From assembly GCA_020735665.1 (NCBI GenBank), contig CP085928.1, positions 2,588,501 to 2,652,500 on the forward strand: 64,000 nucleotides of DNA, written 5' to 3'. Source of the stretch: Lachnospiraceae bacterium GAM79 (GTDB lineage Bacteria > Bacillota > Clostridia > Lachnospirales > Lachnospiraceae). Every line of letters begins with the position of its first letter. Positions within the stretch are counted from its first letter, which is position 1. The position numbers were made by a program, and so were the translations under genes. Shown here one piece after another: positions 1 through 64,000 of the stretch. The notes beneath the pieces are model-generated. The model was not told the DNA's origin and searched no databases. It saw nothing but the letters and a program-made list of their open reading frames with translations.

Positions 1-1
1 A

Positions 2-958
2 TATTTGCGGGTCTGCTGTGTGTTGTCCTTTGGCATTGTCTTCTTTTCATTATTTGAAAAATTATTACAGGCAACAGGACGTTCCCTTTATTCAACAATC
101 GGTCAGGTTGCGGGAGCTGTTATAAATATTATTCTTGACCCGATCATGATTTATGGTATCGGACCTGTTCCGGAAATGGGAGTAGCGGGAGCCGCATATG
201 CTACCGTCATAGGACAGATCGTATCTGCCGGTTTGCTTCTGGTATTTCATCTGAAGTTAAATAAGGAATTTGAACATGGAATAAAACATATGAAGCCAAG
301 TGCCAGAACTATGAAAGAGATATATTCCATTGGTCTTCCTGCTATCATTGCACAGGCACTTATGTCAATTATGGTTTATGCGATGAATCTTATTTTAAAG
401 TTCAATCCTTCCGCCCAGACGGCATATGGATTGTTTTATAAGGTGCAGCAGTTTGTATTGTTCCTTGCATTTGGACTGAGAGATGCAATCACGCCGATCA
501 TAGCTTTTGCATATGGCATGGGAAGCAAGAAAAGGATCAAAGATGGAATCCGCTATGGTCTTATTTATACCATAGCATTGATGATCCTGGGCGTTCTCAT
601 CACAGAGATTTTTCCAAATGCCTTTGCTTCGCTGTTCAATGCAGGTCAGTCAAGAGCGTATTTTATCGGTGCAATGAGAATTATCTCGATCAGTTTTATA
701 TTTGCCGGAATCAATGTGGCATATCAGGGAATCTATCAGGCATTGAATGGCGGCCTTGAGTCGCTTGTCATATCACTTCTCAGACAGCTTGTGATCATAT
801 TGCCATTGGCAGCGATTTTTTCTGTCTTTGTAAGAAATGGTCAGATAGGTGTTTCGTTGATCTGGTGGGCGTTCCCGATTACAGAATTTATCTCATGCTT
901 AGCGGGATATGTATTTTTGAAGAAAATACAGAGAAACAAGGTAGAAAAATTAGGATAA
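2..958 (+). CDS. MATE family efflux transporter, C-terminal part (start outside window)
   Basis: The frame is already open at the left edge, so the true start lies upstream; about 318 C-terminal residues are visible. They are strongly hydrophobic, with about seven to eight membrane segments. Two stretches near the visible N-terminal side, LLQATGRS and [11 protein letters not shown], match motifs typical of multidrug and toxic compound extrusion (MATE) antiporters, and [12 protein letters not shown] begins the second bundle of the internal repeat. MATE proteins export cationic drugs or metabolites in exchange for Na+ or H+ across the cytoplasmic membrane. The substrate cannot be told from sequence. 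The protein ends in a short basic tail, as usual in the family. No clear terminator follows; the next gene has its own promoter. Confidence 0.88.
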
Positions 959-1088
959 ACTACGAATGTGGTATCTGTAAGCTCGGTAAGAGGGAAAACT
1001 GTTTTGAATTTGTTCCGTGTCTGTGCAATATGGATGAGCGGAATTCAGGACAGGTGAATGAAAAGTCTAATCCTTCAGCTTTGTAAGA

Positions 1089-1117
1089 TTGACAAAAACA
1101 ATACAATGCAGTATATA
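1089..1117 (+). promoter_or_regulatory. Sigma-A-type promoter of the YitT-like gene
   Basis: TTGACA at 1089-1094, a 17-bp spacer and TATATA at 1112-1117. Transcription would begin near 1124, about 115 nt upstream of the start codon, so the mRNA has a leader holding the hairpin at 1152-1202. Confidence 0.6.
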
Positions 1118-1151
1118 TAGAACAATATAAATGCTTGTCTCGGCGTTAAAG

Positions 1152-1207
1152 AAGACTATAGATTTTGCTGTTTCTGAACATAACAGTATGCTCTATAGTC
1201 TTTTTTA
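1152..1207 (+). terminator. Terminator-like hairpin in the leader of the YitT-like gene
   Basis: AAGACTATAGA (1152-1162) is the perfect reverse complement of TCTATAGTCTT (1192-1202), and a run of T follows at once. It lies between the promoter at 1089-1117 and the RBS, so it could attenuate. The stem is AT-rich and the loop is long (29 nt), so it may be weak. Confidence 0.4.
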
Positions 1208-1238
1208 TTTATGTAATTACAGAAGATGGAGGAAGAAC

Positions 1239-1841
1239 ATGATGTCATCAAAGAATTGGTTGAAAAAAATAGTGATAATTATAGTAGGTTCTGTTATTGC
1301 AGCTTATGGAATCACACTTGCCTTGTATGCGGGATTTGGAGGCGCAACACTTGCAGTTTTGTGGCAGGGTATTTCAGAAACATTTCATATAAGTATCGGA
1401 ATGGCTTCGTTTGTTGTAGCTGTTGTGATGATCTTATTTGCGGCTATTTATGACAGGTCGCAGATTCATATAGGAACATTTTTGTATCAGGTTGTGTACA
1501 GTGGGTGTGTGGATGTATTTGCAAAATGCCATATATACAGCAAATACATGTGGATAAATTTCTTCATTATGCTGGCAGGTGTGGTCTTATTTGCAGTTGG
1601 AACAGGTCTGTATGCATCTGCATCTCTTGGCAGAGGTTCTTATGAAGCAGTAACCTTTGCATTGGCAGAGAAAAATAACTGGCAGGTTAAGATCGTTCGT
1701 ATGATATTAGATATTTTAATGGTCGTGACAGGCGTGCTTTTGGGAGGAAAGTTTGGAGCATGTACGATCATCACAGTTATAATTTCAGGACCGGTTATAC
1801 AATTTACAAATGGCAAGGCAAAGCAGATTTTTAAGATGTAG
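1239..1841 (+). CDS. YitT/YczE-like integral membrane protein
   Basis: A 200-residue protein with about five membrane segments. The pattern (AAYGITLALYAGFGGATLAVL near residues 18-38, then GTGLYASASLGRGSYEAVTFAL) resembles the YitT/YczE/YyaS group of small membrane proteins of unknown transport role. The start at 1239 is chosen because GGAGGA lies 5-10 bases ahead of it; the frame is open further upstream, but those codons lie in the mRNA leader and have no ribosome site. It is a single gene behind its own promoter, with no functional link to its neighbours. Family placement is moderately sure; function is unknown. Confidence 0.75.
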   Translation: MMSSKNWLKKIVIIIVGSVIAAYGITLALYAGFGGATLAVLWQGISETFHISIGMASFVVAVVMILFAAIYDRSQIHIGTFLYQVVYSGCVDVFAKCHIYSKYMWINFFIMLAGVVLFAVGTGLYASASLGRGSYEAVTFALAEKNNWQVKIVRMILDILMVVTGVLLGGKFGACTIITVIISGPVIQFTNGKAKQIFKM

Positions 1842-1964
1842 GATGAAAATATTCAAAAATATATCCTTAAAAAATCCTCATGATACTGTATGAATATGCC
1901 TATAGAAAAATAAAATATGCTGTGGTAAACTGAGAGAAGAATTATCCGTTATGGAGGGAGACAA

Positions 1965-2258
1965 ATGGCATATAATCTTCCGGATAGAGTTATAAAGGAA
2001 ATTACAGTGTTTGCAAAAGAAAATTCAATTATAAAAATAGTTTTGTTTGGATCTCGGGCAAGAGGAGATCATACAGAGAGAAGTGATGTGGATTTAGCTG
2101 TGTACGGTGGGGATTTTGATTCTTTTTATTGGAATATAAAAGAAAACATCCATTCGCTCCTTTCTTTTGATGTGGTTGATATGAATTCAAGGGTTACGGA
2201 AGAATTAAAAAAAGAAATTGAAAGGGATGGGGTTGTTATATATGAAAAAACTAGATAA
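1965..2258 (+). CDS. MNT-domain nucleotidyltransferase, antitoxin of a HEPN/MNT pair
   Basis: 97 residues forming a minimal nucleotidyltransferase domain. The active-site signature is visible as GSRARG then SDVDLAVY (residues about 30-48), that is G-S-x3-G followed by S-D-x-D, whose two aspartates bind Mg2+. Proteins of this kind pair with HEPN partners. In the studied type VII systems the MNT protein neutralises the HEPN ribonuclease by adding AMP to a tyrosine. A GAGGGAG ribosome site precedes the ATG by a few bases. The 3' end overlaps the HEPN start by 17 bp, which fits translational coupling. The enzyme family is clear; the antitoxin role is inferred from the pairing. Confidence 0.85.
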   Translation: MAYNLPDRVIKEITVFAKENSIIKIVLFGSRARGDHTERSDVDLAVYGGDFDSFYWNIKENIHSLLSFDVVDMNSRVTEELKKEIERDGVVIYEKTR

Positions 2259-2646
2259 TTTTGCAAATTGCCTTGATATATTAAAGCAAGCAGATTTTGA
2301 ACTTGCAGACAGCAATGATATATATCGAATGGGTGTTGTTGGGCAGTTTAATCTGACTTTTGAACTTGCCTGGAAAGCATTGCAGGAAGTGCTGAGAATG
2401 CATGGAGTAGAAGGAGCGGAAACAGGTTCGCCAAGAGAAATATTACAGGTCGGGTATAAAGTCGGATTTGTGAACGACTCATCTGTTTGGCTGCTGATGT
2501 TGAAAAAAAGAAATACATCAATTCATATATATAACGAGGAAGAAATTGATGAATTGATCGTGTTTATACGAGATAGTTTTATTCCAGCTTTTACAGATCT
2601 TGAGGAGACATTGCAGGAAAAACTTATAGAAGTAGATGAGTGGTAA
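2242..2646 (+). CDS. HEPN-like toxin / HI0074-family nucleotidyltransferase partner
   Basis: 134 residues, mostly helical, resembling the HI0074 'nucleotidyltransferase substrate-binding' family. The stretch KKRNTSIHIYNEEE near residue 95 contains R-N-x3-H, the HEPN ribonuclease signature (Arg, polar residue, three others, His), followed by a tyrosine of the kind AMPylated in MntA-HepT systems. The ATG at 2242 is chosen over upstream codons because GGGG at 2229-2232 lies nine bases ahead. The gene overlaps the end of the MNT gene, the standard type VII order of antitoxin then toxin. The intact RNxxxH suggests an active toxin rather than an inert substrate-binding subunit; this is inference. 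Confidence 0.82.
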   Translation: MKKLDNFANCLDILKQADFELADSNDIYRMGVVGQFNLTFELAWKALQEVLRMHGVEGAETGSPREILQVGYKVGFVNDSSVWLLMLKKRNTSIHIYNEEEIDELIVFIRDSFIPAFTDLEETLQEKLIEVDEW

Positions 2647-2692
2647 TCGTCTTTAATAAACTCCGGTTTGCAATAGTGAGATGAATAAGTCC

Positions 2693-2721
2693 TTGCACAA
2701 ATACCCTGCATAAGGTAAAAT
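2693..2721 (+). promoter_or_regulatory. Promoter of the thiamin operon
   Basis: TTGCAC (2693-2698), 17-bp spacer, TAAAAT (2716-2721). The predicted start, near 2728, lies about ten bases before the riboswitch candidate, as expected for a short terminator-embedded leader. Confidence 0.6.
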
Positions 2722-2737
2722 AATTTCATATGAATAT

Positions 2738-2823
2738 TTGTGAACTGGGGGCACCACTTTTCACAAGGAAGATAACAGGCGCCGGATCATACCGTTATGG
2801 TTATATGATCCGGTGCCTTTTTG
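2738..2823 (+). promoter_or_regulatory. Candidate HMP-PP riboswitch (thiS motif), terminator-embedded
   Basis: Directly upstream of thiS lie two stems. P1 is TTGTGAA (2738-2744) with TTCACAA (2760-2766), around a loop holding GGGGGCACCAC. P2 is a 14-bp intrinsic terminator, 2777-2790 with 2805-2818, ending in a T tract. The loop bases GGCACC (2749-2754) are complementary to GGTGCC in the 3' arm of the terminator, so loop and terminator can interact. This fits the published idea of the thiS-motif riboswitch, a very small aptamer for the thiamin precursor HMP-PP that shares its helix with the terminator. No TPP-riboswitch signature was found. The assignment rests on layout and gene context, not a covariance score. 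Confidence 0.62.
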
Positions 2824-2886
2824 TGTTACAGGGCATATGTCCTGTAGTGCAAAAAATGTGTAATTATGAAAGATAGGAGAACATAC

Positions 2887-3081
2887 ATGGTAAAAATCAA
2901 TGGTGAAGAAAAAGAGATTGCCGGTAAGAATCTTCTGGAATATTTGAAGGAAGCCGGATTTGAGCCGGAACGTGTCGTTGTAGAACGGAATCTCGACATT
3001 ATTCCAAAAGATGGACTTGGCAATACGATCATTCAGGATGAAGATGTGATCGAAGTATTACGATTTGTTGGTGGAGGTTGA
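2887..3081 (+). CDS. thiS: Sulfur carrier protein ThiS
   Basis: 64 residues with a ubiquitin-like ThiS fold. It carries sulfur as a C-terminal thiocarboxylate for building the thiazole ring of thiamin. The C-terminus reads RFVGGG, ending in the required Gly-Gly that ThiF adenylates. MVKINGEEKEI at the N-terminus and EDVIEVLRFV near the end match the family. The ATG at 2887 is chosen because AGGAGA lies seven bases upstream; an in-frame ATG at 2866 lacks a site. It is first in thiSFGHE, and thiF starts four bases after its stop. Confidence 0.93.
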   Translation: MVKINGEEKEIAGKNLLEYLKEAGFEPERVVVERNLDIIPKDGLGNTIIQDEDVIEVLRFVGGG

Positions 3082-3084
3082 GAC

Positions 3085-3738
3085 ATGACAGAGATGCAGA
3101 AGAAAATGCAGGAGCTGATCTCACAGGAAGAACTGGATCGTGCATTTGATGCAAGATTTCTGAAAGAGATGCAGGTAAAGTTACGTGCGGCGAAGGTGGC
3201 TGTTGCAGGTATCGGTGGACTGGGGTCAAATATTGCAGTCATGCTTGCAAGAAGCGGCGTCGGACATTTGCTTCTGGTGGATTTCGATGTGGTGGATGTG
3301 ACGAATCTCAATCGTCAGATGTACTTTATATCCCAGCTCGGGAAGCCGAAGACGGAAGCCCTGCTCGAAACCCTGTATCAGATCAATCCATATCTGACGT
3401 ATGAGACCGTGCAGACGAAAGTAACACCGGACAATGTAAAGGAGTTATTCGGTGAATATCCTATCGTGTGTGAAGCATTTGACAAACCGGATCAGAAGGC
3501 AATGCTGGTGCGTGAACTACTGATGCAGTGTCCGGATGCAACTGTTGTATCAGGAAATGGCATGGCAGGGTATGCAGATACGAATGCGATACAAACCCGC
3601 CAGATGATGCGCCGCCTGTATGTGTGCGGAGATCAGAGCACCGATGTCGGCGACGGTATAGGACTCATCGCCCCACGGGTAGCTGCCTGCGCAGCTCATG
3701 AAGCAAACAAAGTATTACAATTGATAATGGAGAAATAA
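3085..3738 (+). CDS. thiF: ThiF, ThiS adenylyltransferase (clostridial short form)
   Basis: 217 residues of the E1-like ThiF/MoeB family, which activates the ThiS C-terminus with ATP. The nucleotide-binding glycine motif AGIGGLGSN is at about residues 42-50, followed by the adenylation-site D-x-D and N-x-x-R-Q (LLVDFDVVDVTNLNRQMYF). It is shorter than E. coli ThiF and lacks the paired CxxC zinc motifs, as in the short 'family 2' ThiF of clostridia. A 30-residue helical N-terminal extension precedes the Rossmann domain. Its stop codon lies inside the left arm of palindromic element A1, so the element begins within the coding sequence. Confidence 0.9.
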   Translation: MTEMQKKMQELISQEELDRAFDARFLKEMQVKLRAAKVAVAGIGGLGSNIAVMLARSGVGHLLLVDFDVVDVTNLNRQMYFISQLGKPKTEALLETLYQINPYLTYETVQTKVTPDNVKELFGEYPIVCEAFDKPDQKAMLVRELLMQCPDATVVSGNGMAGYADTNAIQTRQMMRRLYVCGDQSTDVGDGIGLIAPRVAACAAHEANKVLQLIMEK

Positions 3739-3939
3739 ATGTTAGAGAAAATTGGAGATTACATGATACTCGGATGCCTTGATATACCAAAACAAGGGCA
3801 TTTGAGTCCGCCGGTACTTGATGGCGCATAAGCGGCATCTTAGTACCGCTGCAGGACTCAACGAGCGGAAGCGTCCCTTGGTTGGTAATGTCAAGGTATA
3901 CGAGTATTATAATATATATAACTCTAACATTTATTTCTC
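3730..3939. repeat. Long palindromic element, family A, copy A1 (thiF-thiG gap)
   Basis: A 210-bp imperfect palindrome filling the thiF-thiG gap. The outer arms are 18 bp and perfect: GAGAAATAAATGTTAGAG (3730-3747) against 3922-3939. Inside are TTGATATACC.../...GGTAATGTCAA arms and a core with nested pairs TTGAGTCC/GGACTCAA and GGTAC/GTACC. The right part, GAGCGGAAGCGTCCCTTGG then TTGGTAATGTCAA, recurs at 26490-26520 and, inverted, at 48541-48580. The left outer arm contains the last codons and stop of thiF, so the right arm is an inverted copy of that gene end. Being transcribed within the operon, it would form a large RNA hairpin between thiF and thiG. Confidence 0.75.
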
Positions 3940-3959
3940 TGCAGAGAAAAGGAGACAAC

Positions 3960-4724
3960 ATGGAAGATAAATTCATCTTAGGCGGCAAGGAATTCAAGAG
4001 CCGTTTCATTTTAGGATCAGGCAAATACAACCTGAATCTGATCAAGGCAGCAGTCGAACAGGGAGGGGCAGAGATTATCACCCTTGCATTACGACGTGCA
4101 AATACACAGGAAAGTGAGAATATTCTGGACTATATTCCGGAAGGAGTTACCCTGCTTCCGAATACCTCCGGTGCAAGAAATGCCGAAGAGGCTGTCCGCA
4201 TCGCAAGACTTAGCCGGGCAATGGGCTGCGGCAATTTTGTAAAGGTAGAGATCATGCGTGATGCAAAATACCTTTTTCCGGATAATTATGAGACTGTGAA
4301 AGCAACCGAGATCCTTGCAAAGGAAGGCTTCGTGGTACTGCCATATATGAATCCGGATTTAAATGTAGCAAGGGATCTTCAGAATGCAGGTGCGGCTGCT
4401 GTTATGCCGCTTGCAGCTCCGATTGGAAGTAATAAGGGGCTTGCGACAAAGGCTATGATCCAGGTATTGATCGATGAGATCGACCTGCCGATCATCGTGG
4501 ATGCCGGCATCGGAAAACCATCTCAGGCATGTGAAGCGATGGAAATGGGTGCAGCTGCGATCATGGCAAATACAGCCATTGCAACAGCAGGTGATGTACC
4601 GGAGATGGCGGCAGCATTTAAGCTTGCAATCGAAGCCGGAAGAAAAGCATACCTGACCGGAATGGGACGTGTACTTGCAAGAGGCGGAAGTGCATCGGAT
4701 CCTTTGACAGGTTTCTTGCGTTAG
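3960..4724 (+). CDS. thiG: Thiazole synthase ThiG
   Basis: 254 residues of the ThiG TIM barrel. It joins 1-deoxy-D-xylulose 5-phosphate, dehydroglycine (from ThiH) and sulfur from ThiS thiocarboxylate into the thiazole phosphate of thiamin. Visible family motifs are LGSGKY near the N-terminus, [27 protein letters not shown] (the Lys near residue 95 forms the Schiff base), [10 protein letters not shown], and the phosphate-binding [11 protein letters not shown] and [12 protein letters not shown]. The start at 3960 follows AAAGGAGACA. Upstream in-frame codons lie in the palindromic element and are excluded. It acts in the cytoplasm in complex with ThiH/ThiS. Confidence 0.96.
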
Positions 4725-4737
4725 GGGGCAGTCGGAA

Positions 4738-5997
4738 ATGAATGAAGAAAATCAGGTATATTTTGTTGACAGTGACAAGCTTCCACAGGAAGCGCTAGCG
4801 CGCAAGCATCGTCTGGAACAGGATGCATCGTTCCGGACAAATCATATGGAATATATGGAAGGCATGCAGGTGATCGATTCGGATATCAAGGACAAAGTAC
4901 TTGCGGCTATGGATGCATATGACTATGATTCCTATACTGCGGCAGATGTAGAACGTGCGCTGTCACATGAGAGCTGTACGATCGAGGACTTTAAGGCATT
5001 GCTGTCACCGGCAGCAGCACCGTATCTGGAACAGATGGCAAGGAAAGCAGAGGAGATCACGAAGAATCATTTTGGAAATACGGTCTATATCTTCACACCG
5101 CTTTATATTGCAAACTATTGCCAGAACTACTGCATTTACTGTGGTTTCAACTGTTATAACAACATTCGCCGGAAGAAGCTGACGATGGAGGAGATCGAGC
5201 ATGAGATGCAGGTTATTGCGCATACCGGCATGGAAGAAATTCTGATCCTGACAGGCGAGAGCCGGGCATATTCGGATGTTACATATATCGGGGAAGCGGT
5301 GAAGATCGCAAGAAAATATTTTAAGAATATCGGAATCGAGATCTACCCGGTAAATGTGGATGAATACAAATATCTGCATGAATGTGGTGTTGATTATGTG
5401 ACTGTTTTTCAGGAGACATACAACACAGATAAATACGAGACCTTGCATCTGATGGGACATAAGCGTGTCTGGCCGTATCGTTTTGATGCGCAGGAGCGTG
5501 CGCTGATGGGCGGCATGCGTGGAGCCGGATTCTCAGCACTTCTGGGACTGGATGATTTCAGAAAGGATGCACTGGCGACAGCACTTCATGTCTACTATAT
5601 CAACCGCAAATATCCTCATGCAGAATTATCATTGAGCTGTCCGCGTCTGCGTCCGATCGTGAATAATGAGAAGATCAATCCAAGGGATGTAGGTGAGAAG
5701 GAGCTCTGTCAGGTGCTCTGTGCATATCGGATGTTCCTGCCATTTGCCGGAATCACGGTATCGAGCCGTGAGAGCGCAACATTCCGAAACGGAATCGCAA
5801 AGATCTGTGCAACGAAGGTTTCTGCCGGAGTATCGACCGGTATCGGTGATCATGAAGAAAAATACGAGGGCAAAGAGGATGAGGATGTAGGAGATGAGCA
5901 GTTCGAGATCAACGATGATCGTTCCTTTGCATCCATGTATCAGGATATGGAGAAGGGCGGCTTACAGCCGGTCTTAAACGATTATATCTATGTGTAA
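4738..5997 (+). CDS. thiH: 2-iminoacetate synthase ThiH (radical SAM)
   Basis: 419 residues. A radical SAM enzyme that cleaves L-tyrosine to dehydroglycine (2-iminoacetate), the glycine-derived part of the thiazole used by ThiG. The [4Fe-4S] cluster motif CX3CX2C is seen as CQNYCIYC near residues 127-134, followed by GFNCYNN. EILILTGES and EIYPVNVDEYKYL match the SAM-binding strands. Use of tyrosine rather than glycine (ThiO) fits an anaerobe. AGGGGG sits about ten bases before the ATG, and the gene follows thiG by 13 bases. It overlaps thiE by 8 bp. Length is close to the family norm, with an N-terminal helical segment of about 80 residues. Confidence 0.95.
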   Translation: MNEENQVYFVDSDKLPQEALARKHRLEQDASFRTNHMEYMEGMQVIDSDIKDKVLAAMDAYDYDSYTAADVERALSHESCTIEDFKALLSPAAAPYLEQMARKAEEITKNHFGNTVYIFTPLYIANYCQNYCIYCGFNCYNNIRRKKLTMEEIEHEMQVIAHTGMEEILILTGESRAYSDVTYIGEAVKIARKYFKNIGIEIYPVNVDEYKYLHECGVDYVTVFQETYNTDKYETLHLMGHKRVWPYRFDAQERALMGGMRGAGFSALLGLDDFRKDALATALHVYYINRKYPHAELSLSCPRLRPIVNNEKINPRDVGEKELCQVLCAYRMFLPFAGITVSSRESATFRNGIAKICATKVSAGVSTGIGDHEEKYEGKEDEDVGDEQFEINDDRSFASMYQDMEKGGLQPVLNDYIYV

Positions 5998-6571
5998 ATG
6001 TTATGAGCATGCGATCGTGATCACCAATCGCGCGCTGGTAAACGGAGACTTTCTGGAACAGCTTCAAAAGGTCGCTCAGGTGCATCCACATGCATTGATC
6101 CTGCGGGAAAAAGATCTGCCGGATGCAGAATATGAGAAGCTTGCAGCGAAGGTTTTAGAAATATACAAAACGGCAGGCATACCTGTCTTTCTACATTCCA
6201 GAATGGAGATTGCAGAACGGCTTGGCTGTGAGAATATTCATTTGTCGATTCCTGTGTTGCAGGATTTGTCAGATGTCTGGCGTGATGCACTGACAACGAA
6301 TTTTAAAGAGATCAGTGTGTCCTGTCACAGCATGGAGGATGTCGAGCTTGCAGTTAAGAGCGGAGCGACACAGATCGTGCTTGGAACGATATTTGAGACA
6401 GAATGTAAGAAAGGGCTGAAGGGCAGAGGGCTGGAATTTGTTCGTGAGATCTGTGCGAATTGTCCGGTTCCGGTATATGCGATCGGTGGTATCAATGAAG
6501 AACGCCTGCTACAGGTGATGGAAGCCGGTGCGGCAGGCGGTTGTATGATGTCCGGATTTATGCGGATGTAG
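5990..6571 (+). CDS. thiE: Thiamine-phosphate synthase ThiE (short form)
   Basis: 193 residues of the ThiE/TenI TIM barrel, which couples HMP-PP with thiazole phosphate to give thiamin phosphate. Visible: ILREKDLP (residues about 37-44), the phosphate-binding region SCHSMEDVELA, VLGTIFETECKKGLKGRGLEF, and PVYAIGGINEERLLQV with the glycine-rich P-binding loop. The ATG at 5990 lies within the last codons of thiH (8-bp overlap), implying coupled translation. The protein is slightly short for ThiE, so a TenI-like relative is a weaker alternative, but its place as last gene of thiSFGHE favours ThiE. The 3' end overlaps the convergent GNAT gene by 14 bp. Confidence 0.85.
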   Translation: MCKCYEHAIVITNRALVNGDFLEQLQKVAQVHPHALILREKDLPDAEYEKLAAKVLEIYKTAGIPVFLHSRMEIAERLGCENIHLSIPVLQDLSDVWRDALTTNFKEISVSCHSMEDVELAVKSGATQIVLGTIFETECKKGLKGRGLEFVREICANCPVPVYAIGGINEERLLQVMEAGAAGGCMMSGFMRM

Positions 6572-7145
6572 GGAGATATGCCATGGTATACAGCGTGATA
6601 TCATGTGCCATCTTCTTCTCGGCAGTTTTCGTCATGCCGCAATGTTCGTATTTGACAACCTTTTGGATGTTGTCGGTGTCAAGAATGCAGGGGCAGCCAC
6701 GTTTGGCGGCTTCTGCAAATGGCAGCTCCAGAACCTTCTTCATGAAGCCCTGTCCCTGGTAAGCCTGTAAGACGACTACCATCGAGATGGCGATATAATC
6801 TTTTTCTTTGCGGTATAATTTCTTATATTGCTCGTTTGATCCGGTTGCGATATTTAATAATGATTTAAATGGAATCTCGCACAGCATTCTCCAGATCATA
6901 TGTAGGGCAGGCCCGAGTGGCTGTCTGGTATTCTTATCCCAGTATGCAAGGAAGCCTTCATATTTTTCGGAGGTTGCATATAATGTACCCATCCGGTAGT
7001 AGAATTCAGTAATGATCTCGAAAGATTTGACGAGGTCATCATGTGGTATCGTCTCGGCAATTCCGGGAGATGCGGCAAATGCTTCCCCGATCAGTCTGCC
7101 GTATTTTGCTATATCTTCTGGTGACCAGTTTTCGATCTTTATCAT
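6558..7145 (-). CDS. GNAT family N-acetyltransferase
   Basis: 195 residues. The C-terminal half has the GNAT acetyl-CoA site: MVVVLQAYQGQGFMKKVLE, with Q-x-x-G-x-G near residue 127, then AAKRGCPCILDTDN and YEHCGMTKT, a typical strand 6-7 ending. The substrate is unknown; the family acetylates amines on small molecules, peptides or proteins. AGGAGG lies directly upstream of the ATG. The gene is divergent from the tetR gene, and the gap between them holds two near-identical palindromes (7301-7314 and 7368-7381), so the TetR protein probably controls it. Its leader would be about 180 nt. Confidence 0.8.
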   Translation of the reverse strand: MIKIENWSPEDIAKYGRLIGEAFAASPGIAETIPHDDLVKSFEIITEFYYRMGTLYATSEKYEGFLAYWDKNTRQPLGPALHMIWRMLCEIPFKSLLNIATGSNEQYKKLYRKEKDYIAISMVVVLQAYQGQGFMKKVLELPFAEAAKRGCPCILDTDNIQKVVKYEHCGMTKTAEKKMAHDITLYTMAYLPTSA

Positions 7146-7300
7146 GTTTTACCTCCTAAATTTCCTTTCAATATGTTTGAAAAGCCAGTATGGTTTCCAT
7201 AATCTGAAAGTTTGCTGTTTATGAGTTTCACATATCGTTCGATCAATGTATTCAAAAAAATGATATCTCTGCAACGTAGAATATACCATTTTTTGAAATG

Positions 7301-7314
7301 TGAGTTATAACTCA
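7301..7314. promoter_or_regulatory. TetR-type operator 1
   Basis: The 14-bp palindrome TGAGTTATAACTCA is preceded by ATG and followed by TAT. It differs from operator 2 only in its central four bases. It lies just downstream of the predicted start of the minus-strand GNAT transcript. Confidence 0.6.
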
Positions 7315-7330
7315 TATTATGTATGGCTGT

Positions 7331-7359
7331 AGAATATCACGCCGGGATTTTGCTGTCAA
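7331..7359 (-). promoter_or_regulatory. Promoter of the GNAT gene
   Basis: On the minus strand TTGACA (7359-7354), 17-bp spacer, TATTCT (7336-7331). It sits between the two operators, so one bound repressor on either side could silence it. Confidence 0.55.
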
Positions 7360-7367
7360 TAGAAATG

Positions 7368-7381
7368 TGAGTATATACTCA
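7368..7381. promoter_or_regulatory. TetR-type operator 2
   Basis: The 14-bp palindrome TGAGTATATACTCA has the same half-sites (TGAGT/ACTCA) as operator 1 and is 67 bp away. It ends eight bases upstream of the -35 box of the tetR promoter. Confidence 0.6.
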
Positions 7382-7388
7382 TGTTTTA

Positions 7389-7417
7389 TTGACTTTATTT
7401 TATTATATGCTTATACT
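7389..7417 (+). promoter_or_regulatory. Promoter of the tetR-hydrolase unit
   Basis: TTGACT (7389-7394), 17-bp spacer, TATACT (7412-7417), adjoining operator 2. Transcription would start near 7424, about 47 nt before the tetR ATG. Confidence 0.6.
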
Positions 7418-7470
7418 GGAAACAGTAAAACTATATGAACGGAATTGTTTTTTACATAAAGGAGTAACAC

Positions 7471-8091
7471 ATGCCGGAAGAAATTCGTATCCCAAAACAG
7501 AAAAGAAGTATTGAGAAAAAAGAAGCACTGAAGAAAGCGGCGGTCGAGCTGTTCTCGACAAAAGGGTTTCATAATACCAGCAGTAATGAGATTGCAAAGA
7601 AAGCAAATGTGTCGATCGGCACATTTTACAGCTATTTTGTTGATAAGAAGTCGTTATATGAGGAATTGATCACGGATCTTTATAATGAGTCTTTGCAGGA
7701 GATCACGATTATGGATGTATCTGAAATCACATCTCCACGGGAATTTGTCAGAAGATACGTTGCTCTGATCCTGCATAATCATGAACATATGACGGCATTC
7801 CAGAAGGAGATATCCGCCTTATCCCTGCAGTATGATGATTTGCACGAACTGGAAGCGAAGGCGCGTGCAGGTGCATTTCAGACATTTTTCTCGCTGCTTG
7901 AGACAAATAAAAAAATGCTCAGAATCTCTGATCTTAAGACCACATCCCTGATCCTTCAATGTGCATTGGAGTCCGTTGTGCATGAGGTGACTTTCTATGA
8001 AAATGACTATGATAAAGAAAAAGTCATCGATGCGCTTACGGATCTGATCTGCCGATATTGTATTGCAGATGAATATGATAAGAAAATGTAA
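7471..8091 (+). CDS. TetR/AcrR family transcriptional regulator
   Basis: 206 residues. The N-terminal TetR helix-turn-helix is clear: AAVELFSTKGFHNTSSNEIA, then KKANVSIGTFYSYFVDKKSLYEELI (residues about 22-67). The C-terminal helical domain, which would bind the inducer, matches no family I can name. An AAAGGAG ribosome site precedes the ATG. The protein probably binds the two TGAGT-N4-ACTCA palindromes in the upstream gap, repressing itself, the downstream hydrolase and the divergent GNAT gene. Regulator class is sure; ligand and regulon are inferred. Confidence 0.92.
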   Translation: MPEEIRIPKQKRSIEKKEALKKAAVELFSTKGFHNTSSNEIAKKANVSIGTFYSYFVDKKSLYEELITDLYNESLQEITIMDVSEITSPREFVRRYVALILHNHEHMTAFQKEISALSLQYDDLHELEAKARAGAFQTFFSLLETNKKMLRISDLKTTSLILQCALESVVHEVTFYENDYDKEKVIDALTDLICRYCIADEYDKKM

Positions 8092-8177
8092 GAAAGTGTG
8101 GAATCTGGCAGTCATTTAGAGTATACTGTCCATGGATGTTAGAATATACTAACTTGTGTTAGGGACAGGAGAACAAC

Positions 8178-9107
8178 ATGAAAAAACAATTTTTTGAAAA
8201 CGAAAAAGATGGATTTTATGGAACGTATTACGAAAATCCCAAAGGGGCAGATTGTGCCGTGATCGGATTATTTGGGGATGATCCGAATGATTATATGGCG
8301 AAATGTGGAGCAAAATGGCTTCACAGACAGGGCGTAAATGCTATGTGTGTATCTCCGGGCAGAAAAAATTACAGTCATGTCAACAACCCTCTGGAAAGGA
8401 TTCAGACCGCGATAAAGTGGTTACAGGCTCATGGAAACCGGAAGATCGGTATCATGGGAATGAGCACGGCTGGAATGGATGCGATCGTTGCAGCATCTTA
8501 TTTCCCGGATATTACGATGACGATCGGACTTACTGCCAGTGATTTTGTATGGCAGGGATTTGAACAGGGAGAAAAGGATGGATGTAAGGAATGGCCGATA
8601 CCGAATGCATCCACACTTTCATGGCAGGGAAAGCCGCTGCCTTATATGCCATTTGTCTATGAACATCCGGTGTATTGGCAGAAGATTGAGGAGGAAACAA
8701 AAGGCTCCGGTGATATCACACGGTCGACCCGGTTGTTTATAGATTCGGAAAAGGCAAGACCGCATACAGAGGAAGAAATGGTAAAGGTCGAGAATATAAA
8801 AGGCCGCTTATTCCTGATCGGTGCGGATGATGACAGCTTCTGGGAGGCCGGCAAATATGTCCGCCGTATGGATCAGCGTTTAAAGGAACGTCCACATACA
8901 TGTGAATACGATGCTCTTGTTTATGAACATGGTACTCACTTTGTATTGCCGGAAACTTTGCTTCGGATCGCACTTCCGGTTGGACTCAAATTTGTATTGA
9001 AATTTGTCTTTAAGGCTGCAAAAGATTATCCAAAGGAATGTGAGGCAACCAGAAAAGATATTGACCGCAGATTGTCCGCAGCGTTAAAGGAGTGGACAGC
9101 GGATTAA
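8178..9107 (+). CDS. Alpha/beta hydrolase (acyl-CoA thioesterase/BAAT C-terminal-like)
   Basis: 309 residues of the alpha/beta-hydrolase fold. The nucleophile elbow is GMSTAG (G-x-S-x-x-G, near residue 96), an aspartate probably comes from LFLIGADDDSFWEAG (near residue 215) and the histidine from YEHGTHF (near residue 255). This order, and the long cap region in between, resemble BAAT/acyl-CoA thioester hydrolase C-terminal domains. It has no signal peptide, so it is probably cytoplasmic. It follows tetR by 86 bp in the same direction and is a likely target of that regulator; with the GNAT it may detoxify or modify a small molecule. The substrate is unknown. Confidence 0.78.
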   Translation: MKKQFFENEKDGFYGTYYENPKGADCAVIGLFGDDPNDYMAKCGAKWLHRQGVNAMCVSPGRKNYSHVNNPLERIQTAIKWLQAHGNRKIGIMGMSTAGMDAIVAASYFPDITMTIGLTASDFVWQGFEQGEKDGCKEWPIPNASTLSWQGKPLPYMPFVYEHPVYWQKIEEETKGSGDITRSTRLFIDSEKARPHTEEEMVKVENIKGRLFLIGADDDSFWEAGKYVRRMDQRLKERPHTCEYDALVYEHGTHFVLPETLLRIALPVGLKFVLKFVFKAAKDYPKECEATRKDIDRRLSAALKEWTAD

Positions 9108-9208
9108 TATCCGTATTTGCTCTTATTTTTCATCAGGAGGGTCACAGTGATAATAAGGGTTATTAGCTCAGCAGCACTGATGGCACACCAGATTCCGTTG
9201 ATCCCAAG
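9104..9208 (-). pseudogene. C-terminal remnant of a MATE transporter gene
   Basis: On the minus strand, 34 codons ending in a proper stop read LGINGIWCAISAAELITLII, then TVTLLMKNKSKYGY. This is the expected last membrane helix and basic tail of a MATE exporter (G-x-N-G-I-W ... A-E). No start or upstream part exists, so it is a gene relic. Its stop overlaps the end of the hydrolase gene by two bases. Confidence 0.6.
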
Positions 9209-9227
9209 TTATAAATGGAAAGAGATC

Positions 9228-9374
9228 ATTGAGTATTCCGCTCTTATTGATCTACGGATTTATCATTGCTGTATATTCGTATGGGTTTGTTCGATTTCGG
9301 AAAACGAAGAAACGAAGAAATCCTGCAGGCAGTAAAACACATTGGACAAATAGACATATTATGATATAATTTGC
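9228..9374 (+). pseudogene. Possible 3' fragment of a small membrane protein gene
   Basis: A plus-strand stretch reads SLSIPLLLIYGFIIAVYSYG, then FVRFRKTKKRRNPAGS, before a stop. It has one membrane helix and a basic tail but no start with a ribosome site. It looks like a truncated gene end next to the MATE remnant, suggesting a scar of deletion or rearrangement. The family is not recognised. Confidence 0.3.
9342..9370 (+). promoter_or_regulatory. Promoter of the Phd/RelE pair
   Basis: TTGGAC (9342-9347), 17-bp spacer, TATAAT (9365-9370). The start codon follows 31 bases later with a strong GGAGGTGG site. Confidence 0.65.
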
Positions 9375-9400
9375 ATATAATATAAACGGAGGTGGTTTTT

Positions 9401-9679
9401 ATGTTAACATTAAAGGAATCAATCAGACCATCGGCTGATTTAAGAAACCATTATAATGATATTTCAAAACAATGTAAGGAAAATAAAGAAGCGGTAATTA
9501 TTACAGTAAATGGCAGAGGTGATACGGTAGCCCTCTCATATGAAGAATATAAAAATATGAAAGCTCGTATAGAGTTACTTGAAATATTAGCTGAGGCAGA
9601 GGATGATATAAAAAATAATCGTGTTGCACCGATAACTGAAACATTTGATGATTTGCGTAGAATGCTTCAGGAGGGCTAA
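9401..9679 (+). CDS. Type II antitoxin, Phd/YefM family
   Basis: 92 residues. The N-terminal half has the Phd/YefM DNA-binding fold (SIRPSADLRNHYNDIS, then AVIITVNGRGDTVALSYEEY), and the acidic C-terminal helix (ILAEAEDDIKNN...) would wrap the toxin. The start at 9401 is set by GGAGGTGG about six bases upstream; an in-frame GTG at 9392 falls inside that site. Its stop is separated from the toxin gene by two bases. Such antitoxins bind their own promoter, and the short leader downstream of 9370 would be the expected operator region. Family assignment is firm. Confidence 0.9.
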   Translation: MLTLKESIRPSADLRNHYNDISKQCKENKEAVIITVNGRGDTVALSYEEYKNMKARIELLEILAEAEDDIKNNRVAPITETFDDLRRMLQEG

Positions 9680-9681
9680 GT

Positions 9682-9999
9682 ATGGAATATGAGGTAATAC
9701 GAACTGATACTGCGGATGCAGGAATTAGAAAAATAATTTTATATATAGCTCAGAATTTTGGCAATGAAGTAGCTTTGGAACAACTTGATTATATAGAGAA
9801 AAAAATTCTTGAACTTGGAAATGATCCATATATTGGAACAGATCCAAGATACCTTGTTCTTAAACGACAAGGATATAAAGTCCTTATACTAAAAAAGGAT
9901 CTGGTTTTTTATAAAATTAATGAAGAGAATAAAACGGTTATTGTATATGCGGTAGTGGATGGCAGACAAGACTATTTGAATATAATACGTGGATTATAG
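9682..9999 (+). CDS. Type II toxin, RelE/ParE family
   Basis: 105 residues. The pattern EVIRTDTADAGIRKIILYIAQNFG, split as two beta strands around two helices, then GYKVLILKKDLVFYKINEEN and VVDGRQDYLNII, is typical of the RelE/ParE superfamily, whose members cleave ribosome-bound mRNA or poison gyrase. The C-terminal R-Q-D-Y-x-x-I segment is frequent in YoeB/RelE-like toxins paired with Phd. It is cotranscribed with the antitoxin just upstream. Which of the two activities it has cannot be decided from sequence. Confidence 0.88.
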   Translation: MEYEVIRTDTADAGIRKIILYIAQNFGNEVALEQLDYIEKKILELGNDPYIGTDPRYLVLKRQGYKVLILKKDLVFYKINEENKTVIVYAVVDGRQDYLNIIRGL

Positions 10000-10117
10000 A
10001 AAGTGCGCAAATTTTCTGGACAGAAATTAAGAATGAATTTGAAGGTTCCCTCATACAATTACTTATCGGGATTTCCGATTCATACAAAGTATGAAGACAA
10101 TTCAAGGAGGGGATTTT

Positions 10118-11104
10118 TTGTCTGAGAAAATGAGTGAAGTCTACGAAGCATATGACATGGAAATACTGGGTGCCGTCAGAGGCCGGGGATCTATGATCCT
10201 GAAAACGGATCAGGGAATCAGGCAGATATCTCCATTTGACGGCAGCGAGGAACGGCTGGAGCAGGAGCGGGAATTTAAGGAAAATCTGTATGAGACAGGA
10301 TTTCACCATATTGACCGCTGCGTGCCGAACCGGGAAGGAGAGCTGATCACCTGCGACCGCTACGGGAATCCATATGTGATGCGGGAATATTTTGAGGGAC
10401 GGGAATGTAATCCCGGAAGTATCTGCGATCTGAATCAGGCGGCTGCAAATCTTGCGATATTTCATATCCGGGGGCGTGAGCTGTATGCAAAAGAGGGGAG
10501 AACGTATGCGTACCGTGAGCCGGGCAACTTCAGACGAAAAACGCAGGAAATGAAAAAAATCCGGAGCTTTATCTCAAAGCGTCCGACGAAGAATGATTTT
10601 GAGCTCTTATATATAGAAGCGTATGACGCATTTTACAGACAGGCAATCGACTGCCAGGCGATGATGGATGCCTGCGACCGGACAAATATTGCCGGGCATA
10701 TCGGATATTGCCATGGAGCATATAATTACCATAGTGTGTTATTTTGCGGGGGGTATCTGGCGACTGTGAATTTCGACCGGTTTCATGTCGGATATCAGTT
10801 GATCGACTTATATCAGTTCATCCGGAAGGTCATGGAAAAGAATAATTATAACTTCAATATGGCGGTGAAGATCATAGAAGAATACGATCGTATTCTGCCG
10901 CTTACCGGAGAAGATTATCGATATATCTACATATTATATAGTTATCCGGAGAAGTTCTGGAAGGTCAGCAATCGTTATATGAACTCCAGAAAATGCTGGA
11001 TTTCCCCTGCAAATCTTGAAAAACTCAGTAAACTTATAACAGATGAACAAGAAAAGCAGAAATTTTTAAGTGATTTTTGCAATCATTATGGGTTCACAAG
11101 TTAG
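10118..11104 (+). CDS. CotS-like spore coat protein, kinase fold, probably inactive
   Basis: 328 residues with the aminoglycoside-phosphotransferase/CotS fold seen in spore coat proteins CotS, CotI and YsxE. The catalytic loop reads GYCHGAYNYHS instead of H-G-D-x-x-x-x-N, and the metal-binding motif reads NFDRFH instead of D-F-D; both catalytic aspartates are therefore replaced, suggesting a structural pseudokinase. The TTG at 10118 is chosen because AAGGAGGGG lies about seven bases upstream; the ATG at 10091 has no site and a second ATG lies at 10132. A sporulation role is inferred from the family and from the other spore genes in the window. Single gene. Confidence 0.72.
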   Translation: MSEKMSEVYEAYDMEILGAVRGRGSMILKTDQGIRQISPFDGSEERLEQEREFKENLYETGFHHIDRCVPNREGELITCDRYGNPYVMREYFEGRECNPGSICDLNQAAANLAIFHIRGRELYAKEGRTYAYREPGNFRRKTQEMKKIRSFISKRPTKNDFELLYIEAYDAFYRQAIDCQAMMDACDRTNIAGHIGYCHGAYNYHSVLFCGGYLATVNFDRFHVGYQLIDLYQFIRKVMEKNNYNFNMAVKIIEEYDRILPLTGEDYRYIYILYSYPEKFWKVSNRYMNSRKCWISPANLEKLSKLITDEQEKQKFLSDFCNHYGFTS

Positions 11105-11207
11105 GAATTTGAATGTATAATGTCATGTGTGAGAAAATCTAACTTTGGGATTTAGGAAATATATTAAGTGTAATGTTTTAAAGGAACGCACAGGAGGAAA
11201 TATTAAA

Positions 11208-12959
11208 ATGAGCGAACGCAATTATATGGAAGTATATGAGCAGTGGGTCAACAATCCATTATTTGGTCAGGAGACCAAGGATGAACTTCTTTCAATCAAG
11301 GATGATCCAAAAGAGATAGAAGAAAGATTCTACTGTGATCTGGTATTTGGTACTGCAGGACTTCGTGGTATCATCGGTGCCGGAACAAACAGAATGAACA
11401 AGTACGTTGTCCGTAAAGCAACACAGGGTCTTGCAAATTATATCATCAAGCAGGGCAAACAGGATAAGGGTGTTGCTATTGCATATGATTCCAGAAGAAT
11501 GTCACCGGAGTTTTCCATGGAAGCAGCATTATGTCTTGCAGCAAATGGAATCAAGGCATACAGATTCGAGTCTTTACGTCCGACACCGGAGCTGTCATTT
11601 GCAGTTCGCTATCTGGATTGTGTAGCAGGTATTAATGTAACAGCCAGTCATAACCCACCGGAGTACAATGGTTATAAAGTATACTGGGAAGACGGTGCGC
11701 AGATCACACCTCCACATGATACAGGAATCATGGCAGAGGTTAAGGCCATTACAGATTTTGCGGATACTAAGACAATGGAAATGATCGATGCGATCAAAGC
11801 AGGACTTCTGGTAACGATCGGTGCAGAAGTTGATGATGCATATATGGGCGAACTGAAGAAGCTGGTTCTTCATCAGGATGCTATTGATAAATATGGTAAG
11901 GATCTGAAGATCGTATATACACCACTTCATGGTACCGGAAATATTCCTGCAAGAAGAATTCTTTCTGATCTTGGATTTGAAAATGTATATGTTGTTCCGG
12001 AACAGGAACTTCCGGATGGTAACTTCCCAACAGTTGATTACCCAAATCCGGAAGCAAAGGAAGCATTTACCCTTGCTCTTGATCTTGCAAAGAAAGTAGA
12101 TGCAGACCTCGTTCTTGCAACTGATCCGGATGCAGACAGACTGGGTGTATATGCAAAGGATTCCAAGACAGGTGAATATAAGGTATTTACCGGTAACATG
12201 TCAGGAAGTCTTCTGTGTGAATATGAAGTAAGTCAGATGAAAGCACGCGATGGCAAGCTGCCGGAGGATGGTGCGATCATTAAGACGATCGTTACAACAA
12301 ACATGGTTGATGCGATCGCAAAATATTACAATACAGACCTGATCGAGTGCTTCACAGGTTTCAAGAACATCGGACGTGAGATCTTACGTTTCGAGCAGGA
12401 AGGAAAGGGAACTTACCTCTTTGGTTTCGAAGAGAGCTACGGCTGTCTGATCGGAACACATGCAAGAGATAAGGATGCCATCGTAGCAACAATGGCACTT
12501 TGCGAAGCTGCTGCATTCTATAAAGGACAGGGTAAGACTTTATGGGATGTTATGATGGATATGTATGAGAAATACGGCTACTATGTAGATGATATCAAGA
12601 CAGTAACTTTGAAGGGTGTAGAAGGTTCAAAGAAGATCGGACATATCATGAATGTGCTTCGTGACAATACACCGGCAGAGATCGCCGGATATAAGACAAA
12701 GGTTGTTCGTGACTACCGTCTGGAGACGATCAAGAACCTTGAGACCGGTGAAACTGTTAAGACCGGTATGCCGAACTCAAATGTTCTCTACTATGAATTA
12801 GAGAATGATGCATGGCTTGCAGTAAGACCATCCGGTACAGAGCCAAAGATCAAGTTCTACTATGGAATCAAGGGCAGCTCGTATGATGAGGCTCAGAAGA
12901 TGTCCGCAGAAGCAGGCGACAAGATCATGGATCTGATCTATGATATTTTAGAGAAATAA
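11208..12959 (+). CDS. Phospho-sugar mutase (phosphoglucomutase/phosphomannomutase)
   Basis: 583 residues of the alpha-D-phosphohexomutase superfamily, interconverting hexose 1- and 6-phosphates, in Firmicutes usually PgcA-like phosphoglucomutase. All four signature loops are visible: the phosphoserine loop VTASHNPPEYNGYKVYW (near residue 146), the Mg2+ loop ATDPDADRLGV, the sugar-binding FGFEESYG, and the phosphate-binding RPSGTEPKIKFY near the C-terminus. The start at 11208 is set by AGGAGG ten bases upstream; the frame is open further up but has no site there. Cytoplasmic; feeds glycolysis and UDP-glucose synthesis. The gene end (TTAGAGAAATAATAAAAG) is duplicated beyond the B1 element. Confidence 0.95.
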   Translation: MSERNYMEVYEQWVNNPLFGQETKDELLSIKDDPKEIEERFYCDLVFGTAGLRGIIGAGTNRMNKYVVRKATQGLANYIIKQGKQDKGVAIAYDSRRMSPEFSMEAALCLAANGIKAYRFESLRPTPELSFAVRYLDCVAGINVTASHNPPEYNGYKVYWEDGAQITPPHDTGIMAEVKAITDFADTKTMEMIDAIKAGLLVTIGAEVDDAYMGELKKLVLHQDAIDKYGKDLKIVYTPLHGTGNIPARRILSDLGFENVYVVPEQELPDGNFPTVDYPNPEAKEAFTLALDLAKKVDADLVLATDPDADRLGVYAKDSKTGEYKVFTGNMSGSLLCEYEVSQMKARDGKLPEDGAIIKTIVTTNMVDAIAKYYNTDLIECFTGFKNIGREILRFEQEGKGTYLFGFEESYGCLIGTHARDKDAIVATMALCEAAAFYKGQGKTLWDVMMDMYEKYGYYVDDIKTVTLKGVEGSKKIGHIMNVLRDNTPAEIAGYKTKVVRDYRLETIKNLETGETVKTGMPNSNVLYYELENDAWLAVRPSGTEPKIKFYYGIKGSSYDEAQKMSAEAGDKIMDLIYDILEK

Positions 12960-12965
12960 TAAAAG
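12948..12965 (+). repeat. Direct repeat, left copy, flanking element B1
   Basis: TTAGAGAAATAATAAAAG, comprising the last codons and stop of the phosphoglucomutase gene. It is repeated exactly at 13295-13312, so element B1 lies between direct copies of the gene end. Confidence 0.7.
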
Positions 12966-12979
12966 TTTAATTTAAATAT

Positions 12980-13213
12980 AAAACACAGGGATTGCCCCTG
13001 TACAGACCATAAGCCCCATTATAATATGACATCAGCGAAGGTTTCGTCGTGAAATGCATATTGCCAGTAAATACGAGCGCTTGTCTGAGCCAACGTTTAG
13101 TTGGCGAGTTAGCGCAGGAGTATTTACGAATCAGGCATATGCATTGAACAGAAACCATAGCGAGTCATTTATAATGGGGCTTATGGTCTGTACAGGGGCA
13201 ATCCCTGTGTTTT
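12980..13213 (+). repeat. Long palindromic element, family B, copy B1
   Basis: A 234-bp palindrome in the gap between convergent genes. The outer arms, 12980-13023 and 13170-13213, are perfect inverted copies over 44 bp; they start with A and end with T, as in a bidirectional terminator. The enclosed core of about 145 nt is the family B core: ATGCA...AGTAAATACGAGCGCTTG...AGCGCAGGAGTATTTACG...TGCAT. In this copy the apical hairpin is CCAAC-loop-GTTGG and the inner pair is GCGCT/AGCGC. Core orientation is plus. No ORF is carried. See the family B finding for the cross-copy comparison. Confidence 0.85.
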
Positions 13214-13294
13214 CTGTTAAAAAAGAAGGGCACAATGTCCCTAAAATATCAAAATGAAAATAGCCTTGATCTGTAAATGTTAGATATCGATATC

Positions 13295-13312
13295 TTAGAG
13301 AAATAATAAAAG
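13295..13312 (+). repeat. Direct repeat, right copy, flanking element B1
   Basis: An exact copy of the 18 bases at 12948-12965 (end of the phosphoglucomutase gene), here without a gene. It may be a target duplication or the result of a local duplication. The preceding GATCTG also matches sequence slightly upstream of the left copy. Confidence 0.65.
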
Positions 13313-13320
13313 AAAAACTT

Positions 13321-13417
13321 AATAAAAGACTGAGGCTCTATATAATTTATGAAGCAGACCTGTTCGAACGAAAGTGTTCTGCGGAATAAATTGATATAGA
13401 GCCTCAGCCTTTTTATT
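13321..13417. terminator. Large bidirectional terminator hairpin between pgm and csp
   Basis: The arms 13321-13350 and 13386-13417 pair almost fully around CTGAGGCTCTATAT, and an inner hairpin pairs GCAGA with the TCTGC segment. A runs on one side and T runs on the other fit termination in both directions, closing the csp transcript from the right and the pgm transcript from the left. Confidence 0.7.
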
Positions 13418-13429
13418 CAAAGTAGAAAA

Positions 13430-13645
13430 TTATTTAACGATTACAACGTTAGTAGCTCTTGTTCTTGAACCACCCTTAGGATCTTCCTCTGTGTCGAATG
13501 TAACCTGCTGACCTTCAACAAGTGTCTTATATCCTTCACCCTGGATAGCTGAGAAATGAACGAATACATCTCCGCTTCCGTCATTGTTTGAGATAAATCC
13601 ATAACCTTTTTCTGCGTTAAACCATTTTACTGTACCGTTGTTCAT
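13430..13645 (-). CDS. Cold-shock protein, CspA family
   Basis: 71 residues, a single OB-fold cold-shock domain that binds single-stranded RNA and DNA. RNP1 is KGYGFI (about residues 13-18) and RNP2 is VFVHF (about 27-31), with the family N-terminus [17 protein letters not shown]. It acts as an RNA chaperone; in Firmicutes it is often abundant at all temperatures. An AAGGAGG site precedes the ATG. A canonical promoter (TTGACA-17-TATTAT) lies about 125 nt upstream, giving the long 5' leader typical of csp mRNAs. Confidence 0.96.
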
Positions 13646-13807
13646 GTGGGTACCTCCTTATATATTTCTTGCTTGTACCCAATGAAAACGTGCATCATTT
13701 ATGAGAGAAATACGATTAAAACCTTAATCCATACGTCCGCTTAAAAGCGATTACATAGTTAATCTTGAATACGCTCTCATAATAGTATGGGCGCACCTAT
13801 TTGTCAA
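13646..13807 (-). promoter_or_regulatory. csp promoter and long 5' leader
   Basis: On the minus strand TTGACA (13807-13802), 17-bp spacer, TATTAT (13784-13779). The transcript would carry about 125 untranslated nt before the csp ATG. Such leaders in csp genes often refold with temperature; this one was not folded here. Confidence 0.6.
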
Positions 13808-13861
13808 GAAAAACAAGGTAAAAATAATGATAAAATCCGGTAAAAAATGATCCATGGGTTC

Positions 13862-13890
13862 TTGGCAGAAAAGAAAAAGTAGGGTACTAT
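13862..13890 (+). promoter_or_regulatory. Promoter of the GH5 gene
   Basis: TTGGCA (13862-13867), 17-bp spacer, TACTAT (13885-13890), about 30 nt upstream of the cellulase RBS. Confidence 0.5.
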
Positions 13891-13925
13891 AAATACAGAA
13901 AAATGCAAAAACAGGAGGAGAGCGT

Positions 13926-14987
13926 ATGAGAAAGGGAAAACGTCTGATTGCATGGATCATGGCAGTTGTTATGCTGTTTACAATCTGTGTATTTGGTGGA
14001 AATGGAACGGCGGAAGCGGCAGCTACAACACCGGTTGCAAAGCATGGAAGACTGTCTGTAAAGGGAGCAGACCTGGTCGACAGTAAGGGAAATAAATTCC
14101 AGCTTCGCGGTATCAGCACACATGGAATCAACTGGGATGTCGGATCGCCATATGTGAATAAGAAAGCATTCAAGACGCTTCGTGATGACTGGGGCGTGAA
14201 TGCGATCCGGTTGGCAATGTATACCGAAGAATACAATGGCTATTGCAGTGGCGGCAGTCAGGCAAAGCTTCGGAAACTGGTGGATAAAGGTGTCGGGTAT
14301 GCGACTGATCTTGGTATGTATGCGATCATCGACTGGCATATCTTAAGTGACGGAAACCCGAATAAGAACAAGTCACAGGCGAAGAAATTCTTTACCACGA
14401 TGGCAAAGAAATATAAGAACAATAAAAATGTTATTTATGAGATCTGCAATGAGCCAAATGGCTGTAGCTGGAAAGAGATCAAATCCTATGCGACAGACAT
14501 TATCAAAACGATCCGCAAATACGACAAGAAAGCAGTTATTATCGTGGGAACACCAACCTGGTCACAGCTTGGAACGGATGGAACGTCAAATGAAGTTGCA
14601 GACAGCCCGATCAAGGGATATAAGAATATCATGTACTCCCTGCATTTCTACGCAAGTGAGTGGGCGCACAATGAATATCTTCCGGCAAAGGTTGCTTATG
14701 CAAGAAAGAAGAAGCTTCCAATCATTGTATCTGAGTTTGGTTTATCACCGGCCAGTGGCGACGGAGCCATTAACAAGGCATCCGCAGACAAATGGATGAA
14801 GCTGCTTAACAAATATAACATCAGTTATTTCTGTTGGAGCCTCAGTAATAAGAACGAGTCGGCATCTTTGCTTAAGCCATCAACAAAGAAAACCTCCGGC
14901 TGGAAGTCAGGTGACTTATCCACAGCAGGAAAGTATATCAAGAAGAAATATCTTGCGAGAAAGAAAGCTCTTGGCAAGAAAGCATAG
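13926..14987 (+). CDS. Secreted endoglucanase, glycoside hydrolase family 5
   Basis: 353 residues. An N-terminal signal peptide (basic start, hydrophobic core around AWIMAVVMLFTICVFGG, cleavage near AEAAA) marks export. The GH5 barrel follows: LRGISTHGINW, VNAIRLAMYTEE, the acid/base glutamate in IYEICNEPNG (about residue 178), HFYAS, and the nucleophile glutamate in IIVSEFGLS (about residue 267). This is the layout of subfamily 2 beta-1,4-glucanases that cut cellulose and beta-glucan. There is no carbohydrate-binding or dockerin module; the C-terminus is a lysine-rich tail, perhaps for binding to the wall. AGGAGG is six bases before the ATG. No transporter or other glycan gene adjoins. Confidence 0.93.
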   Translation: MRKGKRLIAWIMAVVMLFTICVFGGNGTAEAAATTPVAKHGRLSVKGADLVDSKGNKFQLRGISTHGINWDVGSPYVNKKAFKTLRDDWGVNAIRLAMYTEEYNGYCSGGSQAKLRKLVDKGVGYATDLGMYAIIDWHILSDGNPNKNKSQAKKFFTTMAKKYKNNKNVIYEICNEPNGCSWKEIKSYATDIIKTIRKYDKKAVIIVGTPTWSQLGTDGTSNEVADSPIKGYKNIMYSLHFYASEWAHNEYLPAKVAYARKKKLPIIVSEFGLSPASGDGAINKASADKWMKLLNKYNISYFCWSLSNKNESASLLKPSTKKTSGWKSGDLSTAGKYIKKKYLARKKALGKKA

Positions 14988-15020
14988 TGATCATGTATAT
15001 GAGATAAACAGTAATATCGG

Positions 15021-15047
15021 CAAACAGCCGGATGGTCTGTTTGTATA
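15021..15047 (+). terminator. Possible terminator after the GH5 gene
   Basis: CAAACAG (15021-15027) pairs with CTGTTTG (15037-15043) around a nine-base loop. The stem is short and the following T run is weak. Confidence 0.35.
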
Positions 15048-15105
15048 ATGAATCAATCATATTTTGCACCTGTGCATCATAGAATAAATAATACAGGAAA
15101 ATCGT

Positions 15106-16218
15106 ATGAAGCGAATCGGATTTTTCCGGAATGATGACAGGACAGGATGTGATGGTATGAAGAAAAATAACAGGATTCTAGCCTGGTTCACCATGGTTTT
15201 GTTAGCATTTGCAATTCCATATGTGGGAACCAGGCTTTTTGTGCGTTATCGGGATGTGTCGGATGCCCGGATCGCGGCACTTAGTAGCAGCCGGGATGTG
15301 TGTATCCTGCAAAATGAGAACTACAGGCTGATCGACTGTGAAGAATATATTTTGTATGTCCTTGCCGGATTGTATGATCCGTCGTGGAATGTGGAAATGA
15401 CAAAGGCGATGGCAGTTCTGACCCGGACTGCGATCTATTATGAAATGAACGATCAGGCGGACACTGCAAATGGCGGGGGCAAGATCATCAATGAGGGAGA
15501 TCTGAAAGAGATCCGTGTGGAGAAAGATGAATTAAAGCAAAAATGGGGGAAAGAATATAAGCAGAATATGGAAATGGTATATCAGGCTGTGAAGGATACA
15601 ATGGGACAGGTTATCGTTTATGATGGCAGACTTATTATTCCTGTCAGTCATGCAGTCAGCATAGGGGTAACTGTCAGTGCAGAAGAATTATATGGTACTG
15701 CGATTCCATATCTGGTATCCGTTGACAGCAGTCAGGATATCCAGTCGCCGGATTTCTCATCGACAAAGATCTACAGTGCGCTTCGTATAAAGAAAGAATT
15801 TGGCATGAATGGAGAGGGAGAAGCGTTTGACGGATCAGAGAATCTGGGGCAGACCGACGTGGATGTTGAAAAAAACGAATCTGCGACGACTGGTTCAGCA
15901 CAGAGTGAGGAACAGGCAGTGGATGCGGATGCACTGACTGTGCTTGAGGCGACGAAATCAGGATTTGTCCGAAAGGTAAATGTGTTCGGGACGGTCGTGA
16001 CCGGAGAGACATTTGCACAGACCCTGTCACTTGGAACGACAAATTTTCATATCGATCAGGTCGAGGAGGGATATCGGATCATCTCGATCGGTAAAGGCTC
16101 ATCCCTTGGAATGTCGATGTACGGAGCCGGATGGAAAGCCGATCAGGGCAGTACATATCGTGAGATCATTGCATACTATTATCCGGAAACTTCGATCGCG
16201 GATGGAGCGGCATATTAA
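15106..16218 (+). CDS. spoIID: Stage II sporulation protein D (SpoIID)
   Basis: 370 residues. One membrane anchor (about residues 24-46) is followed by the SpoIID/LytB-type domain: DCEEYILYVLAGLYDPSW, KAMAVLTRTAIYYEM, and the C-terminal GKGSSLGMSMYGAGWKADQG, matching the G-x-G-H-G-x-G-M-S-Q-x-G-A family motif with changes. SpoIID is a lytic transglycosylase that acts in the mother cell to drive engulfment. The acidic middle region (about 245-285) is an insertion of low complexity. An alternative start at 15157 (MKKNNRILAW) also has an AGGA site and puts the anchor nearer the N-terminus. The spoIIQ-like gene follows, as in clostridial spoIID-spoIIQ clusters. Confidence 0.85.
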   Translation: MKRIGFFRNDDRTGCDGMKKNNRILAWFTMVLLAFAIPYVGTRLFVRYRDVSDARIAALSSSRDVCILQNENYRLIDCEEYILYVLAGLYDPSWNVEMTKAMAVLTRTAIYYEMNDQADTANGGGKIINEGDLKEIRVEKDELKQKWGKEYKQNMEMVYQAVKDTMGQVIVYDGRLIIPVSHAVSIGVTVSAEELYGTAIPYLVSVDSSQDIQSPDFSSTKIYSALRIKKEFGMNGEGEAFDGSENLGQTDVDVEKNESATTGSAQSEEQAVDADALTVLEATKSGFVRKVNVFGTVVTGETFAQTLSLGTTNFHIDQVEEGYRIISIGKGSSLGMSMYGAGWKADQGSTYREIIAYYYPETSIADGAAY

Positions 16219-16433
16219 ACACCTGCGAAAACATATAAGGACAATTACCAATATATTGAGGATATTTGAAAGCATACAGATGGAATTGCAAAAGTGGTTG
16301 CTTTGCAAATCATTTCATTTCGCTGGTGGCAGGATACGACAAAATGCATAAGATAAATAAAAAGCTTGTGGAAAATATTTGCCTGTGTATATAATCCGGA
16401 AGTTCAGGCAACAATATCCATGAGGTGATAAAC

Positions 16434-17162
16434 ATGAAGAAATTTTTGAATGTTATTAAGAGAAATATTTTCTACATTGCCCTGATCGCCGGAATGGTGG
16501 CACTTGTAGGACTTGTAGCTCTATATAATGTGAAAACCCAGTCAGATGATGAAAATGCTGTCAGCTCGGAGGCAGTAGAAGAAACCGCAGACAGAAGCAA
16601 TCTCGGAACAACAGAAGCAGTAAAAGAAACACTTGGCGGTACCGCCAAAGCAGAGAACAAGACAGAAGCAACAACAGAGAAAAGCTCAGAAGTAGAAACC
16701 GGAGCAAATGCTGCCAAGGTGGAAGAACAGATCGAACTGAACTATGACGGCAGTACAGCTCTTATGTGGCCACTAAACGGAAACGTGATCATACCATTCA
16801 GCATGGACACCACAGTATTTTACGAGACATTAAACCAGTACAAATGTAATGCCGGAATCGTATTGGAAGCAGCCGAAAATGATAAAGTATCAGCCGCTTA
16901 CAAATGTAAGATCACAGAGATCACAAGCACACCGGAATTTGGAAATGTGGTAAAGGCATCCCTTGGGAATGGCTATGAAGTCATGTATGGACAGCTTAAG
17001 GATATCAATGTATCCGTTGGTCAGGTGGTAGATGCCGGCTGCACCATTGGCACTGTAGCAGAACCAAGCCGTTATTATTCAAAAGAAGGAACAAATCTGT
17101 ATTTCGCAATCACCAAAGATGGCAAACCGGTCGATCCTGTATCATTGATCGAAGGGGAATAA
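16434..17162 (+). CDS. SpoIIQ-like protein, degenerate LytM/M23 domain
   Basis: 242 residues: an N-terminal membrane anchor (about 12-33), an acidic, threonine-rich linker, then a LytM (M23) domain from LMWPLNGNVIIPFS to the end. The zinc ligands of active LytM enzymes appear lost: the first His position reads CNAGIV, the H-L position reads YGQL and the last H-x-H reads LYFAI. This loss is typical of SpoIIQ, which serves as a forespore partner for mother-cell SpoIIIAH in the engulfment channel. GAGGTG at 16422-16427 sets the start at 16434. A GCATA/GTGGAAAATA pair (16346-16377) hints at a sporulation-sigma promoter, but its spacing is too long to claim. Confidence 0.75.
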   Translation: MKKFLNVIKRNIFYIALIAGMVALVGLVALYNVKTQSDDENAVSSEAVEETADRSNLGTTEAVKETLGGTAKAENKTEATTEKSSEVETGANAAKVEEQIELNYDGSTALMWPLNGNVIIPFSMDTTVFYETLNQYKCNAGIVLEAAENDKVSAAYKCKITEITSTPEFGNVVKASLGNGYEVMYGQLKDINVSVGQVVDAGCTIGTVAEPSRYYSKEGTNLYFAITKDGKPVDPVSLIEGE

Positions 17163-17190
17163 TCAGAACAATCCATATAAAGTATAAGAA

Positions 17191-17240
17191 CAGATGCATG
17201 TCGTATCCACAGGGTAGGGTGTGTGTCTGTTTTTATTTTA
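17191..17240 (+). terminator. Likely terminator after the spoIIQ-like gene
   Basis: AACAGA near 17192 can pair with TCTGTT near 17227 and is followed by TTTATTTTAT, in the gap of the convergent pair. The stem has interruptions. Confidence 0.35.
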
Positions 17241-18006
17241 TCTCCTTCCTCTGGAACACCAACAGGGAAATAACGGTTGGCAGGATCAGAAGTACGGCGG
17301 CGATCTCCATAGCGTGAACAATCAGGCCGGTGGTTAGTGTCTGCCATGCAACAGCGGTCAGGCAGACGGTAGGAAGATTGGTGTAGATGATACGGAGTGC
17401 TTCTACTTCCGGGAAAATGGCATAGAAAAGCATGATGCCATTTGGCAGCAGGGCAACGACTACAGCATAGATACCGCACCACAGAAGGTCTGTGGAGAAG
17501 AACATGCACAGGGAGGATGCCATTGTCTGTCCGGCGATGATCATAGGAAGCATGATCACAAAACGCAGAAAATAATTCTGATATGCCGAAGCGGTCAGAC
17601 TTCCATCATGACGAAAACAGATGTAATTCGTCAGCAGATAGGCTGCAGATACCACAACGATTCCGATAAGCAGCAATAGTGTATTCACGATACATTTGCC
17701 AAAAAAAATTGTGTTTCGGCTGGTTCCGAATGACACGATATTCTTCATCGTATTATTCCTCCATTCACCGGAGAAACCGATATCGGTGGTGAAAATAATG
17801 CAGTACCAGACGATCGTTGCCATCATGTACAGACCGGCATTCATAATATCTGCACCTTCAATCGTAAATGGGATCCGGATAACATGGATGGCATACCAGA
17901 CAGATACGTTGATCAAAATGGCAATGACCACTCCGATTATGAGCAGGGTATATGGATAAGCCCGATGGATTACTTTGTAACATTCGCTTTTGAGGAAATT
18001 ATTCAA
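17233..18006 (-). CDS. ABC-2 type exporter permease
   Basis: 257 residues with six predicted membrane segments, opening with FLKSECYKVIHRAYPYTLLI, the usual start of ABC-2 permeases of the bacitracin/lantibiotic-immunity type. Its start overlaps the stop of the ATPase gene upstream by 8 bp, so the two are made together. They should form a heteromeric exporter or immunity complex removing a hydrophobic peptide or drug from the membrane. The substrate is unknown. The convergent spoIIQ-like gene ends 70 bp away. Confidence 0.8.
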   Translation of the reverse strand: MNNFLKSECYKVIHRAYPYTLLIIGVVIAILINVSVWYAIHVIRIPFTIEGADIMNAGLYMMATIVWYCIIFTTDIGFSGEWRNNTMKNIVSFGTSRNTIFFGKCIVNTLLLLIGIVVVSAAYLLTNYICFRHDGSLTASAYQNYFLRFVIMLPMIIAGQTMASSLCMFFSTDLLWCGIYAVVVALLPNGIMLFYAIFPEVEALRIIYTNLPTVCLTAVAWQTLTTGLIVHAMEIAAVLLILPTVISLLVFQRKEIK

Positions 18007-18931
18007 TCGTTGTCCCTCCTAACAGTTCAATAAAGAAATCTTCCAGTGTGGTTTTCACAATCTCCAGTGAGTACAGATCATATCTCTTTTCAAATAAGAA
18101 ACGGCTGATCTTCTCAGTTGGGTAAACCGTGTTGTTTTCAAAATAAATATAAATGGTATCATCATCTGCATTGTAGGATGCGTCGAGTTGGAGCTCTTTT
18201 GAAAGACATTCAGCAGCTTTTTCACCATCACTGGTACGCACCTTTACATAGCTTTTTTCTTTTGCTTCTAATTCTTCAGCAGACATTTCCTGTAAGATCT
18301 GACCGTGATCGATGAACCCGTAGCATGTTGCCATATTTGCAAGCTCGGATAGAATATGCGAGGAAATGATGATCGTGAGTCCGTTCTCTTTGTTCAGCCG
18401 CAGCATCAGCTTTCGCATTTCGACGATGCCGGCAGGATCCAGACCATTGATCGGCTCATCTAAGATCAGAAATTCCGGATCGTGCATGAGCGACAGGGCG
18501 ATTCCCAGACGCTGCTTCATGCCGAGAGAGAAATTTTTAAACTTTTTATCCTTAGCTTCGTAGAGTCCCGTTTCCTTCAGAACTGTTTCAACAATGGATG
18601 GATCGTCGATTCCGCGTTGGATACGGTAATATTCCAGATTGCGTTCTGCAGAGAAAAATGGATAAAATGCCGGAGTTTCGATGATAGCACCGGTTCTTTT
18701 CCGGGCTTCATTTAGTCCATGTGTTCCCTTCTTGCCAAAAAGTTCAATGCTGCCATAATCAGGAGCATTCTGTCCGGTAAACAGGCGGAGAAGTGTCGTT
18801 TTTCCTGCACCGTTTTTACCGATCAGAGCATAAATGTCGCCCTTTTTCACGGACATATTTATCTTATCAAGTGCAGGCTTATCACCGTATATCACTTCTA
18901 CATCTGTTGCTTTTGCAATGACTTCTGCCAT
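17999..18931 (-). CDS. ABC transporter ATP-binding protein (BcrA-like)
   Basis: 310 residues. Walker A is GKNGAGKTT (about 38-46), the signature is FSLGMKQRL, Walker B is FLILDEPINGLDP, and the switch His is in IIISSHILSEL. The C-terminal 80 residues (VKVRTSDGEKAAECL...) are the extra domain of BcrA-type ATPases found in peptide-antibiotic exporters. It energises the permease encoded just downstream. GGAGGTG precedes the ATG. A TTGACT-17-TATGCT promoter lies 40-70 bp upstream, next to a 14-bp perfect palindrome, so expression is probably controlled by a regulator encoded elsewhere. Confidence 0.88.
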   Translation of the reverse strand: MAEVIAKATDVEVIYGDKPALDKINMSVKKGDIYALIGKNGAGKTTLLRLFTGQNAPDYGSIELFGKKGTHGLNEARKRTGAIIETPAFYPFFSAERNLEYYRIQRGIDDPSIVETVLKETGLYEAKDKKFKNFSLGMKQRLGIALSLMHDPEFLILDEPINGLDPAGIVEMRKLMLRLNKENGLTIIISSHILSELANMATCYGFIDHGQILQEMSAEELEAKEKSYVKVRTSDGEKAAECLSKELQLDASYNADDDTIYIYFENNTVYPTEKISRFLFEKRYDLYSLEIVKTTLEDFFIELLGGTTIE

Positions 18932-18971
18932 GGAACAGCACCTCCTGATTCAACCGAATTTTCCTATAATC

Positions 18972-19018
18972 AGCATACTGTTTTGCCGCAGGAAAGTCAA
19001 TTCATGGAGCCGGCTCCA
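18972..19018 (-). promoter_or_regulatory. Promoter and palindromic operator of the ABC exporter
   Basis: On the minus strand TTGACT (19000-18995), 17-bp spacer, TATGCT (18977-18972). Four bases upstream of the -35 box lies the perfect 14-bp palindrome TGGAGCCGGCTCCA (19005-19018), GC-rich in an AT-rich gap. It is a likely activator or repressor site. Confidence 0.5.
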
Positions 19019-19238
19019 AGTTGAAACTTTTTTTATTTTTTCAAAATTAAAAATGTGCAGTTTGTAAGTTTATATATGTGCTGGTACAAGGTAACAATTA
19101 TACAGAATTATCTAATGAAAGTGCATAATGAAAAATAAGGAAAAAATAGTGAAGATATAATGGAGAAAAAGATCAATATTTATTATAATGAAAGAATATC
19201 ATGTCCTGCCAGACAGGACGACAAGGGGAGAGTTACAA
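19019..19238 (+). other. AT-rich gap with a probable promoter for the DUF3592-like gene
   Basis: No gene is supported here. A TATAAT at 19156-19161 could be the -10 box of the gene starting at 19239; its -35 is not clear. Homopolymeric A and T runs dominate. Confidence 0.3.
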
Positions 19239-19967
19239 ATGATGCAAATGTTAAAAATCATGTTCATTATTCTTGTGGGAATTGGCATGTTGATCATGGG
19301 GATATACGAATTTATCCGGTTGAAAAAACGACGTAGGAAATTAAAGCAGTTATTGGACAATATTGCTTCGGGATCAACGGTTGATCAGTTGTTAAAGGAA
19401 AACCATCCGAAGCTGTCAGCTATGGATGAGATGGAAAAAGGTATCTATATCATAATAGGATTTGGAGCCGGGCTTATTTTGTTTGGAGCATTTTTCATGG
19501 CACAGGAGCTGATGGAGAGAAATGTCATACCGGATATGACGGGAACGACCGGGTGGATGCTTGTGCAGCGGCTGGTTGCATTTGCATCCGGCATCATTCT
19601 CCTTTTTATAGGAAGTGGCATGAAGAAGAAACAGGTAAAAGAAAATGATTACATGGATATGATGATTCCGGGGAAGGTAGTCGGAGAAGTGCCGGGAGCC
19701 AAGACACTGACGCCGGGGAAGGCGATCCTTACGATCCAGTACAATGATCCTTATGATGATAGTGTGCATAACTACCAATTGGTGCAGGAATTGAGCCGGA
19801 AGAAGCATCCGGTTGGCAGCGAATATCCGTTGTACTATTCCAGAGAGCAGCGCAAAGTATATGATCCGGGATCAAACAAAGTGAACCGGAAAACAGAACT
19901 GTTTCTCAAATGGCTGGGGATTATCATATGTCTGGTGTCCGTGTTGAGTATGTTCACGGCATTTTGA
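19239..19967 (+). CDS. DUF3592-like membrane protein
   Basis: 242 residues: an N-terminal membrane helix (about 6-27), a charged stretch (RLKKRRRKLKQLL), two helices in the middle, a soluble domain and a final helix. The soluble part (MIPGKVVGEVPGAKTLTPGK, ILTIQYNDPYDD, then HPVGSEYPLYYSREQRKVYDPG) resembles DUF3592, in which a small beta domain between helices carries a P-V/L-G-x-x-x-x-Y-Y motif. Function is unknown. The start at 19239 follows AGGGGAGAG; an ATG at 19188 has no site. It is followed by a hairpin and a second small membrane-protein gene. Confidence 0.65.
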   Translation: MMQMLKIMFIILVGIGMLIMGIYEFIRLKKRRRKLKQLLDNIASGSTVDQLLKENHPKLSAMDEMEKGIYIIIGFGAGLILFGAFFMAQELMERNVIPDMTGTTGWMLVQRLVAFASGIILLFIGSGMKKKQVKENDYMDMMIPGKVVGEVPGAKTLTPGKAILTIQYNDPYDDSVHNYQLVQELSRKKHPVGSEYPLYYSREQRKVYDPGSNKVNRKTELFLKWLGIIICLVSVLSMFTAF

Positions 19968-19992
19968 TGAGGATAAGATAATATGCTAGAAT

Positions 19993-20027
19993 AGCATTGG
20001 TTAGCAAACACTAACCGATGCCATTTT
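19993..20027 (+). terminator. Hairpin after the DUF3592-like gene
   Basis: AGCATTGGTTAG (19993-20004) pairs with CTAACCGATGCC (20011-20022) around a six-base loop, followed by ATTTT. It may be a weak terminator or an operator; GGTTAG/CTAACC is a perfect core. Confidence 0.4.
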
Positions 20028-20082
20028 ACGTTAAAGGAGAGAAATTTATCATTATCTGAATGCATTTGGTCTGACACCATGG

Positions 20083-20457
20083 ATGTGTTTGCACTTGTTC
20101 TATATTATGATCCTGTATCTGTATACATGGATGACCGGATATGGATATGCCGATGCGGCACTTCCGGCATGCGAAGCCTTATTCGATCATCTGTCATGGG
20201 TTATCATAGTAAGCGAAGTCGTTATGCTTCCGGTATTCTTATACTGGTTTTATGTGGTCGTGCGCGGCAAAACTACATTGCCAAGATGGATGGCAGCAGG
20301 AAATGTACTTGTATTCTACTGCATTCTCTCTGCCATAAAAACAATACTTCCGGACACAGCATTCCGCCTTGGATTCACAAACGGCTTGATGAGCGAAAGC
20401 ATGATCTTTTTCTTTATCCTCATATGGATTCTGGGAAGCAAAACTGCGGAGAAATAA
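20083..20457 (+). CDS. Small four-helix membrane protein, start uncertain
   Basis: At least 124 residues with four predicted membrane segments and no family I recognise. The first ATG (20083) has no ribosome site, while AAAGGAGAG lies at 20033-20041 and the frame is open and protein-like from 20035 (YHYLNAFGLTPWMCLHLFY). The real N-terminus is therefore probably about 10-13 codons upstream. The only near-cognate codons there are ATT at 20044, very close to the site, and CTG at 20056. Either a rare start is used or an ATG has been lost. The stop is followed within two bases by palindromic element B2. Confidence 0.55.
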   Translation: MCLHLFYIMILYLYTWMTGYGYADAALPACEALFDHLSWVIIVSEVVMLPVFLYWFYVVVRGKTTLPRWMAAGNVLVFYCILSAIKTILPDTAFRLGFTNGLMSESMIFFFILIWILGSKTAEK

Positions 20458-20458
20458 T

Positions 20459-20682
20459 AAAAAGGGATTGCCCTGTTAATCAGATTTACTGCTGTCTCTG
20501 AAATGACTAACTGCGGTTTCTGTTCGATGCACATGTCTTATTCGTAAATACTCCGGTGCTAACTCGCCTTCGGCTCAAACAAGCACTCGTATTTACTGAC
20601 AATGTGCATCTCTCAACGAAATCCTCGTAATGTCATCTACAGAGACAGCGGTAGATCTGTTTTAACAGGGCAATCCCTTTTT
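20459..20682 (-). repeat. Long palindromic element, family B, copy B2
   Basis: A 224-bp palindrome between convergent genes. The outer arms begin AAAAAGGGATTGCCCTGTTA and end in its complement followed by T, so they double as a bidirectional terminator; arm pairing continues, with some mismatch, through CTGTCTCTG/CAGAGACAG. The core is in minus orientation: TGCACAT/ATGTGCA, AGTAAATACG/GTATTTACG, GTGCT/AGCAC, apical GCC-GAA-GGC. The left arm begins two bases after the stop of the upstream gene. Confidence 0.85.
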
Positions 20683-20721
20683 CGTTTTTATAGACTTTTT
20701 TTAAAATAATATTCACTAATA

Positions 20722-21690
20722 TTACTTCTGTCTGATGCTAATATCGCCGCTGGTCGTGCTGACGCCACATTCATATTCGGAATAATTTGCACCATGTGGA
20801 ATATCAACATCGCCACTTTGTGTATCTGCTAAGAAACTGTAGCTTCGGTCAGAAGCAAGATCCAGATCAATGTCGCCGCTCGTAGCAGAAATGCTGATCG
20901 CATCAGCGGCCGTGATGGACATATCAATATCGCCACTCGTCGTATTACTGGAAAGACTGGTATTAGCAGTAATGTCACTGGCTGATACATAGCCGCTTGT
21001 GGTATAGAATTCTGCCTGATCTGTTGTTATGCGGTTCAACTGGATATCACCGCTTGAGGCATGAAGCTCCAGCTTAGTTGTAAATGAACCATTGCTGATA
21101 GAGATATCACCCGATGTAGTTTTGACTGTGAGGGTATTAGCTTCGATATCTGCGATATGGATGTCACCGCTGTTTGTCTTAAGACTGGTATATGAAGCGT
21201 TAAACACTGGCTTGCCATCAGTCTTGTGAGAATACAGATAGTCGATATCTCCACTTGCTGTGGCTACCTGGATAGATTCGTATTCTTTATCTGCCAGATA
21301 AACAACGGTAGTAGTATCCTGACCAAATCCGAGTGAGATTGTCGGATGGTGGGTACGTTTGTCTTCGCAGCGGAAGGTGAGCACGCCGTCAACAACCTCT
21401 GCATGGTTGGTCAGACCATCTGTATCATAATATTCGATGTAATTCGTTCCGTTGTCGGAGTTTTTGATCATGACGTCGGTAGATGCTTCGCCTGCGATGT
21501 CAATGGCGTTGAAATCATCTTTGATCTGAACTGTTTTCTTCACATAGTCCGGCAAGGCTTTCATACCGAGCAGGTCGACAGAACCATTTGGAAAATGGAA
21601 TCCGTTAATTGCAAAACTTAAGAATACGATAATGACGCCGACCACTATAAATATAGAAGCAACAATAACTGCTTTTTTGGATTTACTCAT
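20722..21690 (-). CDS. DUF4097 family beta-helix protein
   Basis: 322 residues: a membrane anchor at about 8-30, then a repetitive beta domain. The motif T-T/S-S-G-D-I recurs about every 20 residues (VATASGDIDYL, LKTNSGDIHIA, VKTTSGDISIS, ASSGDIQL, TSGYVSASD, TTSGDIDMS, ATSGDIDLD, TQSGDVDIP, TTSGDISIR), giving a right-handed beta-helix of the DUF4097 (putative adhesin) family. These proteins commonly sit behind a PadR regulator and a HAAS-domain membrane protein, as here; the operon is thought to sense envelope state, but the exact role is not known. Confidence 0.88.
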   Translation of the reverse strand: MSKSKKAVIVASIFIVVGVIIVFLSFAINGFHFPNGSVDLLGMKALPDYVKKTVQIKDDFNAIDIAGEASTDVMIKNSDNGTNYIEYYDTDGLTNHAEVVDGVLTFRCEDKRTHHPTISLGFGQDTTTVVYLADKEYESIQVATASGDIDYLYSHKTDGKPVFNASYTSLKTNSGDIHIADIEANTLTVKTTSGDISISNGSFTTKLELHASSGDIQLNRITTDQAEFYTTSGYVSASDITANTSLSSNTTSGDIDMSITAADAISISATSGDIDLDLASDRSYSFLADTQSGDVDIPHGANYSEYECGVSTTSGDISIRQK

Positions 21691-21692
21691 AA

Positions 21693-22286
21693 TTATCTCT
21701 CCTTTACAAACATTCTCTTAATTCCATTGATGGATGCCTTGTACAGCTTGAAAATGCCGATCGTAACAGGCTTCACGGCTACGACGAACAGGATCGCAAG
21801 TCCGATTCCGGCAAATGCAGCTCCAAGCATGAAAAGGGCAGCCGGAACATTCTGTGTAACAAAAAATGGAATAACTCCCAGCAGCCCGCCGATACCTGCA
21901 ACTGCCATCGAGAGTACGATCGCATAGAAGGACAGGAGAAGTGCCAAAATGACAACCGCCATGGCAATGACCAGAACGATCGCGGTCAGTAACAGCGGAG
22001 CCCATATAGGAGAGCCAAGAATCAGCAAAATGATCTCCCATGCTTTTAACCGGTGGGATGGTTTGATCTTTTCTTTCACAAGTTTCGTTAGTGGCATATC
22101 TGCCAGAATCTGGTCAACGACATCGTCCGGGGCATCCATATCGGCAACCGCATCTTCCTCCGACAGACCATCTTCCATACGGTCATCGATCATTTCACTA
22201 TAATAATCCATAAATTTATTAATATCGTCTGCCGGCATTTTCCGGATCTTTCCTCGGATCGCCGACAAATATTCCTGTTTAGTCAT
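21693..22286 (-). CDS. HAAS domain (DUF1700) membrane protein
   Basis: 197 residues. The N-terminal HAAS domain (KQEYLSAIRGKIRKMPADDI, then DYYSEMIDDRMEDGLSEEDA, ending MDAPDDVVDQIL, about residues 3-68) is followed by a linker and four hydrophobic segments. HAAS proteins accompany PadR regulators and DUF4097 proteins and are thought to pass membrane signals. The start at 22286 is chosen because AGAGGAGA lies eight bases upstream; it overlaps the padR stop by 8 bp, showing coupled translation. The next gene follows after two bases. Confidence 0.85.
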   Translation of the reverse strand: MTKQEYLSAIRGKIRKMPADDINKFMDYYSEMIDDRMEDGLSEEDAVADMDAPDDVVDQILADMPLTKLVKEKIKPSHRLKAWEIILLILGSPIWAPLLLTAIVLVIAMAVVILALLLSFYAIVLSMAVAGIGGLLGVIPFFVTQNVPAALFMLGAAFAGIGLAILFVVAVKPVTIGIFKLYKASINGIKRMFVKER

Positions 22287-22599
22287 TGTCATTCTCCTCT
22301 CTGATAATAAAACGATATATAGATTCAAGTTCTTTCCATTCTTCTTTGAATTCCTCGATTCGTGCTTTGCCCGCATCGGTAATATGATAGTATTTCCGAA
22401 GCCGTCCGTTGTGTTCTACGGAGCGAACGGTGAGGAATGCGCCGGCTTCCAGTCTTCGCAGGATCGGATACAATGTAGATTCCGATATCGTTACAAAGGG
22501 TTTCATGTCCTTGATGATCTGATATCCATAAGAATCTTCATCCTTGATCGCAGCCAGTACACAGACATCCAGCATACCGCGTTTTAATTGAATATCCAT
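22279..22599 (-). CDS. PadR family transcriptional regulator
   Basis: 106 residues, a short PadR winged helix: MLDVCVLAAIKDEDSYGYQI, ISESTLYPILRRLEAGAFL, then RKYYHITDAGKARIEEF and a C-terminal dimer helix. AAGGAGG precedes the ATG. A 23-bp inverted repeat (ATACTAT-N7-ATAGTAT) overlaps the -10 and spacer of its promoter, so the protein most likely represses its own operon with the HAAS and DUF4097 genes. The inducing signal is unknown. Confidence 0.93.
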   Translation of the reverse strand: MDIQLKRGMLDVCVLAAIKDEDSYGYQIIKDMKPFVTISESTLYPILRRLEAGAFLTVRSVEHNGRLRKYYHITDAGKARIEEFKEEWKELESIYRFIIREENDND

Positions 22600-22619
22600 A
22601 TGTATACCTCCTTATGCAC

Positions 22620-22651
22620 TATACTATATTACGCATAGTATAATATGTCAA
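22620..22651 (-). promoter_or_regulatory. Promoter and operator of the padR-HAAS-DUF4097 operon
   Basis: On the minus strand TTGACA (22651-22646), 17-bp spacer, TATAGT (22628-22623). The 23-bp palindrome at 22620-22642, built on ATACTAT/ATAGTAT, covers the -10 box and most of the spacer, the position expected of a PadR operator. Confidence 0.7.
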
Positions 22652-22673
22652 GAGGTATTTTATAAAAAATAAT

Positions 22674-22702
22674 TTGACAAGAACGCTCATGGTTGCTATA
22701 CT
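22674..22702 (+). promoter_or_regulatory. Promoter of the T-box-ileS transcript
   Basis: TTGACA (22674-22679), 17-bp spacer, TATACT (22697-22702), predicted start near 22709. It is back to back with the padR promoter. Confidence 0.75.
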
Positions 22703-22708
22703 CAAGGT

Positions 22709-22968
22709 TGATAAAAATAAGAAGAAAAGCGATGACAGAGACAGTAGATCATGTTTGAAAGGCAGAGCGAGCCGGAGATGGTGCAAGACCGGTGCGAGTA
22801 GAAGATGATGGAAGATCACTCTTAAGCTTCAGACCGAAAACGACAGCCAGTAGGCTCTGACGTCATTCCCTCGTTACGGGAAGCACATATGTTAGTATGC
22901 AAGTAATAGGTGGTATAACGAGAACTTTAAGCCTTCGTCCTTTTTGCGGCGGCGGCTTTTTTTACTTT
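22709..22968 (+). promoter_or_regulatory. T-box leader of ileS
   Basis: The leader begins with a long stem I region and an AGAAGATGATGGAAGATCAC segment in which ATC can serve as the isoleucine specifier codon. The T-box bulge is seen in AGGTGGTATAACGAG (about 22908-22922), whose TGGT would pair with the ACCA end of uncharged tRNA-Ile. A terminator follows: GCCTTCGTCC pairs with GGCGGCGGC, then seven T (to 22968). Uncharged tRNA-Ile should favour the antiterminator and allow ileS transcription. Confidence 0.85.
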
Positions 22969-23138
22969 ATATGCAAATTATCTTATAAAGTAAATACTCC
23001 GATAAAGGTGTGCACCTCGCGATGAAGTAATTAATTGCTTCGCAATTCCGCTCGGGCGCGAAAGAGCCGCAAGCTACTCTTTGTTCTTTAAATAAAAAAT
23101 ATTTTGCATACATTGAATAAAAAGAAAGGAAGAACAAC
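22969..23138 (+). other. Leader between the T-box terminator and ileS
   Basis: About 170 nt with small inverted repeats (GGTGTGCACC; AATTGCTTCGCAATT) and GC-rich stretches, ending in the AGAAAGGAAGAAC ribosome site. No gene or known motif is seen. Confidence 0.3.
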
Positions 23139-26100
23139 ATGTACGAAAAAGTATCGACCAAATTGAATTTCGTAGACAGAGAACAGAAGGTTCTGGATTT
23201 CTGGAAAGAAAATCAGGTATTTGAGAAGAGTGTGGAAGAAACAAAGGATCTTCCGACTTACACATTTTATGATGGACCTCCAACAGCAAACGGTAAGCCA
23301 CATATCGGCCATGTGCTTACACGAGTTATCAAGGATATGATTCCAAGATATCAGACAATGAAGGGCCATAACGTAGTAAGAAAGGCAGGATGGGATACAC
23401 ATGGCCTTCCTGTAGAGTTGGAAGTTGAGAAACTTTTAGGAATCGATGGCAAAGAGCAGATCGAGGAATACGGTCTGGAGCCATTTATTCAGAAATGTAA
23501 AGAATCCGTATGGAAATACAAAGGTATGTGGGAAGAATTCTCCGGCAAGGTAGGATTCTGGGCAGATATGGATGATCCATATGTAACATACCACAATGAT
23601 TTCATCGAGTCCGAGTGGTGGGCACTGAAGAAGATCTGGGATCAGGGACTTTTATACAAAGGCTTCAAGATCGTGCCATATTGTCCGCGTTGCGGAACTC
23701 CACTGTCAAGCCACGAAGTAGCACAGGGTTATAAGACTGTAAAGGAACGTTCCGCAGTTGTAAGATTCAAGGTTATCGGCGAAGATGCATATTTCCTTGC
23801 ATGGACAACTACACCTTGGACACTTCCATCAAACGTAGCCCTCTGTGTAAATCCGGATGAGACTTATGTCAAAGTAAAGGCAGCAGACGGATATACCTAT
23901 TATCTGGCAGAAGCACTGGCAGACAAGGTACTCGGTTCCCTTGCAAAGGAGGCTACAGACGATACACCTGCTGTACCTGCATATGAAATTCTGGAGACAT
24001 ACAAAGGAAAAGATCTGGAATACAAAGAGTACGAACCATTATATGAGTGCGTAAAGCCTGTATGCGAGAAGCAACATAAGAAGGGTCACTACATCACATG
24101 TGATTCTTATGTAACTATGACAGATGGTACAGGTATCGTTCATATCGCACCTGCATTTGGTGAGGACGACGCAAATGTAGGAAGAAAGTACGATCTTCCA
24201 TTTGTACAGTTCGTAGATGGCAAGGGTGATCTGACAGAGGAAACCCCTTATGCGGGAATCTTCGTAAAGGATGCAGATCCAAAGGTATTGGTTGACCTTG
24301 ACAAAGAAGGACTTCTGTTCGACGCACCAAAGTTCGAGCATGAATATCCACACTGCTGGAGATGTGATACTCCGCTGATCTACTACGCAAGAGATACCTG
24401 GTTTATCAAGATGACAGCAGTCAGAGATAAGCTGGTTAAGAATAACGACACCGTAAACTGGATCCCTGAGAGCATTGGTAAGGGACGTTTCGGTGACTGG
24501 TTAAAGAATGTACAGGATTGGGGACTTTCCCGTAACCGTTATTGGGGAACTCCGTTAAATATCTGGGAATGTGAATGCGGATGCCGTCATGCGATCGGTT
24601 CGATCGAAGAATTAAAGAGCATGAGCGACAACTGCCCGGATGAGATCGAGCTGCACCGTCCGTTCATCGACGCTGTAACGATCAAATGTCCGGAGTGCGG
24701 TAAGCAGATGCACAGAGTATCTGAAGTTATCGACTGCTGGTTCGATTCAGGTTCCATGCCATTTGCACAGTGGCATTATCCGTTTGAGAATGCAGACATC
24801 TTCGAGAAGCATTTCCCTGCTGACTTCATCAGCGAGGCAGTTGACCAGACAAGAGGATGGTTCTATTCTCTGATGGCGATCTCAACCCTGTTATTTGACA
24901 AGGCTCCGTTCAAGAATGTAATTGTCCTCGGACATGTACAGGATAAGGATGGACAGAAGATGAGTAAGTCCAAGGGAAATGCCGTAGATCCGATGGATGC
25001 ATTGAACAAATACGGTGCAGATGCGATCCGGTGGTATTTCTACAGCAACTCCGCTCCATGGCTTCCAAACCGTTTCCATGAAGATGCGGTTATCGAGTGC
25101 CAGAGAAAGTTCCTCGGAACCTTATGGAACACTTACGCATTCTATGTATTATATGCAAATATCGACAACTTCAATCCACTTGAGCATGAGCTGGATTACG
25201 AGAAGCTGTCACTGATGGATAAATGGTTATTATCAAAGCTGAACTCAACCGTAAAGGCTGTTGATGAGAACCTTGCAGCATACAAGATCCCTGAGACAAC
25301 CAGAGTATTAGAGGAGTTCGTAGATGACCTTTCCAACTGGTATGTTCGTCGTGGACGTGAGAGATACTGGGCAAAGGGTATGGAGCAGGATAAGGTAAAT
25401 GCCTACATGACACTGTATACAGCCCTTGTTACAATCTCCATGACAGCAGCTCCGATGATTCCGTTTATGGCAGAGGATATTTACCAGAATCTGGTAAGAA
25501 GCATTGATAAGGATGCTCCATTATCTGTTCATCTGTGCGAGTTCCCGAAGGTAGAGGAGAAGATGATCGACACAGATCTTGAAGCAGCTATGGATGAGAT
25601 CTTAAAGATCGTTGTTCTTGGACGTGCAGCCAGAAATACTGCAAATATCAAGAACAGACAGCCGATCGGAACCATGTATGTAAAGGCAGCAAAAGAGCTG
25701 ACAGAGGATGAGACAGCGATCGTCAAAGACGAGCTGAACATCAAGAACGTAGTATTTACAGAGGATATCGCAAGCTTCAGTTCTTACACATTCAAGCCGC
25801 AGCTTCGTACCGTAGGACCAAAGTACGGCAAGCAGTTAGGCGGAATCAAGGCATATCTGTCATCCGTTGACGGAAATGCAGCTATGGCAGAGCTGAAGGA
25901 AAAGGGTGCTCTGACATTTGACGTAAACGGCACAGAGGTATCTCTGGCAGAGGAAGATCTGCTGATCGATATCGCACAAACTGAAGGCTACGTTACAGAG
26001 GCAGACGGTGCGGTAACAGTTGTTATCGACACAAATCTGACAGAAGAACTCTTAGAGGAAGGATTTGTCAGAGAGATCGTATCCAAGATCCAGACCATGA

Positions 26101-26309
26101 GAAAGGAAGCCGGCTTCGAAGTAATGGACAAGATCACAGTCTATGCAGAGGGAAGCGACAAGGCAACCGGACTTATGAATGCAAATGCTGACAGCATCAA
26201 GTCAGACGTTATGGCAGATGCACTGGTAACCGGAAGTGTAGATGGCTATTCCAAGGAATGGAACATCAACGGCGAGAAGGTAACACTTGGTGTAAAGAAA
26301 AACGCATAA
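23139..26309 (+). CDS. ileS: Isoleucyl-tRNA synthetase
   Basis: 1056 residues, class I aminoacyl-tRNA synthetase charging tRNA-Ile. The HIGH motif is PHIGHV (about residue 55) and the KMSKS motif is GQKMSKSKGN (about residue 607); the editing domain lies between them. The length and the GWDTHGLPVELEVEK sequence after HIGH point to the eukaryote-like IleS2 type rather than the shorter E. coli-like IleS1; IleS2 enzymes are known for low mupirocin sensitivity. Cys pairs (CECGC; CPECGK) fall in the middle of the protein. Expression is controlled by the upstream T-box, and two terminators follow. Confidence 0.98.
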   Translation: MYEKVSTKLNFVDREQKVLDFWKENQVFEKSVEETKDLPTYTFYDGPPTANGKPHIGHVLTRVIKDMIPRYQTMKGHNVVRKAGWDTHGLPVELEVEKLLGIDGKEQIEEYGLEPFIQKCKESVWKYKGMWEEFSGKVGFWADMDDPYVTYHNDFIESEWWALKKIWDQGLLYKGFKIVPYCPRCGTPLSSHEVAQGYKTVKERSAVVRFKVIGEDAYFLAWTTTPWTLPSNVALCVNPDETYVKVKAADGYTYYLAEALADKVLGSLAKEATDDTPAVPAYEILETYKGKDLEYKEYEPLYECVKPVCEKQHKKGHYITCDSYVTMTDGTGIVHIAPAFGEDDANVGRKYDLPFVQFVDGKGDLTEETPYAGIFVKDADPKVLVDLDKEGLLFDAPKFEHEYPHCWRCDTPLIYYARDTWFIKMTAVRDKLVKNNDTVNWIPESIGKGRFGDWLKNVQDWGLSRNRYWGTPLNIWECECGCRHAIGSIEELKSMSDNCPDEIELHRPFIDAVTIKCPECGKQMHRVSEVIDCWFDSGSMPFAQWHYPFENADIFEKHFPADFISEAVDQTRGWFYSLMAISTLLFDKAPFKNVIVLGHVQDKDGQKMSKSKGNAVDPMDALNKYGADAIRWYFYSNSAPWLPNRFHEDAVIECQRKFLGTLWNTYAFYVLYANIDNFNPLEHELDYEKLSLMDKWLLSKLNSTVKAVDENLAAYKIPETTRVLEEFVDDLSNWYVRRGRERYWAKGMEQDKVNAYMTLYTALVTISMTAAPMIPFMAEDIYQNLVRSIDKDAPLSVHLCEFPKVEEKMIDTDLEAAMDEILKIVVLGRAARNTANIKNRQPIGTMYVKAAKELTEDETAIVKDELNIKNVVFTEDIASFSSYTFKPQLRTVGPKYGKQLGGIKAYLSSVDGNAAMAELKEKGALTFDVNGTEVSLAEEDLLIDIAQTEGYVTEADGAVTVVIDTNLTEELLEEGFVREIVSKIQTMRKEAGFEVMDKITVYAEGSDKATGLMNANADSIKSDVMADALVTGSVDGYSKEWNINGEKVTLGVKKNA

Positions 26310-26382
26310 ATAATACAGGGCGATGACCGATGCCGAAAAAAGCAAATTTATACTTGCTTTTTTCGGAAAGCGTCTGTATTAT
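26310..26382 (+). terminator. First terminator after ileS
   Basis: Inner stem CCGAAAAAAGCAA (26333-26345) with TTGCTTTTTTCGG (26354-26366), perfect; outer pair ATAATACAG/CTGTATTAT. The structure is symmetrical and could stop transcription in both directions. Confidence 0.7.
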
Positions 26383-26394
26383 AGATAACATATT

Positions 26395-26443
26395 AAAAGG
26401 TGCAAGGAAGTACTAGAGATAGCAACTTCCCTGCACCTTTTTC
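26395..26443 (+). terminator. Second terminator after ileS
   Basis: AAAAGGTGCAAGGAAGT (26395-26411) pairs with ACTTCCCTGCACCTTTTT. It is a strong hairpin with a T tract. Confidence 0.75.
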
Positions 26444-26458
26444 TCGTTAATGAAGTTG

Positions 26459-26559
26459 CCAATTACACAACAAGGAGTAGAAACGAGCGGAAGCGTTCCC
26501 TGGTTGGTAATGTCAAAAACATTCAAATATAACATCAAACAGTAGATATTGTGTAATTG
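26459..26559 (+). repeat. Palindromic element, family A, shortened copy A2
   Basis: Outer arms CAATTACACAA (26459-26469) and TTGTGTAATTG (26549-26559). Inside are AGGAGTAGAAACGAGCGGAA and GCGTTCCCTGGTTGGTAATGTCAA, the right end of family A as in A1 and A3; the left end of the core is missing. It lies directly before the RBS of the symporter gene. Confidence 0.65.
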
Positions 26560-26587
26560 ACTATGAATGAATATGGAGGCGATGGGT

Positions 26588-28306
26588 ATGGAAAAACTCA
26601 ATCAGATTGTAAGTGCAGTTGATTCGTTTGTGTGGGGACCGGTGATGCTGGTGCTTCTCGTAGGAACCGGTATCTTTCTGACGATACGGACGCGATTCCT
26701 GCCGTGGAGGAATCTCGGATATGCGATCAAGAGCACACTTAGTAAAGAAGCAAGAACAAAGAACAGAGGAACCGGTGATGTATCCCCATTCTCGGCACTG
26801 ACGACAGCGCTTGCCGCAACGATCGGAACCGGAAATATCGTAGGTGTGGCGACAGCAATGGTATCCGGTGGTCCGGGTGCTCTGGTCTGGATGTGGATCT
26901 CGGCGTTGTTCGGAATCACATCGAAATTCTCAGAATGTATGCTGGCAATCAAATACCGTGAGGTAAATGCCAAAGGAGAGATCTCCGGCGGCCCGATGTA
27001 TACGATGAAGAAAGCATTGAAACACAAAAGATTCGGAAGTGTGCTCGGTTGGTTGTTTGCATTCTTTGCGGTTGTTGCATCCTTTGGTATCGGAAATATG
27101 ACACAGGCGAACTCGATTGCATCCTCCATGAATGAGACCTTTCACATCAATCCGATCATTATCGGTGTAATCCTTACGATCCTTGCCTTAATGATCATTA
27201 TCGGCGGTATCAAATCCATATCAAAGATTTCCGCGATCGTTGTTCCGTTTATGGCAATCTTCTATGTACTTGCAGGACTTATAGTAATTATCGGAAATAT
27301 ATCGAATGTGCCGGAAGGTCTGCATGAGATCTTCACAATGGCATTTTCCATGAAATCCGTATCCGGCGGTGTGCTTGGTACCGTAGTTGCATCTATGACA
27401 AATGCAATGCGGTTCGGTGTTGCCCGTGGTTGTTTCTCAAATGAAGCAGGTATGGGATCGGCAGCGATCACCGCAGCAGCAGCTACAACAGATAACCCGG
27501 TTCGTCAGGGATATATCAATATGACAGGAACCTTCTGGGATACGATCGTTGTATGTACGATTACCGGTTTGGTAATCGCAAGCTCCGGTGTGATCGGTAA
27601 AACATCGACAACGACGGAAGGCTCATATGCGATCACCTCTGAAGCCGAAGATACGCTGGCTCTGACACATGAAGAAAAAGGCAAGATGGTGACGACAGAA
27701 TATACCGTTACATACCAAGATGGAACAATGACTTTGTCCGGTGGAGCAGAGGATATCGTTCTGACACCATATGCAGACGCTTCCGATAGTGAAGCATTTG
27801 CAAAGCTTCAGCATCAGCCGGACAGTCTGGAAGCAGTTTATGAGAATGGTGCGATCACAGGTGCATGGACCTCTGGCTGCAATGCTTATATTTTTGATGA
27901 AGATGGTACATATTATTATGAAGAAGCCTATACAGGATCGGCACTGACGATCAAAGCATTTGAGACAGTTCTGGGTAAGGCGGGAGCATGGCTGGTAACG
28001 ATCGGTATTGCGTTATTTGCATTCTCGACGATCCTTGGCTGGGAGTATCATGGAGAGAAGGCCTTTGAATACCTGTTCCATTCCCACAAATACAACATGA
28101 TCTATCGTATCGTATTCTCCCTTGTAGTATACATCGGTGCGACGACTTCACTGGATCTGGCATGGAACTTCTCGGATATCGCAAATGCACTGATGGCGAT
28201 TCCAAACCTGATCTGCCTGCTTCTGTTAAGCAAAGAGATCGCAACGGATATGCAGGAATTCCAGAAAGTACTCGCAGAAGAAAAAGCAGCAAAGAAGCGT
28301 GCGTAA
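26588..28306 (+). CDS. Sodium:alanine/glycine symporter (AGCS) with an inserted soluble domain
   Basis: 572 residues. The AGCS family of Na+-coupled alanine or glycine uptake carriers is plain from GTGDVSPFSALTTALAATIG, TGNIVGVA, GGPGALVWMW, KFSECMLAIKYR, GGPMYTMK and FSTILGWEYHGEKAFEY. Unusually, about 90 mainly polar residues (about 338-427) interrupt the region that in other AGCS proteins runs directly from S-S-G-V to W-T-S-G. The insert is beta-rich (TTEYTVTYQDGTMTLSGG) and lies in a loop, probably outside the cell. GGAGG at 26575-26579 sets the start at 26588. It follows ileS but is cut off from it by two terminators. Confidence 0.9.
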   Translation: MEKLNQIVSAVDSFVWGPVMLVLLVGTGIFLTIRTRFLPWRNLGYAIKSTLSKEARTKNRGTGDVSPFSALTTALAATIGTGNIVGVATAMVSGGPGALVWMWISALFGITSKFSECMLAIKYREVNAKGEISGGPMYTMKKALKHKRFGSVLGWLFAFFAVVASFGIGNMTQANSIASSMNETFHINPIIIGVILTILALMIIIGGIKSISKISAIVVPFMAIFYVLAGLIVIIGNISNVPEGLHEIFTMAFSMKSVSGGVLGTVVASMTNAMRFGVARGCFSNEAGMGSAAITAAAATTDNPVRQGYINMTGTFWDTIVVCTITGLVIASSGVIGKTSTTTEGSYAITSEAEDTLALTHEEKGKMVTTEYTVTYQDGTMTLSGGAEDIVLTPYADASDSEAFAKLQHQPDSLEAVYENGAITGAWTSGCNAYIFDEDGTYYYEEAYTGSALTIKAFETVLGKAGAWLVTIGIALFAFSTILGWEYHGEKAFEYLFHSHKYNMIYRIVFSLVVYIGATTSLDLAWNFSDIANALMAIPNLICLLLLSKEIATDMQEFQKVLAEEKAAKKRA

Positions 28307-28519
28307 ATAGTCGACCTGTCTGTAAGTTTTTTGATCAAAATGGAAAATACATTACATATTATTCCGCAAGTCGTTTGCACTCTATTTCAACGCAGCGGTG
28401 CTAAGCTCCTCGCCGGTGGCGACTCACTAAGAACCGGCGTTGAAACAGGCTTGCTACATAACAGTAATGTTATTTTCCATTTTGTCTTAAACATTTGCGT
28501 ACGGACAGGCTGACTATTT
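28305..28519 (+). repeat. Long palindromic element C
   Basis: A 215-bp imperfect palindrome. Arm 28305-28355 (AAATAGTC...ATGGAAAATACATTAC) pairs with 28465-28519 (GTAATGTTATTTTCCAT...GACTATTT). The core has nested pairs TTCAACG/CGTTGAA, CGGT/ACCG, CTTAG-type and apical CGCC-GGT-GGCG. The left arm contains the last bases of the symporter stop codon. The design equals families A and B but the core sequence differs; only one copy occurs here. Confidence 0.65.
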
Positions 28520-28909
28520 TTGTGTAGAATATAATAGTAGTTTTTCACATTTATAGTAGCAAAATGACAGTTTATGAGTATAATTATAGTAAACGCGCAG
28601 ACGGAATAATAAGAGGAAGATGCCGGAATGTGAAGCACAGCCGGATATGAGAGCGCATGAAGATGCGAGATTTACTGATGAAGTACCGGGATCTGTCTGC
28701 TTTATTATAATGGATTCAAAAATGAGTTCAGGGGGAAGCTGTCGGAGAAGCTCCGGCGGCATACCCGGATACATAGAAAGCTGATGACAGGACATTTGCG
28801 AGGCTGCAGGAAAGTGCCATGGCAGGACACTTGCCACGGAACACAGGAAAGGCGCTGGCTTGTCGATATCGGCTTTGGATAAAAAAGAAAACATGTGGGT
28901 AAGAACACA
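28520..28909 (+). other. 390-bp gap without a supported gene
   Basis: A 54-codon frame at 28621-28785 (MPECEAQPDMRAHEDARF...) has AGAGGAAG only three bases before its ATG and no recognisable similarity, so it is not called. Dispersed CATGGCAGGACA and GACAGGACA-like repeats are seen. The promoter of the GIY-YIG gene must lie here. Confidence 0.3.
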
Positions 28910-29200
28910 ATGAGTACGACAGAAGAAAAACACAACTATACTTACATAGTCCGGTGTAAGGACGGAACGTATTACACTGGATGGACGAATAATCTGGAAA
29001 AGCGGATGAAAGCACATAATGAAGGACGAGGGGGCGCCAAGTATACCAGAAGCCGGCGCCCTGTTGTCCTTGTTTATTATGAGGAATCAGAGACGCCAGA
29101 GGAAGCAATGAGCAGAGAGTGGCACATCAAGCAGATGAGTCGGAGCCGAAAAGAAGAATTAATCAGAAATTTTCAACCAGATAGTATACAGAAGCCATGA
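28910..29200 (+). CDS. GIY-YIG nuclease domain protein (UPF0213/YhbQ-like)
   Basis: 96 residues, a single GIY-YIG nuclease domain: YTYIVRCKDGTYYTGWTNN (the Y-x-x and Y-x-G strands), the catalytic arginine in LEKRMKAHN, and a glutamate in PEEAMSREWHIK. The stand-alone UPF0213/YhbQ group has unclear roles in DNA repair or RNA turnover. No clear ribosome site precedes the ATG at 28910, and an in-frame GTG at 28895 is the alternative. Single gene, 57 bp ahead of the flavin reductase. Confidence 0.85.
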   Translation: MSTTEEKHNYTYIVRCKDGTYYTGWTNNLEKRMKAHNEGRGGAKYTRSRRPVVLVYYEESETPEEAMSREWHIKQMSRSRKEELIRNFQPDSIQKP

Positions 29201-29257
29201 AAATAGTATAAAATATAAGAATTGAGAAAATAAAAGTCGAACACCAGGAGGTTATAG

Positions 29258-29821
29258 ATGGGAAGACAATTATGGAAACCGGGGAATATGCTGTACCCGG
29301 TACCGGCAGTTATGGTAACATGTAAGCGAGAAGGCGGACAACCGAATATTATTACGATCGCATGGGCGGGGACAGTTTGCAGTTCTCCGGCGATGGTTTC
29401 AATATCTGTTAGACCGGAACGCTATTCTTATGATATTATAAAAGCTAGTGGAGAATTTGTGATCAATCTGGTGACTGAGAAGCTGACATTTGCGACCGAT
29501 TATTGCGGCGTAAAGAGTGGGCGCGATATTGACAAATTCAAAGCAACAGGACTTCATACCTGTCCGGGACTTACAGTTGCCACACCGGGTATCGCGGAGA
29601 GTCCGGTCAATATCGAATGTAAGGTAAAAGAAGTGATCCCGCTTGGAAGTCATCATATGTTCCTGGCGGAGGTGACCGGCGTACAGGTGGATGAAGCATA
29701 CATGAATGAAAACGGCAAATTCGAGCTTAACCAGCTTGGACTGGTAGCATATTCCCATGGAGAATACTTTAAACTTGGAAAGAAACTGGGAAAATTCGGA
29801 TATTCAGTGAGGAAGAAATAA
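29258..29821 (+). CDS. Flavin reductase family protein (flavoredoxin-like)
   Basis: 187 residues of the FMN-binding split-barrel flavin reductase domain: MLYPVPAVMVTC, NIITIAWAGTVCSSPAMVSI, VRPERYSYDIIKASGEFVIN, and CGVKSGRDIDKF. The opening N-P-x-P-V-x-V-T pattern is that of anaerobe flavoredoxins, which reduce or carry FMN in the cytoplasm. AGGAGG lies seven bases before the ATG. ispE follows after five bases, so the two are probably cotranscribed without any clear biochemical link. The electron partner is unknown. Confidence 0.87.
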   Translation: MGRQLWKPGNMLYPVPAVMVTCKREGGQPNIITIAWAGTVCSSPAMVSISVRPERYSYDIIKASGEFVINLVTEKLTFATDYCGVKSGRDIDKFKATGLHTCPGLTVATPGIAESPVNIECKVKEVIPLGSHHMFLAEVTGVQVDEAYMNENGKFELNQLGLVAYSHGEYFKLGKKLGKFGYSVRKK

Positions 29822-29826
29822 GAAAC

Positions 29827-30690
29827 ATGAAGATAGAATTACAGGCATATGGTAAAGTAAATCTGGGACTGGACGTGCTCAGAAGAAGACCGGACGGTTA
29901 TCATGAAGTAAAGATGATCATGCAGACGGTAAAATTACATGACACATTGACATTTGAGACAGTGGATGAGGATGTGATCGTTCTCAGCACAAATGCGGAC
30001 GAGCTTCCGGTAAATGAAGATAATCTGGTATATAAAGCATGCCGGATGTTGAAGCAGGAATATCAGATCACGCGTGGAATCCGGGTATTTCTTCAGAAAG
30101 AACTTCCGGTTGCAGCCGGTATGGCAGGAGGAAGTGCTGATGCCGCTGCTGCGCTGATCGGAATGAATAAGATCTTTGATCTTCAGATTCCGAAACATAA
30201 GCTGATGGAATATGGTGTGAAGCTTGGGGCAGATGTTCCATATTGTATCATGAAAGGAACTGCATTATCAGAAGGAATCGGTGAGAAGCTGACGGCACTT
30301 GCACCGATGCCGGATTGTTATATTCTGCTGGCAAAGCCGCCAATCGCTGTATCGACGAAGATGGTATATGAGAACCTGCATGCAAATGAATTAAAAAAAC
30401 ATCCGGATATAGACGGCATGGTGATGGCACTGGAAGAACAGAGTTTACAGGGAATCACGGAGCGAATGGAAAATGTACTGGAAACGGTGACCGAGGTTCG
30501 GTATCCGGTTATTGCGGAGATCAAAGCCTGCATGAAAGAATGTGGTGCGATGAATTCACTTATGAGTGGAAGTGGCCCGACTGTATTTGGTATATTTACA
30601 GAAAAGGAAAAAGCGGAGAAAGCGGCAGATGCGATCCGCAGCCGGAAGCTGGCAAAGCAGGTATTTGTCACACAGCCATATAATGTGTAA
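29827..30690 (+). CDS. ispE: 4-diphosphocytidyl-2-C-methyl-D-erythritol kinase
   Basis: 287 residues of the GHMP kinase family. IspE phosphorylates CDP-methylerythritol in the MEP pathway of isoprenoid synthesis. Visible: AYGKVNLGLDVLRRRPDGYH at the N-terminus (substrate Lys and His), LPVAAGMAGGSADAAAAL (ATP-binding P-x-x-x-G-x-G-G-S-x-A, about residues 95-112), and the C-terminal motif MSGSGPTVFGIF. Its length is normal. The start is fixed by its closeness to the flavin reductase stop and by the conserved N-terminus. The GntR regulator follows after 59 bp. Confidence 0.97.
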   Translation: MKIELQAYGKVNLGLDVLRRRPDGYHEVKMIMQTVKLHDTLTFETVDEDVIVLSTNADELPVNEDNLVYKACRMLKQEYQITRGIRVFLQKELPVAAGMAGGSADAAAALIGMNKIFDLQIPKHKLMEYGVKLGADVPYCIMKGTALSEGIGEKLTALAPMPDCYILLAKPPIAVSTKMVYENLHANELKKHPDIDGMVMALEEQSLQGITERMENVLETVTEVRYPVIAEIKACMKECGAMNSLMSGSGPTVFGIFTEKEKAEKAADAIRSRKLAKQVFVTQPYNV

Positions 30691-30749
30691 GATCAGACAG
30701 AACAGAGGGAGTTGTTCTGCAGAAGAAATAGAGAGAAATGGGGTAACTT

Positions 30750-31427
30750 ATGGAGTTGAAGTTAAATATGGATGAGTATCTTCCGCTTCGGGAGGTTGTA
30801 TTTGAAGCGTTGCGGGATGCCATCGTACATGGAGAATTTGAACCGGGCGAACGGTTATTAGAAGTGGCACTCGCAAAACGTCTGGGTGTCAGCCGGACTC
30901 CGGTGCGTGAAGCAATCCGGATGCTGGAATTAGAGGGCTTAGTCGTGATGGTTCCAAGGAAAGGCGCAGAGGTTGCCCGTATCACGGAGAAGGATCTCCG
31001 GGATGCGTTGGAGATCCGCCTGAGTCTGGAAGAACTGGCAGTCGAACTTGCCTGCAAGCGGATTGATGAAGACGGCAGACTCAGATTAAAAGAAGCCTGT
31101 GAGAATTTCCGTGAGGCAGTCCGTTCCGGTCGTGTGCCGGATATCGTAGATACAGATGTTGCCTTTCATGAGACAATCTGTGAATTAAGCAACAATCCAA
31201 GGCTTGTGAGTCTTACCAAGAACTTCGGAGAGCAGGTGTACCGATACCGTGTGGAATATGTGCGGGATACCGGATATCATGGCAAACTGCTCCGTGAGCA
31301 TGATGAGATCACGGAGGCGATATTGCTCGGAGATGTAGAGAAAGCAAAAGCAGTTATGCATCAGCATATTTACGATCAGGAACAGATCGTGATACAGAAT
31401 ATCAAACAGAAACAGGATACTATATAA
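30750..31427 (+). CDS. GntR family regulator, FadR/FCD subfamily
   Basis: 225 residues. The N-terminal winged helix (REVVFEALRDAIVHGEFEPG, RLLEVALAKRLGVSRTPVRE, ALRMLE-like AIRMLELEGLV) is followed by an all-helical FCD domain with metal-ligand positions (DTDVAFHETICELSNNPRL; LREHDEITEAI; AVMHQHIYDQEQIV). FCD domains sense small carboxylic acids. AAATGGGG precedes the ATG. No transporter or catabolic gene adjoins, so the regulon is unknown. The gene ends at a strong 29-bp palindrome. Confidence 0.92.
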   Translation: MELKLNMDEYLPLREVVFEALRDAIVHGEFEPGERLLEVALAKRLGVSRTPVREAIRMLELEGLVVMVPRKGAEVARITEKDLRDALEIRLSLEELAVELACKRIDEDGRLRLKEACENFREAVRSGRVPDIVDTDVAFHETICELSNNPRLVSLTKNFGEQVYRYRVEYVRDTGYHGKLLREHDEITEAILLGDVEKAKAVMHQHIYDQEQIVIQNIKQKQDTI

Positions 31428-31500
31428 GACTGAGTGGTCAAAAATAGGGAGTGGACAGTAAGAAATTTACCGTTCACTCCCTATTTTTGACCACTCAGTC
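31428..31500 (+). terminator. 29-bp hairpin after the gntR gene
   Basis: 31428-31456 pairs with 31472-31500 over 29 bp with a single G-T mismatch. The sequence GACTGAGTGGTC/GACCACTCAGTC bounds an A/T run and GGGAGTG/CACTCCC. The length exceeds what a terminator needs, and the outer arms follow the stop by one base. Confidence 0.65.
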
Positions 31501-31571
31501 CATTTTACAGTTTTTTTAAATGCAATCTGGTATAGTTTAGATATTCTAAAACATAAGGCGTGTAAAGTAAA

Positions 31572-31617
31572 TTGACAAATACATATGTATGCCATATACT
31601 TGGTATTACTAGGTATA
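31572..31617 (+). promoter_or_regulatory. Promoter and possible operator of the PadR-headed cassette
   Basis: TTGACA (31572-31577), 17-bp spacer, TATACT (31595-31600). The spacer holds the palindrome ATACATATGTAT, and TATACTTGGTATTACTAGGTATA (written as two halves, 31595-31606 and 31607-31617) is an imperfect inverted repeat starting at the -10 box. Both are candidate PadR sites. Confidence 0.55.
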
Positions 31618-31638
31618 AAGATAATAGAAAGAGGAATT

Positions 31639-31986
31639 ATGGCAAATCAAAGTATAAATCAGTTTAAAAAAGGAATACTTCCCATGCTCATTCTGCAGAT
31701 TATATCAGATGAAAAGGATTATGGGTATAACATTGTCAATCGTTTTAATGCACGATGTGTTGCTGGGATGGATATCAAAGAAGGAACATTGTATCCGATC
31801 CTGCATAGATTAGAAGAAGATGGTGCGATTGCCAGTGAATGGGTGATGACATCTGAGAATGGAAAACCAAAGAAATTCTATAAGATTACAGAAGAAGGGA
31901 AGCTTCTATTGGAAGAACAGTGGAATTGTTGGATGCAGATAGAAGGAATGGTACGAGACTTTGAGAAAAAACATATATCTGATTAA
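31639..31986 (+). CDS. PadR family transcriptional regulator
   Basis: 115 residues of the short PadR type: QFKKGILPMLILQIISDEKDYG, GMDIKEGTLYPILHRLEEDGAI, then KPKKFYKITEEGKLLLEEQW. The start at 31639 follows AGAGGAATT; earlier in-frame ATGs lie in the leader and promoter. It heads an operon-like run of genes in one direction, from two HAAS-like proteins to an ABC exporter, and probably represses it. It is only distantly similar to the PadR at 22279-22599. Its 3' end overlaps the next gene by 26 bp. Confidence 0.92.
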   Translation: MANQSINQFKKGILPMLILQIISDEKDYGYNIVNRFNARCVAGMDIKEGTLYPILHRLEEDGAIASEWVMTSENGKPKKFYKITEEGKLLLEEQWNCWMQIEGMVRDFEKKHISD

Positions 31987-32434
31987 AATATTCGTTTTGT
32001 TGCATGCACCATTTGGGCAGCGGATGCAGCTTGTAAAAGAGATAAGACAATCTATAGATGATAAATTGGATACGGGCATGACAATCAATGAAGTGATTGA
32101 GGAGCTTGGTGAAGCTTCCGCACTGACAGAAGAGTATAACGATATCGGTATGCGGCAGCAGACAAAGGAGTATGTATGGATGGTGCTCTGGATTCTGATT
32201 GGAATCTGTCTTGGCGTTTTGCTGATAATTGATGGATATACATTATACACCGGATATCATGAGATTAACCAGTACATAGCACCGACTGGATATGAGTGGA
32301 TTGATTTTAGACCAAAGGCAGGGGGAACGTGGGGCAAAGTGATTGTAGAAAGCATAGGTTTTTGTATCTGTCTGGGAAATGTAATCTATCATTTTAAAAG
32401 GCGAAGAAAAGCAAAAAAAGATAATGAATTATAA
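31961..32434 (+). CDS. HAAS-like two-helix membrane protein, paralogue 1
   Basis: 157 residues. The N-terminal helical part (LVKEIRQSIDDKLDTGMTIN, EVIEELGEASALTEEY) resembles HAAS-type signal domains next to PadR genes; two membrane segments follow (about 73-93 and 124-145), with a basic tail. The TTG start inside the padR end is supported by alignment with the next gene: both begin M-[RK]-K-x-x-Y-L-[IM]-K-I-F-x-x-L-H-A-P. The two genes are therefore tandem paralogues. The protein probably passes a membrane signal to the PadR regulator; this is inference from family context. Confidence 0.72.
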   Translation: MRKNIYLIKIFVLLHAPFGQRMQLVKEIRQSIDDKLDTGMTINEVIEELGEASALTEEYNDIGMRQQTKEYVWMVLWILIGICLGVLLIIDGYTLYTGYHEINQYIAPTGYEWIDFRPKAGGTWGKVIVESIGFCICLGNVIYHFKRRRKAKKDNEL

Positions 32435-32455
32435 ATAAAAAGGGGAACAAAAGAA

Positions 32456-32920
32456 ATGAAAAAGAAGAAATATCTTATGAAGATATTCATGCATCTGCAT
32501 GCACCATTAAAGAAACGGATACAGATGGTAAAGGATCTGGGACGGTCGTTAGATGATAAACTGGCAGAAGGAGAAACTATAGAGGGAGCAATCGCAGAAC
32601 TGGGAGAAGCCGCAGACATTATTCAGGAATATGAAGATCTCGGAATGAGAAAACGAACGAAGGAATGGGTGCTTGCTGTGATCTGGATATTGATCGGAAT
32701 TGTGGTGGGGTATCTGTTGTTTACGGAATGTAGGATACTGTATAGGGGATACAATTATGTAATAATACGGACATCACCTAACACGGGTGTTGGAGTAGCC
32801 TATGGAATAAATATGGGCGCAGAGGTAGTGAAAATAGTGTTTGAATCGATAGGTTTTATTATATGTGTAGGAAATGTTATCTGGCATTTTATAAAACAAA
32901 AAAGAAAAAAGGAGATGTAA
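32456..32920 (+). CDS. HAAS-like two-helix membrane protein, paralogue 2
   Basis: 154 residues, clearly homologous to the preceding gene along its whole length (KYLMKIFMHLHAPLKKRIQM; SLDDKLAEGETIEGAIAELG; two membrane helices near 73-93 and 121-142). The part between the helices differs most, which would suit a region facing the outside and binding different partners. A GGGGAAC site precedes the ATG. The next gene begins five bases after its stop, so translation is probably coupled. Function beyond the HAAS-like domain is unknown. Confidence 0.75.
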   Translation: MKKKKYLMKIFMHLHAPLKKRIQMVKDLGRSLDDKLAEGETIEGAIAELGEAADIIQEYEDLGMRKRTKEWVLAVIWILIGIVVGYLLFTECRILYRGYNYVIIRTSPNTGVGVAYGINMGAEVVKIVFESIGFIICVGNVIWHFIKQKRKKEM

Positions 32921-32924
32921 AAAA

Positions 32925-33482
32925 ATGAAGAAAGTAGTGCGAAAGATAATAAGTATGGCATTAGCATGTATGTTAATTTGGGGACTTCCAATATCTGCTC
33001 ATGCGGAAACAACGGAGTCGATAGTAGTGGATGAAGGAACAGAAAATACAATGGAGCTGATAGGACAGGAAGTTGTACATATTAAATATGATGGGACAAT
33101 AGTCCGTGAACTAATATATACAAAATTGCAGAATAAAAAACTATTGTATGCAAGTCAATCGGATAAAGTTACATGTAGCTATGCATATTACTATTTGGGT
33201 AAAGATTCTAAGAAACAGCCTCAGTATCAGATTGTTATGAATATATCATCAAAGGAGAACTTAAAATCAAGTGTACTAAGTACCAAAGCAGAGGGAATAT
33301 CAACTTGGCATAATAATACAGTGACACATTCCGGTAAGACAGGAAAAAATACGAGGACTTTTGTTTATACAAGCAGTAATCCACCGTCAAATCCGTATTG
33401 TTACGCAAAAGCAACAATTAAAACGGTTAATGGAACATATAATTATTCTTTTGGCAAACTGACGAATCCTAAGAGTAAATAA
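32925..33482 (+). CDS. Exported protein of unknown function, 185 aa
   Basis: A signal peptide is evident: basic MKKVVRKI, hydrophobic SMALACMLIWGLP, cleavage after AHA (about residue 27). The mature part is a hydrophilic, tyrosine- and serine-rich, probably beta-rich domain of about 158 residues (CSYAYYYLGKDSKK; WHNNTVTHSGKTGKNTRTFV), with only two cysteines (about 85 and 165) that could pair. I recognise no family. It sits between HAAS-like paralogue 2 and a second small exported protein in the same direction, so it is probably part of the same exported-protein/ABC cassette. Confidence 0.65.
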   Translation: MKKVVRKIISMALACMLIWGLPISAHAETTESIVVDEGTENTMELIGQEVVHIKYDGTIVRELIYTKLQNKKLLYASQSDKVTCSYAYYYLGKDSKKQPQYQIVMNISSKENLKSSVLSTKAEGISTWHNNTVTHSGKTGKNTRTFVYTSSNPPSNPYCYAKATIKTVNGTYNYSFGKLTNPKSK

Positions 33483-33561
33483 ATGATATACCTTGATCAT
33501 TATATAAAGATGGTCAATGGATATAGATGTAAGGACACTGGCTAATAATGCAAGTGCTCTG

Positions 33562-33762
33562 CAAAAAAAGAGACTCTGGCACAATTTTGCGAAGAGAACC
33601 AGAGCTTCATAGCCATATATACTTATGAAAAAGTACATGAATAAGATGATATACCGTTTTTTCATATGTATGTAAATTCAAAACAAAGGAGGGCAGCATT
33701 ACATAAGGTGAAATGTAAATATGCATGTTTGAAGGTATAGGAAAATATACAAAGGAGATTTT
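33562..33762 (+). repeat. Leader repeat E1 upstream of the 130-aa exported protein gene
   Basis: About 200 bp shared with 35498-35690. It begins with GAGACTCTGG ... CCAGAG, a stem around CACAATTTTGCGAAGAGAA, followed by a second hairpin (TATATACTTATGAAAAAGT with TTTTTTCATATGTATGTA), and ends TTTGAAGGTATAGGAAAATATAC just before the RBS. It fits a transcription stop after the previous gene plus a structured leader for the next. Confidence 0.7.
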
Positions 33763-33765
33763 TAT

Positions 33766-34158
33766 ATGAACAAAGTGGTAAAGACAATAAAAAATAAATT
33801 AATGATTGCAGCAATGGTGGCAGTAATGGTATTTGGAACGGCAATGGTTCCGGTGCATGCAGCATCTGTAGAGACAAATGTATATGGTGGAGGTTCTACC
33901 TATAATTATTATATCAGAAAGGCAGGGGGTACAGAGATATTGGGTATAATGCGTATTTCAAAAAGTGCAAGTAAAATAACAAATGTATTTACGGCAGAGA
34001 TGGGATGCAGTAAGGCACAGGTATGGGTTAGAGAAAACTCAAAAGCATCGTATGCGACTAAAAGTCGTTCTAATATGGTAAAAGGTAATACAGTAACTGC
34101 TGTAAAAGGTGGACGAGAATTTACTGAAGCTTATGGAAAGGCTAAAGTTACTTATTAA
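33766..34158 (+). CDS. Small exported protein, 130 aa (bacteriocin-like size, family unknown)
   Basis: A signal peptide (MNKVVKTIKNKL, then IAAMVAVMVFGTAMV, cleavage near VHAAS) precedes a mature part of about 97 residues, basic and rich in Gly, Ser, Lys and Tyr (NVYGGGSTYNYYIRKAGG; AQVWVRENSKASYATKS), ending GKAKVTY. Only one cysteine remains in the mature part. Size, basic charge and the ABC exporter downstream recall lactococcin 972-like bacteriocins, but no diagnostic motif is seen, so this is only a hypothesis. AAAGGAG lies ten bases before the ATG. Leader and C-terminus recur as a gene-less copy at 35498-35722. Confidence 0.65.
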   Translation: MNKVVKTIKNKLMIAAMVAVMVFGTAMVPVHAASVETNVYGGGSTYNYYIRKAGGTEILGIMRISKSASKITNVFTAEMGCSKAQVWVRENSKASYATKSRSNMVKGNTVTAVKGGREFTEAYGKAKVTY

Positions 34159-34258
34159 TAAATAGCAGATTATAACTTTGGTGTATGGACATCCGGGAAT
34201 CTGCAATAATGGCAGATTCCTGTGATGTTTTATAAAATAATGAAAGCGGGGTAGACAG

Positions 34259-35500
34259 ATGAAGAAAGTAGTGCGTACTATTTGCATTGTTTTATGTGTC
34301 GGTTTGATTTTAGGGTTGGGATATATTGTCTCACGAAAAATGAAAAAATATCCGGAAGAGATAGAATATTCGGCATTAAGGGCATTTACAGATAACGGTA
34401 TGTATTATGCAAGAAGGAATATACTTTATTTCCTGGATTCAGCGACAGGAAAATCAGTAGTAGTTTGTAATAAGGCAAATTGTAAACATAATACGACGAA
34501 GTGCAATGCATACACGATAGATATTCAACCTGCTATGCTTTGCTATGGAGATAAAATATACATAAGTGAATTTGATTCTGAGTTAACGTTTAATGATGAT
34601 GGTGATGCGGAACAAAAAGGAGTTTCACAGATTCGTGAAATAAATAAAGATGGAAGTGGAGCTCGGGTTTTGTATTCTGCAGATGAAGGAGCCGTTATAG
34701 GTATGGAAATGGTAGATGGAGTATTGTATTTCACTACATGGAAGTATCATGATGGATTTAAGTTGAATGAATATAAGCAAGACTGTACGTTATATGCATA
34801 TGATTTAAGATGGAATCGGTTACGGACATTGCTAAGCTATGAAGGAGATGCAGAGCATGACAGTGCTGCACTATATATATTAAATAATAAGAATAAAGAA
34901 AAGCTTTATCTGACATATGAATATGAAGATAGCAAGGAAAACTGGCATACAATACTGTTTACATATAATATAAAAACACACGCAGATGAAATTGTCGAAG
35001 ATGATCTAAATACAAAATATGGTGAGTATTTTGATATTATCAGCACTTCAAGTGGAAATTATATAAAGACTACAGAATTGGATAATGATGTTGAGTGGAG
35101 TGTGATATGTTCATGCGATGAAAATTTGCAGAATCAGAAAGAGATTTTTCGGTTTGTAGGGGGAAGTGTTGATTGTATGGATGGATATTTATATGTGATT
35201 AACACAGATTATAATAAGTTTTTTTATCAATGCGATACAGGAACAATTTATCTGGCAAATACCTGTTTTACAGGAGAAGGAACCTATATATCCGATATCT
35301 ATGGATTGGATGAATCAAGTGACAAGCTATATATAGATGGACATGATTATACTGGTATGAAACCAGGTGATATAATCACATCGGATCAGAGTGAACAGAC
35401 AGTGACAGGATGGACCAAATTCCGGGACACATATTTTACAAAACTGGAGGATGCAGATCAGAGCATCGTAAAGACATTTGACTGGGTGAAATGGCCATAA
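34259..35500 (+). CDS. Membrane-anchored beta-propeller-like protein, 413 aa
   Basis: One N-terminal membrane segment (about 8-25, no lipobox) followed by about 385 extracellular residues. The segment VVCNKANCKHNTTKCNAY (about 77-94) matches a C-x3-C-x-H-x4-C pattern I associate with uncharacterised surface proteins of Lachnospiraceae. The repeated short strands (GMYYARRNILYFLD; DKIYISEFDSE; GVLYFTTWKYHDG; DGYLYVINTDYNKFFYQ) suggest a beta-propeller of the DUF5050 kind. It may act as an envelope sensor or as a protector against the exported proteins. No enzyme motif is visible. It follows the 130-aa gene by 100 bp. Confidence 0.6.
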   Translation: MKKVVRTICIVLCVGLILGLGYIVSRKMKKYPEEIEYSALRAFTDNGMYYARRNILYFLDSATGKSVVVCNKANCKHNTTKCNAYTIDIQPAMLCYGDKIYISEFDSELTFNDDGDAEQKGVSQIREINKDGSGARVLYSADEGAVIGMEMVDGVLYFTTWKYHDGFKLNEYKQDCTLYAYDLRWNRLRTLLSYEGDAEHDSAALYILNNKNKEKLYLTYEYEDSKENWHTILFTYNIKTHADEIVEDDLNTKYGEYFDIISTSSGNYIKTTELDNDVEWSVICSCDENLQNQKEIFRFVGGSVDCMDGYLYVINTDYNKFFYQCDTGTIYLANTCFTGEGTYISDIYGLDESSDKLYIDGHDYTGMKPGDIITSDQSEQTVTGWTKFRDTYFTKLEDADQSIVKTFDWVKWP

Positions 35501-35690
35501 AAAAAGAGACTCTGGCACAATTTTGCGAAGAGAACCAGAGTCTCGTAGCCATATATACTTATGAAAAAGTACATGAGATAAATATACCGCTTTTTCATAT
35601 GTATGTAAATACGAAATAAAGGAGAATAGAGAAAAATAGAAGTGTAAATAGTGTGTTTGAAGGTATAGAAAACATATGGAAAGACCAAAG
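35498..35690 (+). repeat. Leader repeat E2 (copy of E1)
   Basis: It aligns with E1 over nearly its whole length, with a perfect stem GAGACTCTGG/CCAGAGTCTC and the same second hairpin and TTTGAAGGTATAG end. In place of a gene it runs into the fragment at 35678-35722. The first hairpin starts within seven bases of the preceding stop codon. Confidence 0.7.
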
Positions 35691-35722
35691 TTACTTATTA
35701 ATGTACAGTAGATTGTAACTTT
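35678..35722 (+). pseudogene. Ghost of a second copy of the 130-aa exported protein gene
   Basis: GGAAAGACCAAAGTTACTTA then TTAATG matches the 3' end of the 130-aa gene at 34135-34158 (GGA AAG GCT AAA GTT ACT TAT TAA), encoding G-K-T-K-V-T-Y-stop against G-K-A-K-V-T-Y-stop. The following AGTAGATTGTAACTTT matches the downstream AGCAGATTATAACTTT. Together with leader E2 this is a full flanking duplicate from which nearly the whole coding sequence has been deleted. Confidence 0.65.
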
Positions 35723-35776
35723 AAGATTTGCAAAATTGAAAATTACGGATCAGAAAGCAGTAAGGGAGATGAACGT

Positions 35777-36499
35777 ATGGAGTTAAAACTGGAACACATT
35801 TCGAAAGAGTATAAAAATACAACAGCGCTTGATGATTTTTCGATGACATTTTCAGAAGGGATTTATGGCTTACTTGGACCGAACGGGGCAGGAAAAAGTA
35901 CCTTGATGAAATTGATTACAAGGAATATCAAACCGACCACAGGAGAGATCTATCTGGATGAAACGAATATTCATGACTTAAAACGGGAATATCAGCGGTT
36001 GATCGGTTATATGCCACAGCAGCAGGAGATCTATCCGTTTTATACCGGACGAATGTTTCTTGCCTACATGGGGCTACTGAAGGGAGTAGAGAAGAAGATG
36101 CTGAATGATGAGATTGAGAAATACGCATCAAAGGTAAATCTTCTTGACGTATTAGATCGGAAAGTTGGAACATATTCCGGTGGTATGAAGCAGAGACTTC
36201 TGATCGCACAGGCATTTCTTGGAGACTCGAAGATTATAATATTCGATGAGCCGACGGCAGGACTTGACCCTAAGGAGAGAATCCATGTGAGAAATCTGAT
36301 CCATGATAATTCTACAGGAAAAATTATTCTGATTGCAACTCATGTTGTTCAGGATATTGAGGACATAGCAAGTCAGATTATGTTACTTAAAAAGGGTGTA
36401 TTGATCGAGATGGCAGCACCTGAGATTTTGACCGGAAGAATTACAGATAAAGAAAATCCTGATTTGGAAGATGTATATCTTAGTATATTTGGAGAGTAG
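35777..36499 (+). CDS. ABC transporter ATP-binding protein
   Basis: 240 residues, a complete ABC ATPase: Walker A GPNGAGKST (about 35-43), Q-loop in YMPQQQEIYPFYTGRMFL, signature YSGGMKQRL (about 135), Walker B IIIFDEPTAGLDP and switch His in IATHVVQDIED. It is closest to exporters of the bacteriocin/antibiotic type that work with large ABC-2 permeases. A GGGAGA site precedes the ATG. The large permease follows after 60 bp, and the pair is the last part of the PadR-headed cassette. Confidence 0.93.
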   Translation: MELKLEHISKEYKNTTALDDFSMTFSEGIYGLLGPNGAGKSTLMKLITRNIKPTTGEIYLDETNIHDLKREYQRLIGYMPQQQEIYPFYTGRMFLAYMGLLKGVEKKMLNDEIEKYASKVNLLDVLDRKVGTYSGGMKQRLLIAQAFLGDSKIIIFDEPTAGLDPKERIHVRNLIHDNSTGKIILIATHVVQDIEDIASQIMLLKKGVLIEMAAPEILTGRITDKENPDLEDVYLSIFGE

Positions 36500-36559
36500 C
36501 TTTTGCATACCAGTCATTTTTTACAGAGAGGGTGACGGTTTGCGGAATTGGAGGACGAT

Positions 36560-38746
36560 ATGTATAAATCAAAACCAGAGAAAAAAGCTGCTCACATCAA
36601 TTATTCCAAACGCAGGGGCGGTTTTTTTCGATTTTTTATGAATGAAATGCGGGCTATTATATATAACCGTAAATTAGTATTGTGTTTTCTGTTGTTCCTG
36701 GTTATGAATGTTGGTTTGCTGACTGTAGCTTTTGATACAGATGAGGTAGACAGCACGGTGTATACAAGGCTTCAGACAGACACGGATTCCATTATGGATA
36801 TGTATATGGAAGATCCGGAATCAGAGACCTATAAACAGTTATATGATGAATATACGGCAAGTACTACATATGACGAATATTTGCAGCAGATTATCGAGGA
36901 TGCGGAGAAGAACCAGTCGATTTCCATATTTCAGACAAAGTTCTCGATCAGTAATCTGGAACGGACGAAGAGAGATTTTGAGAGACTTGTGGGAACAGAA
37001 GTATTTTTTGTTGGAGGATATGGAGTCTGTAAGGCGTTAAATTTTACAGGAAGTTATATTCTGATCTTCTTTTTTCTTGTTGTGCTGGTGCTGGAGCTGG
37101 TACTACGTGATAAGAAGAATGGTCTGGCAAATCTGTATAAGACAACATGGAATGGAGACAGTCGATTATTGCTGTCTAAGTATGCGGCAGCAGTTGTCTA
37201 TATGGCACTTTTTGTAGCAGGTATATCCTTAAGCAATTTTTTGGTTGCAGAATGGAAGTTTGGAGCTGTGGATCTGTCAGCGCCGGTACAGAGCCTGATG
37301 GACTATATCGGATATGGTTTTTCATGCAGAATTGGTACATTTGCTGTTCTTGTCTGTGTGGTGAAAATTCTGATCTTTTCTGTGATTCTTGCGGCATTAT
37401 TCACATTTGCAGTTATTTCTTCGAATGAGATTATGCTATGTGTATGGACGGCGGTTGCCATGTTTGTAGAATTGTTGTTTTCCGTATTGGGAGAGAAACT
37501 GAATCTGACATTTTTATATCGATTCTCTATTTTTTCAATGCTGGATACAACCAAATTTTTCCAATATGAGAATTATAACCTGATATCCCATGCAAAGCCT
37601 GCGATCTATCTGGACTGTATTATCTGTGCAGTGTTGTTGGCAGGATTTCTTATCATATCGTCGGTGATCTATCTGGAGGGAAGCAGTGATTATCGGGAGA
37701 GTCGTATACGATTGCGAAAAAAAGGTACGAAATCCCGCAGGATATTTTCCTCAGTATGGAGACTGGAAGGTTATAAGTTATGGCTGGGATATAAAATGAT
37801 ATTTGTTATTCTGTTGCTGGTTATATTTCAGGTGTATATATATCAGAACAAATCTGTAAGGTGGAGCACAAATGAATATGTGTACCAATACTATATCAGT
37901 CAAATTGAGGGAGTAATCACACAGGGAAAGCTAGATTATATAACTTCAGAGGCAGAACGGTATGCAAATCTCCATAAAGATGGAGATCAGGTTGAGCAGG
38001 ATTACGATGCAGGGAAGATAACAGAAGAAGAATATAGTGAAAGATGGAGAGAACTGAATAAACAGCTTGAAAATGAGGAAGGGTTTAATCGTTGTCAGGA
38101 ATATGTAGATTATGTTAAGGGGCAATGTGGAATTACATCGCAGATTACAGAAGCTGATCCTGCTGTATTGGAACAGATGGGATTTGTCTATAACAGAGGC
38201 TGGAATATTCTTGCTGGTGGTAGAGATTATAAGGATGATGTAATGAATGCAGCAAAGATTATTGTTGTATTAATGCTTACAACTGCATTTCTGTATTTGG
38301 AAGATTACAGATATAAGATTAATGGCATTATTGATATTACAGAGAATTACAGGAAACTTCATGTGATCAAAGCAGTTCGGTTATTCTTGACTGTTCTTGT
38401 CACATATATCATGGTTTATCTGCCGGAATTAATGTGGGTAAAGAGTGAGATTGGGCTGACAGGTGGAAAATATCTGGCGCAGTCACTTCCGTATCTGGAA
38501 CATGTCAGTATATCCACCAGTATTACAGGGTATTTTCTGCTGGTATATGGTATTCGGTTACTCGCTATTCTGATATTGACAGGTCTGTATGTTCTGGTTG
38601 GAAAATTGATTAGGAATACAAATGGTGCAATATTCTGCGCAGCAGCGGTTGTACTTCTGCCGTTGTTATTATATCTGTCAGGATTTACTGCCGCAAAATA
38701 TTATCCATTAGTTCAACTGCTGTCAGGTAATATGGTGTTGAGGTAA
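36560..38746 (+). CDS. Large ABC-2 type permease, 728 aa
   Basis: A long membrane protein built of two halves, each with an N-terminal helix, a big extracellular loop and about five more helices. First half: anchor near 35-55, external helical loop to about 150, helices to 370. Second half: anchor near 410, external charged loop (about 430-560, rich in Glu, Tyr and Gln), then helices. Such doubled permeases pair with a single ATPase to export or clear secreted peptides. GGAGG at 36550-36554 sets the ATG at 36560. Partner of the preceding ATPase; the substrate is unknown but the exported proteins in the same cluster are candidates. Confidence 0.78.
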   Translation: MYKSKPEKKAAHINYSKRRGGFFRFFMNEMRAIIYNRKLVLCFLLFLVMNVGLLTVAFDTDEVDSTVYTRLQTDTDSIMDMYMEDPESETYKQLYDEYTASTTYDEYLQQIIEDAEKNQSISIFQTKFSISNLERTKRDFERLVGTEVFFVGGYGVCKALNFTGSYILIFFFLVVLVLELVLRDKKNGLANLYKTTWNGDSRLLLSKYAAAVVYMALFVAGISLSNFLVAEWKFGAVDLSAPVQSLMDYIGYGFSCRIGTFAVLVCVVKILIFSVILAALFTFAVISSNEIMLCVWTAVAMFVELLFSVLGEKLNLTFLYRFSIFSMLDTTKFFQYENYNLISHAKPAIYLDCIICAVLLAGFLIISSVIYLEGSSDYRESRIRLRKKGTKSRRIFSSVWRLEGYKLWLGYKMIFVILLLVIFQVYIYQNKSVRWSTNEYVYQYYISQIEGVITQGKLDYITSEAERYANLHKDGDQVEQDYDAGKITEEEYSERWRELNKQLENEEGFNRCQEYVDYVKGQCGITSQITEADPAVLEQMGFVYNRGWNILAGGRDYKDDVMNAAKIIVVLMLTTAFLYLEDYRYKINGIIDITENYRKLHVIKAVRLFLTVLVTYIMVYLPELMWVKSEIGLTGGKYLAQSLPYLEHVSISTSITGYFLLVYGIRLLAILILTGLYVLVGKLIRNTNGAIFCAAAVVLLPLLLYLSGFTAAKYYPLVQLLSGNMVLR

Positions 38747-38776
38747 ATATTTACATAGTGGGATTTTTATCTGCTG

Positions 38777-39838
38777 TTACCAGTTCTTTCGTATCTCATC
38801 AAATAACCGCATAATATATAAAGTGTGTTCATGTGGCATTTCCGGACATTCGGTCAGACCTTTTTCCAGTGCTCGCTTACAGGCGAGCACTTCGTATTCA
38901 TAGCCGCTGATCTGGGCAGGACAGTTGATCGTCTGAACCAGTCGGCGGTCATTTTCATATATATGGAATGCTTCGTAATTGTTGATGTTGTCAACCTCGA
39001 TGTAGCCTTTTGTTCCGTAGATCACGCCACGGCGGTCGGTGGCTGATTCCATAGTTGTGAACAAGCCTGCGATCGCACCGTCTGGGTATGCCAGGTTGAT
39101 AAATTCTGTTTTGTCTACGCCCGATTCGTGTGGAGTCATCGTTGTGTGGATCGCAGATACGTTGTCGCCAAGCACCCAGGTTGCAAAGTTTAAGGTATAT
39201 GGTGCAAGATCTAAGAGAGCACCTCCGGCAAGCTCTGGGCGGATCAGACGTTCTACCTGCATCAGGGAATAACCAAGATTTGCGGTCAGCCCTGTTATTT
39301 TTCCGATAACGCCGGAATCTATAATTTCTTTTAAGGTAAATGACATTGGCATATAGCGAACCCACATCGCTTCCGCCAGTAATATATTCTTTTCTTTTGC
39401 AAGCCGGATCATATCTTCGGCTTCTTTTGTATTTACGGCAAATGCTTTTTCGCACAGAACAGCCCGGTTGTGATTCAGACACAGCATCGTATGTTCTTTA
39501 TGGTGGGAGTGTGGAGTTGCAACGTAGACAAGATCAATCCCGTCATCAGCAACCATTTCTTCATAAGAGCCATACCATTTGGATGCATGATAAGTATCTG
39601 CAAATTGTCTGGCTTTTTCTTCTGTTCTGCTTGCTACAGCATAGAGTTCAACCTCTTGCATCTGGTTAACGGTTTCCGCCATCTTGCAGGCGATACCACC
39701 TGCGCCGAGGATGGCGAGACGTAATTTTCTATTTTCTAATCTGGTGTCTGAGTTTGTCGTAGCATTTCTGTTGTCTGATTTATGATCTGGATCTGTTGTA
39801 TGTTTTTTGTAGTCGGATATATTATCTGATTTTATCAT
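38777..39838 (-). CDS. Gfo/Idh/MocA family oxidoreductase
   Basis: 353 residues. An NAD(P)-binding Rossmann domain opens with LRLAILGAGGIACKMAET (about 40-57), continues with VYVATPHSHHKEHTMLCLNH and the catalytic-type AVLCEKAFAVN (E-K-P/A motif), and the C-terminal alpha/beta domain binds the sugar or cyclic polyol. The family oxidises or reduces sugars; substrate unknown. The first 37 residues are polar and unlike the family (SDYKKHTTDPDHKSDNRN), a probable disordered extension; no internal start with a ribosome site was found. GGAAAGGAAA precedes the ATG. Single gene, converging on the ABC permease gene. Confidence 0.88.
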   Translation of the reverse strand: MIKSDNISDYKKHTTDPDHKSDNRNATTNSDTRLENRKLRLAILGAGGIACKMAETVNQMQEVELYAVASRTEEKARQFADTYHASKWYGSYEEMVADDGIDLVYVATPHSHHKEHTMLCLNHNRAVLCEKAFAVNTKEAEDMIRLAKEKNILLAEAMWVRYMPMSFTLKEIIDSGVIGKITGLTANLGYSLMQVERLIRPELAGGALLDLAPYTLNFATWVLGDNVSAIHTTMTPHESGVDKTEFINLAYPDGAIAGLFTTMESATDRRGVIYGTKGYIEVDNINNYEAFHIYENDRRLVQTINCPAQISGYEYEVLACKRALEKGLTECPEMPHEHTLYIMRLFDEIRKNW

Positions 39839-40030
39839 TTTTTTCGTTTCCTTTCCGGGTGGTTTGTGAAGTCATGGTATTTCTATATTTCCGGTTAAAT
39901 TCTATATGGTACTGATGCAACTGAAGCTATTTGAATATTGCCGGGTTCATCATATGTGAGCAATTCTATGATTTTATGCAATTACTATAGAAGCTTTTGG
40001 GGATTTGTGCAAGCGCATCCCATCATAATG
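39839..40030. other. Gap upstream of the oxidoreductase gene
   Basis: No gene is supported. It holds the divergent promoter region of the minus-strand oxidoreductase; CAAGCGCATCCCATC-type sequence leads into the tandem repeat at 40031. Confidence 0.25.
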
Positions 40031-40188
40031 ATCATTATATCGTACTCGTTCAATGCATTCGAAAAATCGACCCTTACAAGCAAGCGATTTTTCATCATTA
40101 TATCATGTGCTTCGCACATTCTATGCATTCCGCAAAATCAGCATCCTTGCAAGCAAATAATTTTGCGTTCATTATATCATGATTCAAT
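40031..40188 (+). repeat. Imperfect tandem repeat with hairpin units
   Basis: Two and a half units starting ATCATTATATC, each holding ATGCATTC, then a hairpin with a loop around CTTRCAAGCAA. Stem 1 is GAAAAATCG (40061-40069) with CGATTTTTC (40085-40093); stem 2 is CGCAAAAT (40131-40138) with ATTTTGCG (40160-40167). The stems differ but each pairs fully. Confidence 0.6.
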
Positions 40189-40347
40189 GTAACATTTTAT
40201 GTATAGTTCAGAGAGTTGCTGGTAATACTGGAAATAGTAAGAAGATAAAACAAGTAATAGTTAGATCATGGAGGAATAAGGTTGGGGAAAGTCGGTCAGA
40301 GTCGTAAAAAATATAAATGTACATAGGAGCAGCGGGAGGTGGAACGT

Positions 40348-41919
40348 TTGGGGAAAGACAGAGATGCGGAAGGCGGAATTTATAGTGCAGACAGCCGGAT
40401 CGATAAAGACATAGATGCAAATATCAGCCGGGTAAAGTCGCTGTTTGCTGATTGGGGAGACATCGTGGAACGTCGGTTTACTGTAAGAAGAACCGGAATG
40501 GATGTGTATGCAGAAGATACCATCGGATCAGCAGATGAGACATCCTCTTCGGTAGGAGCAATCTATGTAGTGTACATTGATGGGTTATGTGACAATGGTC
40601 TGATCGAGGATACGATCATTAAGCCTGTGACCTGGGAGTGGCGGCATGAGCATGGCAGTTCCCTATGGGAGGCAATGGATTCATTTGAGACACAATCGGC
40701 GGATATAAAGGCAGAAAATGACTTTAAAAATGTGATGTTTTCCATATTGAAAGGAGACACAGCGGTATTTGTATCGGATGCAGACCAGGCGTTTGTTGTG
40801 TCTTCCAAGAAGCTGCCGGTACGTGGGGTGGAAGAAAGTTCTACCGAGGGTGGAATGCGTGGTCCGCGGGATAGTTTTAATGAAAGCATCCGTACATCGA
40901 CAGCGCTTATCCGGCGAAGAATCAAAGATACCAGATTGAAATTGATTCAGAATACGATCGGTGTTCGTTCCAGAACCGAGTATGGAATCATGTATATTGA
41001 GGATATTGCAGAGAAGAAGCTGGTTGAACAGGTGAAAGAACGGATGAATGAATATGAGATAGATGCCATATTTGACAGCGGTATGGCAGAACATCTGATG
41101 GAGAAGAAATGGTACCGGCCGTTTCCGGTATTCCAGTCAACCACCAGACCGGATAAAGCGGCAGCAGCACTGGCAGATGGCAGGGTAGTAGTTGTATTTG
41201 ACAATTCGCCGGAGGTTCTGATCGCGCCGGCGACGATCAATACATTATTCCAGACTGCCGATGATTATTATAACCGTTGGCCGGTTGCAACTTTTGCCAG
41301 AATCATTCGTTATATAGCGGCATTTATCGCGGTGGGGCTGCCGGGCTTCTATATAGCTGTTACCTGTTATCACCGGGAGGTGATACCGGATAAACTTCTC
41401 TATGCGATTGCAGTTGCAAGAAATCAGTTGTCTTTTCCAATCGTGTTAGAGGTTTTGATCATGGAGTTGTTGTTTGAATTGCTGCGGGAGGCAGGGATCC
41501 GTCTGCCGAGTCAGCTGGGAAATACGATCGGTGTTGTTGGTGGTTTGATCGTTGGACAGGCTGCAGTGGAAGCAGGGATTGTCAGTACGATCGTGGTGAT
41601 CGTAGTTGCGTTGACGGCAATCGCATCTTTTGCAATTCCAAATGAAGCCTTTGCGTCAGTGTTCCGCCTTTTGAAATTTCTTACCATACTGGCGGCAGCA
41701 TTTTTTGGACTGTATGGCTTCCTTCTGGTGATGCTTTTATTGATCTATCATCTTGCCGGTCTAAACAGCTTTGGTGTTCCATACATGGCACCGGTTGTAA
41801 CCTGTGGCTATGCAGAGGATGGAATGGAAGATTTTATCCTTCGTAAACCAATCAAAAAATTTGTCTTTCGGCCGGCATGGGCGAACCACAGAGAACGCAG
41901 GCGGCTTCGCAAAAAGTAA
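40348..41919 (+). CDS. Spore germination protein GerA family, A subunit
   Basis: 523 residues of the GerAA/SpoVAF family, part of the receptor in the spore inner membrane that senses nutrients. A hydrophilic N-terminal domain of about 310 residues ends in the family motif FQSTTRPDKAAAALADGRVV, then DNSPEVLIAPATINTLFQ, followed by five or so membrane helices (VGLPGFYIAVTCYHREVIP; LPSQLGNTIGVVGGLIVGQA) and a basic tail. GGGAGG at 40334-40339 lies eight bases before TTG at 40348, preferred over the GTG at 40339, which overlaps the site. The next gene, a B-C fusion, completes the receptor. Confidence 0.93.
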   Translation: MGKDRDAEGGIYSADSRIDKDIDANISRVKSLFADWGDIVERRFTVRRTGMDVYAEDTIGSADETSSSVGAIYVVYIDGLCDNGLIEDTIIKPVTWEWRHEHGSSLWEAMDSFETQSADIKAENDFKNVMFSILKGDTAVFVSDADQAFVVSSKKLPVRGVEESSTEGGMRGPRDSFNESIRTSTALIRRRIKDTRLKLIQNTIGVRSRTEYGIMYIEDIAEKKLVEQVKERMNEYEIDAIFDSGMAEHLMEKKWYRPFPVFQSTTRPDKAAAALADGRVVVVFDNSPEVLIAPATINTLFQTADDYYNRWPVATFARIIRYIAAFIAVGLPGFYIAVTCYHREVIPDKLLYAIAVARNQLSFPIVLEVLIMELLFELLREAGIRLPSQLGNTIGVVGGLIVGQAAVEAGIVSTIVVIVVALTAIASFAIPNEAFASVFRLLKFLTILAAAFFGLYGFLLVMLLLIYHLAGLNSFGVPYMAPVVTCGYAEDGMEDFILRKPIKKFVFRPAWANHRERRRLRKK

Positions 41920-41943
41920 TGATGAATGGATGTGAATTGATAT

Positions 41944-43716
41944 ATGGATTATAGAAATGTGACATTTCGACAGCTTTTTATAACGGGAACTTGCCTGATT
42001 TTTCCGATTGCTTTCTGGAATATAGTACAGATTATGACGAATTTTTCAAAAAATAACGGAATTTTATCACTTTTTTTGATGCTAATGCTTGCTTTAGTTT
42101 ATGTGGTGCTACTACATCTTGCGCTTTCAGGTGTAGTGAAAATGTCAGATCCGGCTAAAGAAAAGACAGAGATAACGGGTGCAAAAGTATGGAATAATAA
42201 GAAAAAAGTGGCTATTGCGTCTATTTATGTGATCAGATATGTAATTCGGGTTCTTTTTTTGCTTTATTTCTTTGTACAGGGGAGCCGGATCCTGATGCTG
42301 CCGGATTATGCAGGAACGATTCTGGTTGTTCCGGTATTACTGGCACTTTTCTATATGGCAGGAAAGGGGCTGCGTGGTTATATCGGATTTGCGGAAGCAA
42401 GTGTGATCGGAATCGGGATCACATTGGTGCTGTTTGTCATTTGTGGATTTTGGAATGCAGATTTTTCCGGATTAAAAGAATATGTAGAATTCCAGATGCA
42501 GGCATCTGCATGTAACACGATATGTCAGGTTTTGATAAAAGGATATCTGATGATCGTAGGGTTATGTATGCTGGAATTTGTCATGTATCTTTATCTGAGA
42601 GTAGAGAAACGAAGACGTGGGATGCTGGTGTGGACGGTATCTGTTCCGGTTGTGTTAGCCTTTGTTGCTTCCTGTTTTGTGATATCATTGCTTGGCTTGC
42701 AGGGCAGAACAGCCGGCTCAAAGGGAATACTAAATGTTGTGGGTGCGATGATGTTCCCCGGAGGTGCAAATGCGAGGCTTGGTTTACTCGCCTGTTATCT
42801 GCTTATAATCTTCGGACTCTTGCTTCTGGCTATCCACATTGTATTCATTTGTCAGTTTGTGGATGAGATCTGGAAGATCATCTGTGTATGGAGAAAGAGC
42901 GGCGGGATGAGAGCAGTCGGGGATGATAAGAGTACAGACTTACATGGATGTGATTCTGATAATGCAATGGATAAAAAAGTGATGGAAGAAAAAAACGATA
43001 CATTTGAGGATAAGACACAGAAGAAAAACAAATATTCGGCAGAAGAAGATATGGAAGAGAAAAGAAGCCTGTGGATAAGAGGGGGCTGTGTGGTTGTTTT
43101 GTTTCTGTTGTTTATGTGGATGGACCGGTTCCTTGGAGAACGGGATGCCGGCCGGGCATTCATGAGCTACATTGCTGCTGTGGATATTCCTTTGTCTGTT
43201 CTTGTACCGGCATTTGCAGGACGGAAACGGACGAATCCGGGGAAGCTTGCAAAGATGGCTGCAGAAGTGATCGGCGGAGTTCTGATCGCCTGTATGTTGT
43301 CCGGGTGCATGGACAGATCCATTGAAGCGGTAGACTATCTCCGGGTGGTTATGATCTCTGAGACGGAAGGGGGCTACGAGTACACATTTGTTACAGACAG
43401 TCTGGAGGGAGCGGAGTCGGCAGCCGAATCGGAGGAACGAGAGTATCCGGTCGTTGCGGAGAACCTGCAACAGGCGCGGGCTGAATATGATCAGGCGCAT
43501 GACCGGAGTCTTGACCTGAGCCACGTTGAATATATCGTGGTGGATTCCGAAGAAACCCTGCGACAGATGTATCCGGAGCTGATAAAAGAATTTGTAACGA
43601 ATTATGTAGAAGTGATCTGCACCGATTCGCTTTATCAGGGTGAAGCGTCCGGCAGCATCCGGAAATATATCGCAACGCATTACAAAGGAGAGTGTCTGGC
43701 GACACTGGGGGAGTAG
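41944..43716 (+). CDS. GerAB-GerAC-like fusion germination protein
   Basis: 590 residues. The first 330 or so form a GerAB-type amino-acid-permease-like domain with about nine helices (FRQLFITGTCLIFPIAFWNI; FAEASVIGIGITLVLFVICG). A charged linker (about 325-375) and one or two further helices lead to VLIACMLSGCMDRSIEAVDY (about 440-460), which is just how GerAC lipoproteins begin: a lipobox L-S-G-C followed by an acidic, [DR]-x-x-E-I-like stretch. The remaining 135 residues are short for GerAC. B and truncated C subunits are thus joined, with the lipobox buried in the chain. A weak ribosome site precedes the ATG. Confidence 0.75.
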   Translation: MDYRNVTFRQLFITGTCLIFPIAFWNIVQIMTNFSKNNGILSLFLMLMLALVYVVLLHLALSGVVKMSDPAKEKTEITGAKVWNNKKKVAIASIYVIRYVIRVLFLLYFFVQGSRILMLPDYAGTILVVPVLLALFYMAGKGLRGYIGFAEASVIGIGITLVLFVICGFWNADFSGLKEYVEFQMQASACNTICQVLIKGYLMIVGLCMLEFVMYLYLRVEKRRRGMLVWTVSVPVVLAFVASCFVISLLGLQGRTAGSKGILNVVGAMMFPGGANARLGLLACYLLIIFGLLLLAIHIVFICQFVDEIWKIICVWRKSGGMRAVGDDKSTDLHGCDSDNAMDKKVMEEKNDTFEDKTQKKNKYSAEEDMEEKRSLWIRGGCVVVLFLLFMWMDRFLGERDAGRAFMSYIAAVDIPLSVLVPAFAGRKRTNPGKLAKMAAEVIGGVLIACMLSGCMDRSIEAVDYLRVVMISETEGGYEYTFVTDSLEGAESAAESEEREYPVVAENLQQARAEYDQAHDRSLDLSHVEYIVVDSEETLRQMYPELIKEFVTNYVEVICTDSLYQGEASGSIRKYIATHYKGECLATLGE

Positions 43717-43845
43717 ACATTCGTTTAAAGTATTAGTTATTGATAAAGAGTGTGAAACAGAATTTGTTTCAATAATAAAGGAATTTAAATATATCAGATA
43801 TAGATATTTCGTTAATGTAGATAAAGAAAAATGGAGGTTATGGAA

Positions 43846-44649
43846 ATGGGTAGAGCAGTAAGGGCGGCAGTTGCCGGAATCCTGATCGGTTTATTTTGTG
43901 GAACATTATATGTGGAAATGGGAGCACTGAAAAGATTATACAGCGCGAAAAACAGCGTAGAGCAGGTGATGAACCTGATCGAATATGCGGAAGAAAATGA
44001 AGATATAGCCTATGACAGTACAGAGGAAAATTATGCCGGAATAACCAGTGACAAAACTTCACAGACAGACGGTAAGAATGATGGATCGAGCCAGCAGGTG
44101 GTAAATGGTCTTGAGCCTTCGGATGGTCAGGATACAGAACTGTCAAATGATATCCAGACTGCATTTCGGATTCTGGATGGCACAACATTAAATGCGTATG
44201 AAACACAGAAGCAGTTACAGGAACTGGAAGCAATGTATGATGACATAGCAGGGAATTCAAAAGCGGAGCTTGTGGAGAGCAAAATGAATGATCAGAATAA
44301 AACATCAGATGTTATCCGGATTCGGATAAGATATGAGGGAAATGAGAATTTATCGGATAAGCAATTGGATGAATTTACTTCATATGTTGAGCAGGCGGTA
44401 CTTTATGGCATAGCCGAGAAACTTGGCGCAGACTATAACGATCAGGAGAAAAGCATTGTGCGAAAGAATCTGATACTGAGCAAAGAATATATCGATGCCT
44501 GTGCAGAGGAAAGTGCAGAAGAATACGGCATCCCGGTTACTGCCTGGTCAGCCTTTGAATACCTGAGCCTCCCGGCAGCAACATTGAATGGCGTTGCTTA
44601 TCCGGCCGGGTATTATGAGACTTTGTGTGTGACGTTGAAAAGATTATGA
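43846..44649 (+). CDS. Membrane-anchored protein of unknown function downstream of the germination genes
   Basis: 267 residues. A single N-terminal membrane segment (about 4-24) is followed by coiled-coil-prone sequence (KRLYSAKNSVEQVMNLIEY), a low-complexity polar part rich in Ser, Asp and Gln, and a C-terminal alpha/beta region (SDVIRIRIRYEGNENLSDKQ to the end) of about 120 residues. No family recognised. GGAGG at 43833-43837 lies eight bases before the ATG at 43846, preferred over 43831 and 43840. It lies 129 bp behind the GerAB-AC gene in the same direction, so it may supply part of the function lost in the shortened GerAC region; that is only a guess. Confidence 0.6.
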   Translation: MGRAVRAAVAGILIGLFCGTLYVEMGALKRLYSAKNSVEQVMNLIEYAEENEDIAYDSTEENYAGITSDKTSQTDGKNDGSSQQVVNGLEPSDGQDTELSNDIQTAFRILDGTTLNAYETQKQLQELEAMYDDIAGNSKAELVESKMNDQNKTSDVIRIRIRYEGNENLSDKQLDEFTSYVEQAVLYGIAEKLGADYNDQEKSIVRKNLILSKEYIDACAEESAEEYGIPVTAWSAFEYLSLPAATLNGVAYPAGYYETLCVTLKRL

Positions 44650-44697
44650 CTGACTTTTCCACCTACTCCTAAACCTACCCATAAATCCCCGGAATCC

Positions 44698-44726
44698 TTG
44701 AATTATATAGGTGGTTGTGGTATGAT
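44698..44726 (+). promoter_or_regulatory. Promoter of the ddl transcript
   Basis: TTGAAT (44698-44703), 17-bp spacer, TATGAT (44721-44726), about 44 nt before the ddl ATG. Confidence 0.5.
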
Positions 44727-44769
44727 ATGAGATATTTTGATTATATATTTCAAAGGAGCTCAAGGGAAT

Positions 44770-45828
44770 ATGACTAAGAAAAAACTGGTAGTTATTTTTG
44801 GAGGAAGATCATCGGAACATGAAGTTTCATGCATTTCAGTTCAGACAGTTGCCAAAGCGGTGGATACGGACAAATATGATATGACACTGATCGGAATCAC
44901 AAAGGACGGCAAATGGCTGAAGGCTGACAGCATTGAGAGTATTGCTGACGGAAGCTGGTACGACAGTCAGGTTCGTGCAGTGATTTCACCGGATTCTGCA
45001 AAAGAGATTATCATAAAAGATGGCGACAGAATCTATGCGGAGCCTGTAGATGTTATTTTCCCTGTTTTGCATGGTTTATATGGAGAAGACGGTACGATTC
45101 AGGGATTGTTTGAGATGGCGGACATTCCATATGTGGGCTGCGGTGTATTTGCATCGGCTGCTGCAATGGACAAATTCCATACAAAGATCATTGCTGATCA
45201 TATCAATGTAACACAGGCAAAATTCGTTCCTGTAGTAGAAGATGATTTTGATGATCTGGATGTTGCGATGGATCGGGTAGAGAGCGAGTTAAACTATCCG
45301 GTATTTGTAAAACCATCATCCGCAGGTTCATCAAAGGGTGTTACAAAGGCACATGACAGAGCCGAGTTAGAAGCTGGTCTGCATGAGGCACTCAACCATG
45401 ATTCCAAGATCCTTGTTGAGGAGACGATCATCGGTAGAGAGCTGGAATGTGGTGTACTTGGATATGGCAATCATACAAAGGCATCCGGTGTTGGCGAGAT
45501 CCTTGCTGCCGCAGACGCAGATTTCTATGATTTTGATGCAAAATACAATAATGCAGATTCCAAGACGATTATCGGTGCGGATATACCGGAAGAAGCTGAG
45601 GACGAGATCCGTGCAGAAGCAATCCGTATCTTTAATGCGATTGACGGCTTTGGACTTGCCCGTGTGGATTTCTTCCTTGAGAAGGACACCAATCGTGTAA
45701 TATTTAATGAAGTAAATACATTGCCGGGATTTACATCGATCAGTATGTATCCGATGCTGTGGGATGCAGAGGGATATGATATCAAGACCCTTGTAAATAC
45801 CTTAATTGAGATGGCATTTGAAAGATAA
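44770..45828 (+). CDS. ddl: D-alanine--D-alanine ligase
   Basis: 352 residues of the ATP-grasp Ddl family, forming the D-Ala-D-Ala dipeptide for peptidoglycan. Visible: VIFGGRSSEHEVSCIS at the N-terminus, HGLYGEDGTIQGLFEMADIP, YVGCGVFASAAAMDK, VKPSSAGSSKGV (ATP-binding), and the C-terminal EVNTLPGFTSISMYPMLW. These features are shared with VanG/VanC-type D-Ala-D-Ser ligases, so specificity is inferred; no van accessory genes adjoin, which favours the housekeeping role. The start at 44770 is set by the conserved N-terminus; AAGGAGCTCAAGGG lies ahead. The DUF1934 gene follows after three bases. Confidence 0.94.
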   Translation: MTKKKLVVIFGGRSSEHEVSCISVQTVAKAVDTDKYDMTLIGITKDGKWLKADSIESIADGSWYDSQVRAVISPDSAKEIIIKDGDRIYAEPVDVIFPVLHGLYGEDGTIQGLFEMADIPYVGCGVFASAAAMDKFHTKIIADHINVTQAKFVPVVEDDFDDLDVAMDRVESELNYPVFVKPSSAGSSKGVTKAHDRAELEAGLHEALNHDSKILVEETIIGRELECGVLGYGNHTKASGVGEILAAADADFYDFDAKYNNADSKTIIGADIPEEAEDEIRAEAIRIFNAIDGFGLARVDFFLEKDTNRVIFNEVNTLPGFTSISMYPMLWDAEGYDIKTLVNTLIEMAFER

Positions 45829-45831
45829 TTT

Positions 45832-46269
45832 ATGACGACGAGAGATATAAAGATAAAAGTAACGGGTGTACAGAGTGTTGCCGGAGCGGATGATGAGCCG
45901 GAGGTTCTGGAGCTTGAGACGCGGGGAACATACTCTGAGAAAAACGGAAACCGCTATATCAAATATGACGAATTCATTGAAGATGTGGAAGAACCGGTGA
46001 AGAATCTTCTGCGATTCGATGAGCATGCGCTTCAGCTGACGAAACGTGGCAGTGTGAACACGGTTATGTTATTTGACCGTGAGAAGAACAGCTCAGTGCA
46101 TTATGTAACTCCGGTCGGACCGATCTGTATGAATATCTGTACGGAGGAATATCATATGGAGCAGTCCGAGAAGGGGATTCGGATCGATATTCGTTACTGT
46201 ATTGATTTTAACAATGATTATATTACGGATTGCAGTCTGAATGTGACTGCGGACTACGAAGGGGTATAA
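45832..46269 (+). CDS. DUF1934 beta-barrel protein (YwiB-like)
   Basis: 145 residues, a lipocalin-like beta-barrel of the DUF1934/YwiB family: IKIKVTGVQSV at the start, NGNRYIKYDEFIED, LLRFDEHALQLTKRG, and a C-terminal IDIRYCIDFNNDYITDCSLN. Its role is unknown; the fold may bind a small hydrophobic ligand in the cytoplasm. It begins three bases after the ddl stop and ends six bases before the methyltransferase gene, so the three form one operon. No catalytic motif is visible. Confidence 0.8.
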   Translation: MTTRDIKIKVTGVQSVAGADDEPEVLELETRGTYSEKNGNRYIKYDEFIEDVEEPVKNLLRFDEHALQLTKRGSVNTVMLFDREKNSSVHYVTPVGPICMNICTEEYHMEQSEKGIRIDIRYCIDFNNDYITDCSLNVTADYEGV

Positions 46270-46275
46270 ATATAT

Positions 46276-46914
46276 ATGGGTAGTGAGAAATCCTTCGATA
46301 GCTTTTTGGGGATTGAAACGATCGCGGAGACAGCATTTGGAGATATGGATGTATGTCTTCCGGTGAACGAAGAAGATAATAATTATGAGGTTACATATTA
46401 TAATGATCTGGTGACGATGTTCGATGAGATCAGCATGGAGCCTGAAGATACGCTTGTGGATTTTGGCTGTGGACTTGGCAGAGTGCTTTTTTACTGTAAT
46501 TCCAGACATTACTGCCGGACGGTTGGAATCGAGAACAATGCCAGGGTCTATGACAGACTTCTGACAAATGCCGCAAGCTATCAGAGCAAATTCCTTGATC
46601 AGGAGGAACGGATGCAGTTCCTGAATGTGGAAGCGGAGGCATATGAGATCGGAGATGAAGACAATTATTTCTATTTCTTCAATCCATTTTCCGGCGTAAC
46701 CTTCAGGAAGGTACTGGATAATATCATCGCATCGGTACGGAGACAGCCGAGAGATATTGAACTTCTGATCTACTATCCGACATTTGAATATCAGAAAGCA
46801 ATCCGTGACTGCAACCTGTTCGTTTTAAAGAAGATGATCAAATTGTCCGGTTATGAAGAAGACCCGGATGAGAAGGTTCTGGTATATCATTTGTCACGAT
46901 ATTTTGTAGCGTAG
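46276..46914 (+). CDS. SAM-dependent methyltransferase, class I
   Basis: 212 residues. The Rossmann methyltransferase motif I is DTLVDFGCGLGRVLFYC (about 56-72), motif II holds VGIENN, and motif IV is FYFFNPFSG (about 135-143), where N-P-F recalls N-P-P-Y/F enzymes that methylate nitrogen. The substrate is unknown. AAGGGG lies a few bases before the ATG. It is the last gene of the ddl-DUF1934 operon; its stop at 46912-46914 is followed directly by the left arm of element B3. Confidence 0.82.
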   Translation: MGSEKSFDSFLGIETIAETAFGDMDVCLPVNEEDNNYEVTYYNDLVTMFDEISMEPEDTLVDFGCGLGRVLFYCNSRHYCRTVGIENNARVYDRLLTNAASYQSKFLDQEERMQFLNVEAEAYEIGDEDNYFYFFNPFSGVTFRKVLDNIIASVRRQPRDIELLIYYPTFEYQKAIRDCNLFVLKKMIKLSGYEEDPDEKVLVYHLSRYFVA

Positions 46915-46915
46915 A

Positions 46916-47126
46916 ATAAATAAGGCGGTCTATCTGGCGGACTAGCTTTATATTGACTTGCTGCGATTCCTATTCAATGCACATGTCTGATTCGTAAATA
47001 CTCCTGTGCCAACTCGTCCTTCGGACTCAAACAGGCACCCGTATTTACTGACAATGTGCATTTCATTACGGAATCTTCGCCAATGTCAATATACAGCCCT
47101 ACTGCCAGTCAGACCGCCTTATTTAT
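46916..47126 (-). repeat. Long palindromic element, family B, copy B3
   Basis: A 211-bp palindrome in the gap between convergent genes. The outermost 16 bp, ATAAATAAGGCGGTCT, are perfectly inverted at 47111-47126, and pairing continues with mismatches to TATTGAC/GTCAATA. The core is in minus orientation with compensated pairs: inner GTGCC/GGCAC and apical TCC-GAA-GGA. The right arm contains the last two codons and stop of the CPBP gene, so the left arm, directly behind the methyltransferase stop, is an inverted copy of that gene end. Confidence 0.83.
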
Positions 47127-47907
47127 ACACATTATATATAGCAGTCATGCAAATTGCAGTCAGGATACAGGTGATTCCGATGATTCCCCACAGTATAGAG
47201 GGGGAGATCGCTATACTTCCGATCACATAGGAAGAAGCGTTTAAGATTATATGAAGGATCATGCCTGGGACCAGGGAGCCTGACCATACGGCAAGACAGC
47301 CCAGAATGATTCCGGCCGGAACGCTGTAGCAGAACTGAACGACATTTCCATGATAGCAGCCGAAACAGAATGCTGTGAACAGGATTGCACAGAGGGCGGC
47401 ATGCTTCGTGTGAAATGCAGAGACAGACAGCTTCAGTGCCACTCCCCGGAAGGCGAATTCTTCTGCGATCGGTGCGAGAAGTGTGACTGTACAGATACGG
47501 ATGATTCCATTGTTGATGGAAAATGACCGCTGTACCCGTTCATGGTATGAGATTAGAAGCTCCGGCCTATAAGTGTCGATCAGACGAAGAATACAGGTTG
47601 TTAAGAGCTGAAGACTGATACCAAGGATCAGCAGTAAAATAAAGATAACAAAAGCACGCAGGAAAGGATTTTTCTTTCCTGCGTGCTTTGTTTTTGAATG
47701 ATCGGACAGATAAAAATATCCGAAAATACAGATACAAAGAATATATGAAATACATGATGTGATACTGCCGACAGAATCAGTCTGACTGCCTGTAAGATCA
47801 CAGATCCGGGTGCCTGCAAGATAGACAATATTATGTATCAGTAATGCGGTAACCGGAACCAGACAGGTAATAACTAATTTTCTGAGGTCGACACGAGTAT
47901 TTATCAT
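47119..47907 (-). CDS. CPBP family intramembrane metalloprotease
   Basis: 262 residues, about eight membrane segments. The CPBP (CAAX protease and bacteriocin-processing, Abi) motifs are visible: APIAEEFAFRGVAL (motif 1, E-E-x3-R, about residue 155), FGCYHGN (motif 2, F-x3-H) and HIILNASSY (motif 3, H-x3-N). Members cleave membrane substrates or protect from self-made bacteriocins. No bacteriocin gene adjoins. The stop codon lies within the right arm of element B3. The next minus-strand gene upstream (47910-48467) is two bases away, implying cotranscription. Confidence 0.87.
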   Translation of the reverse strand: MINTRVDLRKLVITCLVPVTALLIHNIVYLAGTRICDLTGSQTDSVGSITSCISYILCICIFGYFYLSDHSKTKHAGKKNPFLRAFVIFILLLILGISLQLLTTCILRLIDTYRPELLISYHERVQRSFSINNGIIRICTVTLLAPIAEEFAFRGVALKLSVSAFHTKHAALCAILFTAFCFGCYHGNVVQFCYSVPAGIILGCLAVWSGSLVPGMILHIILNASSYVIGSIAISPSILWGIIGITCILTAICMTAIYNVYK

Positions 47908-47909
47908 GA

Positions 47910-48467
47910 TTACTGGATCTTCTTTGCCCTTTCTTTCTCTTCCTTTGCCTTTGCTTTTCTTGCGGCTTTTTCTTCTTTGCTGAGTTTCATGCTGGCAGTT
48001 TCCTGCTCATAAGTCTGCTCGTATTTCTTCTGTTTTGCACGAAGCTTCTGGCTGAATGATTTCTTTGCAGGCTCCGGTGCTTTCTTACCACGAACATTCT
48101 TAACGCTTGTGATGTAGATACCGCTGACCATAGCTTTAACTTCGCCACGGACAGGCATAACATCAAAGATTCCATCGTCGCAGATCAGATTGATGATCTG
48201 TGGGCCAATCTTGGCTTTAACGATAGGAAGCTTGGCTTTCTGGTAACGCTTTGGAGTTGATTCCAATACCTGTTTCGGAAGATTTGCATCTTTCATAGGC
48301 AGCATCTTTTTATCGATGACCAGCATCGTGACAGGCTGTGCAGCCTGAAGCATAGCTTCTTTCTGTGCGCTCTGCTTTTTCTGCAGGCGGTTTCCTACTA
48401 TGTAAAGTACTACTAAGATTACAACTAATATTGCGATGACGATTAACATCCATCCCCACCAAGGCAT
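47910..48467 (-). CDS. Small membrane-anchored protein, 185 aa, unknown function
   Basis: An N-terminal membrane helix (PWWGWMLIVIAILVVILVVL, about residues 2-21) is followed by a short basic, coiled segment, a beta-rich domain (VTMLVIDKKMLPMKDANLPK, then GPQIINLICDDGIFDVMPVR) and a lysine/glutamate-rich helical tail (KEEKAARKAKAKEEKERAKK). No named family is recognised. The start at 48467 follows AAGGAGG; upstream in-frame codons lie inside palindromic element A3. It is transcribed with the CPBP protease gene two bases downstream. Confidence 0.65.
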   Translation of the reverse strand: MPWWGWMLIVIAILVVILVVLYIVGNRLQKKQSAQKEAMLQAAQPVTMLVIDKKMLPMKDANLPKQVLESTPKRYQKAKLPIVKAKIGPQIINLICDDGIFDVMPVRGEVKAMVSGIYITSVKNVRGKKAPEPAKKSFSQKLRAKQKKYEQTYEQETASMKLSKEEKAARKAKAKEEKERAKKIQ

Positions 48468-48503
48468 AATAAGTTCCTCCTTATATTTCATTATTTGTCT
48501 GTG

Positions 48504-48732
48504 ATTGCAAATTGTATATATTATGATTACTTTTGACCTTACCAATCAGGGAACGCTTCCGCTCGTTTCTGCGCTGCATAACTTCGAACTAAGCTCGAAA
48601 ATACCTCGCTAAGATCTCAGTTACTCCTGCAGCGGTACTAAGATGCCGCTTCTGCGCCATCTAAGGACCGGCGGACTCAAATGTCCCTGTATTGGCAAGT
48701 CAAAGTAATCAAATATATATACAATTTGCAAT
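48504..48732 (-). repeat. Long palindromic element, family A, full-length copy A3
   Basis: A 229-bp palindrome. Arm 48504-48553 (ATTGCAAATTGTATATA..., GATTACTTTTGA, CCAAT, AGGGA) pairs with the reverse complement ending at 48732. The core is in minus orientation and matches A1 closely (TTTGAGTCCGCCGGT, AAGCGGCATCTTAGTACCGC, GAGCGGAAGCG), but also has about 60 nt lacking in A1 that fold around CGAGCTTAGTTCG. It lies between two minus-strand genes, four bases after the plsC stop, and would be in the leader of the 185-aa gene. Confidence 0.75.
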
Positions 48733-48736
48733 TATA

Positions 48737-49474
48737 TTATTTTTCTGTCATAGGCAGATTTTTTAACCGGGCTGCCTGAATCTTACCGGGGATTGCATCC
48801 AGAACCTCTTTACGTTCCTTCGGCTTCAATCCACGGATATCAACCGGCTCTAAGAATTCGATCACAACCTTGCTGCTGTGAAGAAAATTGTGTTTATTTG
48901 CTTCCATACATTTGTCTGTTCCGCAGATAGCAACCGGAATGATCAGACATCCGGCTTTCTGAGCGATCTTGAATGCACCGTCTTTAAATGGCAGCAGTTC
49001 GTCGCCCTTATTTCTTGTTCCCTCCGGGAAGATCATCATGGAGTGACCGGATTTGATGATATCAGCAGTCTGCAAAATCGTTTCCAGACCCTTTTTCAGA
49101 TCGGTACGATCCAGATATGTGCATCCGATATCATCCATGTATTTGTAAAGCAGAGGTATATCCTTGATATTGTCCTTGGACATGAAGCCAAGCGGCATAT
49201 CGATTGCATTGTGACAGGATAAAATATCAAAATAGCTTCGATGATTACCAACGAACATGACCGGTTGGTCGGTAGGAATATTTTCCTTGCCAATAATTGT
49301 TCGTTTACATCCGGTTAAGAACATAACTACTCCGAAAAATCCTTTTACCAGCTTCTGAGCCTTGATATAAGCTTTGTCCTGATCCTTTTTTGCAAGCTGC
49401 TTCAGATACAGATGATATGGAAAACAAAATATGATTCCAAGTACTGCAAACAGTACAGTAATAATGGTTCTCAA
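48737..49474 (-). CDS. plsC: 1-acyl-sn-glycerol-3-phosphate acyltransferase
   Basis: 245 residues of the LPLAT/PlsC family, adding the second acyl chain to make phosphatidic acid at the membrane. The catalytic H-x4-D is seen in VGNHRSYFDILS (about residue 78) and the glycerol-phosphate motif in IFPEGTRNKGDEL (about residue 150); VPVAICGTDKCME is motif IV. One N-terminal hydrophobic helix anchors it. AGGAGG precedes the ATG. malQ lies 15 bp upstream on the same strand, so they are probably cotranscribed. Other lysophospholipid acyltransferases are possible. Confidence 0.92.
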   Translation of the reverse strand: MRTIITVLFAVLGIIFCFPYHLYLKQLAKKDQDKAYIKAQKLVKGFFGVVMFLTGCKRTIIGKENIPTDQPVMFVGNHRSYFDILSCHNAIDMPLGFMSKDNIKDIPLLYKYMDDIGCTYLDRTDLKKGLETILQTADIIKSGHSMMIFPEGTRNKGDELLPFKDGAFKIAQKAGCLIIPVAICGTDKCMEANKHNFLHSSKVVIEFLEPVDIRGLKPKERKEVLDAIPGKIQAARLKNLPMTEK

Positions 49475-49489
49475 ATATATCCTCCTGTT

Positions 49490-51019
49490 CTATCTGCCGT
49501 AGAGTTTTGCTGTCTCAAATAGACGTTCTTCTAATTTAGTATCCATGTCTTTATCCTCAAAGCGCCAAGCCCAGTTGCCTTCCCCTACACCCGGAGTATT
49601 CAGACGAGCCCATGAATCTAATTTCAGAACATCCTGCATAGGAACAACAGCCATATTTGCGACAGACGAGAAACATGCACGGATCATAACCCAGCAGATA
49701 TCACTGGCATCTGTGCTGAAATAGCGGCGAAGCTTGTCCTTGGATGCTTCGTATGCTTTCTGATACCAGCCAAATGTTGTGTCATTGTCATGTGTTCCTG
49801 TGTAGCATACACAGTTTCTTGTATAATTATGCGGAAGGAAATCATTTTCTTCCGGATTCTCAAATGCAAACTGTAAGATCTTCATGCCAGGCAGATTGAA
49901 TTTGTCACGCAATTCGATAACAGAATCGTCGATCTCACCCAGATCCTCAGCGATGATCGGAAGGTCATAGCCAAGATTTGCCTGTAACTGTGTGAAGAAG
50001 TTGATACCGGGAGCGGGTTTCCATTCTCCGTTGATGGCGGTTTCTTCGCCATAAGGTACAGCCCAGTACCGGTCAAATCCTCTGAAATGGTCAATTCTTA
50101 AGAAATCTGTCAGAGTGAGCTGGTATTTGATTCGCTCGATCCACCATTCATAACCGGTAGCGGTATGCTTTGGCCAGTTATACAGTGGGTTGCCCCACAA
50201 CTGTCCGGTCTCTGAGAAATAATCAGGTGGTACACCGGCAACTTCAGTTGGGTATCCCTTTGAGTCCAGCATGAAAAGCTCCTGATGGCTCCATACATCG
50301 GCACTGTCCCATGCAAGGAAGATCGGAGCATCACCTATGATGCTGATGTTCTTTTCATTTGCGTATTCCTTGATCGCCATCCACTGTGTATGGAATAAGA
50401 ACTGGATGAAATCATAGTAACCGATCTCATTTGCAAGCTTCTTTTCCCATGTGGTACGCTGTCTTTTGGTAGGTGCTTTCAGGGAATCCTCCCACATATA
50501 CCAAGGCATTCCTTCATGGAAATCCTTACCTGCCATAAACAGGGAGTAGTCAGCGAGCCAGGAGGAATCCTTTTTGAAAGAAGCAAATGCTGCCATCTGT
50601 TCCTCGTCTGTTGACAATCCGTCCTCATAGTCAGGATCAGTAAAACGTTCGTAAGCGAGCTTTAACAGCTTTGTCTTAAAAGTGATCAAGGTTCCGTAGT
50701 CGATGTGGATGGGATCCCATTCCGGCATATCGGTAAAATCATCTTCTGACAGAAGCTTGTATTCTTTTAATGCATCAAGGTCAATAATTAACGGCTGACC
50801 GGCAAATGCGGAGAATGGCTGATATGGTGAATCACCAAATCCGGTATGTCCAAGTGGAAGCACCTGCCACAGATTCAAGCCCGAATTTGCCAGAAAGTCT
50901 ATAAACCGGTATGCACCTTTTCCGAGATCACCGATTCCGTAAGGACTTGGAAATGAAGTCGGATGTGCCAGAATACCAGCGTATTTCTTTGGCTTTTTTT
51001 CATGGTTGTTTTCTAACAT
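49490..51019 (-). CDS. malQ: 4-alpha-glucanotransferase (amylomaltase)
   Basis: 509 residues, glycoside hydrolase family 77. It transfers alpha-1,4-glucan chains between maltodextrins and releases glucose, working in the cytoplasm in starch and glycogen use. Visible: LAHPTSFPSPYGIGDLGKG near the N-terminus, the nucleophile aspartate in DFLRIDHFRGFDRYW (about residue 300), the acid/base glutamate in IIAEDLGEI, and CYTGTHDNDTT with the transition-state aspartate. Length is normal. A GGATAAG site precedes the ATG. No other maltose genes adjoin. Its upstream region is occupied by element B4. Confidence 0.96.
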   Translation of the reverse strand: MLENNHEKKPKKYAGILAHPTSFPSPYGIGDLGKGAYRFIDFLANSGLNLWQVLPLGHTGFGDSPYQPFSAFAGQPLIIDLDALKEYKLLSEDDFTDMPEWDPIHIDYGTLITFKTKLLKLAYERFTDPDYEDGLSTDEEQMAAFASFKKDSSWLADYSLFMAGKDFHEGMPWYMWEDSLKAPTKRQRTTWEKKLANEIGYYDFIQFLFHTQWMAIKEYANEKNISIIGDAPIFLAWDSADVWSHQELFMLDSKGYPTEVAGVPPDYFSETGQLWGNPLYNWPKHTATGYEWWIERIKYQLTLTDFLRIDHFRGFDRYWAVPYGEETAINGEWKPAPGINFFTQLQANLGYDLPIIAEDLGEIDDSVIELRDKFNLPGMKILQFAFENPEENDFLPHNYTRNCVCYTGTHDNDTTFGWYQKAYEASKDKLRRYFSTDASDICWVMIRACFSSVANMAVVPMQDVLKLDSWARLNTPGVGEGNWAWRFEDKDMDTKLEERLFETAKLYGR

Positions 51020-51208
51020 GCTTATCCTCTTTTCCTATTATTATATTGACGTTTTTGGTCTGGTCAGATATATCTGTCTGCCCGAACATCATAAAACCCC
51101 ATTTTTCCTTGAAAAATCAAGGCGGTGTGGAAAAAAACACCGTACGTTTTATTATACATAAAACGAATTATTCTTACAAGCCTGAAATTGGGGGAAGTCG
51201 CAGTCCGC

Positions 51209-51484
51209 CTGCCCGCCTCTGTCGGTCTCCTTGGCTGGTATGGGTGGCTGGCATGGGCAGTTGGTCTCCCCACTATAATATGGCATCAGCGAGAATTTCG
51301 TCGTGAGATGCACATTGCCAGTAAATACGGGTGCTTGTTTGAGCCGAAGGCGAGTTAGCACAGGAGTATTTACGAATCAGGCATGTGCAACGAACAGAAA
51401 TCGCAGCAAGCCATTTATAGTGGGGAGACCAACTGCCCATGCCAGTCACCCATACCAGCCAAGGAGACCGACAGAGGCGGGCAG
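51209..51484 (+). repeat. Long palindromic element, family B, copy B4 (longest arms)
   Basis: A 276-bp palindrome. Arms 51209-51277 and 51416-51484 are 69 nt each and match at 68 positions; the one difference leaves a G-T (G-U) pair. The core (51278-51415, plus orientation) has TGCACAT/ATGTGCA, AGTAAATACG/GTATTTACG, GTGCT/AGCAC, apical GCC-GAA-GGC, and an outer GGC/GCC pair where B1 and B2 have GAC/GTC. It lies between divergent genes (malQ and the aminotransferase), so it is not simply a terminator for convergent genes. Confidence 0.87.
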
Positions 51485-51525
51485 ACAGGTTGTGTTAGCT
51501 TTATAAAGTTTTGTTTATGATCTTC

Positions 51526-51675
51526 ATAAATACATCAGAAAATAAACACAGTTTAGACACACTTCCCTTATATACTGTGTATTGTAAGAGTTTTTCATTT
51601 ATTTGAATCCTCTCTCCCCTCATTTTTTGCAAGTGGTAATAAATCTTTCCCCGGTTTGTTACCACTTGTTTTTTG
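51526..51675 (+). ncRNA. Candidate small RNA unit 1 (C/U-rich, own terminator)
   Basis: It has TATACT (51571-51576) as a possible -10, a C/U-rich tract TCCTCTCTCCCCTC (51608-51621) and an intrinsic terminator: CAAGTGGTAA (51630-51639) with TTACCACTTG (51659-51668) then six T. It carries no ORF with a ribosome site. A near-identical unit follows at 51783. The tract could pair with Shine-Dalgarno sequences, as in RsaE/RoxS- or LhrC-type RNAs. No convincing -35 box was found. Confidence 0.5.
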
Positions 51676-51687
51676 TTATAGCGACGA

Positions 51688-51722
51688 GGCAAGTGCAGTG
51701 TGCTTGCACAACTGCATTTGCC
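51688..51722 (+). repeat. Hairpin between the two small-RNA-like units
   Basis: GCAAGTGCAGT can pair with AACTGCATTTGC around GTGCTTGCAC, which is itself nearly palindromic. There is no T run, so it is not a terminator on its own. Confidence 0.35.
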
Positions 51723-51782
51723 GACCGCTAATCACTGAGCCGATAGGCTTTTATCTTAAACAAAAATGTCAGTTTTAGTTTA

Positions 51783-51934
51783 TAAACACATCAGAAAATA
51801 AACACAATTTAGACACACATCCCTTATATACTATGTATTGTAAGAGTTTTTCATTTATTTGAATCCTCTCTCCCCTCATTTTTTGCAAGTGGTAATAAGT
51901 CTTTTCCCCGATTTATTACCACTTGTTTTTTTGC
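51783..51934 (+). ncRNA. Candidate small RNA unit 2 (tandem copy)
   Basis: About 150 bp, roughly nine tenths identical to unit 1: TATACT at 51827-51832, the same TCCTCTCTCCCCTC (51864-51877) and the same terminator stem (51886-51895 with 51916-51925, seven T). Differences lie in the terminator loop and upstream part. It ends 56 bp before the aminotransferase start, so it could alternatively be a duplicated attenuator of that gene. Confidence 0.5.
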
Positions 51935-51989
51935 CTTTTCGGCGGTATACTTCCATTATTAAATTCACAACAGACGGAGGATAACAGGT

Positions 51990-53186
51990 ATGATTTCGGA
52001 AAAATATGCAGATATGACAACCAAAGGTTCTATAATAAGAGAATTTGCGCAGTATGCATCAAAACGTGCGGCAGAGATCGGAAAGGAAAATGTATATAAC
52101 TTTACGATCGGTAATCCTTCTGTTCCGGTATGTCCGGAGTTTACAGAGACATTGGAACGGATGTTAAAAGAGGAAAATCCATTGACACTTCACGGATACA
52201 GCCCGACACTTGGTATTATGTCCGTCAGAGAAGCGGTTGCAGATTCTTTAAACAGAAGATTTGGAATGGAATATACAGCAGATGATATTTTCATGACCTC
52301 CGGTGCAGCAGGTGCGATCGCACATGCGATTCGTTGTGTAACAAAGCCGGGAGATGAGGTGATCACATTTGCTCCATATTTCCCTGAGTATGTTCCATAT
52401 GTTGACGGAACAGGTGCGGTGCTTAAGATCGTGCCGGCGGATATTACATCCTTCCAGATTAATTTTGATGCATTTCTGGAGCTTTTAAATCCAAATGTAC
52501 AGGCAGTTCTTATTAACTCTCCGAATAACCCATCCGGTATCGTATATTCAACAGAGACGATCAAGAAGCTGGCTGCAATTCTGGAAGAAAAGCAGAAGGA
52601 ATATGGACATGATATCTATATTATCTCTGATGAGCCTTACCGTGAGATCGTATTTGAAGGAACGGATTCACCATTTATTTCATCCTTCTATGACAACAGT
52701 ATCTGCTGTTATTCATTCAGTAAGTCACTTTCCCTTCCGGGTGAGCGTATCGGATATGTAGCGGTAAATCCGAAATGTAAGGATGCGAAGCTGATCGTTC
52801 TGATGTGTGGTCAGATCTCCAGATTTACAGGACATAACTGTCCGCCATCCATGATCCAGCTTGGTGTGGCAGAAGTGATCGATAAGACAGCTGACCTGTC
52901 AATCTATGAGAAGAATAAGAATATTTTATATAAAGAGCTTACAAATATGGGATATGAGTGTGTAGAACCGGGCGGAACCTTCTATATGTTCCCAAAGACT
53001 CCGATCGCGGATGCAAATGCATTCTGTCGTATGACAGCCAGCAAGCTGGATCTGATCCTGGTACCGGGAGACAGCTTTATGTGTCCGGGACATATGAGAC
53101 TTGCTTACTGTACCACAACGGAGATGGTAGAACGCGCACTTCCGTTATTTGAAAAAGCAATGAAGCTTGCAAAAGAGATGGAGTAA
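51990..53186 (+). CDS. PLP-dependent aminotransferase, class I/II
   Basis: 398 residues, fold type I. NFTIGNPSVPVCPEF at the N-terminus, TSGAAGAIAHAIR (cofactor phosphate region), LINSPNNPSGIVYS (N-P-S-G/N-N-P motif), IISDEPYREIVF (Asp-Tyr with the PLP ring), and the Schiff-base lysine in YSFSKSLSLPGERIGYVA (about residue 245) are all in place. It belongs with aspartate/alanine-type aminotransferases; the exact substrate is not clear. GGAGGATAACAG precedes the ATG. The maf gene follows after 15 bp. The leader carries the small-RNA-like units, a possible point of control. Confidence 0.9.
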   Translation: MISEKYADMTTKGSIIREFAQYASKRAAEIGKENVYNFTIGNPSVPVCPEFTETLERMLKEENPLTLHGYSPTLGIMSVREAVADSLNRRFGMEYTADDIFMTSGAAGAIAHAIRCVTKPGDEVITFAPYFPEYVPYVDGTGAVLKIVPADITSFQINFDAFLELLNPNVQAVLINSPNNPSGIVYSTETIKKLAAILEEKQKEYGHDIYIISDEPYREIVFEGTDSPFISSFYDNSICCYSFSKSLSLPGERIGYVAVNPKCKDAKLIVLMCGQISRFTGHNCPPSMIQLGVAEVIDKTADLSIYEKNKNILYKELTNMGYECVEPGGTFYMFPKTPIADANAFCRMTASKLDLILVPGDSFMCPGHMRLAYCTTTEMVERALPLFEKAMKLAKEME

Positions 53187-53201
53187 TCAAAGGAGAACAT
53201 C

Positions 53202-53819
53202 ATGGTTACACAGATTCCGATCATACTTGCATCGAATTCACCGAGAAGAAAAGAGCTGCTTGAAAGAGCCGGTTATACATTTACGGTTATGCCAAGTGAC
53301 TGCGATGAAGCTACCGATATCCGTTTTCCAAAGGATATGGTGATGGAACTTGCCGGAAGAAAGGCAGAAAATGTATATAAAAAGGTATGTGCAGACCATG
53401 CCGGTACGGAGGCGGAGACACAGCCGTTTATCGTGATCGGTTCCGATACGGTCGTCGCATTAAATGGCAGGATCCTTGGAAAACCGGTTGATTATGACGA
53501 TGCATATAATACGTTGAATAGTTTGTCAGGACAGACACATAATGTATATACAGGTGTTTCTATTATGTATTATGACGGAGAGAAATGCCGGACAAAGACA
53601 TTTTACGAAAATACAGAGGTTACATTTTATCCGATGACGCATGAGGAGATCACCGGATATCTTGCGACGGGAGATCCGTTTGACAAAGCAGGAAGCTATG
53701 GGATACAGACACAGGGTGGTCTGTTTGTGAAAGGGATCAAGGGCAGTTATGATAATGTTGTCGGACTTCCGCTTTCCCGGTTGTACCATGAGTTAAATGA
53801 GATGTTATATGGGCAGTAA
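53202..53819 (+). CDS. maf: Maf family nucleotide pyrophosphatase
   Basis: 205 residues of the Maf/HAM1 fold. It hydrolyses non-canonical or excess dTTP/UTP to monophosphates and is linked to cell division arrest. Visible: LASNSPRRKELLERAGYTF (S-x-R-R-x-E-L-L, residues about 9-27), the metal-binding DTVVALNGRILGKP (about 85-98), and DPFDKAGSYGIQTQGG with the conserved K-A-G-x-Y. AAAGGAG precedes the ATG. It is cotranscribed with the upstream aminotransferase; pncB follows 87 bp further. Confidence 0.95.
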   Translation: MVTQIPIILASNSPRRKELLERAGYTFTVMPSDCDEATDIRFPKDMVMELAGRKAENVYKKVCADHAGTEAETQPFIVIGSDTVVALNGRILGKPVDYDDAYNTLNSLSGQTHNVYTGVSIMYYDGEKCRTKTFYENTEVTFYPMTHEEITGYLATGDPFDKAGSYGIQTQGGLFVKGIKGSYDNVVGLPLSRLYHELNEMLYGQ

Positions 53820-53906
53820 TGTGTGAGAAAACGATGTGCCGATCATGTATGATAGAATAGTAGAGATTATAAACTGCTGAAAAAAGAAAGGCAGGAGGAC
53901 AGAGAT

Positions 53907-55358
53907 ATGGACGAAAAAAGAAATTTTACCTTATTAACAGACTTCTATGAATTGACGATGATGCAGGGATATTTCCGTGAGAAAGCAGATGACATCGTTG
54001 TATTTGATGCATTCTACAGAAAAAATCCATCCGGAAGCGGCTATGCGATCGCTTGTGGTTTGGAACAGGTGATCGACTATATCAAGAATCTGTCCTTTTC
54101 CTATGAAGACGTTGATTACTTAAGAAGTCTGAATATGTTTGATGAAGAATTTCTGAATTACCTTGCAGGATTTCATTTCACAGGTGATATCTATGCGATC
54201 CCGGAAGGTTCTGTAGTATTTCCGTATGAGCCACTTGTGAAGGTGGTTGCACCGATCATGGAAGCGCAGTTGGTTGAGACTGCATTATTAAATATCGTGA
54301 ACCATCAGAGTCTGATCGCTACAAAGGCATCCAGAGTCTGCTATGCAGCAAAAGGGGATGGTATCATGGAATTCGGACTTCGCCGTGCGCAGGGACCGGA
54401 TGCCGGAACCTTCGGTGCGAGGGCGGCAGTTATCGGTGGCTGTGTCGGAACCTCAAATGTAATCTGCGGTAAGCAGTTCGGCGTGCCTGTGCTTGGGACA
54501 CATGCACATAGCTGGATCATGAGCTTTCCGGATGAATATACAGCATTTAAGAGATATGCGGAATTATATCCGGATGCATGTACATTGTTGGTTGACACAT
54601 ATGACACATTGAAATCCGGTGTGCCAAATGCGATCCGGGTATTTGATGAGATGAAGGCAGAGGGAAAGATGCCGACCAGATATGGAATCCGTCTGGATTC
54701 CGGTGACCTTGCATATCTGTCTAAGAAAGCCAGAAAAATGTTGGATGCAGCGGGATATCCGGATGCAGTCATTGCAGCATCCTCTGATCTGGATGAATAT
54801 CTGATCAACAGTTTGAAGAATCAGGGTGCAGCGATCACGTCATGGGGCGTTGGAACCAACCTGATCACGTCGGCAGATAATCCATCTTTTGGCGGTGTTT
54901 ATAAGCTTGCGGCGATCAAGAAGCCGGAGGATGAAGAATTCACAGCCAAGATCAAGATATCAGAGAATCCGGCGAAGATCACAAATCCCGGAAATAAGAC
55001 GGTGTTCCGTCTGTATAATAAAGAGACCGGAAAGATCAAGGCGGATCTGATCGCACTTTCCGATGAGACATATAATGAAGCGGAAGATCTGGAGATATTT
55101 GACCAGATGGCTACATGGAAGCGTTCGACACTTCCGGGTGGTTCTTATGAGATCCGTGAGATGCTTGTCCCGGTATTCTTAAAGGGACAGTGCGTATATC
55201 AGAATCCATCCACGATGGAGATCCGGGAGTATTGCCGGAAAGAACTGAACACACTCTGGGATGAGACCAGACGACTGGTAAATCCGCAGGAAGTATTTGT
55301 CGATCTGTCAAAGCCGTTATATGACCTGAAACAGAAGCTGCTAAACAGTAGACATTGA
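53907..55358 (+). CDS. pncB: Nicotinate phosphoribosyltransferase
   Basis: 483 residues. It converts nicotinate and PRPP to nicotinate mononucleotide in NAD salvage, driven by ATP. Visible: LLTDFYELTMMQGYF at the N-terminus, GLRRAQGPDAG, the histidine-containing THAHSWIMSF (phosphorylated His region, about residue 199), RYGIRLDSGDLAYLS and FGGVYKLAAI for phosphate binding. Its length fits the longer Gram-positive form. AGGAGG precedes the ATG. No NAD synthesis genes adjoin. It ends 30 bp before the stop of the convergent minus-strand gene. Confidence 0.96.
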   Translation: MDEKRNFTLLTDFYELTMMQGYFREKADDIVVFDAFYRKNPSGSGYAIACGLEQVIDYIKNLSFSYEDVDYLRSLNMFDEEFLNYLAGFHFTGDIYAIPEGSVVFPYEPLVKVVAPIMEAQLVETALLNIVNHQSLIATKASRVCYAAKGDGIMEFGLRRAQGPDAGTFGARAAVIGGCVGTSNVICGKQFGVPVLGTHAHSWIMSFPDEYTAFKRYAELYPDACTLLVDTYDTLKSGVPNAIRVFDEMKAEGKMPTRYGIRLDSGDLAYLSKKARKMLDAAGYPDAVIAASSDLDEYLINSLKNQGAAITSWGVGTNLITSADNPSFGGVYKLAAIKKPEDEEFTAKIKISENPAKITNPGNKTVFRLYNKETGKIKADLIALSDETYNEAEDLEIFDQMATWKRSTLPGGSYEIREMLVPVFLKGQCVYQNPSTMEIREYCRKELNTLWDETRRLVNPQEVFVDLSKPLYDLKQKLLNSRH

Positions 55359-55388
55359 TGCAGGAATGGTCAGATCAGAAAATATATA

Positions 55389-56045
55389 TTATTTTATCGT
55401 CCGACCGGCGTTATAATGAAAATCTTTAATATCAAAATTCATAGCAGAGATCTCGCTCATAGCAGCGTTGATCTCTGTTGTTGTTTTAGGGACAGCTTTT
55501 GTAATATGAGCCAGAGTCGTCTCGTAGCCAAGCATCTGTTGAAGGATCTTCCTGCAATAAGCTTCTTCTTCAATCATGGTGTGGATGTCATGCTTTTGCA
55601 GATAATCAGTCATGAAGCCGGCACGGACATTGATCTGATAGATGATATAGGCTCGGATCACACGGCAGATCATATAGATCGTGCCGAGAATTAATGCACC
55701 TACGGCGATCCAGCCTTCATACGTCTGCATGACAACTCCGCCACCACTTAACATAATATTAGAAAAAAGAGAGTCAAATATTATCAGGCAGATCAGAAAT
55801 ACGACATTATAAAGAAAATGTGTTTTCAGGCTGTGCCGCCTTTTTGCCAGACCATCGATCTCAGCAGTATATACCATTTTATAATATTCGATCTGCTTGC
55901 CTGTATTATCGATCATATCCATCAGATCAAAATATTCCTGTGAATACGGCGAATCAGATGGGTCTGCATCTGATTGAAAAATGTCAGTTTCTATTATTGG
56001 TTCATTTTCGGATGACTCCGAATCTTTTGCCTTTAAAGTAAGCAT
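55389..56045 (-). CDS. Two-helix membrane protein of unknown function, 218 aa
   Basis: An acidic N-terminal region (MLTLKAKDSESSENEPIIET) and a helical segment precede two membrane helices (about 77-97 and 109-132), and a cytoplasmic helical tail of about 80 residues follows (KHDIHTMIEEEAYCRKILQQ; PKTTTEINAAMSEISAM). Coiled-coil tendency is seen at both ends, suggesting oligomerisation. No family recognised. A GGGGAT site precedes the ATG. Single gene facing pncB. Confidence 0.6.
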   Translation of the reverse strand: MLTLKAKDSESSENEPIIETDIFQSDADPSDSPYSQEYFDLMDMIDNTGKQIEYYKMVYTAEIDGLAKRRHSLKTHFLYNVVFLICLIIFDSLFSNIMLSGGGVVMQTYEGWIAVGALILGTIYMICRVIRAYIIYQINVRAGFMTDYLQKHDIHTMIEEEAYCRKILQQMLGYETTLAHITKAVPKTTTEINAAMSEISAMNFDIKDFHYNAGRTIK

Positions 56046-56283
56046 GCTTTTATCCCCTTATGTAATGATGAAAGAATCCCCTGTCTGTATATGCGCAATT
56101 TTCAAATATATTGCATATGCGAAGCTCATATACATTGCTTTTCAAGTTTGTTTATGGATTTCATTGTAACACAATTTACTGCCGGATAGGGAGTCTTCCT
56201 CAAAAAGTAAAATAAAATATCTAGTCTTTCAAACCATGTTACAAAGCCCCGAAAACCATGGCTTTTCTATATAGAAACTACGA
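56046..56283. other. Gap between the two-helix protein gene and the degV promoter
   Basis: AT-rich, no gene supported. AAAGCC and GGCTTT around 56245-56265 form a six-pair stem that may be a weak terminator. A TTGCATATGC-type motif lies near 56111. Confidence 0.25.
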
Positions 56284-56313
56284 TTGACATTTGCTGTTCG
56301 AATCATCTATATT
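56284..56313 (+). promoter_or_regulatory. Promoter of degV
   Basis: TTGACA (56284-56289), 18-bp spacer, TATATT (56308-56313). The leader of about 95 nt has no recognised motif. Confidence 0.5.
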
Positions 56314-56415
56314 ATAAAAAGTTAAGGGATACAGGCATTTTTGAAACTTGGAATTAGTAGAGTGTATAAGAGTTTTGAAGTGCCGGTTTACAAATAGAAA
56401 GATGAGGTTTTACCT

Positions 56416-57294
56416 ATGAGCAAGATCAGGATCATAACAGATTCAGCCAGTGATATTTCAACTGCTGAGGAACAGAAATATAATATATTAATCCTTCCGT
56501 TTCCGGTAACGGTCGGTGACAAATCTTATATGAGCAGAGTCGATTTTGACAATGCCGGTTTTTATAAGATAATGGAGGAAAATCCAAACGAACTGCCAAA
56601 GACGGCGCAGATCACAGCATTCCAGTTCGACGAGCTGTATAAGGAGCAGTTTGATGCAGGATATACAGAAATTATATTTGTCAGCATCAATAAAAAAGGT
56701 TCTGCTACCCATGATAATGCAGTCATGGCAAAGAATGAATTCTTTGAGGAGCATCCGGAGTATGCAGGAAAAGGAACGATCCGGATCTTTGATGGTGTTG
56801 GATACAGCGGTCAGTATGGATATCCGGTTGTGCAGGCAGCAAAGATGGCAGAAGAAGGAAAAACAGTGGATGAGATCACTGCTTATCTGTCAGACATTCT
56901 TCCGAAACGACGGATCTACTTCGGTATTTATGGATTGAAATATGCAGCAAAATCAGGACGTATTCCGAGTGCCGCAGCACTGGTCGGTGATGCACTTGGC
57001 GTAAAACCGATCATGAAGATATGGGCAAATGAGATCGTTACAGCATTCAAATGCCGCGGCGAGAAGAAATTACTGGCAAAGATGGCAGATGTCTCAGCAG
57101 CAGAGATGCTTCCGGGTTCGCCATATCAGATCGTATATGGATGCGATGATGTATGCAGGGATGAACTGGCTGCCAAGATGACAGAAAAGGTTGGTTATGC
57201 GCCGGACGATTTCTTCCAGATCGGAGCAGCGGTTGCTTCCAATGCAGGACCAAAGGTAGCCGGAGTTATTTTTATGGTAAAAGACGAAGCATAA
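56416..57294 (+). CDS. DegV family fatty-acid-binding protein
   Basis: 292 residues. DegV/FakB proteins bind a fatty acid and offer its carboxylate to the kinase FakA. Visible: IITDSASDIS at the N-terminus (T-D-S-x-x-D), FVSINKKGSATHDNAVMA (S/T for the carboxylate), AKSGRIPSAAALVGDALGVK, PIMKIW and a C-terminal GAAVASNAGPKVAGVIF. These all match. A GATGAGG site precedes the ATG. No fakA gene lies in the window. Which fatty acid it carries cannot be told. Confidence 0.93.
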   Translation: MSKIRIITDSASDISTAEEQKYNILILPFPVTVGDKSYMSRVDFDNAGFYKIMEENPNELPKTAQITAFQFDELYKEQFDAGYTEIIFVSINKKGSATHDNAVMAKNEFFEEHPEYAGKGTIRIFDGVGYSGQYGYPVVQAAKMAEEGKTVDEITAYLSDILPKRRIYFGIYGLKYAAKSGRIPSAAALVGDALGVKPIMKIWANEIVTAFKCRGEKKLLAKMADVSAAEMLPGSPYQIVYGCDDVCRDELAAKMTEKVGYAPDDFFQIGAAVASNAGPKVAGVIFMVKDEA

Positions 57295-57315
57295 ACAGAA
57301 TATAGATTTTCATAG

Positions 57316-57381
57316 AAAAGACCTTTGTTCACAGGAGCGGAAGCAGATATACAAGAACCGATGTGGATAAGGGTCTTTTTG
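57316..57381 (+). terminator. Terminator after degV
   Basis: AAAAGACC (57316-57323) pairs with GGTCTTTT (57372-57379), with further inner pairing around CAGGAGCGGAAGC; T run at the end. Confidence 0.5.
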
Positions 57382-57498
57382 TATGGGGATTGACTGGCAA
57401 GAAAAAGATGAATTGTGCGGCATAAAGGAAGCCGATTGGCGTAAAGAATGACAACAGTTGGTTGCATATGCTGATCTTAGTAGTGTATACTTAAAAGA

Positions 57499-57897
57499 AT
57501 GAAGAAAAATGTGCCGGCAGATGAAAGGCAGATGAGAGATATGGGTGACACACCAAAGATTGAAGAAACAACATTTTATCATATTAATTATTATTTGTAT
57601 GGAAAGGCATTTAAGGGAAGTTATCAGGGCATGCGGTTCCGCCTTGCCAGAAATCCGCTTGAAAATGTATTTTTTAAACCTAAAGAAGTACAGAATGCCG
57701 GAACTCTGATGGCAACGGTCTGGCCGGAGCCGTTCAGTTACGAGAATACGGATGATGAAAAGAAGCTGACAAAGGAATTTCCGTTTTCGGAGGATGGAAA
57801 GCTTGCGGCAGTAGACTGGTTCAATGAGCAGTATGAGAGCCGGAAAGAAGAATGGGATGCAGCGAAGCATACAGACTGGAGCAGTCTAAGAAAATAA
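57499..57897 (+). CDS. Small cytoplasmic protein, 132 aa, unknown function
   Basis: No signal peptide or membrane segment. The sequence IEETTFYHINYYLYGKAFKG, YQGMRFRLARNPLENVFFKP, then VWPEPFSYENTDDEKKLTKE and FPFSEDGKLAAVDWFNEQYE is rich in aromatic residues, with W-P-E-P-F-S-Y as a striking motif. I believe it is a conserved hypothetical family of clostridia, but I cannot name it. The ATG at 57499 lacks a good ribosome site; ATGs at 57532 and 57541 are alternatives, the former with AAGG upstream. tatD follows after 13 bp, implying cotranscription. Confidence 0.6.
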   Translation: MKKNVPADERQMRDMGDTPKIEETTFYHINYYLYGKAFKGSYQGMRFRLARNPLENVFFKPKEVQNAGTLMATVWPEPFSYENTDDEKKLTKEFPFSEDGKLAAVDWFNEQYESRKEEWDAAKHTDWSSLRK

Positions 57898-57910
57898 ATG
57901 ACCGAGGAAT

Positions 57911-58705
57911 ATGAAGATGATATTTGAGACACACGGACACTATGATGATGAACAGTTTGATACAGACAGAGAGCGGTTATTAGAGGAATTTCAGAGACAG
58001 GATATCCGATATGTAATGAATATAGGGGCTAATATAGTGACCTCAAAGGCATCCGTTGAGCTTGCACACCGATATGATTTTATCTATGCGGCGATCGGAA
58101 CGCACCCGGATGATGCACCGGAGCTGTCAGATGCGGCGATCGAGATGTATCGGCAGATGGCAGCAGATGAGAAGGTAAAGGCGATCGGAGAGATCGGGCT
58201 GGATTATTTCCATGAGGATGTGCCAAAAGAGGTGCAGATCCACTGGTTTCGAAAGCAGTTGGAGCTGGCAGAAGAACTGAAGCTTCCGGTTGTGATCCAC
58301 AGCAGGGATGCGGCAAAGGATACCATGGATATCATGAAAGAGATGCAGGGAAGACTTTGCGGTGGCGTCATTCACTGTTTTTCATACAGTACAGAGATTG
58401 CAAGAGAATATATTAAGATGGGATATTATATCGGCGTTGGCGGTGTAGTGACATTTAACAATGGACGTAAGCTGAAAGAGGTGGTGGAAGCCATTCCGCT
58501 TACCAGCATCGTATTAGAAACGGATTCGCCGTATCTGTCACCCGTACCATTCCGTGGAAAACGGAACTCTGCCCTTAATATTCCTTATGTGGCAAAAGAG
58601 ATCGCAGCATTAAAGGGAGTTACGGAAGAAGAAGTGTATGACGTGACATTCAGAAACAGTCTGAAGCTGTACAGAATGGAAGAAAATATGCAGGCAGAGG
58701 CGTAG
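57911..58705 (+). CDS. tatD: TatD family metal-dependent DNase
   Basis: 264 residues of the TatD TIM-barrel hydrolases, 3'-5' exonucleases acting on DNA and perhaps RNA. Metal ligands are visible: FETHGHYDD (H-x-H, about residues 7-9), AIGEIGLDYF (Glu, about 94), LPVVIHSRDA (His), VIHCFS (His) and LETDSPYL (Asp, about 205). Most members have T-H-A-H; the Gly here is a small change. A CCGAGGAAT site precedes the ATG. It stands upstream of rsmA, an arrangement common in Firmicutes (tatD-rnmV-rsmA), here without rnmV. Confidence 0.93.
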   Translation: MKMIFETHGHYDDEQFDTDRERLLEEFQRQDIRYVMNIGANIVTSKASVELAHRYDFIYAAIGTHPDDAPELSDAAIEMYRQMAADEKVKAIGEIGLDYFHEDVPKEVQIHWFRKQLELAEELKLPVVIHSRDAAKDTMDIMKEMQGRLCGGVIHCFSYSTEIAREYIKMGYYIGVGGVVTFNNGRKLKEVVEAIPLTSIVLETDSPYLSPVPFRGKRNSALNIPYVAKEIAALKGVTEEEVYDVTFRNSLKLYRMEENMQAEA

Positions 58706-58762
58706 GAAGAATGATTGCGTGATAAGATGAAAGCGTAAGAATGCATAGATGGAGGACAGAGC

Positions 58763-59626
58763 ATGGAGAAATTAAGTAACCCGCAGGTTACGATACAGAC
58801 AATAAAGAAATATGAGTTTGCATTTCAGAAGAAGTTCGGTCAGAATTTTCTGATCGATGACCATGTGATCACAAAGATCATAAATGCAGCGGAGATCACG
58901 AAGGATGATCTGGTACTGGAGATCGGACCGGGAATCGGAACGATGACACAGTATCTGGCAGAGTCGGCCGGAAAGGTGATCGCGGTTGAGATCGATAAAA
59001 ATCTGATCCCGATCCTTGGGGAGACTTTGGCGGAATATGATAATGTAACGATTATTAATGAAGATATATTGAAGTTAGATATCAACCGACTGGTTGAGGA
59101 AGAAAACGATGGTAAACCGATCAAGGTCGTTGCCAATCTGCCGTATTATATTACAACTCCGATCATTATGGGCTTATTTGAAAGCCATGTACCATTACAG
59201 TCAATTACGGTCATGGTACAAAAGGAAGTAGCAGACCGGATGCAGGTAGGACCGGGATCGAAAGATTACGGTGCGTTGTCACTTGCGGTTCAGTATTATG
59301 CAAAACCATATATTGCAGCAAATGTACCGCCAAACTGCTTTATCCCGAGACCGGGTGTAGGATCTGCGGTGATCCGATTGACCAGATATGAGGAGCCGCC
59401 GGTGATGGTAAAGGATGAGAGCCTGATGTTCAAGCTGATCCGGGCATCCTTTAACCAGAGAAGAAAGACGTTACAGAACGGAATCGCAAACAGCCCCGAG
59501 CTTCCATATTCAAAAGCACAGGTGGAGAAAGCTCTGGAAAAAATGGGACTTGCCGCAAATGTTCGGGGAGAAAGTTTAACGCTGGCAGAATTTGCAAAGT
59601 TAAGTGATACTATTTCCGAAGAATAA
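58763..59626 (+). CDS. rsmA: 16S rRNA dimethyladenosine transferase
   Basis: 287 residues of the RsmA/KsgA family, which dimethylates A1518 and A1519 (E. coli numbering) of 16S rRNA in late 30S assembly. Visible: FGQNFLIDDHVI (about 26-37), motif I LEIGPGIGTMTQYLA, motif II VIAVEIDKN, and the catalytic VANLPYYITTPIIM (N-L-P-Y-Y). The C-terminal helical domain (FNQRRKTLQNGI) is complete. A GGAGGACAGAGC site precedes the ATG. Loss of this gene usually gives kasugamycin resistance. Confidence 0.97.
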   Translation: MEKLSNPQVTIQTIKKYEFAFQKKFGQNFLIDDHVITKIINAAEITKDDLVLEIGPGIGTMTQYLAESAGKVIAVEIDKNLIPILGETLAEYDNVTIINEDILKLDINRLVEEENDGKPIKVVANLPYYITTPIIMGLFESHVPLQSITVMVQKEVADRMQVGPGSKDYGALSLAVQYYAKPYIAANVPPNCFIPRPGVGSAVIRLTRYEEPPVMVKDESLMFKLIRASFNQRRKTLQNGIANSPELPYSKAQVEKALEKMGLAANVRGESLTLAEFAKLSDTISEE

Positions 59627-59752
59627 AGGAATAAGTTACAGAAAAAATGCATAGATACAAGTAAGGCTTGTCTTTCAGGGATAATAGCGGAAGCAGACAT
59701 GATTTCCTGTCAGATGAAAAATGTCAGATAGAAAAAAGAGGCGGAGGTATCT

Positions 59753-60838
59753 ATGGTTTACTGGAACAGATTTATATCATATATTTTCAGATATCACAAT
59801 TATGATAAATGTGAAAATGTTGGATTTGCAAAGGTGCAGAAGCAGAATGAGAAAGGTAAAATGCAGGTGAATCTTAAGGATCAGGTAAAGAAAGAGGGCT
59901 TATATTCGGTTTATCTGTATCGTGAGACGCTTGCGGACCCGGAGGAATATCCGGAGGCAGTGCCGGACGGTATGATTCCGGCTGTTCTGTATCTTGGGAA
60001 ATTGAACATGAAATCCGGCAGGGGAGAAGGCTGCTTTACCTTTGACTGGAATAATGTCAATCAGACCGGACGGCCGATCACAGCGTGGAGCGGCATTATC
60101 ATAAGGCGGATGGGCGAAGAAGAAAGTGATATTTTCTGTTCTTCATGGACAGATAATACTGTGGACTACAGTCAGGCATTTGCCAGACGGGAGGAAGAAG
60201 CTGCCCGCGGAATTGCAGTAACAGAGTATGATCGGAGAAGAATCGTGTCCGAGACGATGGCGGAATCAGAAAACATGGACAGCGAATCTGAGACGGAGAC
60301 AATGGCTTCAGAGGTGAAAGAAACGGCACATACAGATACAGACAACTCGGAAACCGTTTTGCCGGAATCGGAGGAGTCTCCGGATGAAAAGATATTTTCC
60401 CGGGCCGATGAAGAAACGGAGAAACGGGTAACGGCAGCCGAGGTTTTAGAAACAATGAAAGAAGACGGAAGAGCGGCAGAACTGATGGCGAACCGGGAAA
60501 AGCTTCCGCTCCTGCCGAATTGTCCGGATGGAGAAAACGGAGTGATCGAGTGTGTAAAGATCAATCCGAACGATATCGGACTGCTGAACATGGATAACTG
60601 GCGGTTGGGGGTGAATAGCTTCCTGACACATGGATTTTACAGTTATAAATATCTGATGCTCGGCAGGGTGCTGTTTGATGAAGAAGATACGAACGGATAC
60701 ATATTGGGAGTGCCGGGAGAGTATTCATCCAAAGAGAAGTATCTCGCAGGAATCTTTGGATTTGATCGTTTTATTCCGGTGAAGGAGACAAGGATCAAGA
60801 CAGGAAGCTTTGGCTACTGGGTGGTGGATCTGAAATAA
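59753..60838 (+). CDS. Uncharacterised protein with conserved ends and an acidic linker (DUF6128-like)
   Basis: 361 residues. The N-terminal domain (about 1-140: WNRFISYIFRYHNYDKCENV; KVQKQNEKGKMQVNLKDQVK; WSGIIIRRMGEE) is beta-rich; a very acidic low-complexity linker (about 165-240, rich in Glu, Ser and Thr) follows; the C-terminal domain (about 265-361) contains NPNDIGLLNMDNWRLGVNSF, HGFYSYKYLMLGR and the ending FGYWVVDL. I associate this layout with DUF6128 proteins of Lachnospiraceae, function unknown. No signal peptide. A GGCGGAGG site precedes the ATG. Confidence 0.65.
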   Translation: MVYWNRFISYIFRYHNYDKCENVGFAKVQKQNEKGKMQVNLKDQVKKEGLYSVYLYRETLADPEEYPEAVPDGMIPAVLYLGKLNMKSGRGEGCFTFDWNNVNQTGRPITAWSGIIIRRMGEEESDIFCSSWTDNTVDYSQAFARREEEAARGIAVTEYDRRRIVSETMAESENMDSESETETMASEVKETAHTDTDNSETVLPESEESPDEKIFSRADEETEKRVTAAEVLETMKEDGRAAELMANREKLPLLPNCPDGENGVIECVKINPNDIGLLNMDNWRLGVNSFLTHGFYSYKYLMLGRVLFDEEDTNGYILGVPGEYSSKEKYLAGIFGFDRFIPVKETRIKTGSFGYWVVDLK

Positions 60839-60929
60839 AAAAAGAGCTGTGGCATAAAATAATGTTTATTGAATGATAGAAAAAGCCGGCATGGTGAAGA
60901 GCGCAGGTTGAATGACGGAGGATGCCGGC

Positions 60930-61556
60930 ATGGAGAAGAAAATGGAACAGAATACAGAAGAAAATGTAATAGGACAGGGGATAGAAGATGATCAGAATAT
61001 ACGGAACAGGGAAGATGAAGTAAAAGATACATACGTAGATCGGCAAGGGACAGAACCTGAGATGTCGGGTGAAGACAGGAAGATGTATGAGATTTATATG
61101 AAAAAGGCAATTAAGCTGGCGCAGAAAGCTTATGTTCAGGGAGATGTTCCGATCGGTTGTGTGATCGTAAAGGATAATAAGGTGATCGCACGGGGGTATA
61201 ACAAGAGAAATCTGAAGAAGACAACACTGGCGCATGCAGAACTGCTGGCGATCGAGCAGGCATCAAAGAAACTCGGTGACTGGCGGTTGGAGGATTGTAC
61301 GATGTATGTGACATTAGAACCGTGTCAGATGTGTGCCGGAGCCATCGTACAGGCAAGGATCCCGAAGGTTGTGATCGGGTGTATGAATAAGAAAGCCGGA
61401 TGCGCCGGTTCGATCCTTAATATGTTCGATATGTCGGCATTTAATCATCAGGTAGAAACAGTATATGGTATCTGTCAGGAGGAGTGCAGCAGCCTGATGA
61501 AGGACTTTTTTGCAGACCTCCGCAAAGGCGTGGTCGTAGGAAGCCGTCAGCGGTAG
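60930..61556 (+). CDS. tadA: tRNA-specific adenosine deaminase TadA with an acidic N-terminal extension
   Basis: 208 residues. The C-terminal 155 are a full TadA domain that deaminates A34 of tRNA-Arg(ACG) to inosine: zinc ligands in LAHAELLAIE (H-A-E) and LEPCQMCAGAIVQ (P-C-x-x-C), with RGYNKRN binding the anticodon. The first 50 residues are acidic and polar (MEQNTEENVIGQGIEDDQNI), absent from typical TadA. GGAGG at 60917-60921 lies eight bases before the ATG at 60930, preferred over 60912; a start near 61084 would give a standard TadA but has no good site. Element B5 follows 14 bp after the stop. Confidence 0.93.
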   Translation: MEKKMEQNTEENVIGQGIEDDQNIRNREDEVKDTYVDRQGTEPEMSGEDRKMYEIYMKKAIKLAQKAYVQGDVPIGCVIVKDNKVIARGYNKRNLKKTTLAHAELLAIEQASKKLGDWRLEDCTMYVTLEPCQMCAGAIVQARIPKVVIGCMNKKAGCAGSILNMFDMSAFNHQVETVYGICQEECSSLMKDFFADLRKGVVVGSRQR

Positions 61557-61570
61557 AATTTTTGAAGATT

Positions 61571-61796
61571 GCATGTTCAACATAGACGGATTTCATGACC
61601 TGCCAATTTATATATGTTGTCCAGCAATGTTTCTACTCATCACACACGCCTGATCCGCTCATGCTCCAGTGCTAACTCGCCCTTCGGGCTCAGACAAGCA
61701 CCCGCATTCGCTGGCAGTGTGTTCTTCGTAACGAAACATATGCAAATGACACCATATACCAATCAGCAGGTCACAGAATCCGGCTGTTAAACATGC
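61571..61796 (-). repeat. Long palindromic element, family B, copy B5
   Basis: Outer arms GCATGTT.AACA...CGGATT...TGACCTGC pair with GCAGGTCA...AATCCG...TGTT.AACATGC. The core, in minus orientation, is of a second subtype: inner GTGCT/AGCAC is kept, the apical hairpin is GCCC-GAA-GGGC, and the AGTAAATAC/GTATTTAC stem of B1-B4 is replaced by GCGAATGC/GCATGAGC. It lies just behind tadA. Confidence 0.78.
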
Positions 61797-61813
61797 ATCT
61801 TGCTTTATCGATA

Positions 61814-61886
61814 GCCGGATTTCATGACTTGCCAATTTATATATGTTGTCCAGCAATGTTTCTGTTCATCATACCTGCCTGATCTG
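61814..61886 (-). repeat. Truncated family B copy B7
   Basis: About 73 bp repeat the left part of B5 (61588-61660) with few changes: GCCGGATTTCATGACTTGCC, ATATATGTTGTCCAGCAATG, TTTCTGTTCATC. The rest of the core is absent. B6 begins directly after it, suggesting nested insertion or replacement. Confidence 0.6.
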
Positions 61887-61907
61887 TTTTTTTCAGTGTT
61901 GTTAGGG

Positions 61908-62113
61908 CGGTATTTGGGCTGCAGGCTGTGGCAGAGGCTGTTTGGACATTCGCAAAAGGACCGACGTGAAGAACGCGCTGCCAGCTCATGCGGGTGCTTG
62001 TCTGAGCCCGAAGGGCGAGTTAGCACAGGAGCATGAGCGGATCAGGCGTGTGTGATGAACAGGGACGTTGCGAGGATCAACAGCCTCTGCCACAGCCTGC
62101 AGCCCAAATACCG
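61908..62113 (+). repeat. Long palindromic element, family B, copy B6
   Basis: A 206-bp palindrome. Arms 61908-61942 and 62079-62113 are 35 nt each and pair essentially fully (CGGTATTTGGGCTGCAGGCT...). Weaker pairing extends outward to about 61886 and 62144. The core is in plus orientation, same subtype as B5: AGCTCATGC/GCATGAGCG, GTGCT/AGCAC, apical GCCC-GAA-GGGC, and CGCGC against GTGTG through G-U pairs. It ends about 32 bp before the -35 box of the SRP RNA promoter. Confidence 0.83.
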
Positions 62114-62144
62114 AATCCACCAAAAACGCTGCCAAAGAAACAGG

Positions 62145-62173
62145 TTGACGTATGTGCGATCGTCATTTATAAT
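62145..62173 (+). promoter_or_regulatory. Promoter of the SRP RNA
   Basis: TTGACG (62145-62150), 17-bp spacer, TATAAT (62168-62173). The transcript would start near 62180, leaving about 40 nt (with a GCGCCA...TGGCGT hairpin) to be processed from the 5' end. Confidence 0.65.
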
Positions 62174-62221
62174 CAAATATGCGCCAAAAATGTGGCGTGC
62201 AATTGAATATGTTATAAAGTT

Positions 62222-62494
62222 TCCATGCAACCGGGGAAGTAGCGGTGCCCTGAACCTGCAATCCGCTATAGCAGGGGTGATAGTTTTCTTGAGGGATGTC
62301 CACTGTAGGGCTGCCCTTAGTAAGTGGCGTTGATGTCTGGGTCTTGCGCAACAGGACTCTTCGAACCGTGTCAGGTCGGAGACGAAGCAGCACTAAGGAG
62401 AATCTCCTGTGTGCCGCGAGGGTGCCTGGGCTGAGTTAACTGCTAAGGTAACGCTTATGGCGGCGTTTCGAGAGAAAACTGCATGGATTTTTTT
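62222..62494 (+). ncRNA. ffs: Signal recognition particle RNA, large Bacillus type
   Basis: About 266 nt closed by TCCATGCA (62222-62229) and TGCATGGA (62480-62487), followed by seven T. The Alu-domain start (GGTGCCCTGAACCTGCAATC, CGCTATAGCAGGG) and the conserved helix 8 (GTGTCAGGTCGGAGACGAAG, CAGCACTAAGG) identify the large bacterial SRP RNA with both Alu and S domains. It pairs with Ffh to target membrane proteins. The helix 8 tip reads GGAG, differing from the usual GGAA. Exact ends are estimates. Confidence 0.92.
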
Positions 62495-62676
62495 GATAAA
62501 AATATTTATAAAATTTTCAAAAAAACATAGCAAATCTATACAAAAGATGCTATCATAGATAATGATACTTTCTTTTTTTATGAGAAAGTTTTGGAGAAAG
62601 TCTGTTTGGCAGGATTTTAAATCGTCAAATAGAGCGTAAGTTACAAAAAAAGGTATAAATCAAGGGGCGAACAGAG
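62495..62676 (+). other. AT-rich gap before the HD-domain gene
   Basis: AT-rich, no gene. TCTTTTTTTATGAGAAAG near 62572 is a small inverted repeat. The promoter of the HD-domain gene presumably lies around 62530-62560 (GATGCTATCATAGATAATG). Confidence 0.25.
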
Positions 62677-63267
62677 ATGAATTACGCTGATGTAATTGAG
62701 TTTGTCAAAACGCAGACTGCGAAGAATGGCAGACCGCCAAATTATGAGTTTAGAAGTAGATATGAACACACGATGCGTGTATACAGATGGGCAATTAAGT
62801 TACAGTCCAAGTTAGGGGGCGATCTTGATATTATCGTACTTGCAGCACTTTTACATGACATTGGCTGGGATGAGAACAGACCACATGGAGAAGTTGGTGC
62901 AGAGATAGCTGTTGAATATCTGGACAGCATAGGAGTAGATCCTGAAAAGATCGCAAAGATCGGGGAGATTATAATGATTCACGAGGAGAAGGATACAGAT
63001 GCAGATCTTTCTTTGGAATGTAGGATCGTTATGGATGCAGATCTGTTAGATGAAGTGGGAGCAGTCAGTGTACTATGGGATTCCATGGCAACTGCGCTGG
63101 AGGACGATGCAAGCTATAAGCGCGCATATTACAGAATAAAGAACTTTTACAGAATTAATAAACCAAAGATCAGAAGATGCAAGACAGATGCCGGCAGAGT
63201 GGAATATAATAAGCGTATGCAGCTCTTGGAAGAATTTATATTTCAGTTGGAAAAAGAACTGTTCTAA
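62677..63267 (+). CDS. HD domain phosphohydrolase-like protein
   Basis: 196 residues. The HD-domain metal ligands are visible: H in RSRYEHTMRVYRW (about residue 30), H-D in AALLHDIGWDE (about 59-60), further His in MIHEEKDTD, and Asp in RIVMDADLLDEVGAV (about 118). Single HD domains of this size cleave nucleotides or other phosphate esters; the substrate is unknown. A CAAGGGGCG site precedes the ATG. It follows the SRP RNA gene and precedes a small exported protein by 33 bp in the same direction. Confidence 0.85.
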   Translation: MNYADVIEFVKTQTAKNGRPPNYEFRSRYEHTMRVYRWAIKLQSKLGGDLDIIVLAALLHDIGWDENRPHGEVGAEIAVEYLDSIGVDPEKIAKIGEIIMIHEEKDTDADLSLECRIVMDADLLDEVGAVSVLWDSMATALEDDASYKRAYYRIKNFYRINKPKIRRCKTDAGRVEYNKRMQLLEEFIFQLEKELF

Positions 63268-63300
63268 GTATTTAATAATAAAGGAAATGGGAGTGTTGAT

Positions 63301-63768
63301 ATGAAGACTTTTGTAAAAGTGTTAGTTGCTATTCTTATAGTAATCGGATTGTGCTTTGGAGTTTATGCTGTTCTGCCGCAGACATCAAAGATGTTTGTAA
63401 AGGGAAATATTCAGTATCGTACAGATGATACGGCGAAAGCTCAGGTAGATAAGATCAAGAAGACAAAGATTCCGGGATTTGATAAGACTTTTGGTGATGG
63501 TCTTGAAAATCTGTGTAAGAGCAGTGCTTGGTATTATGAAGAAGAAGCAAGCGGTGACTGGAAAGTTACATACTACGGATCTAAGGCTACAATGGATCTT
63601 ACTACAGCAGGCATGGATCAGATGTATACAGATCAGCCTATGAAGGTTGAATTTACAGTAAGAAATAATTCTCAGGTTGATATCGTGATAACGATCAAGG
63701 ATGATATTCTTTCGACCGATCAGGCAAAAGAAGCTGCCTATGAGAAGATCGCAAATGCAGCGAAGTAA
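63301..63768 (+). CDS. Small membrane-anchored or exported protein, 155 aa
   Basis: An N-terminal hydrophobic segment (VLVAILIVIGLCFGVYAVLP, about 7-26) lacks a clear cleavage site, so it is either an anchor or a signal. About 125 hydrophilic residues follow, with NIQYRTDDTAKAQVDKIKKT, ENLCKSSAWYYEEEASGDWK and VTYYGSKATMDLTTAG, ending with a short amphipathic helix (KEAAYEKIANAAK). No family recognised. A GGAAATGGGAG site precedes the ATG. A strong bidirectional terminator follows. Confidence 0.65.
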   Translation: MKTFVKVLVAILIVIGLCFGVYAVLPQTSKMFVKGNIQYRTDDTAKAQVDKIKKTKIPGFDKTFGDGLENLCKSSAWYYEEEASGDWKVTYYGSKATMDLTTAGMDQMYTDQPMKVEFTVRNNSQVDIVITIKDDILSTDQAKEAAYEKIANAAK

Positions 63769-63786
63769 TTATAATATATACCATAT

Positions 63787-63834
63787 AAAAGAAACAGGCA
63801 TATATCGAAATGATATGTGCCTGTTTCTTTTATG
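63787..63834. terminator. Bidirectional terminator between convergent genes
   Basis: AAAAGAAACAGGCATATATC (63787-63806) pairs with 63812-63831 over 20 bp with one G-T pair and a five-base loop. A run on one side, T run on the other. Confidence 0.85.
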
Positions 63835-63856
63835 CGCGTTATACCTGTTGCTGTAT

Positions 63857-64000
63857 TTATTTGTTATTCACCAGTTCCTCGATCATGCCGATTATAATAG
63901 ACGTGGAATCTGTAAGATTGCTCTTTTCCATTGTCTCGATGTAAGTCTGTTTATTATTATAGACATCATCGATCGCAGCAAATAATGTCTCGGAGGATAA
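63857..64000 (-). CDS. MurG-like glycosyltransferase, C-terminal end only
   Basis: The last 47 codons of a minus-strand gene that continues beyond the window's right edge: LSSETLFAAIDDVYNNKQTY, then IETMEKSNLTDSTSIIIGMI and EELVNNK. The layout (L-[ST]-x-E-x-L-x-x-A-I, Y-x-x-x-M, then an amphipathic helix) fits the C-terminal tail of MurG, which adds GlcNAc to lipid I on the inner face of the membrane. Related family-28 glycosyltransferases end in a similar way, so this rests on a short fragment. It shares the terminator at 63787-63834 with the convergent gene. Confidence 0.5.
   Translation of the reverse strand, partial: LSSETLFAAIDDVYNNKQTYIETMEKSNLTDSTSIIIGMIEELVNNK

Follow-up and report, generated by a model that had tools for sequence, protein, structure and literature searches.

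Two tandem units at 51526-51934 of the window, i.e., the whole 64,000-nt stretch of Lachnospiraceae bacterium GAM79 DNA analysed here, are likely trans-acting sRNA genes that are co-regulated with htrA and that would lower the translation of target mRNAs by C/U pairing. That the units are standalone sRNA genes is almost certain, because the core is conserved, the terminators covary, the genomic contexts are several and unrelated, and the promoters are their own. The same evidence supports the C/U-rich sRNA candidates proposed in the initial annotation. The RNAs form a new sRNA family with known logic. For a major group of gut bacteria, this family is defined by sequence, has a promoter code and probably belongs to a stress regulon, and its predictions can be tested.

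Sequence and layout of the units

The near-identity of the two units, noted initially, was confirmed by a repeat search of the window, which returned a direct repeat of 135 nt with 93% identity (51523-51657 and 51779-51913, spacing 256) and a second repeat block, also 93% identical (51646-51674 and 51903-51931). TATACT occurs once per unit (51571-51576 and 51827-51832), and the tract TCCTCTCTCCCCTC lies at 51608-51621 and 51864-51877. The terminator scan placed intrinsic terminators at 51629-51669 and 51885-51926; each has a stem of 17 pairs, including 5 G-C pairs, and is followed by a T run. All three elements listed in the initial annotation were located in both units. The ORF list, whose cut-off was 60 aa, has no + strand entry over the units, in line with the initial claim; one mechanical 63-aa TTG ORF overlaps unit 1 on the - strand (51501-51692). 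A small ORF reading was rejected on this lack of a + strand ORF and on single-base length changes carried by the core at L036 and L049. The promoter scan listed no sigma-70-type promoter at either unit, which agrees with the early remark that no clear -35 box was present. The features of the units and of the gene behind them are given below.

51546..51576, + strand: promoter of unit 1, ACACA-N6-ACACA-N9-TATACT, with the -10 at 51571-51576, no -35, and 0 mismatches to the operator
51583..51675, + strand: predicted sRNA 1, about 93 nt, both ends inferred (start set by assumption 7 nt past the -10, 3' end placed in the T run)
51587..51615, + strand: predicted 5' stem-loop of unit 1, AGAG..CUCU outer and UUCA..UGAA inner
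51603..51622, + strand: conserved C/U core TTGAATCCTCTCTCCCCTCA of unit 1, with CCCCUCA as predicted unpaired linker
51629..51675, + strand: intrinsic terminator 1, with the loop UUUCCCC as second C-rich site
51802..51832, + strand: promoter of unit 2, same operator as unit 1, with the -10 at 51827-51832
51839..51933, + strand: predicted sRNA 2, about 95 nt, both ends estimated
51859..51878, + strand: conserved C/U core of unit 2
51885..51933, + strand: intrinsic terminator 2, with C-rich loop
51990..53186, + strand: PLP-dependent aminotransferase (NCBIfam PRK06836), a frequent neighbour, outside the RNA

A further TATACT, seen by eye at 51946-51951, is a possible own promoter of the aminotransferase gene.

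Conservation and genomic neighbours

The aligned set comprised 44 loci, i.e., three of the GAM79 genome, two of G004, one of G157, and 38 named loci. The 5' region, more than 30 nt long, is near-invariant across genera in these loci, which come from about 40 Lachnospiraceae-type genomes. Conservation of the C/U tract in relatives, suggested as a check in the initial annotation, is borne out by this near-invariant core.

A unit-length search covered 60 genomes, GAM79 included. Apart from GAM79, the genus is represented there by four genomes, and three of them carry a single unit each; the GAM79 genome itself has a third locus, which matches by the core only (G000:C1:2749668-2749704). G004 additionally holds a core-only locus. 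The core-only loci differ from the units in promoter and terminator. A 31-nt match in G028, by eye without promoter and terminator, was judged to be chance. The core pattern with up to three mismatches occurred in 15/397 family genomes; eight were judged genuine, and seven were discarded as chance since promoter and terminator were absent by eye. In the genome contig collection, the 20-base core form was found in 40 stretches, 38 of them from Lachnospiraceae- or Clostridia-labelled records. Promoter and terminator accompany the pattern at 38/40 of these loci, and L026 and L030, which belong to non-Firmicute records and by eye miss both elements, were dropped. A sequence-only model matched 39/40 genomes, most of which had been picked for carrying the core.

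The copy number is mostly one strong copy, with three in the GAM79 genome, G442, and G455 and two in G452, G431, and G004; two copies of G442 lie 315 nt apart. Tandem occurrence, as described initially, holds for the GAM79 units, but within the family generally tandem copies are the exception. No Rfam family matched the window at the gathering score, and none matched 51480-51990 plausibly at E<=10. The matches at that threshold, i.e., snoR16 (twice), Lig thermometer, TTC28-AS1_2, and mir-268, were regarded as implausible.

The aminotransferase gene lies downstream on the same strand in 22 of the 44 locus rows (two are repeats of a locus), and tatD lies upstream in 17 of those 22, a few rows being too short to tell. 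This neighbourhood is the point in favour of an alternative raised in the initial annotation, in which the units would be attenuators (or leaders) of the aminotransferase gene in duplicate. However, the next ORF downstream is on the opposite strand in 13/19 loci examined, most of which have no aminotransferase nearby, and attenuation is impossible at such loci. Another gene stands between sRNA and aminotransferase in three of the 22 rows (L040, L041, and L063), and the core is kept while the terminators differ. As a general reading, the attenuator alternative is highly improbable and was rejected in favour of standalone sRNA genes.

RNA structure

The predicted RNAs fold with z of -7.9 (sRNA 1) and -9.5 (sRNA 2), each better than 200/200 dinucleotide shuffles. 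Because both RNAs outfold all shuffles and other genomes show the same architecture, the units are not a product of chance. A hairpin and T run after the core, usually directly, were found by script in 42/44 loci and in 0/44 shuffled controls; L023 and L058, missed by the script, still show hairpins. Among 15 aligned members (14 distinct), both-sided changes were seen in 7/9 pairs of the terminator outer stem and 93.7% of cells pair, and therefore the terminator helix is kept while its sequence varies. On four of five covariation measures 0/500 shuffles matched the terminator, and on the fifth 112/500 did. The motif [CU][CU]CCCCG is found shortly past the core in 25/44 loci, mostly in the terminator loop and, in L053, in the stem.

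At the 5' end, AGAG..CUCU around UUCA..UGAA was the predicted fold in 43/44 loci, and one longer helix was predicted in L055. Core shuffles folded as well as this hairpin in 25/1000 cases. Across 26 sequences, every one of the 207 informative cells agrees with its 8 pairs, but the hairpin is nearly invariant in sequence and thus weakly testable by covariation. The single compensatory change, G-C to A-U in the third copy of the GAM79 genome, is reached by 22/500 shuffles. Read as its complement, the core gives a Shine-Dalgarno-like sequence, then about 9 nt of spacer, then AUGAAAA. In the predicted fold, the 5' hairpin takes up the CAU (complementary to AUG) together with some of the C/U tract, and CCCCUCA is unpaired. 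For the CAU and a large share of the C/U core to pair with an mRNA, the hairpin would have to open.

Promoter operator and htrA

The operator WCACA-N6-WCACA-N9-TANNNT was found with at most one mismatch in 40/44 promoters, at a near-fixed distance from the core. It was found in 0/44 shuffled upstream regions, none of which came closer than three mismatches. The exceptions are L003 and L036 with two mismatches and L008 and L023 with five, i.e., operator absent. By eye, L003 can be read as TCATG-N6-TCACA-N9-TAACAT, and L008 has TTGACT in place of the operator. The WCACA repeats stand ahead of the -10, which explains the absent -35. Judged from the promoter sequences, the 11-bp repeat geometry would be that of an OmpR-type response regulator, which is the presumed regulator. 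The sRNA promoter consensus holds TTTCACA, AACACA, and ACACA in register.

In the 2.96-Mb GAM79 genome, this looser pattern has four exact matches, i.e., one at each of the two units, one 68 nt upstream of htrA (813268), and one in front of a ftsE-ftsX-PcsB-like-CtpA operon (151892; the ftsE name was assigned by eye, Pfam giving an ABC transporter). No regulator gene is among these four exact sites. PhoP (phosphate) control, considered from the 11-bp repeats, was rejected, as the pstS region is not among them either. With at most one mismatch, the looser pattern gave 24 places in this genome against 14 for the reversed pattern, little above noise. A stricter pattern, ACAYA-N6-ACACA-N9-TATANT, was noise genome-wide at up to two mismatches (42 against 38 reversed).

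The operator pattern was built from sRNA promoters, and therefore htrA is its sole independent test. The stricter site, with at most two mismatches, was found 31-113 nt upstream of htrA in 10/11 sRNA-carrying genomes, seven of these sites having at most one mismatch; the htrA of G208 showed no stricter site at up to two mismatches. This figure comes from separate scans of the GAM79 genome and of its relatives. The automatic htrA scan parsed 9/11 sRNA-carrying loci and scored 7, the start being misplaced in L130. One of the htrA loci, L172, is an additional copy in G018. Outside the sRNA carriers, 30 htrA loci were searched and 6 were unparsed; the stricter site stands upstream of 20 of the 24 parsed genes, which belong to genomes where the sRNA was not found. 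The background of this site was 5/619 and 1/582 sampled genes in two genomes, and one of the five is the aminotransferase behind unit 2. The operator is very probably shared by the sRNA and htrA. Since the site is also present at htrA in genomes where no sRNA was found, it looks like an old htrA operator of the Lachnospiraceae, common to the sRNA.

A metabolic or redox regulator like RsaE/RoxS, with the operator belonging to a ResD/SrrA-like regulator, was weighed against this. RoxS contains C-rich regions and is controlled by ResD, a response regulator (excerpt of PMC4409812), and the palindrome TGTGAA-N6-TTCACA lies upstream in a number of members. However, the exact operator marks envelope genes, i.e., htrA and the ftsE-ftsX-PcsB-like-CtpA operon, and there was no Rfam match. 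The redox reading is considered quite unlikely.

The promoter site is common to the gene of HtrA, a protease of envelope quality control, which suggests that the response to envelope or secretion stress has an RNA branch. Under such stress, a putative response regulator of the OmpR type, similar to CssR, would switch on htrA and the sRNAs together. The sRNA would then use its C/U stretches to pair with Shine-Dalgarno sequences and start regions, and translation of the target mRNAs, probably including those of envelope or exported proteins, would be lowered. HtrA would meanwhile handle misfolded proteins. The presence of two units may provide a higher RNA dose.

Target prediction

Anti-Shine-Dalgarno pairing is inferred, with moderate confidence, to be the mechanism. 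Target prediction at RBS regions, another check named in the initial annotation, gave no general advantage in the GAM79 genome but did return one pilin-like outlier. A simple caller, run on the window and on 40 segments of 20 kb, yielded 631 starts, and against the starts of this genome the core had a mean Z of 0.14, with 40/60 composition shuffles as low. In G447, the core beat the shuffles overall in 96/100 cases (4/100 as low), which is marginal; the advantage was marginal too for 38 loci, where 9/100 shuffles were as low.

The outlier is the mRNA of a pilin-like gene (PF07963; G000:C1, about 1647683-1648231, - strand), with -39.3 kcal/mol and Z -5.8. The predicted pairing spans the Shine-Dalgarno sequence, the start, and codons 2-8, and exceeds the best match of all 60 shuffles. 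A conserved pilin target was unsupported, since the pairing is not kept in the homologues of the same genus (seven pilin-like genes, z +0.5 to -0.9). In the homologue test, 25/30 loci were parsed, and five putative homologues of other genera, of unestablished orthology, gave z of -2.5 to -3.8 (L262, L265, L273, L282, and L283). A conserved MetQ target was likewise unsupported, with Z of +0.85 to -1.29 (6/8 parsed; the start in the GAM79 genome is probably misplaced). No target common to two genomes emerged from 133 ortholog pairs (Spearman 0.15, p 0.08).

These results bear on a further alternative, in which sRNA and regulator are the same and the RNA mainly binds protein, as a sponge or ligand, rather than mRNA starts. 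More than 30 nt are near-invariant across genera, yet no shared mRNA partner was found, and the starts of the GAM79 genome show no general pairing excess. However, the C-rich exposed stretches fit the anti-Shine-Dalgarno logic of LhrC and RsaE (excerpt of PMC4132741), and one mRNA of the same genome surpasses all 60 shuffles at their best. Protein binding as the main role is unlikely, and pairing with mRNA starts is the preferred reading.

AUGAAAA, as read in the core complement, is a usual start of signal-peptide mRNAs. In the GAM79 genome, 43 signal-peptide genes paired better than other genes, with a Z difference of -0.40 (Mann-Whitney p 0.03, 1/60 shuffles), and with shorter start regions the effect was weaker (4/100 shuffles, Mann-Whitney p 0.13). 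The replicate in G447, planned ahead, gave a difference of -0.39 for 26 genes (6/100 shuffles, Mann-Whitney p 0.17). The top four of G447 include two lipoproteins, and one membrane protein start, at -35.6 kcal/mol, lies beyond the best match of all 100 shuffles. A third small sample showed no signal-peptide effect (7 genes, 30/100 shuffles). Signal-peptide mRNAs as a target class are suggestive only and doubtful, and equally tentative is a secretion-stress RNA that lowers exported proteins as a class. If this were true, a single RNA produced alongside HtrA would limit the load of newly made exported protein.

Comparison with known small RNAs

By analogy, the csRNA group of streptococci is the closest analogue. 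Streptococcal genomes have 2-6 csRNA genes, the CiaR repeat is TTTAAG-N5-TTTAAG (NTTAAG-N5-TTTAAG) about 10 nt before the -10, and htrA is strongly regulated; the Shine-Dalgarno/AUG complementarity of csRNAs lies in an unpaired region between two stem-loops (excerpt of PMC3091779). As in the csRNAs (same excerpt), the genes are intergenic and end in a terminator, direct repeats with an 11-bp period stand some 10 nt ahead of the -10, and htrA is in the same regulon (here by shared operator only). The repeats were found at a fixed -10 distance in 40/44 loci and the terminator in 42/44. Two stem-loops joined by a linker are predicted here too, with CCCCUCA unpaired, but of the stretch complementary to Shine-Dalgarno and AUG, the CAU and some of the C/U tract would lie within the 5' hairpin. 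The differences are the WCACA repeats, which do not match the CiaR repeat TTTAAG, another core sequence, and mostly one copy per genome in the Lachnospiraceae as opposed to two to six.

Rfam holds models of LhrC and RsaE/RoxS, to which the initial annotation had compared the units. The likeness is fair in logic, but the Rfam search gave no kinship. LhrC1-5 of Listeria monocytogenes are under the LisRK envelope-stress system and have UCCC-type sites in loops and linker (excerpt of PMC4132741), and Listeria htrA is reported to be under LisRK (excerpt of PMC12826053). The Lachnospiraceae sRNA resembles LhrC as a multicopy sRNA with C-rich sites in loops and linker, of UCCC type in LhrC, and with a presumed envelope-stress two-component control (excerpt of PMC4132741), but it has no match to the LhrC Rfam model. 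RsaE/RoxS are similarly C-rich, and RoxS is under a ResD/SrrA-type response regulator (excerpt of PMC4409812). Here, however, no Rfam match was obtained, and the Lachnospiraceae operator also marks htrA.

To our knowledge, no sRNA is known in the CssRS-htrA secretion-stress regulon of Bacillus subtilis. In B. subtilis, htrA is controlled through CssR boxes of the type TTTTCACA (excerpt of PMC6749698). The likeness of the Lachnospiraceae operator to this system is one of box sequence only.

The comparison suggests that the coupling of htrA and a C-rich sRNA under a two-component system arose once more in Lachnospiraceae. The same coupling is present in streptococci and has been reported piecewise in Listeria. 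Among the papers listed in a limited literature search, covering titles and abstract beginnings, there was no described trans-acting sRNA of Lachnospiraceae or Coprococcus and no described clostridial CssR-htrA-sRNA link. The core string, in three spellings, was absent from the literature searched.

Other observations

The palindrome TGTGAA-N6-TTCACA overlaps or just precedes the direct repeats in several members, e.g., L032, L043, and L052. A Rex site was dropped, since the spacer of this palindrome is N6 and not N4, which we take to be the Rex spacer. By eye, the operator with one mismatch stands 84 nt upstream of an HSP20-like gene in G358 (L108 from 1501). In G179 (L115 from 1501) and G134 (L101 from 1501), the operator precedes short terminator-ended stretches of other sequence, which may be additional RNAs under the same control. 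At G000:C1:2079813-2079865 (L095 and L253), several repeats of this type with 11-bp spacing were seen before a stretch without an obvious long gene.

A MITE-like element of 276 bp with 70-nt inverted repeats, 99% complementary, lies at 51209-51484, immediately before unit 1. When 23 bases of this element were searched for as an exact string, they hit 7/356 loci, all of them this place, and no other place or genome. The Rfam search of the window located a bacterial large signal recognition particle RNA at 62223-62486.
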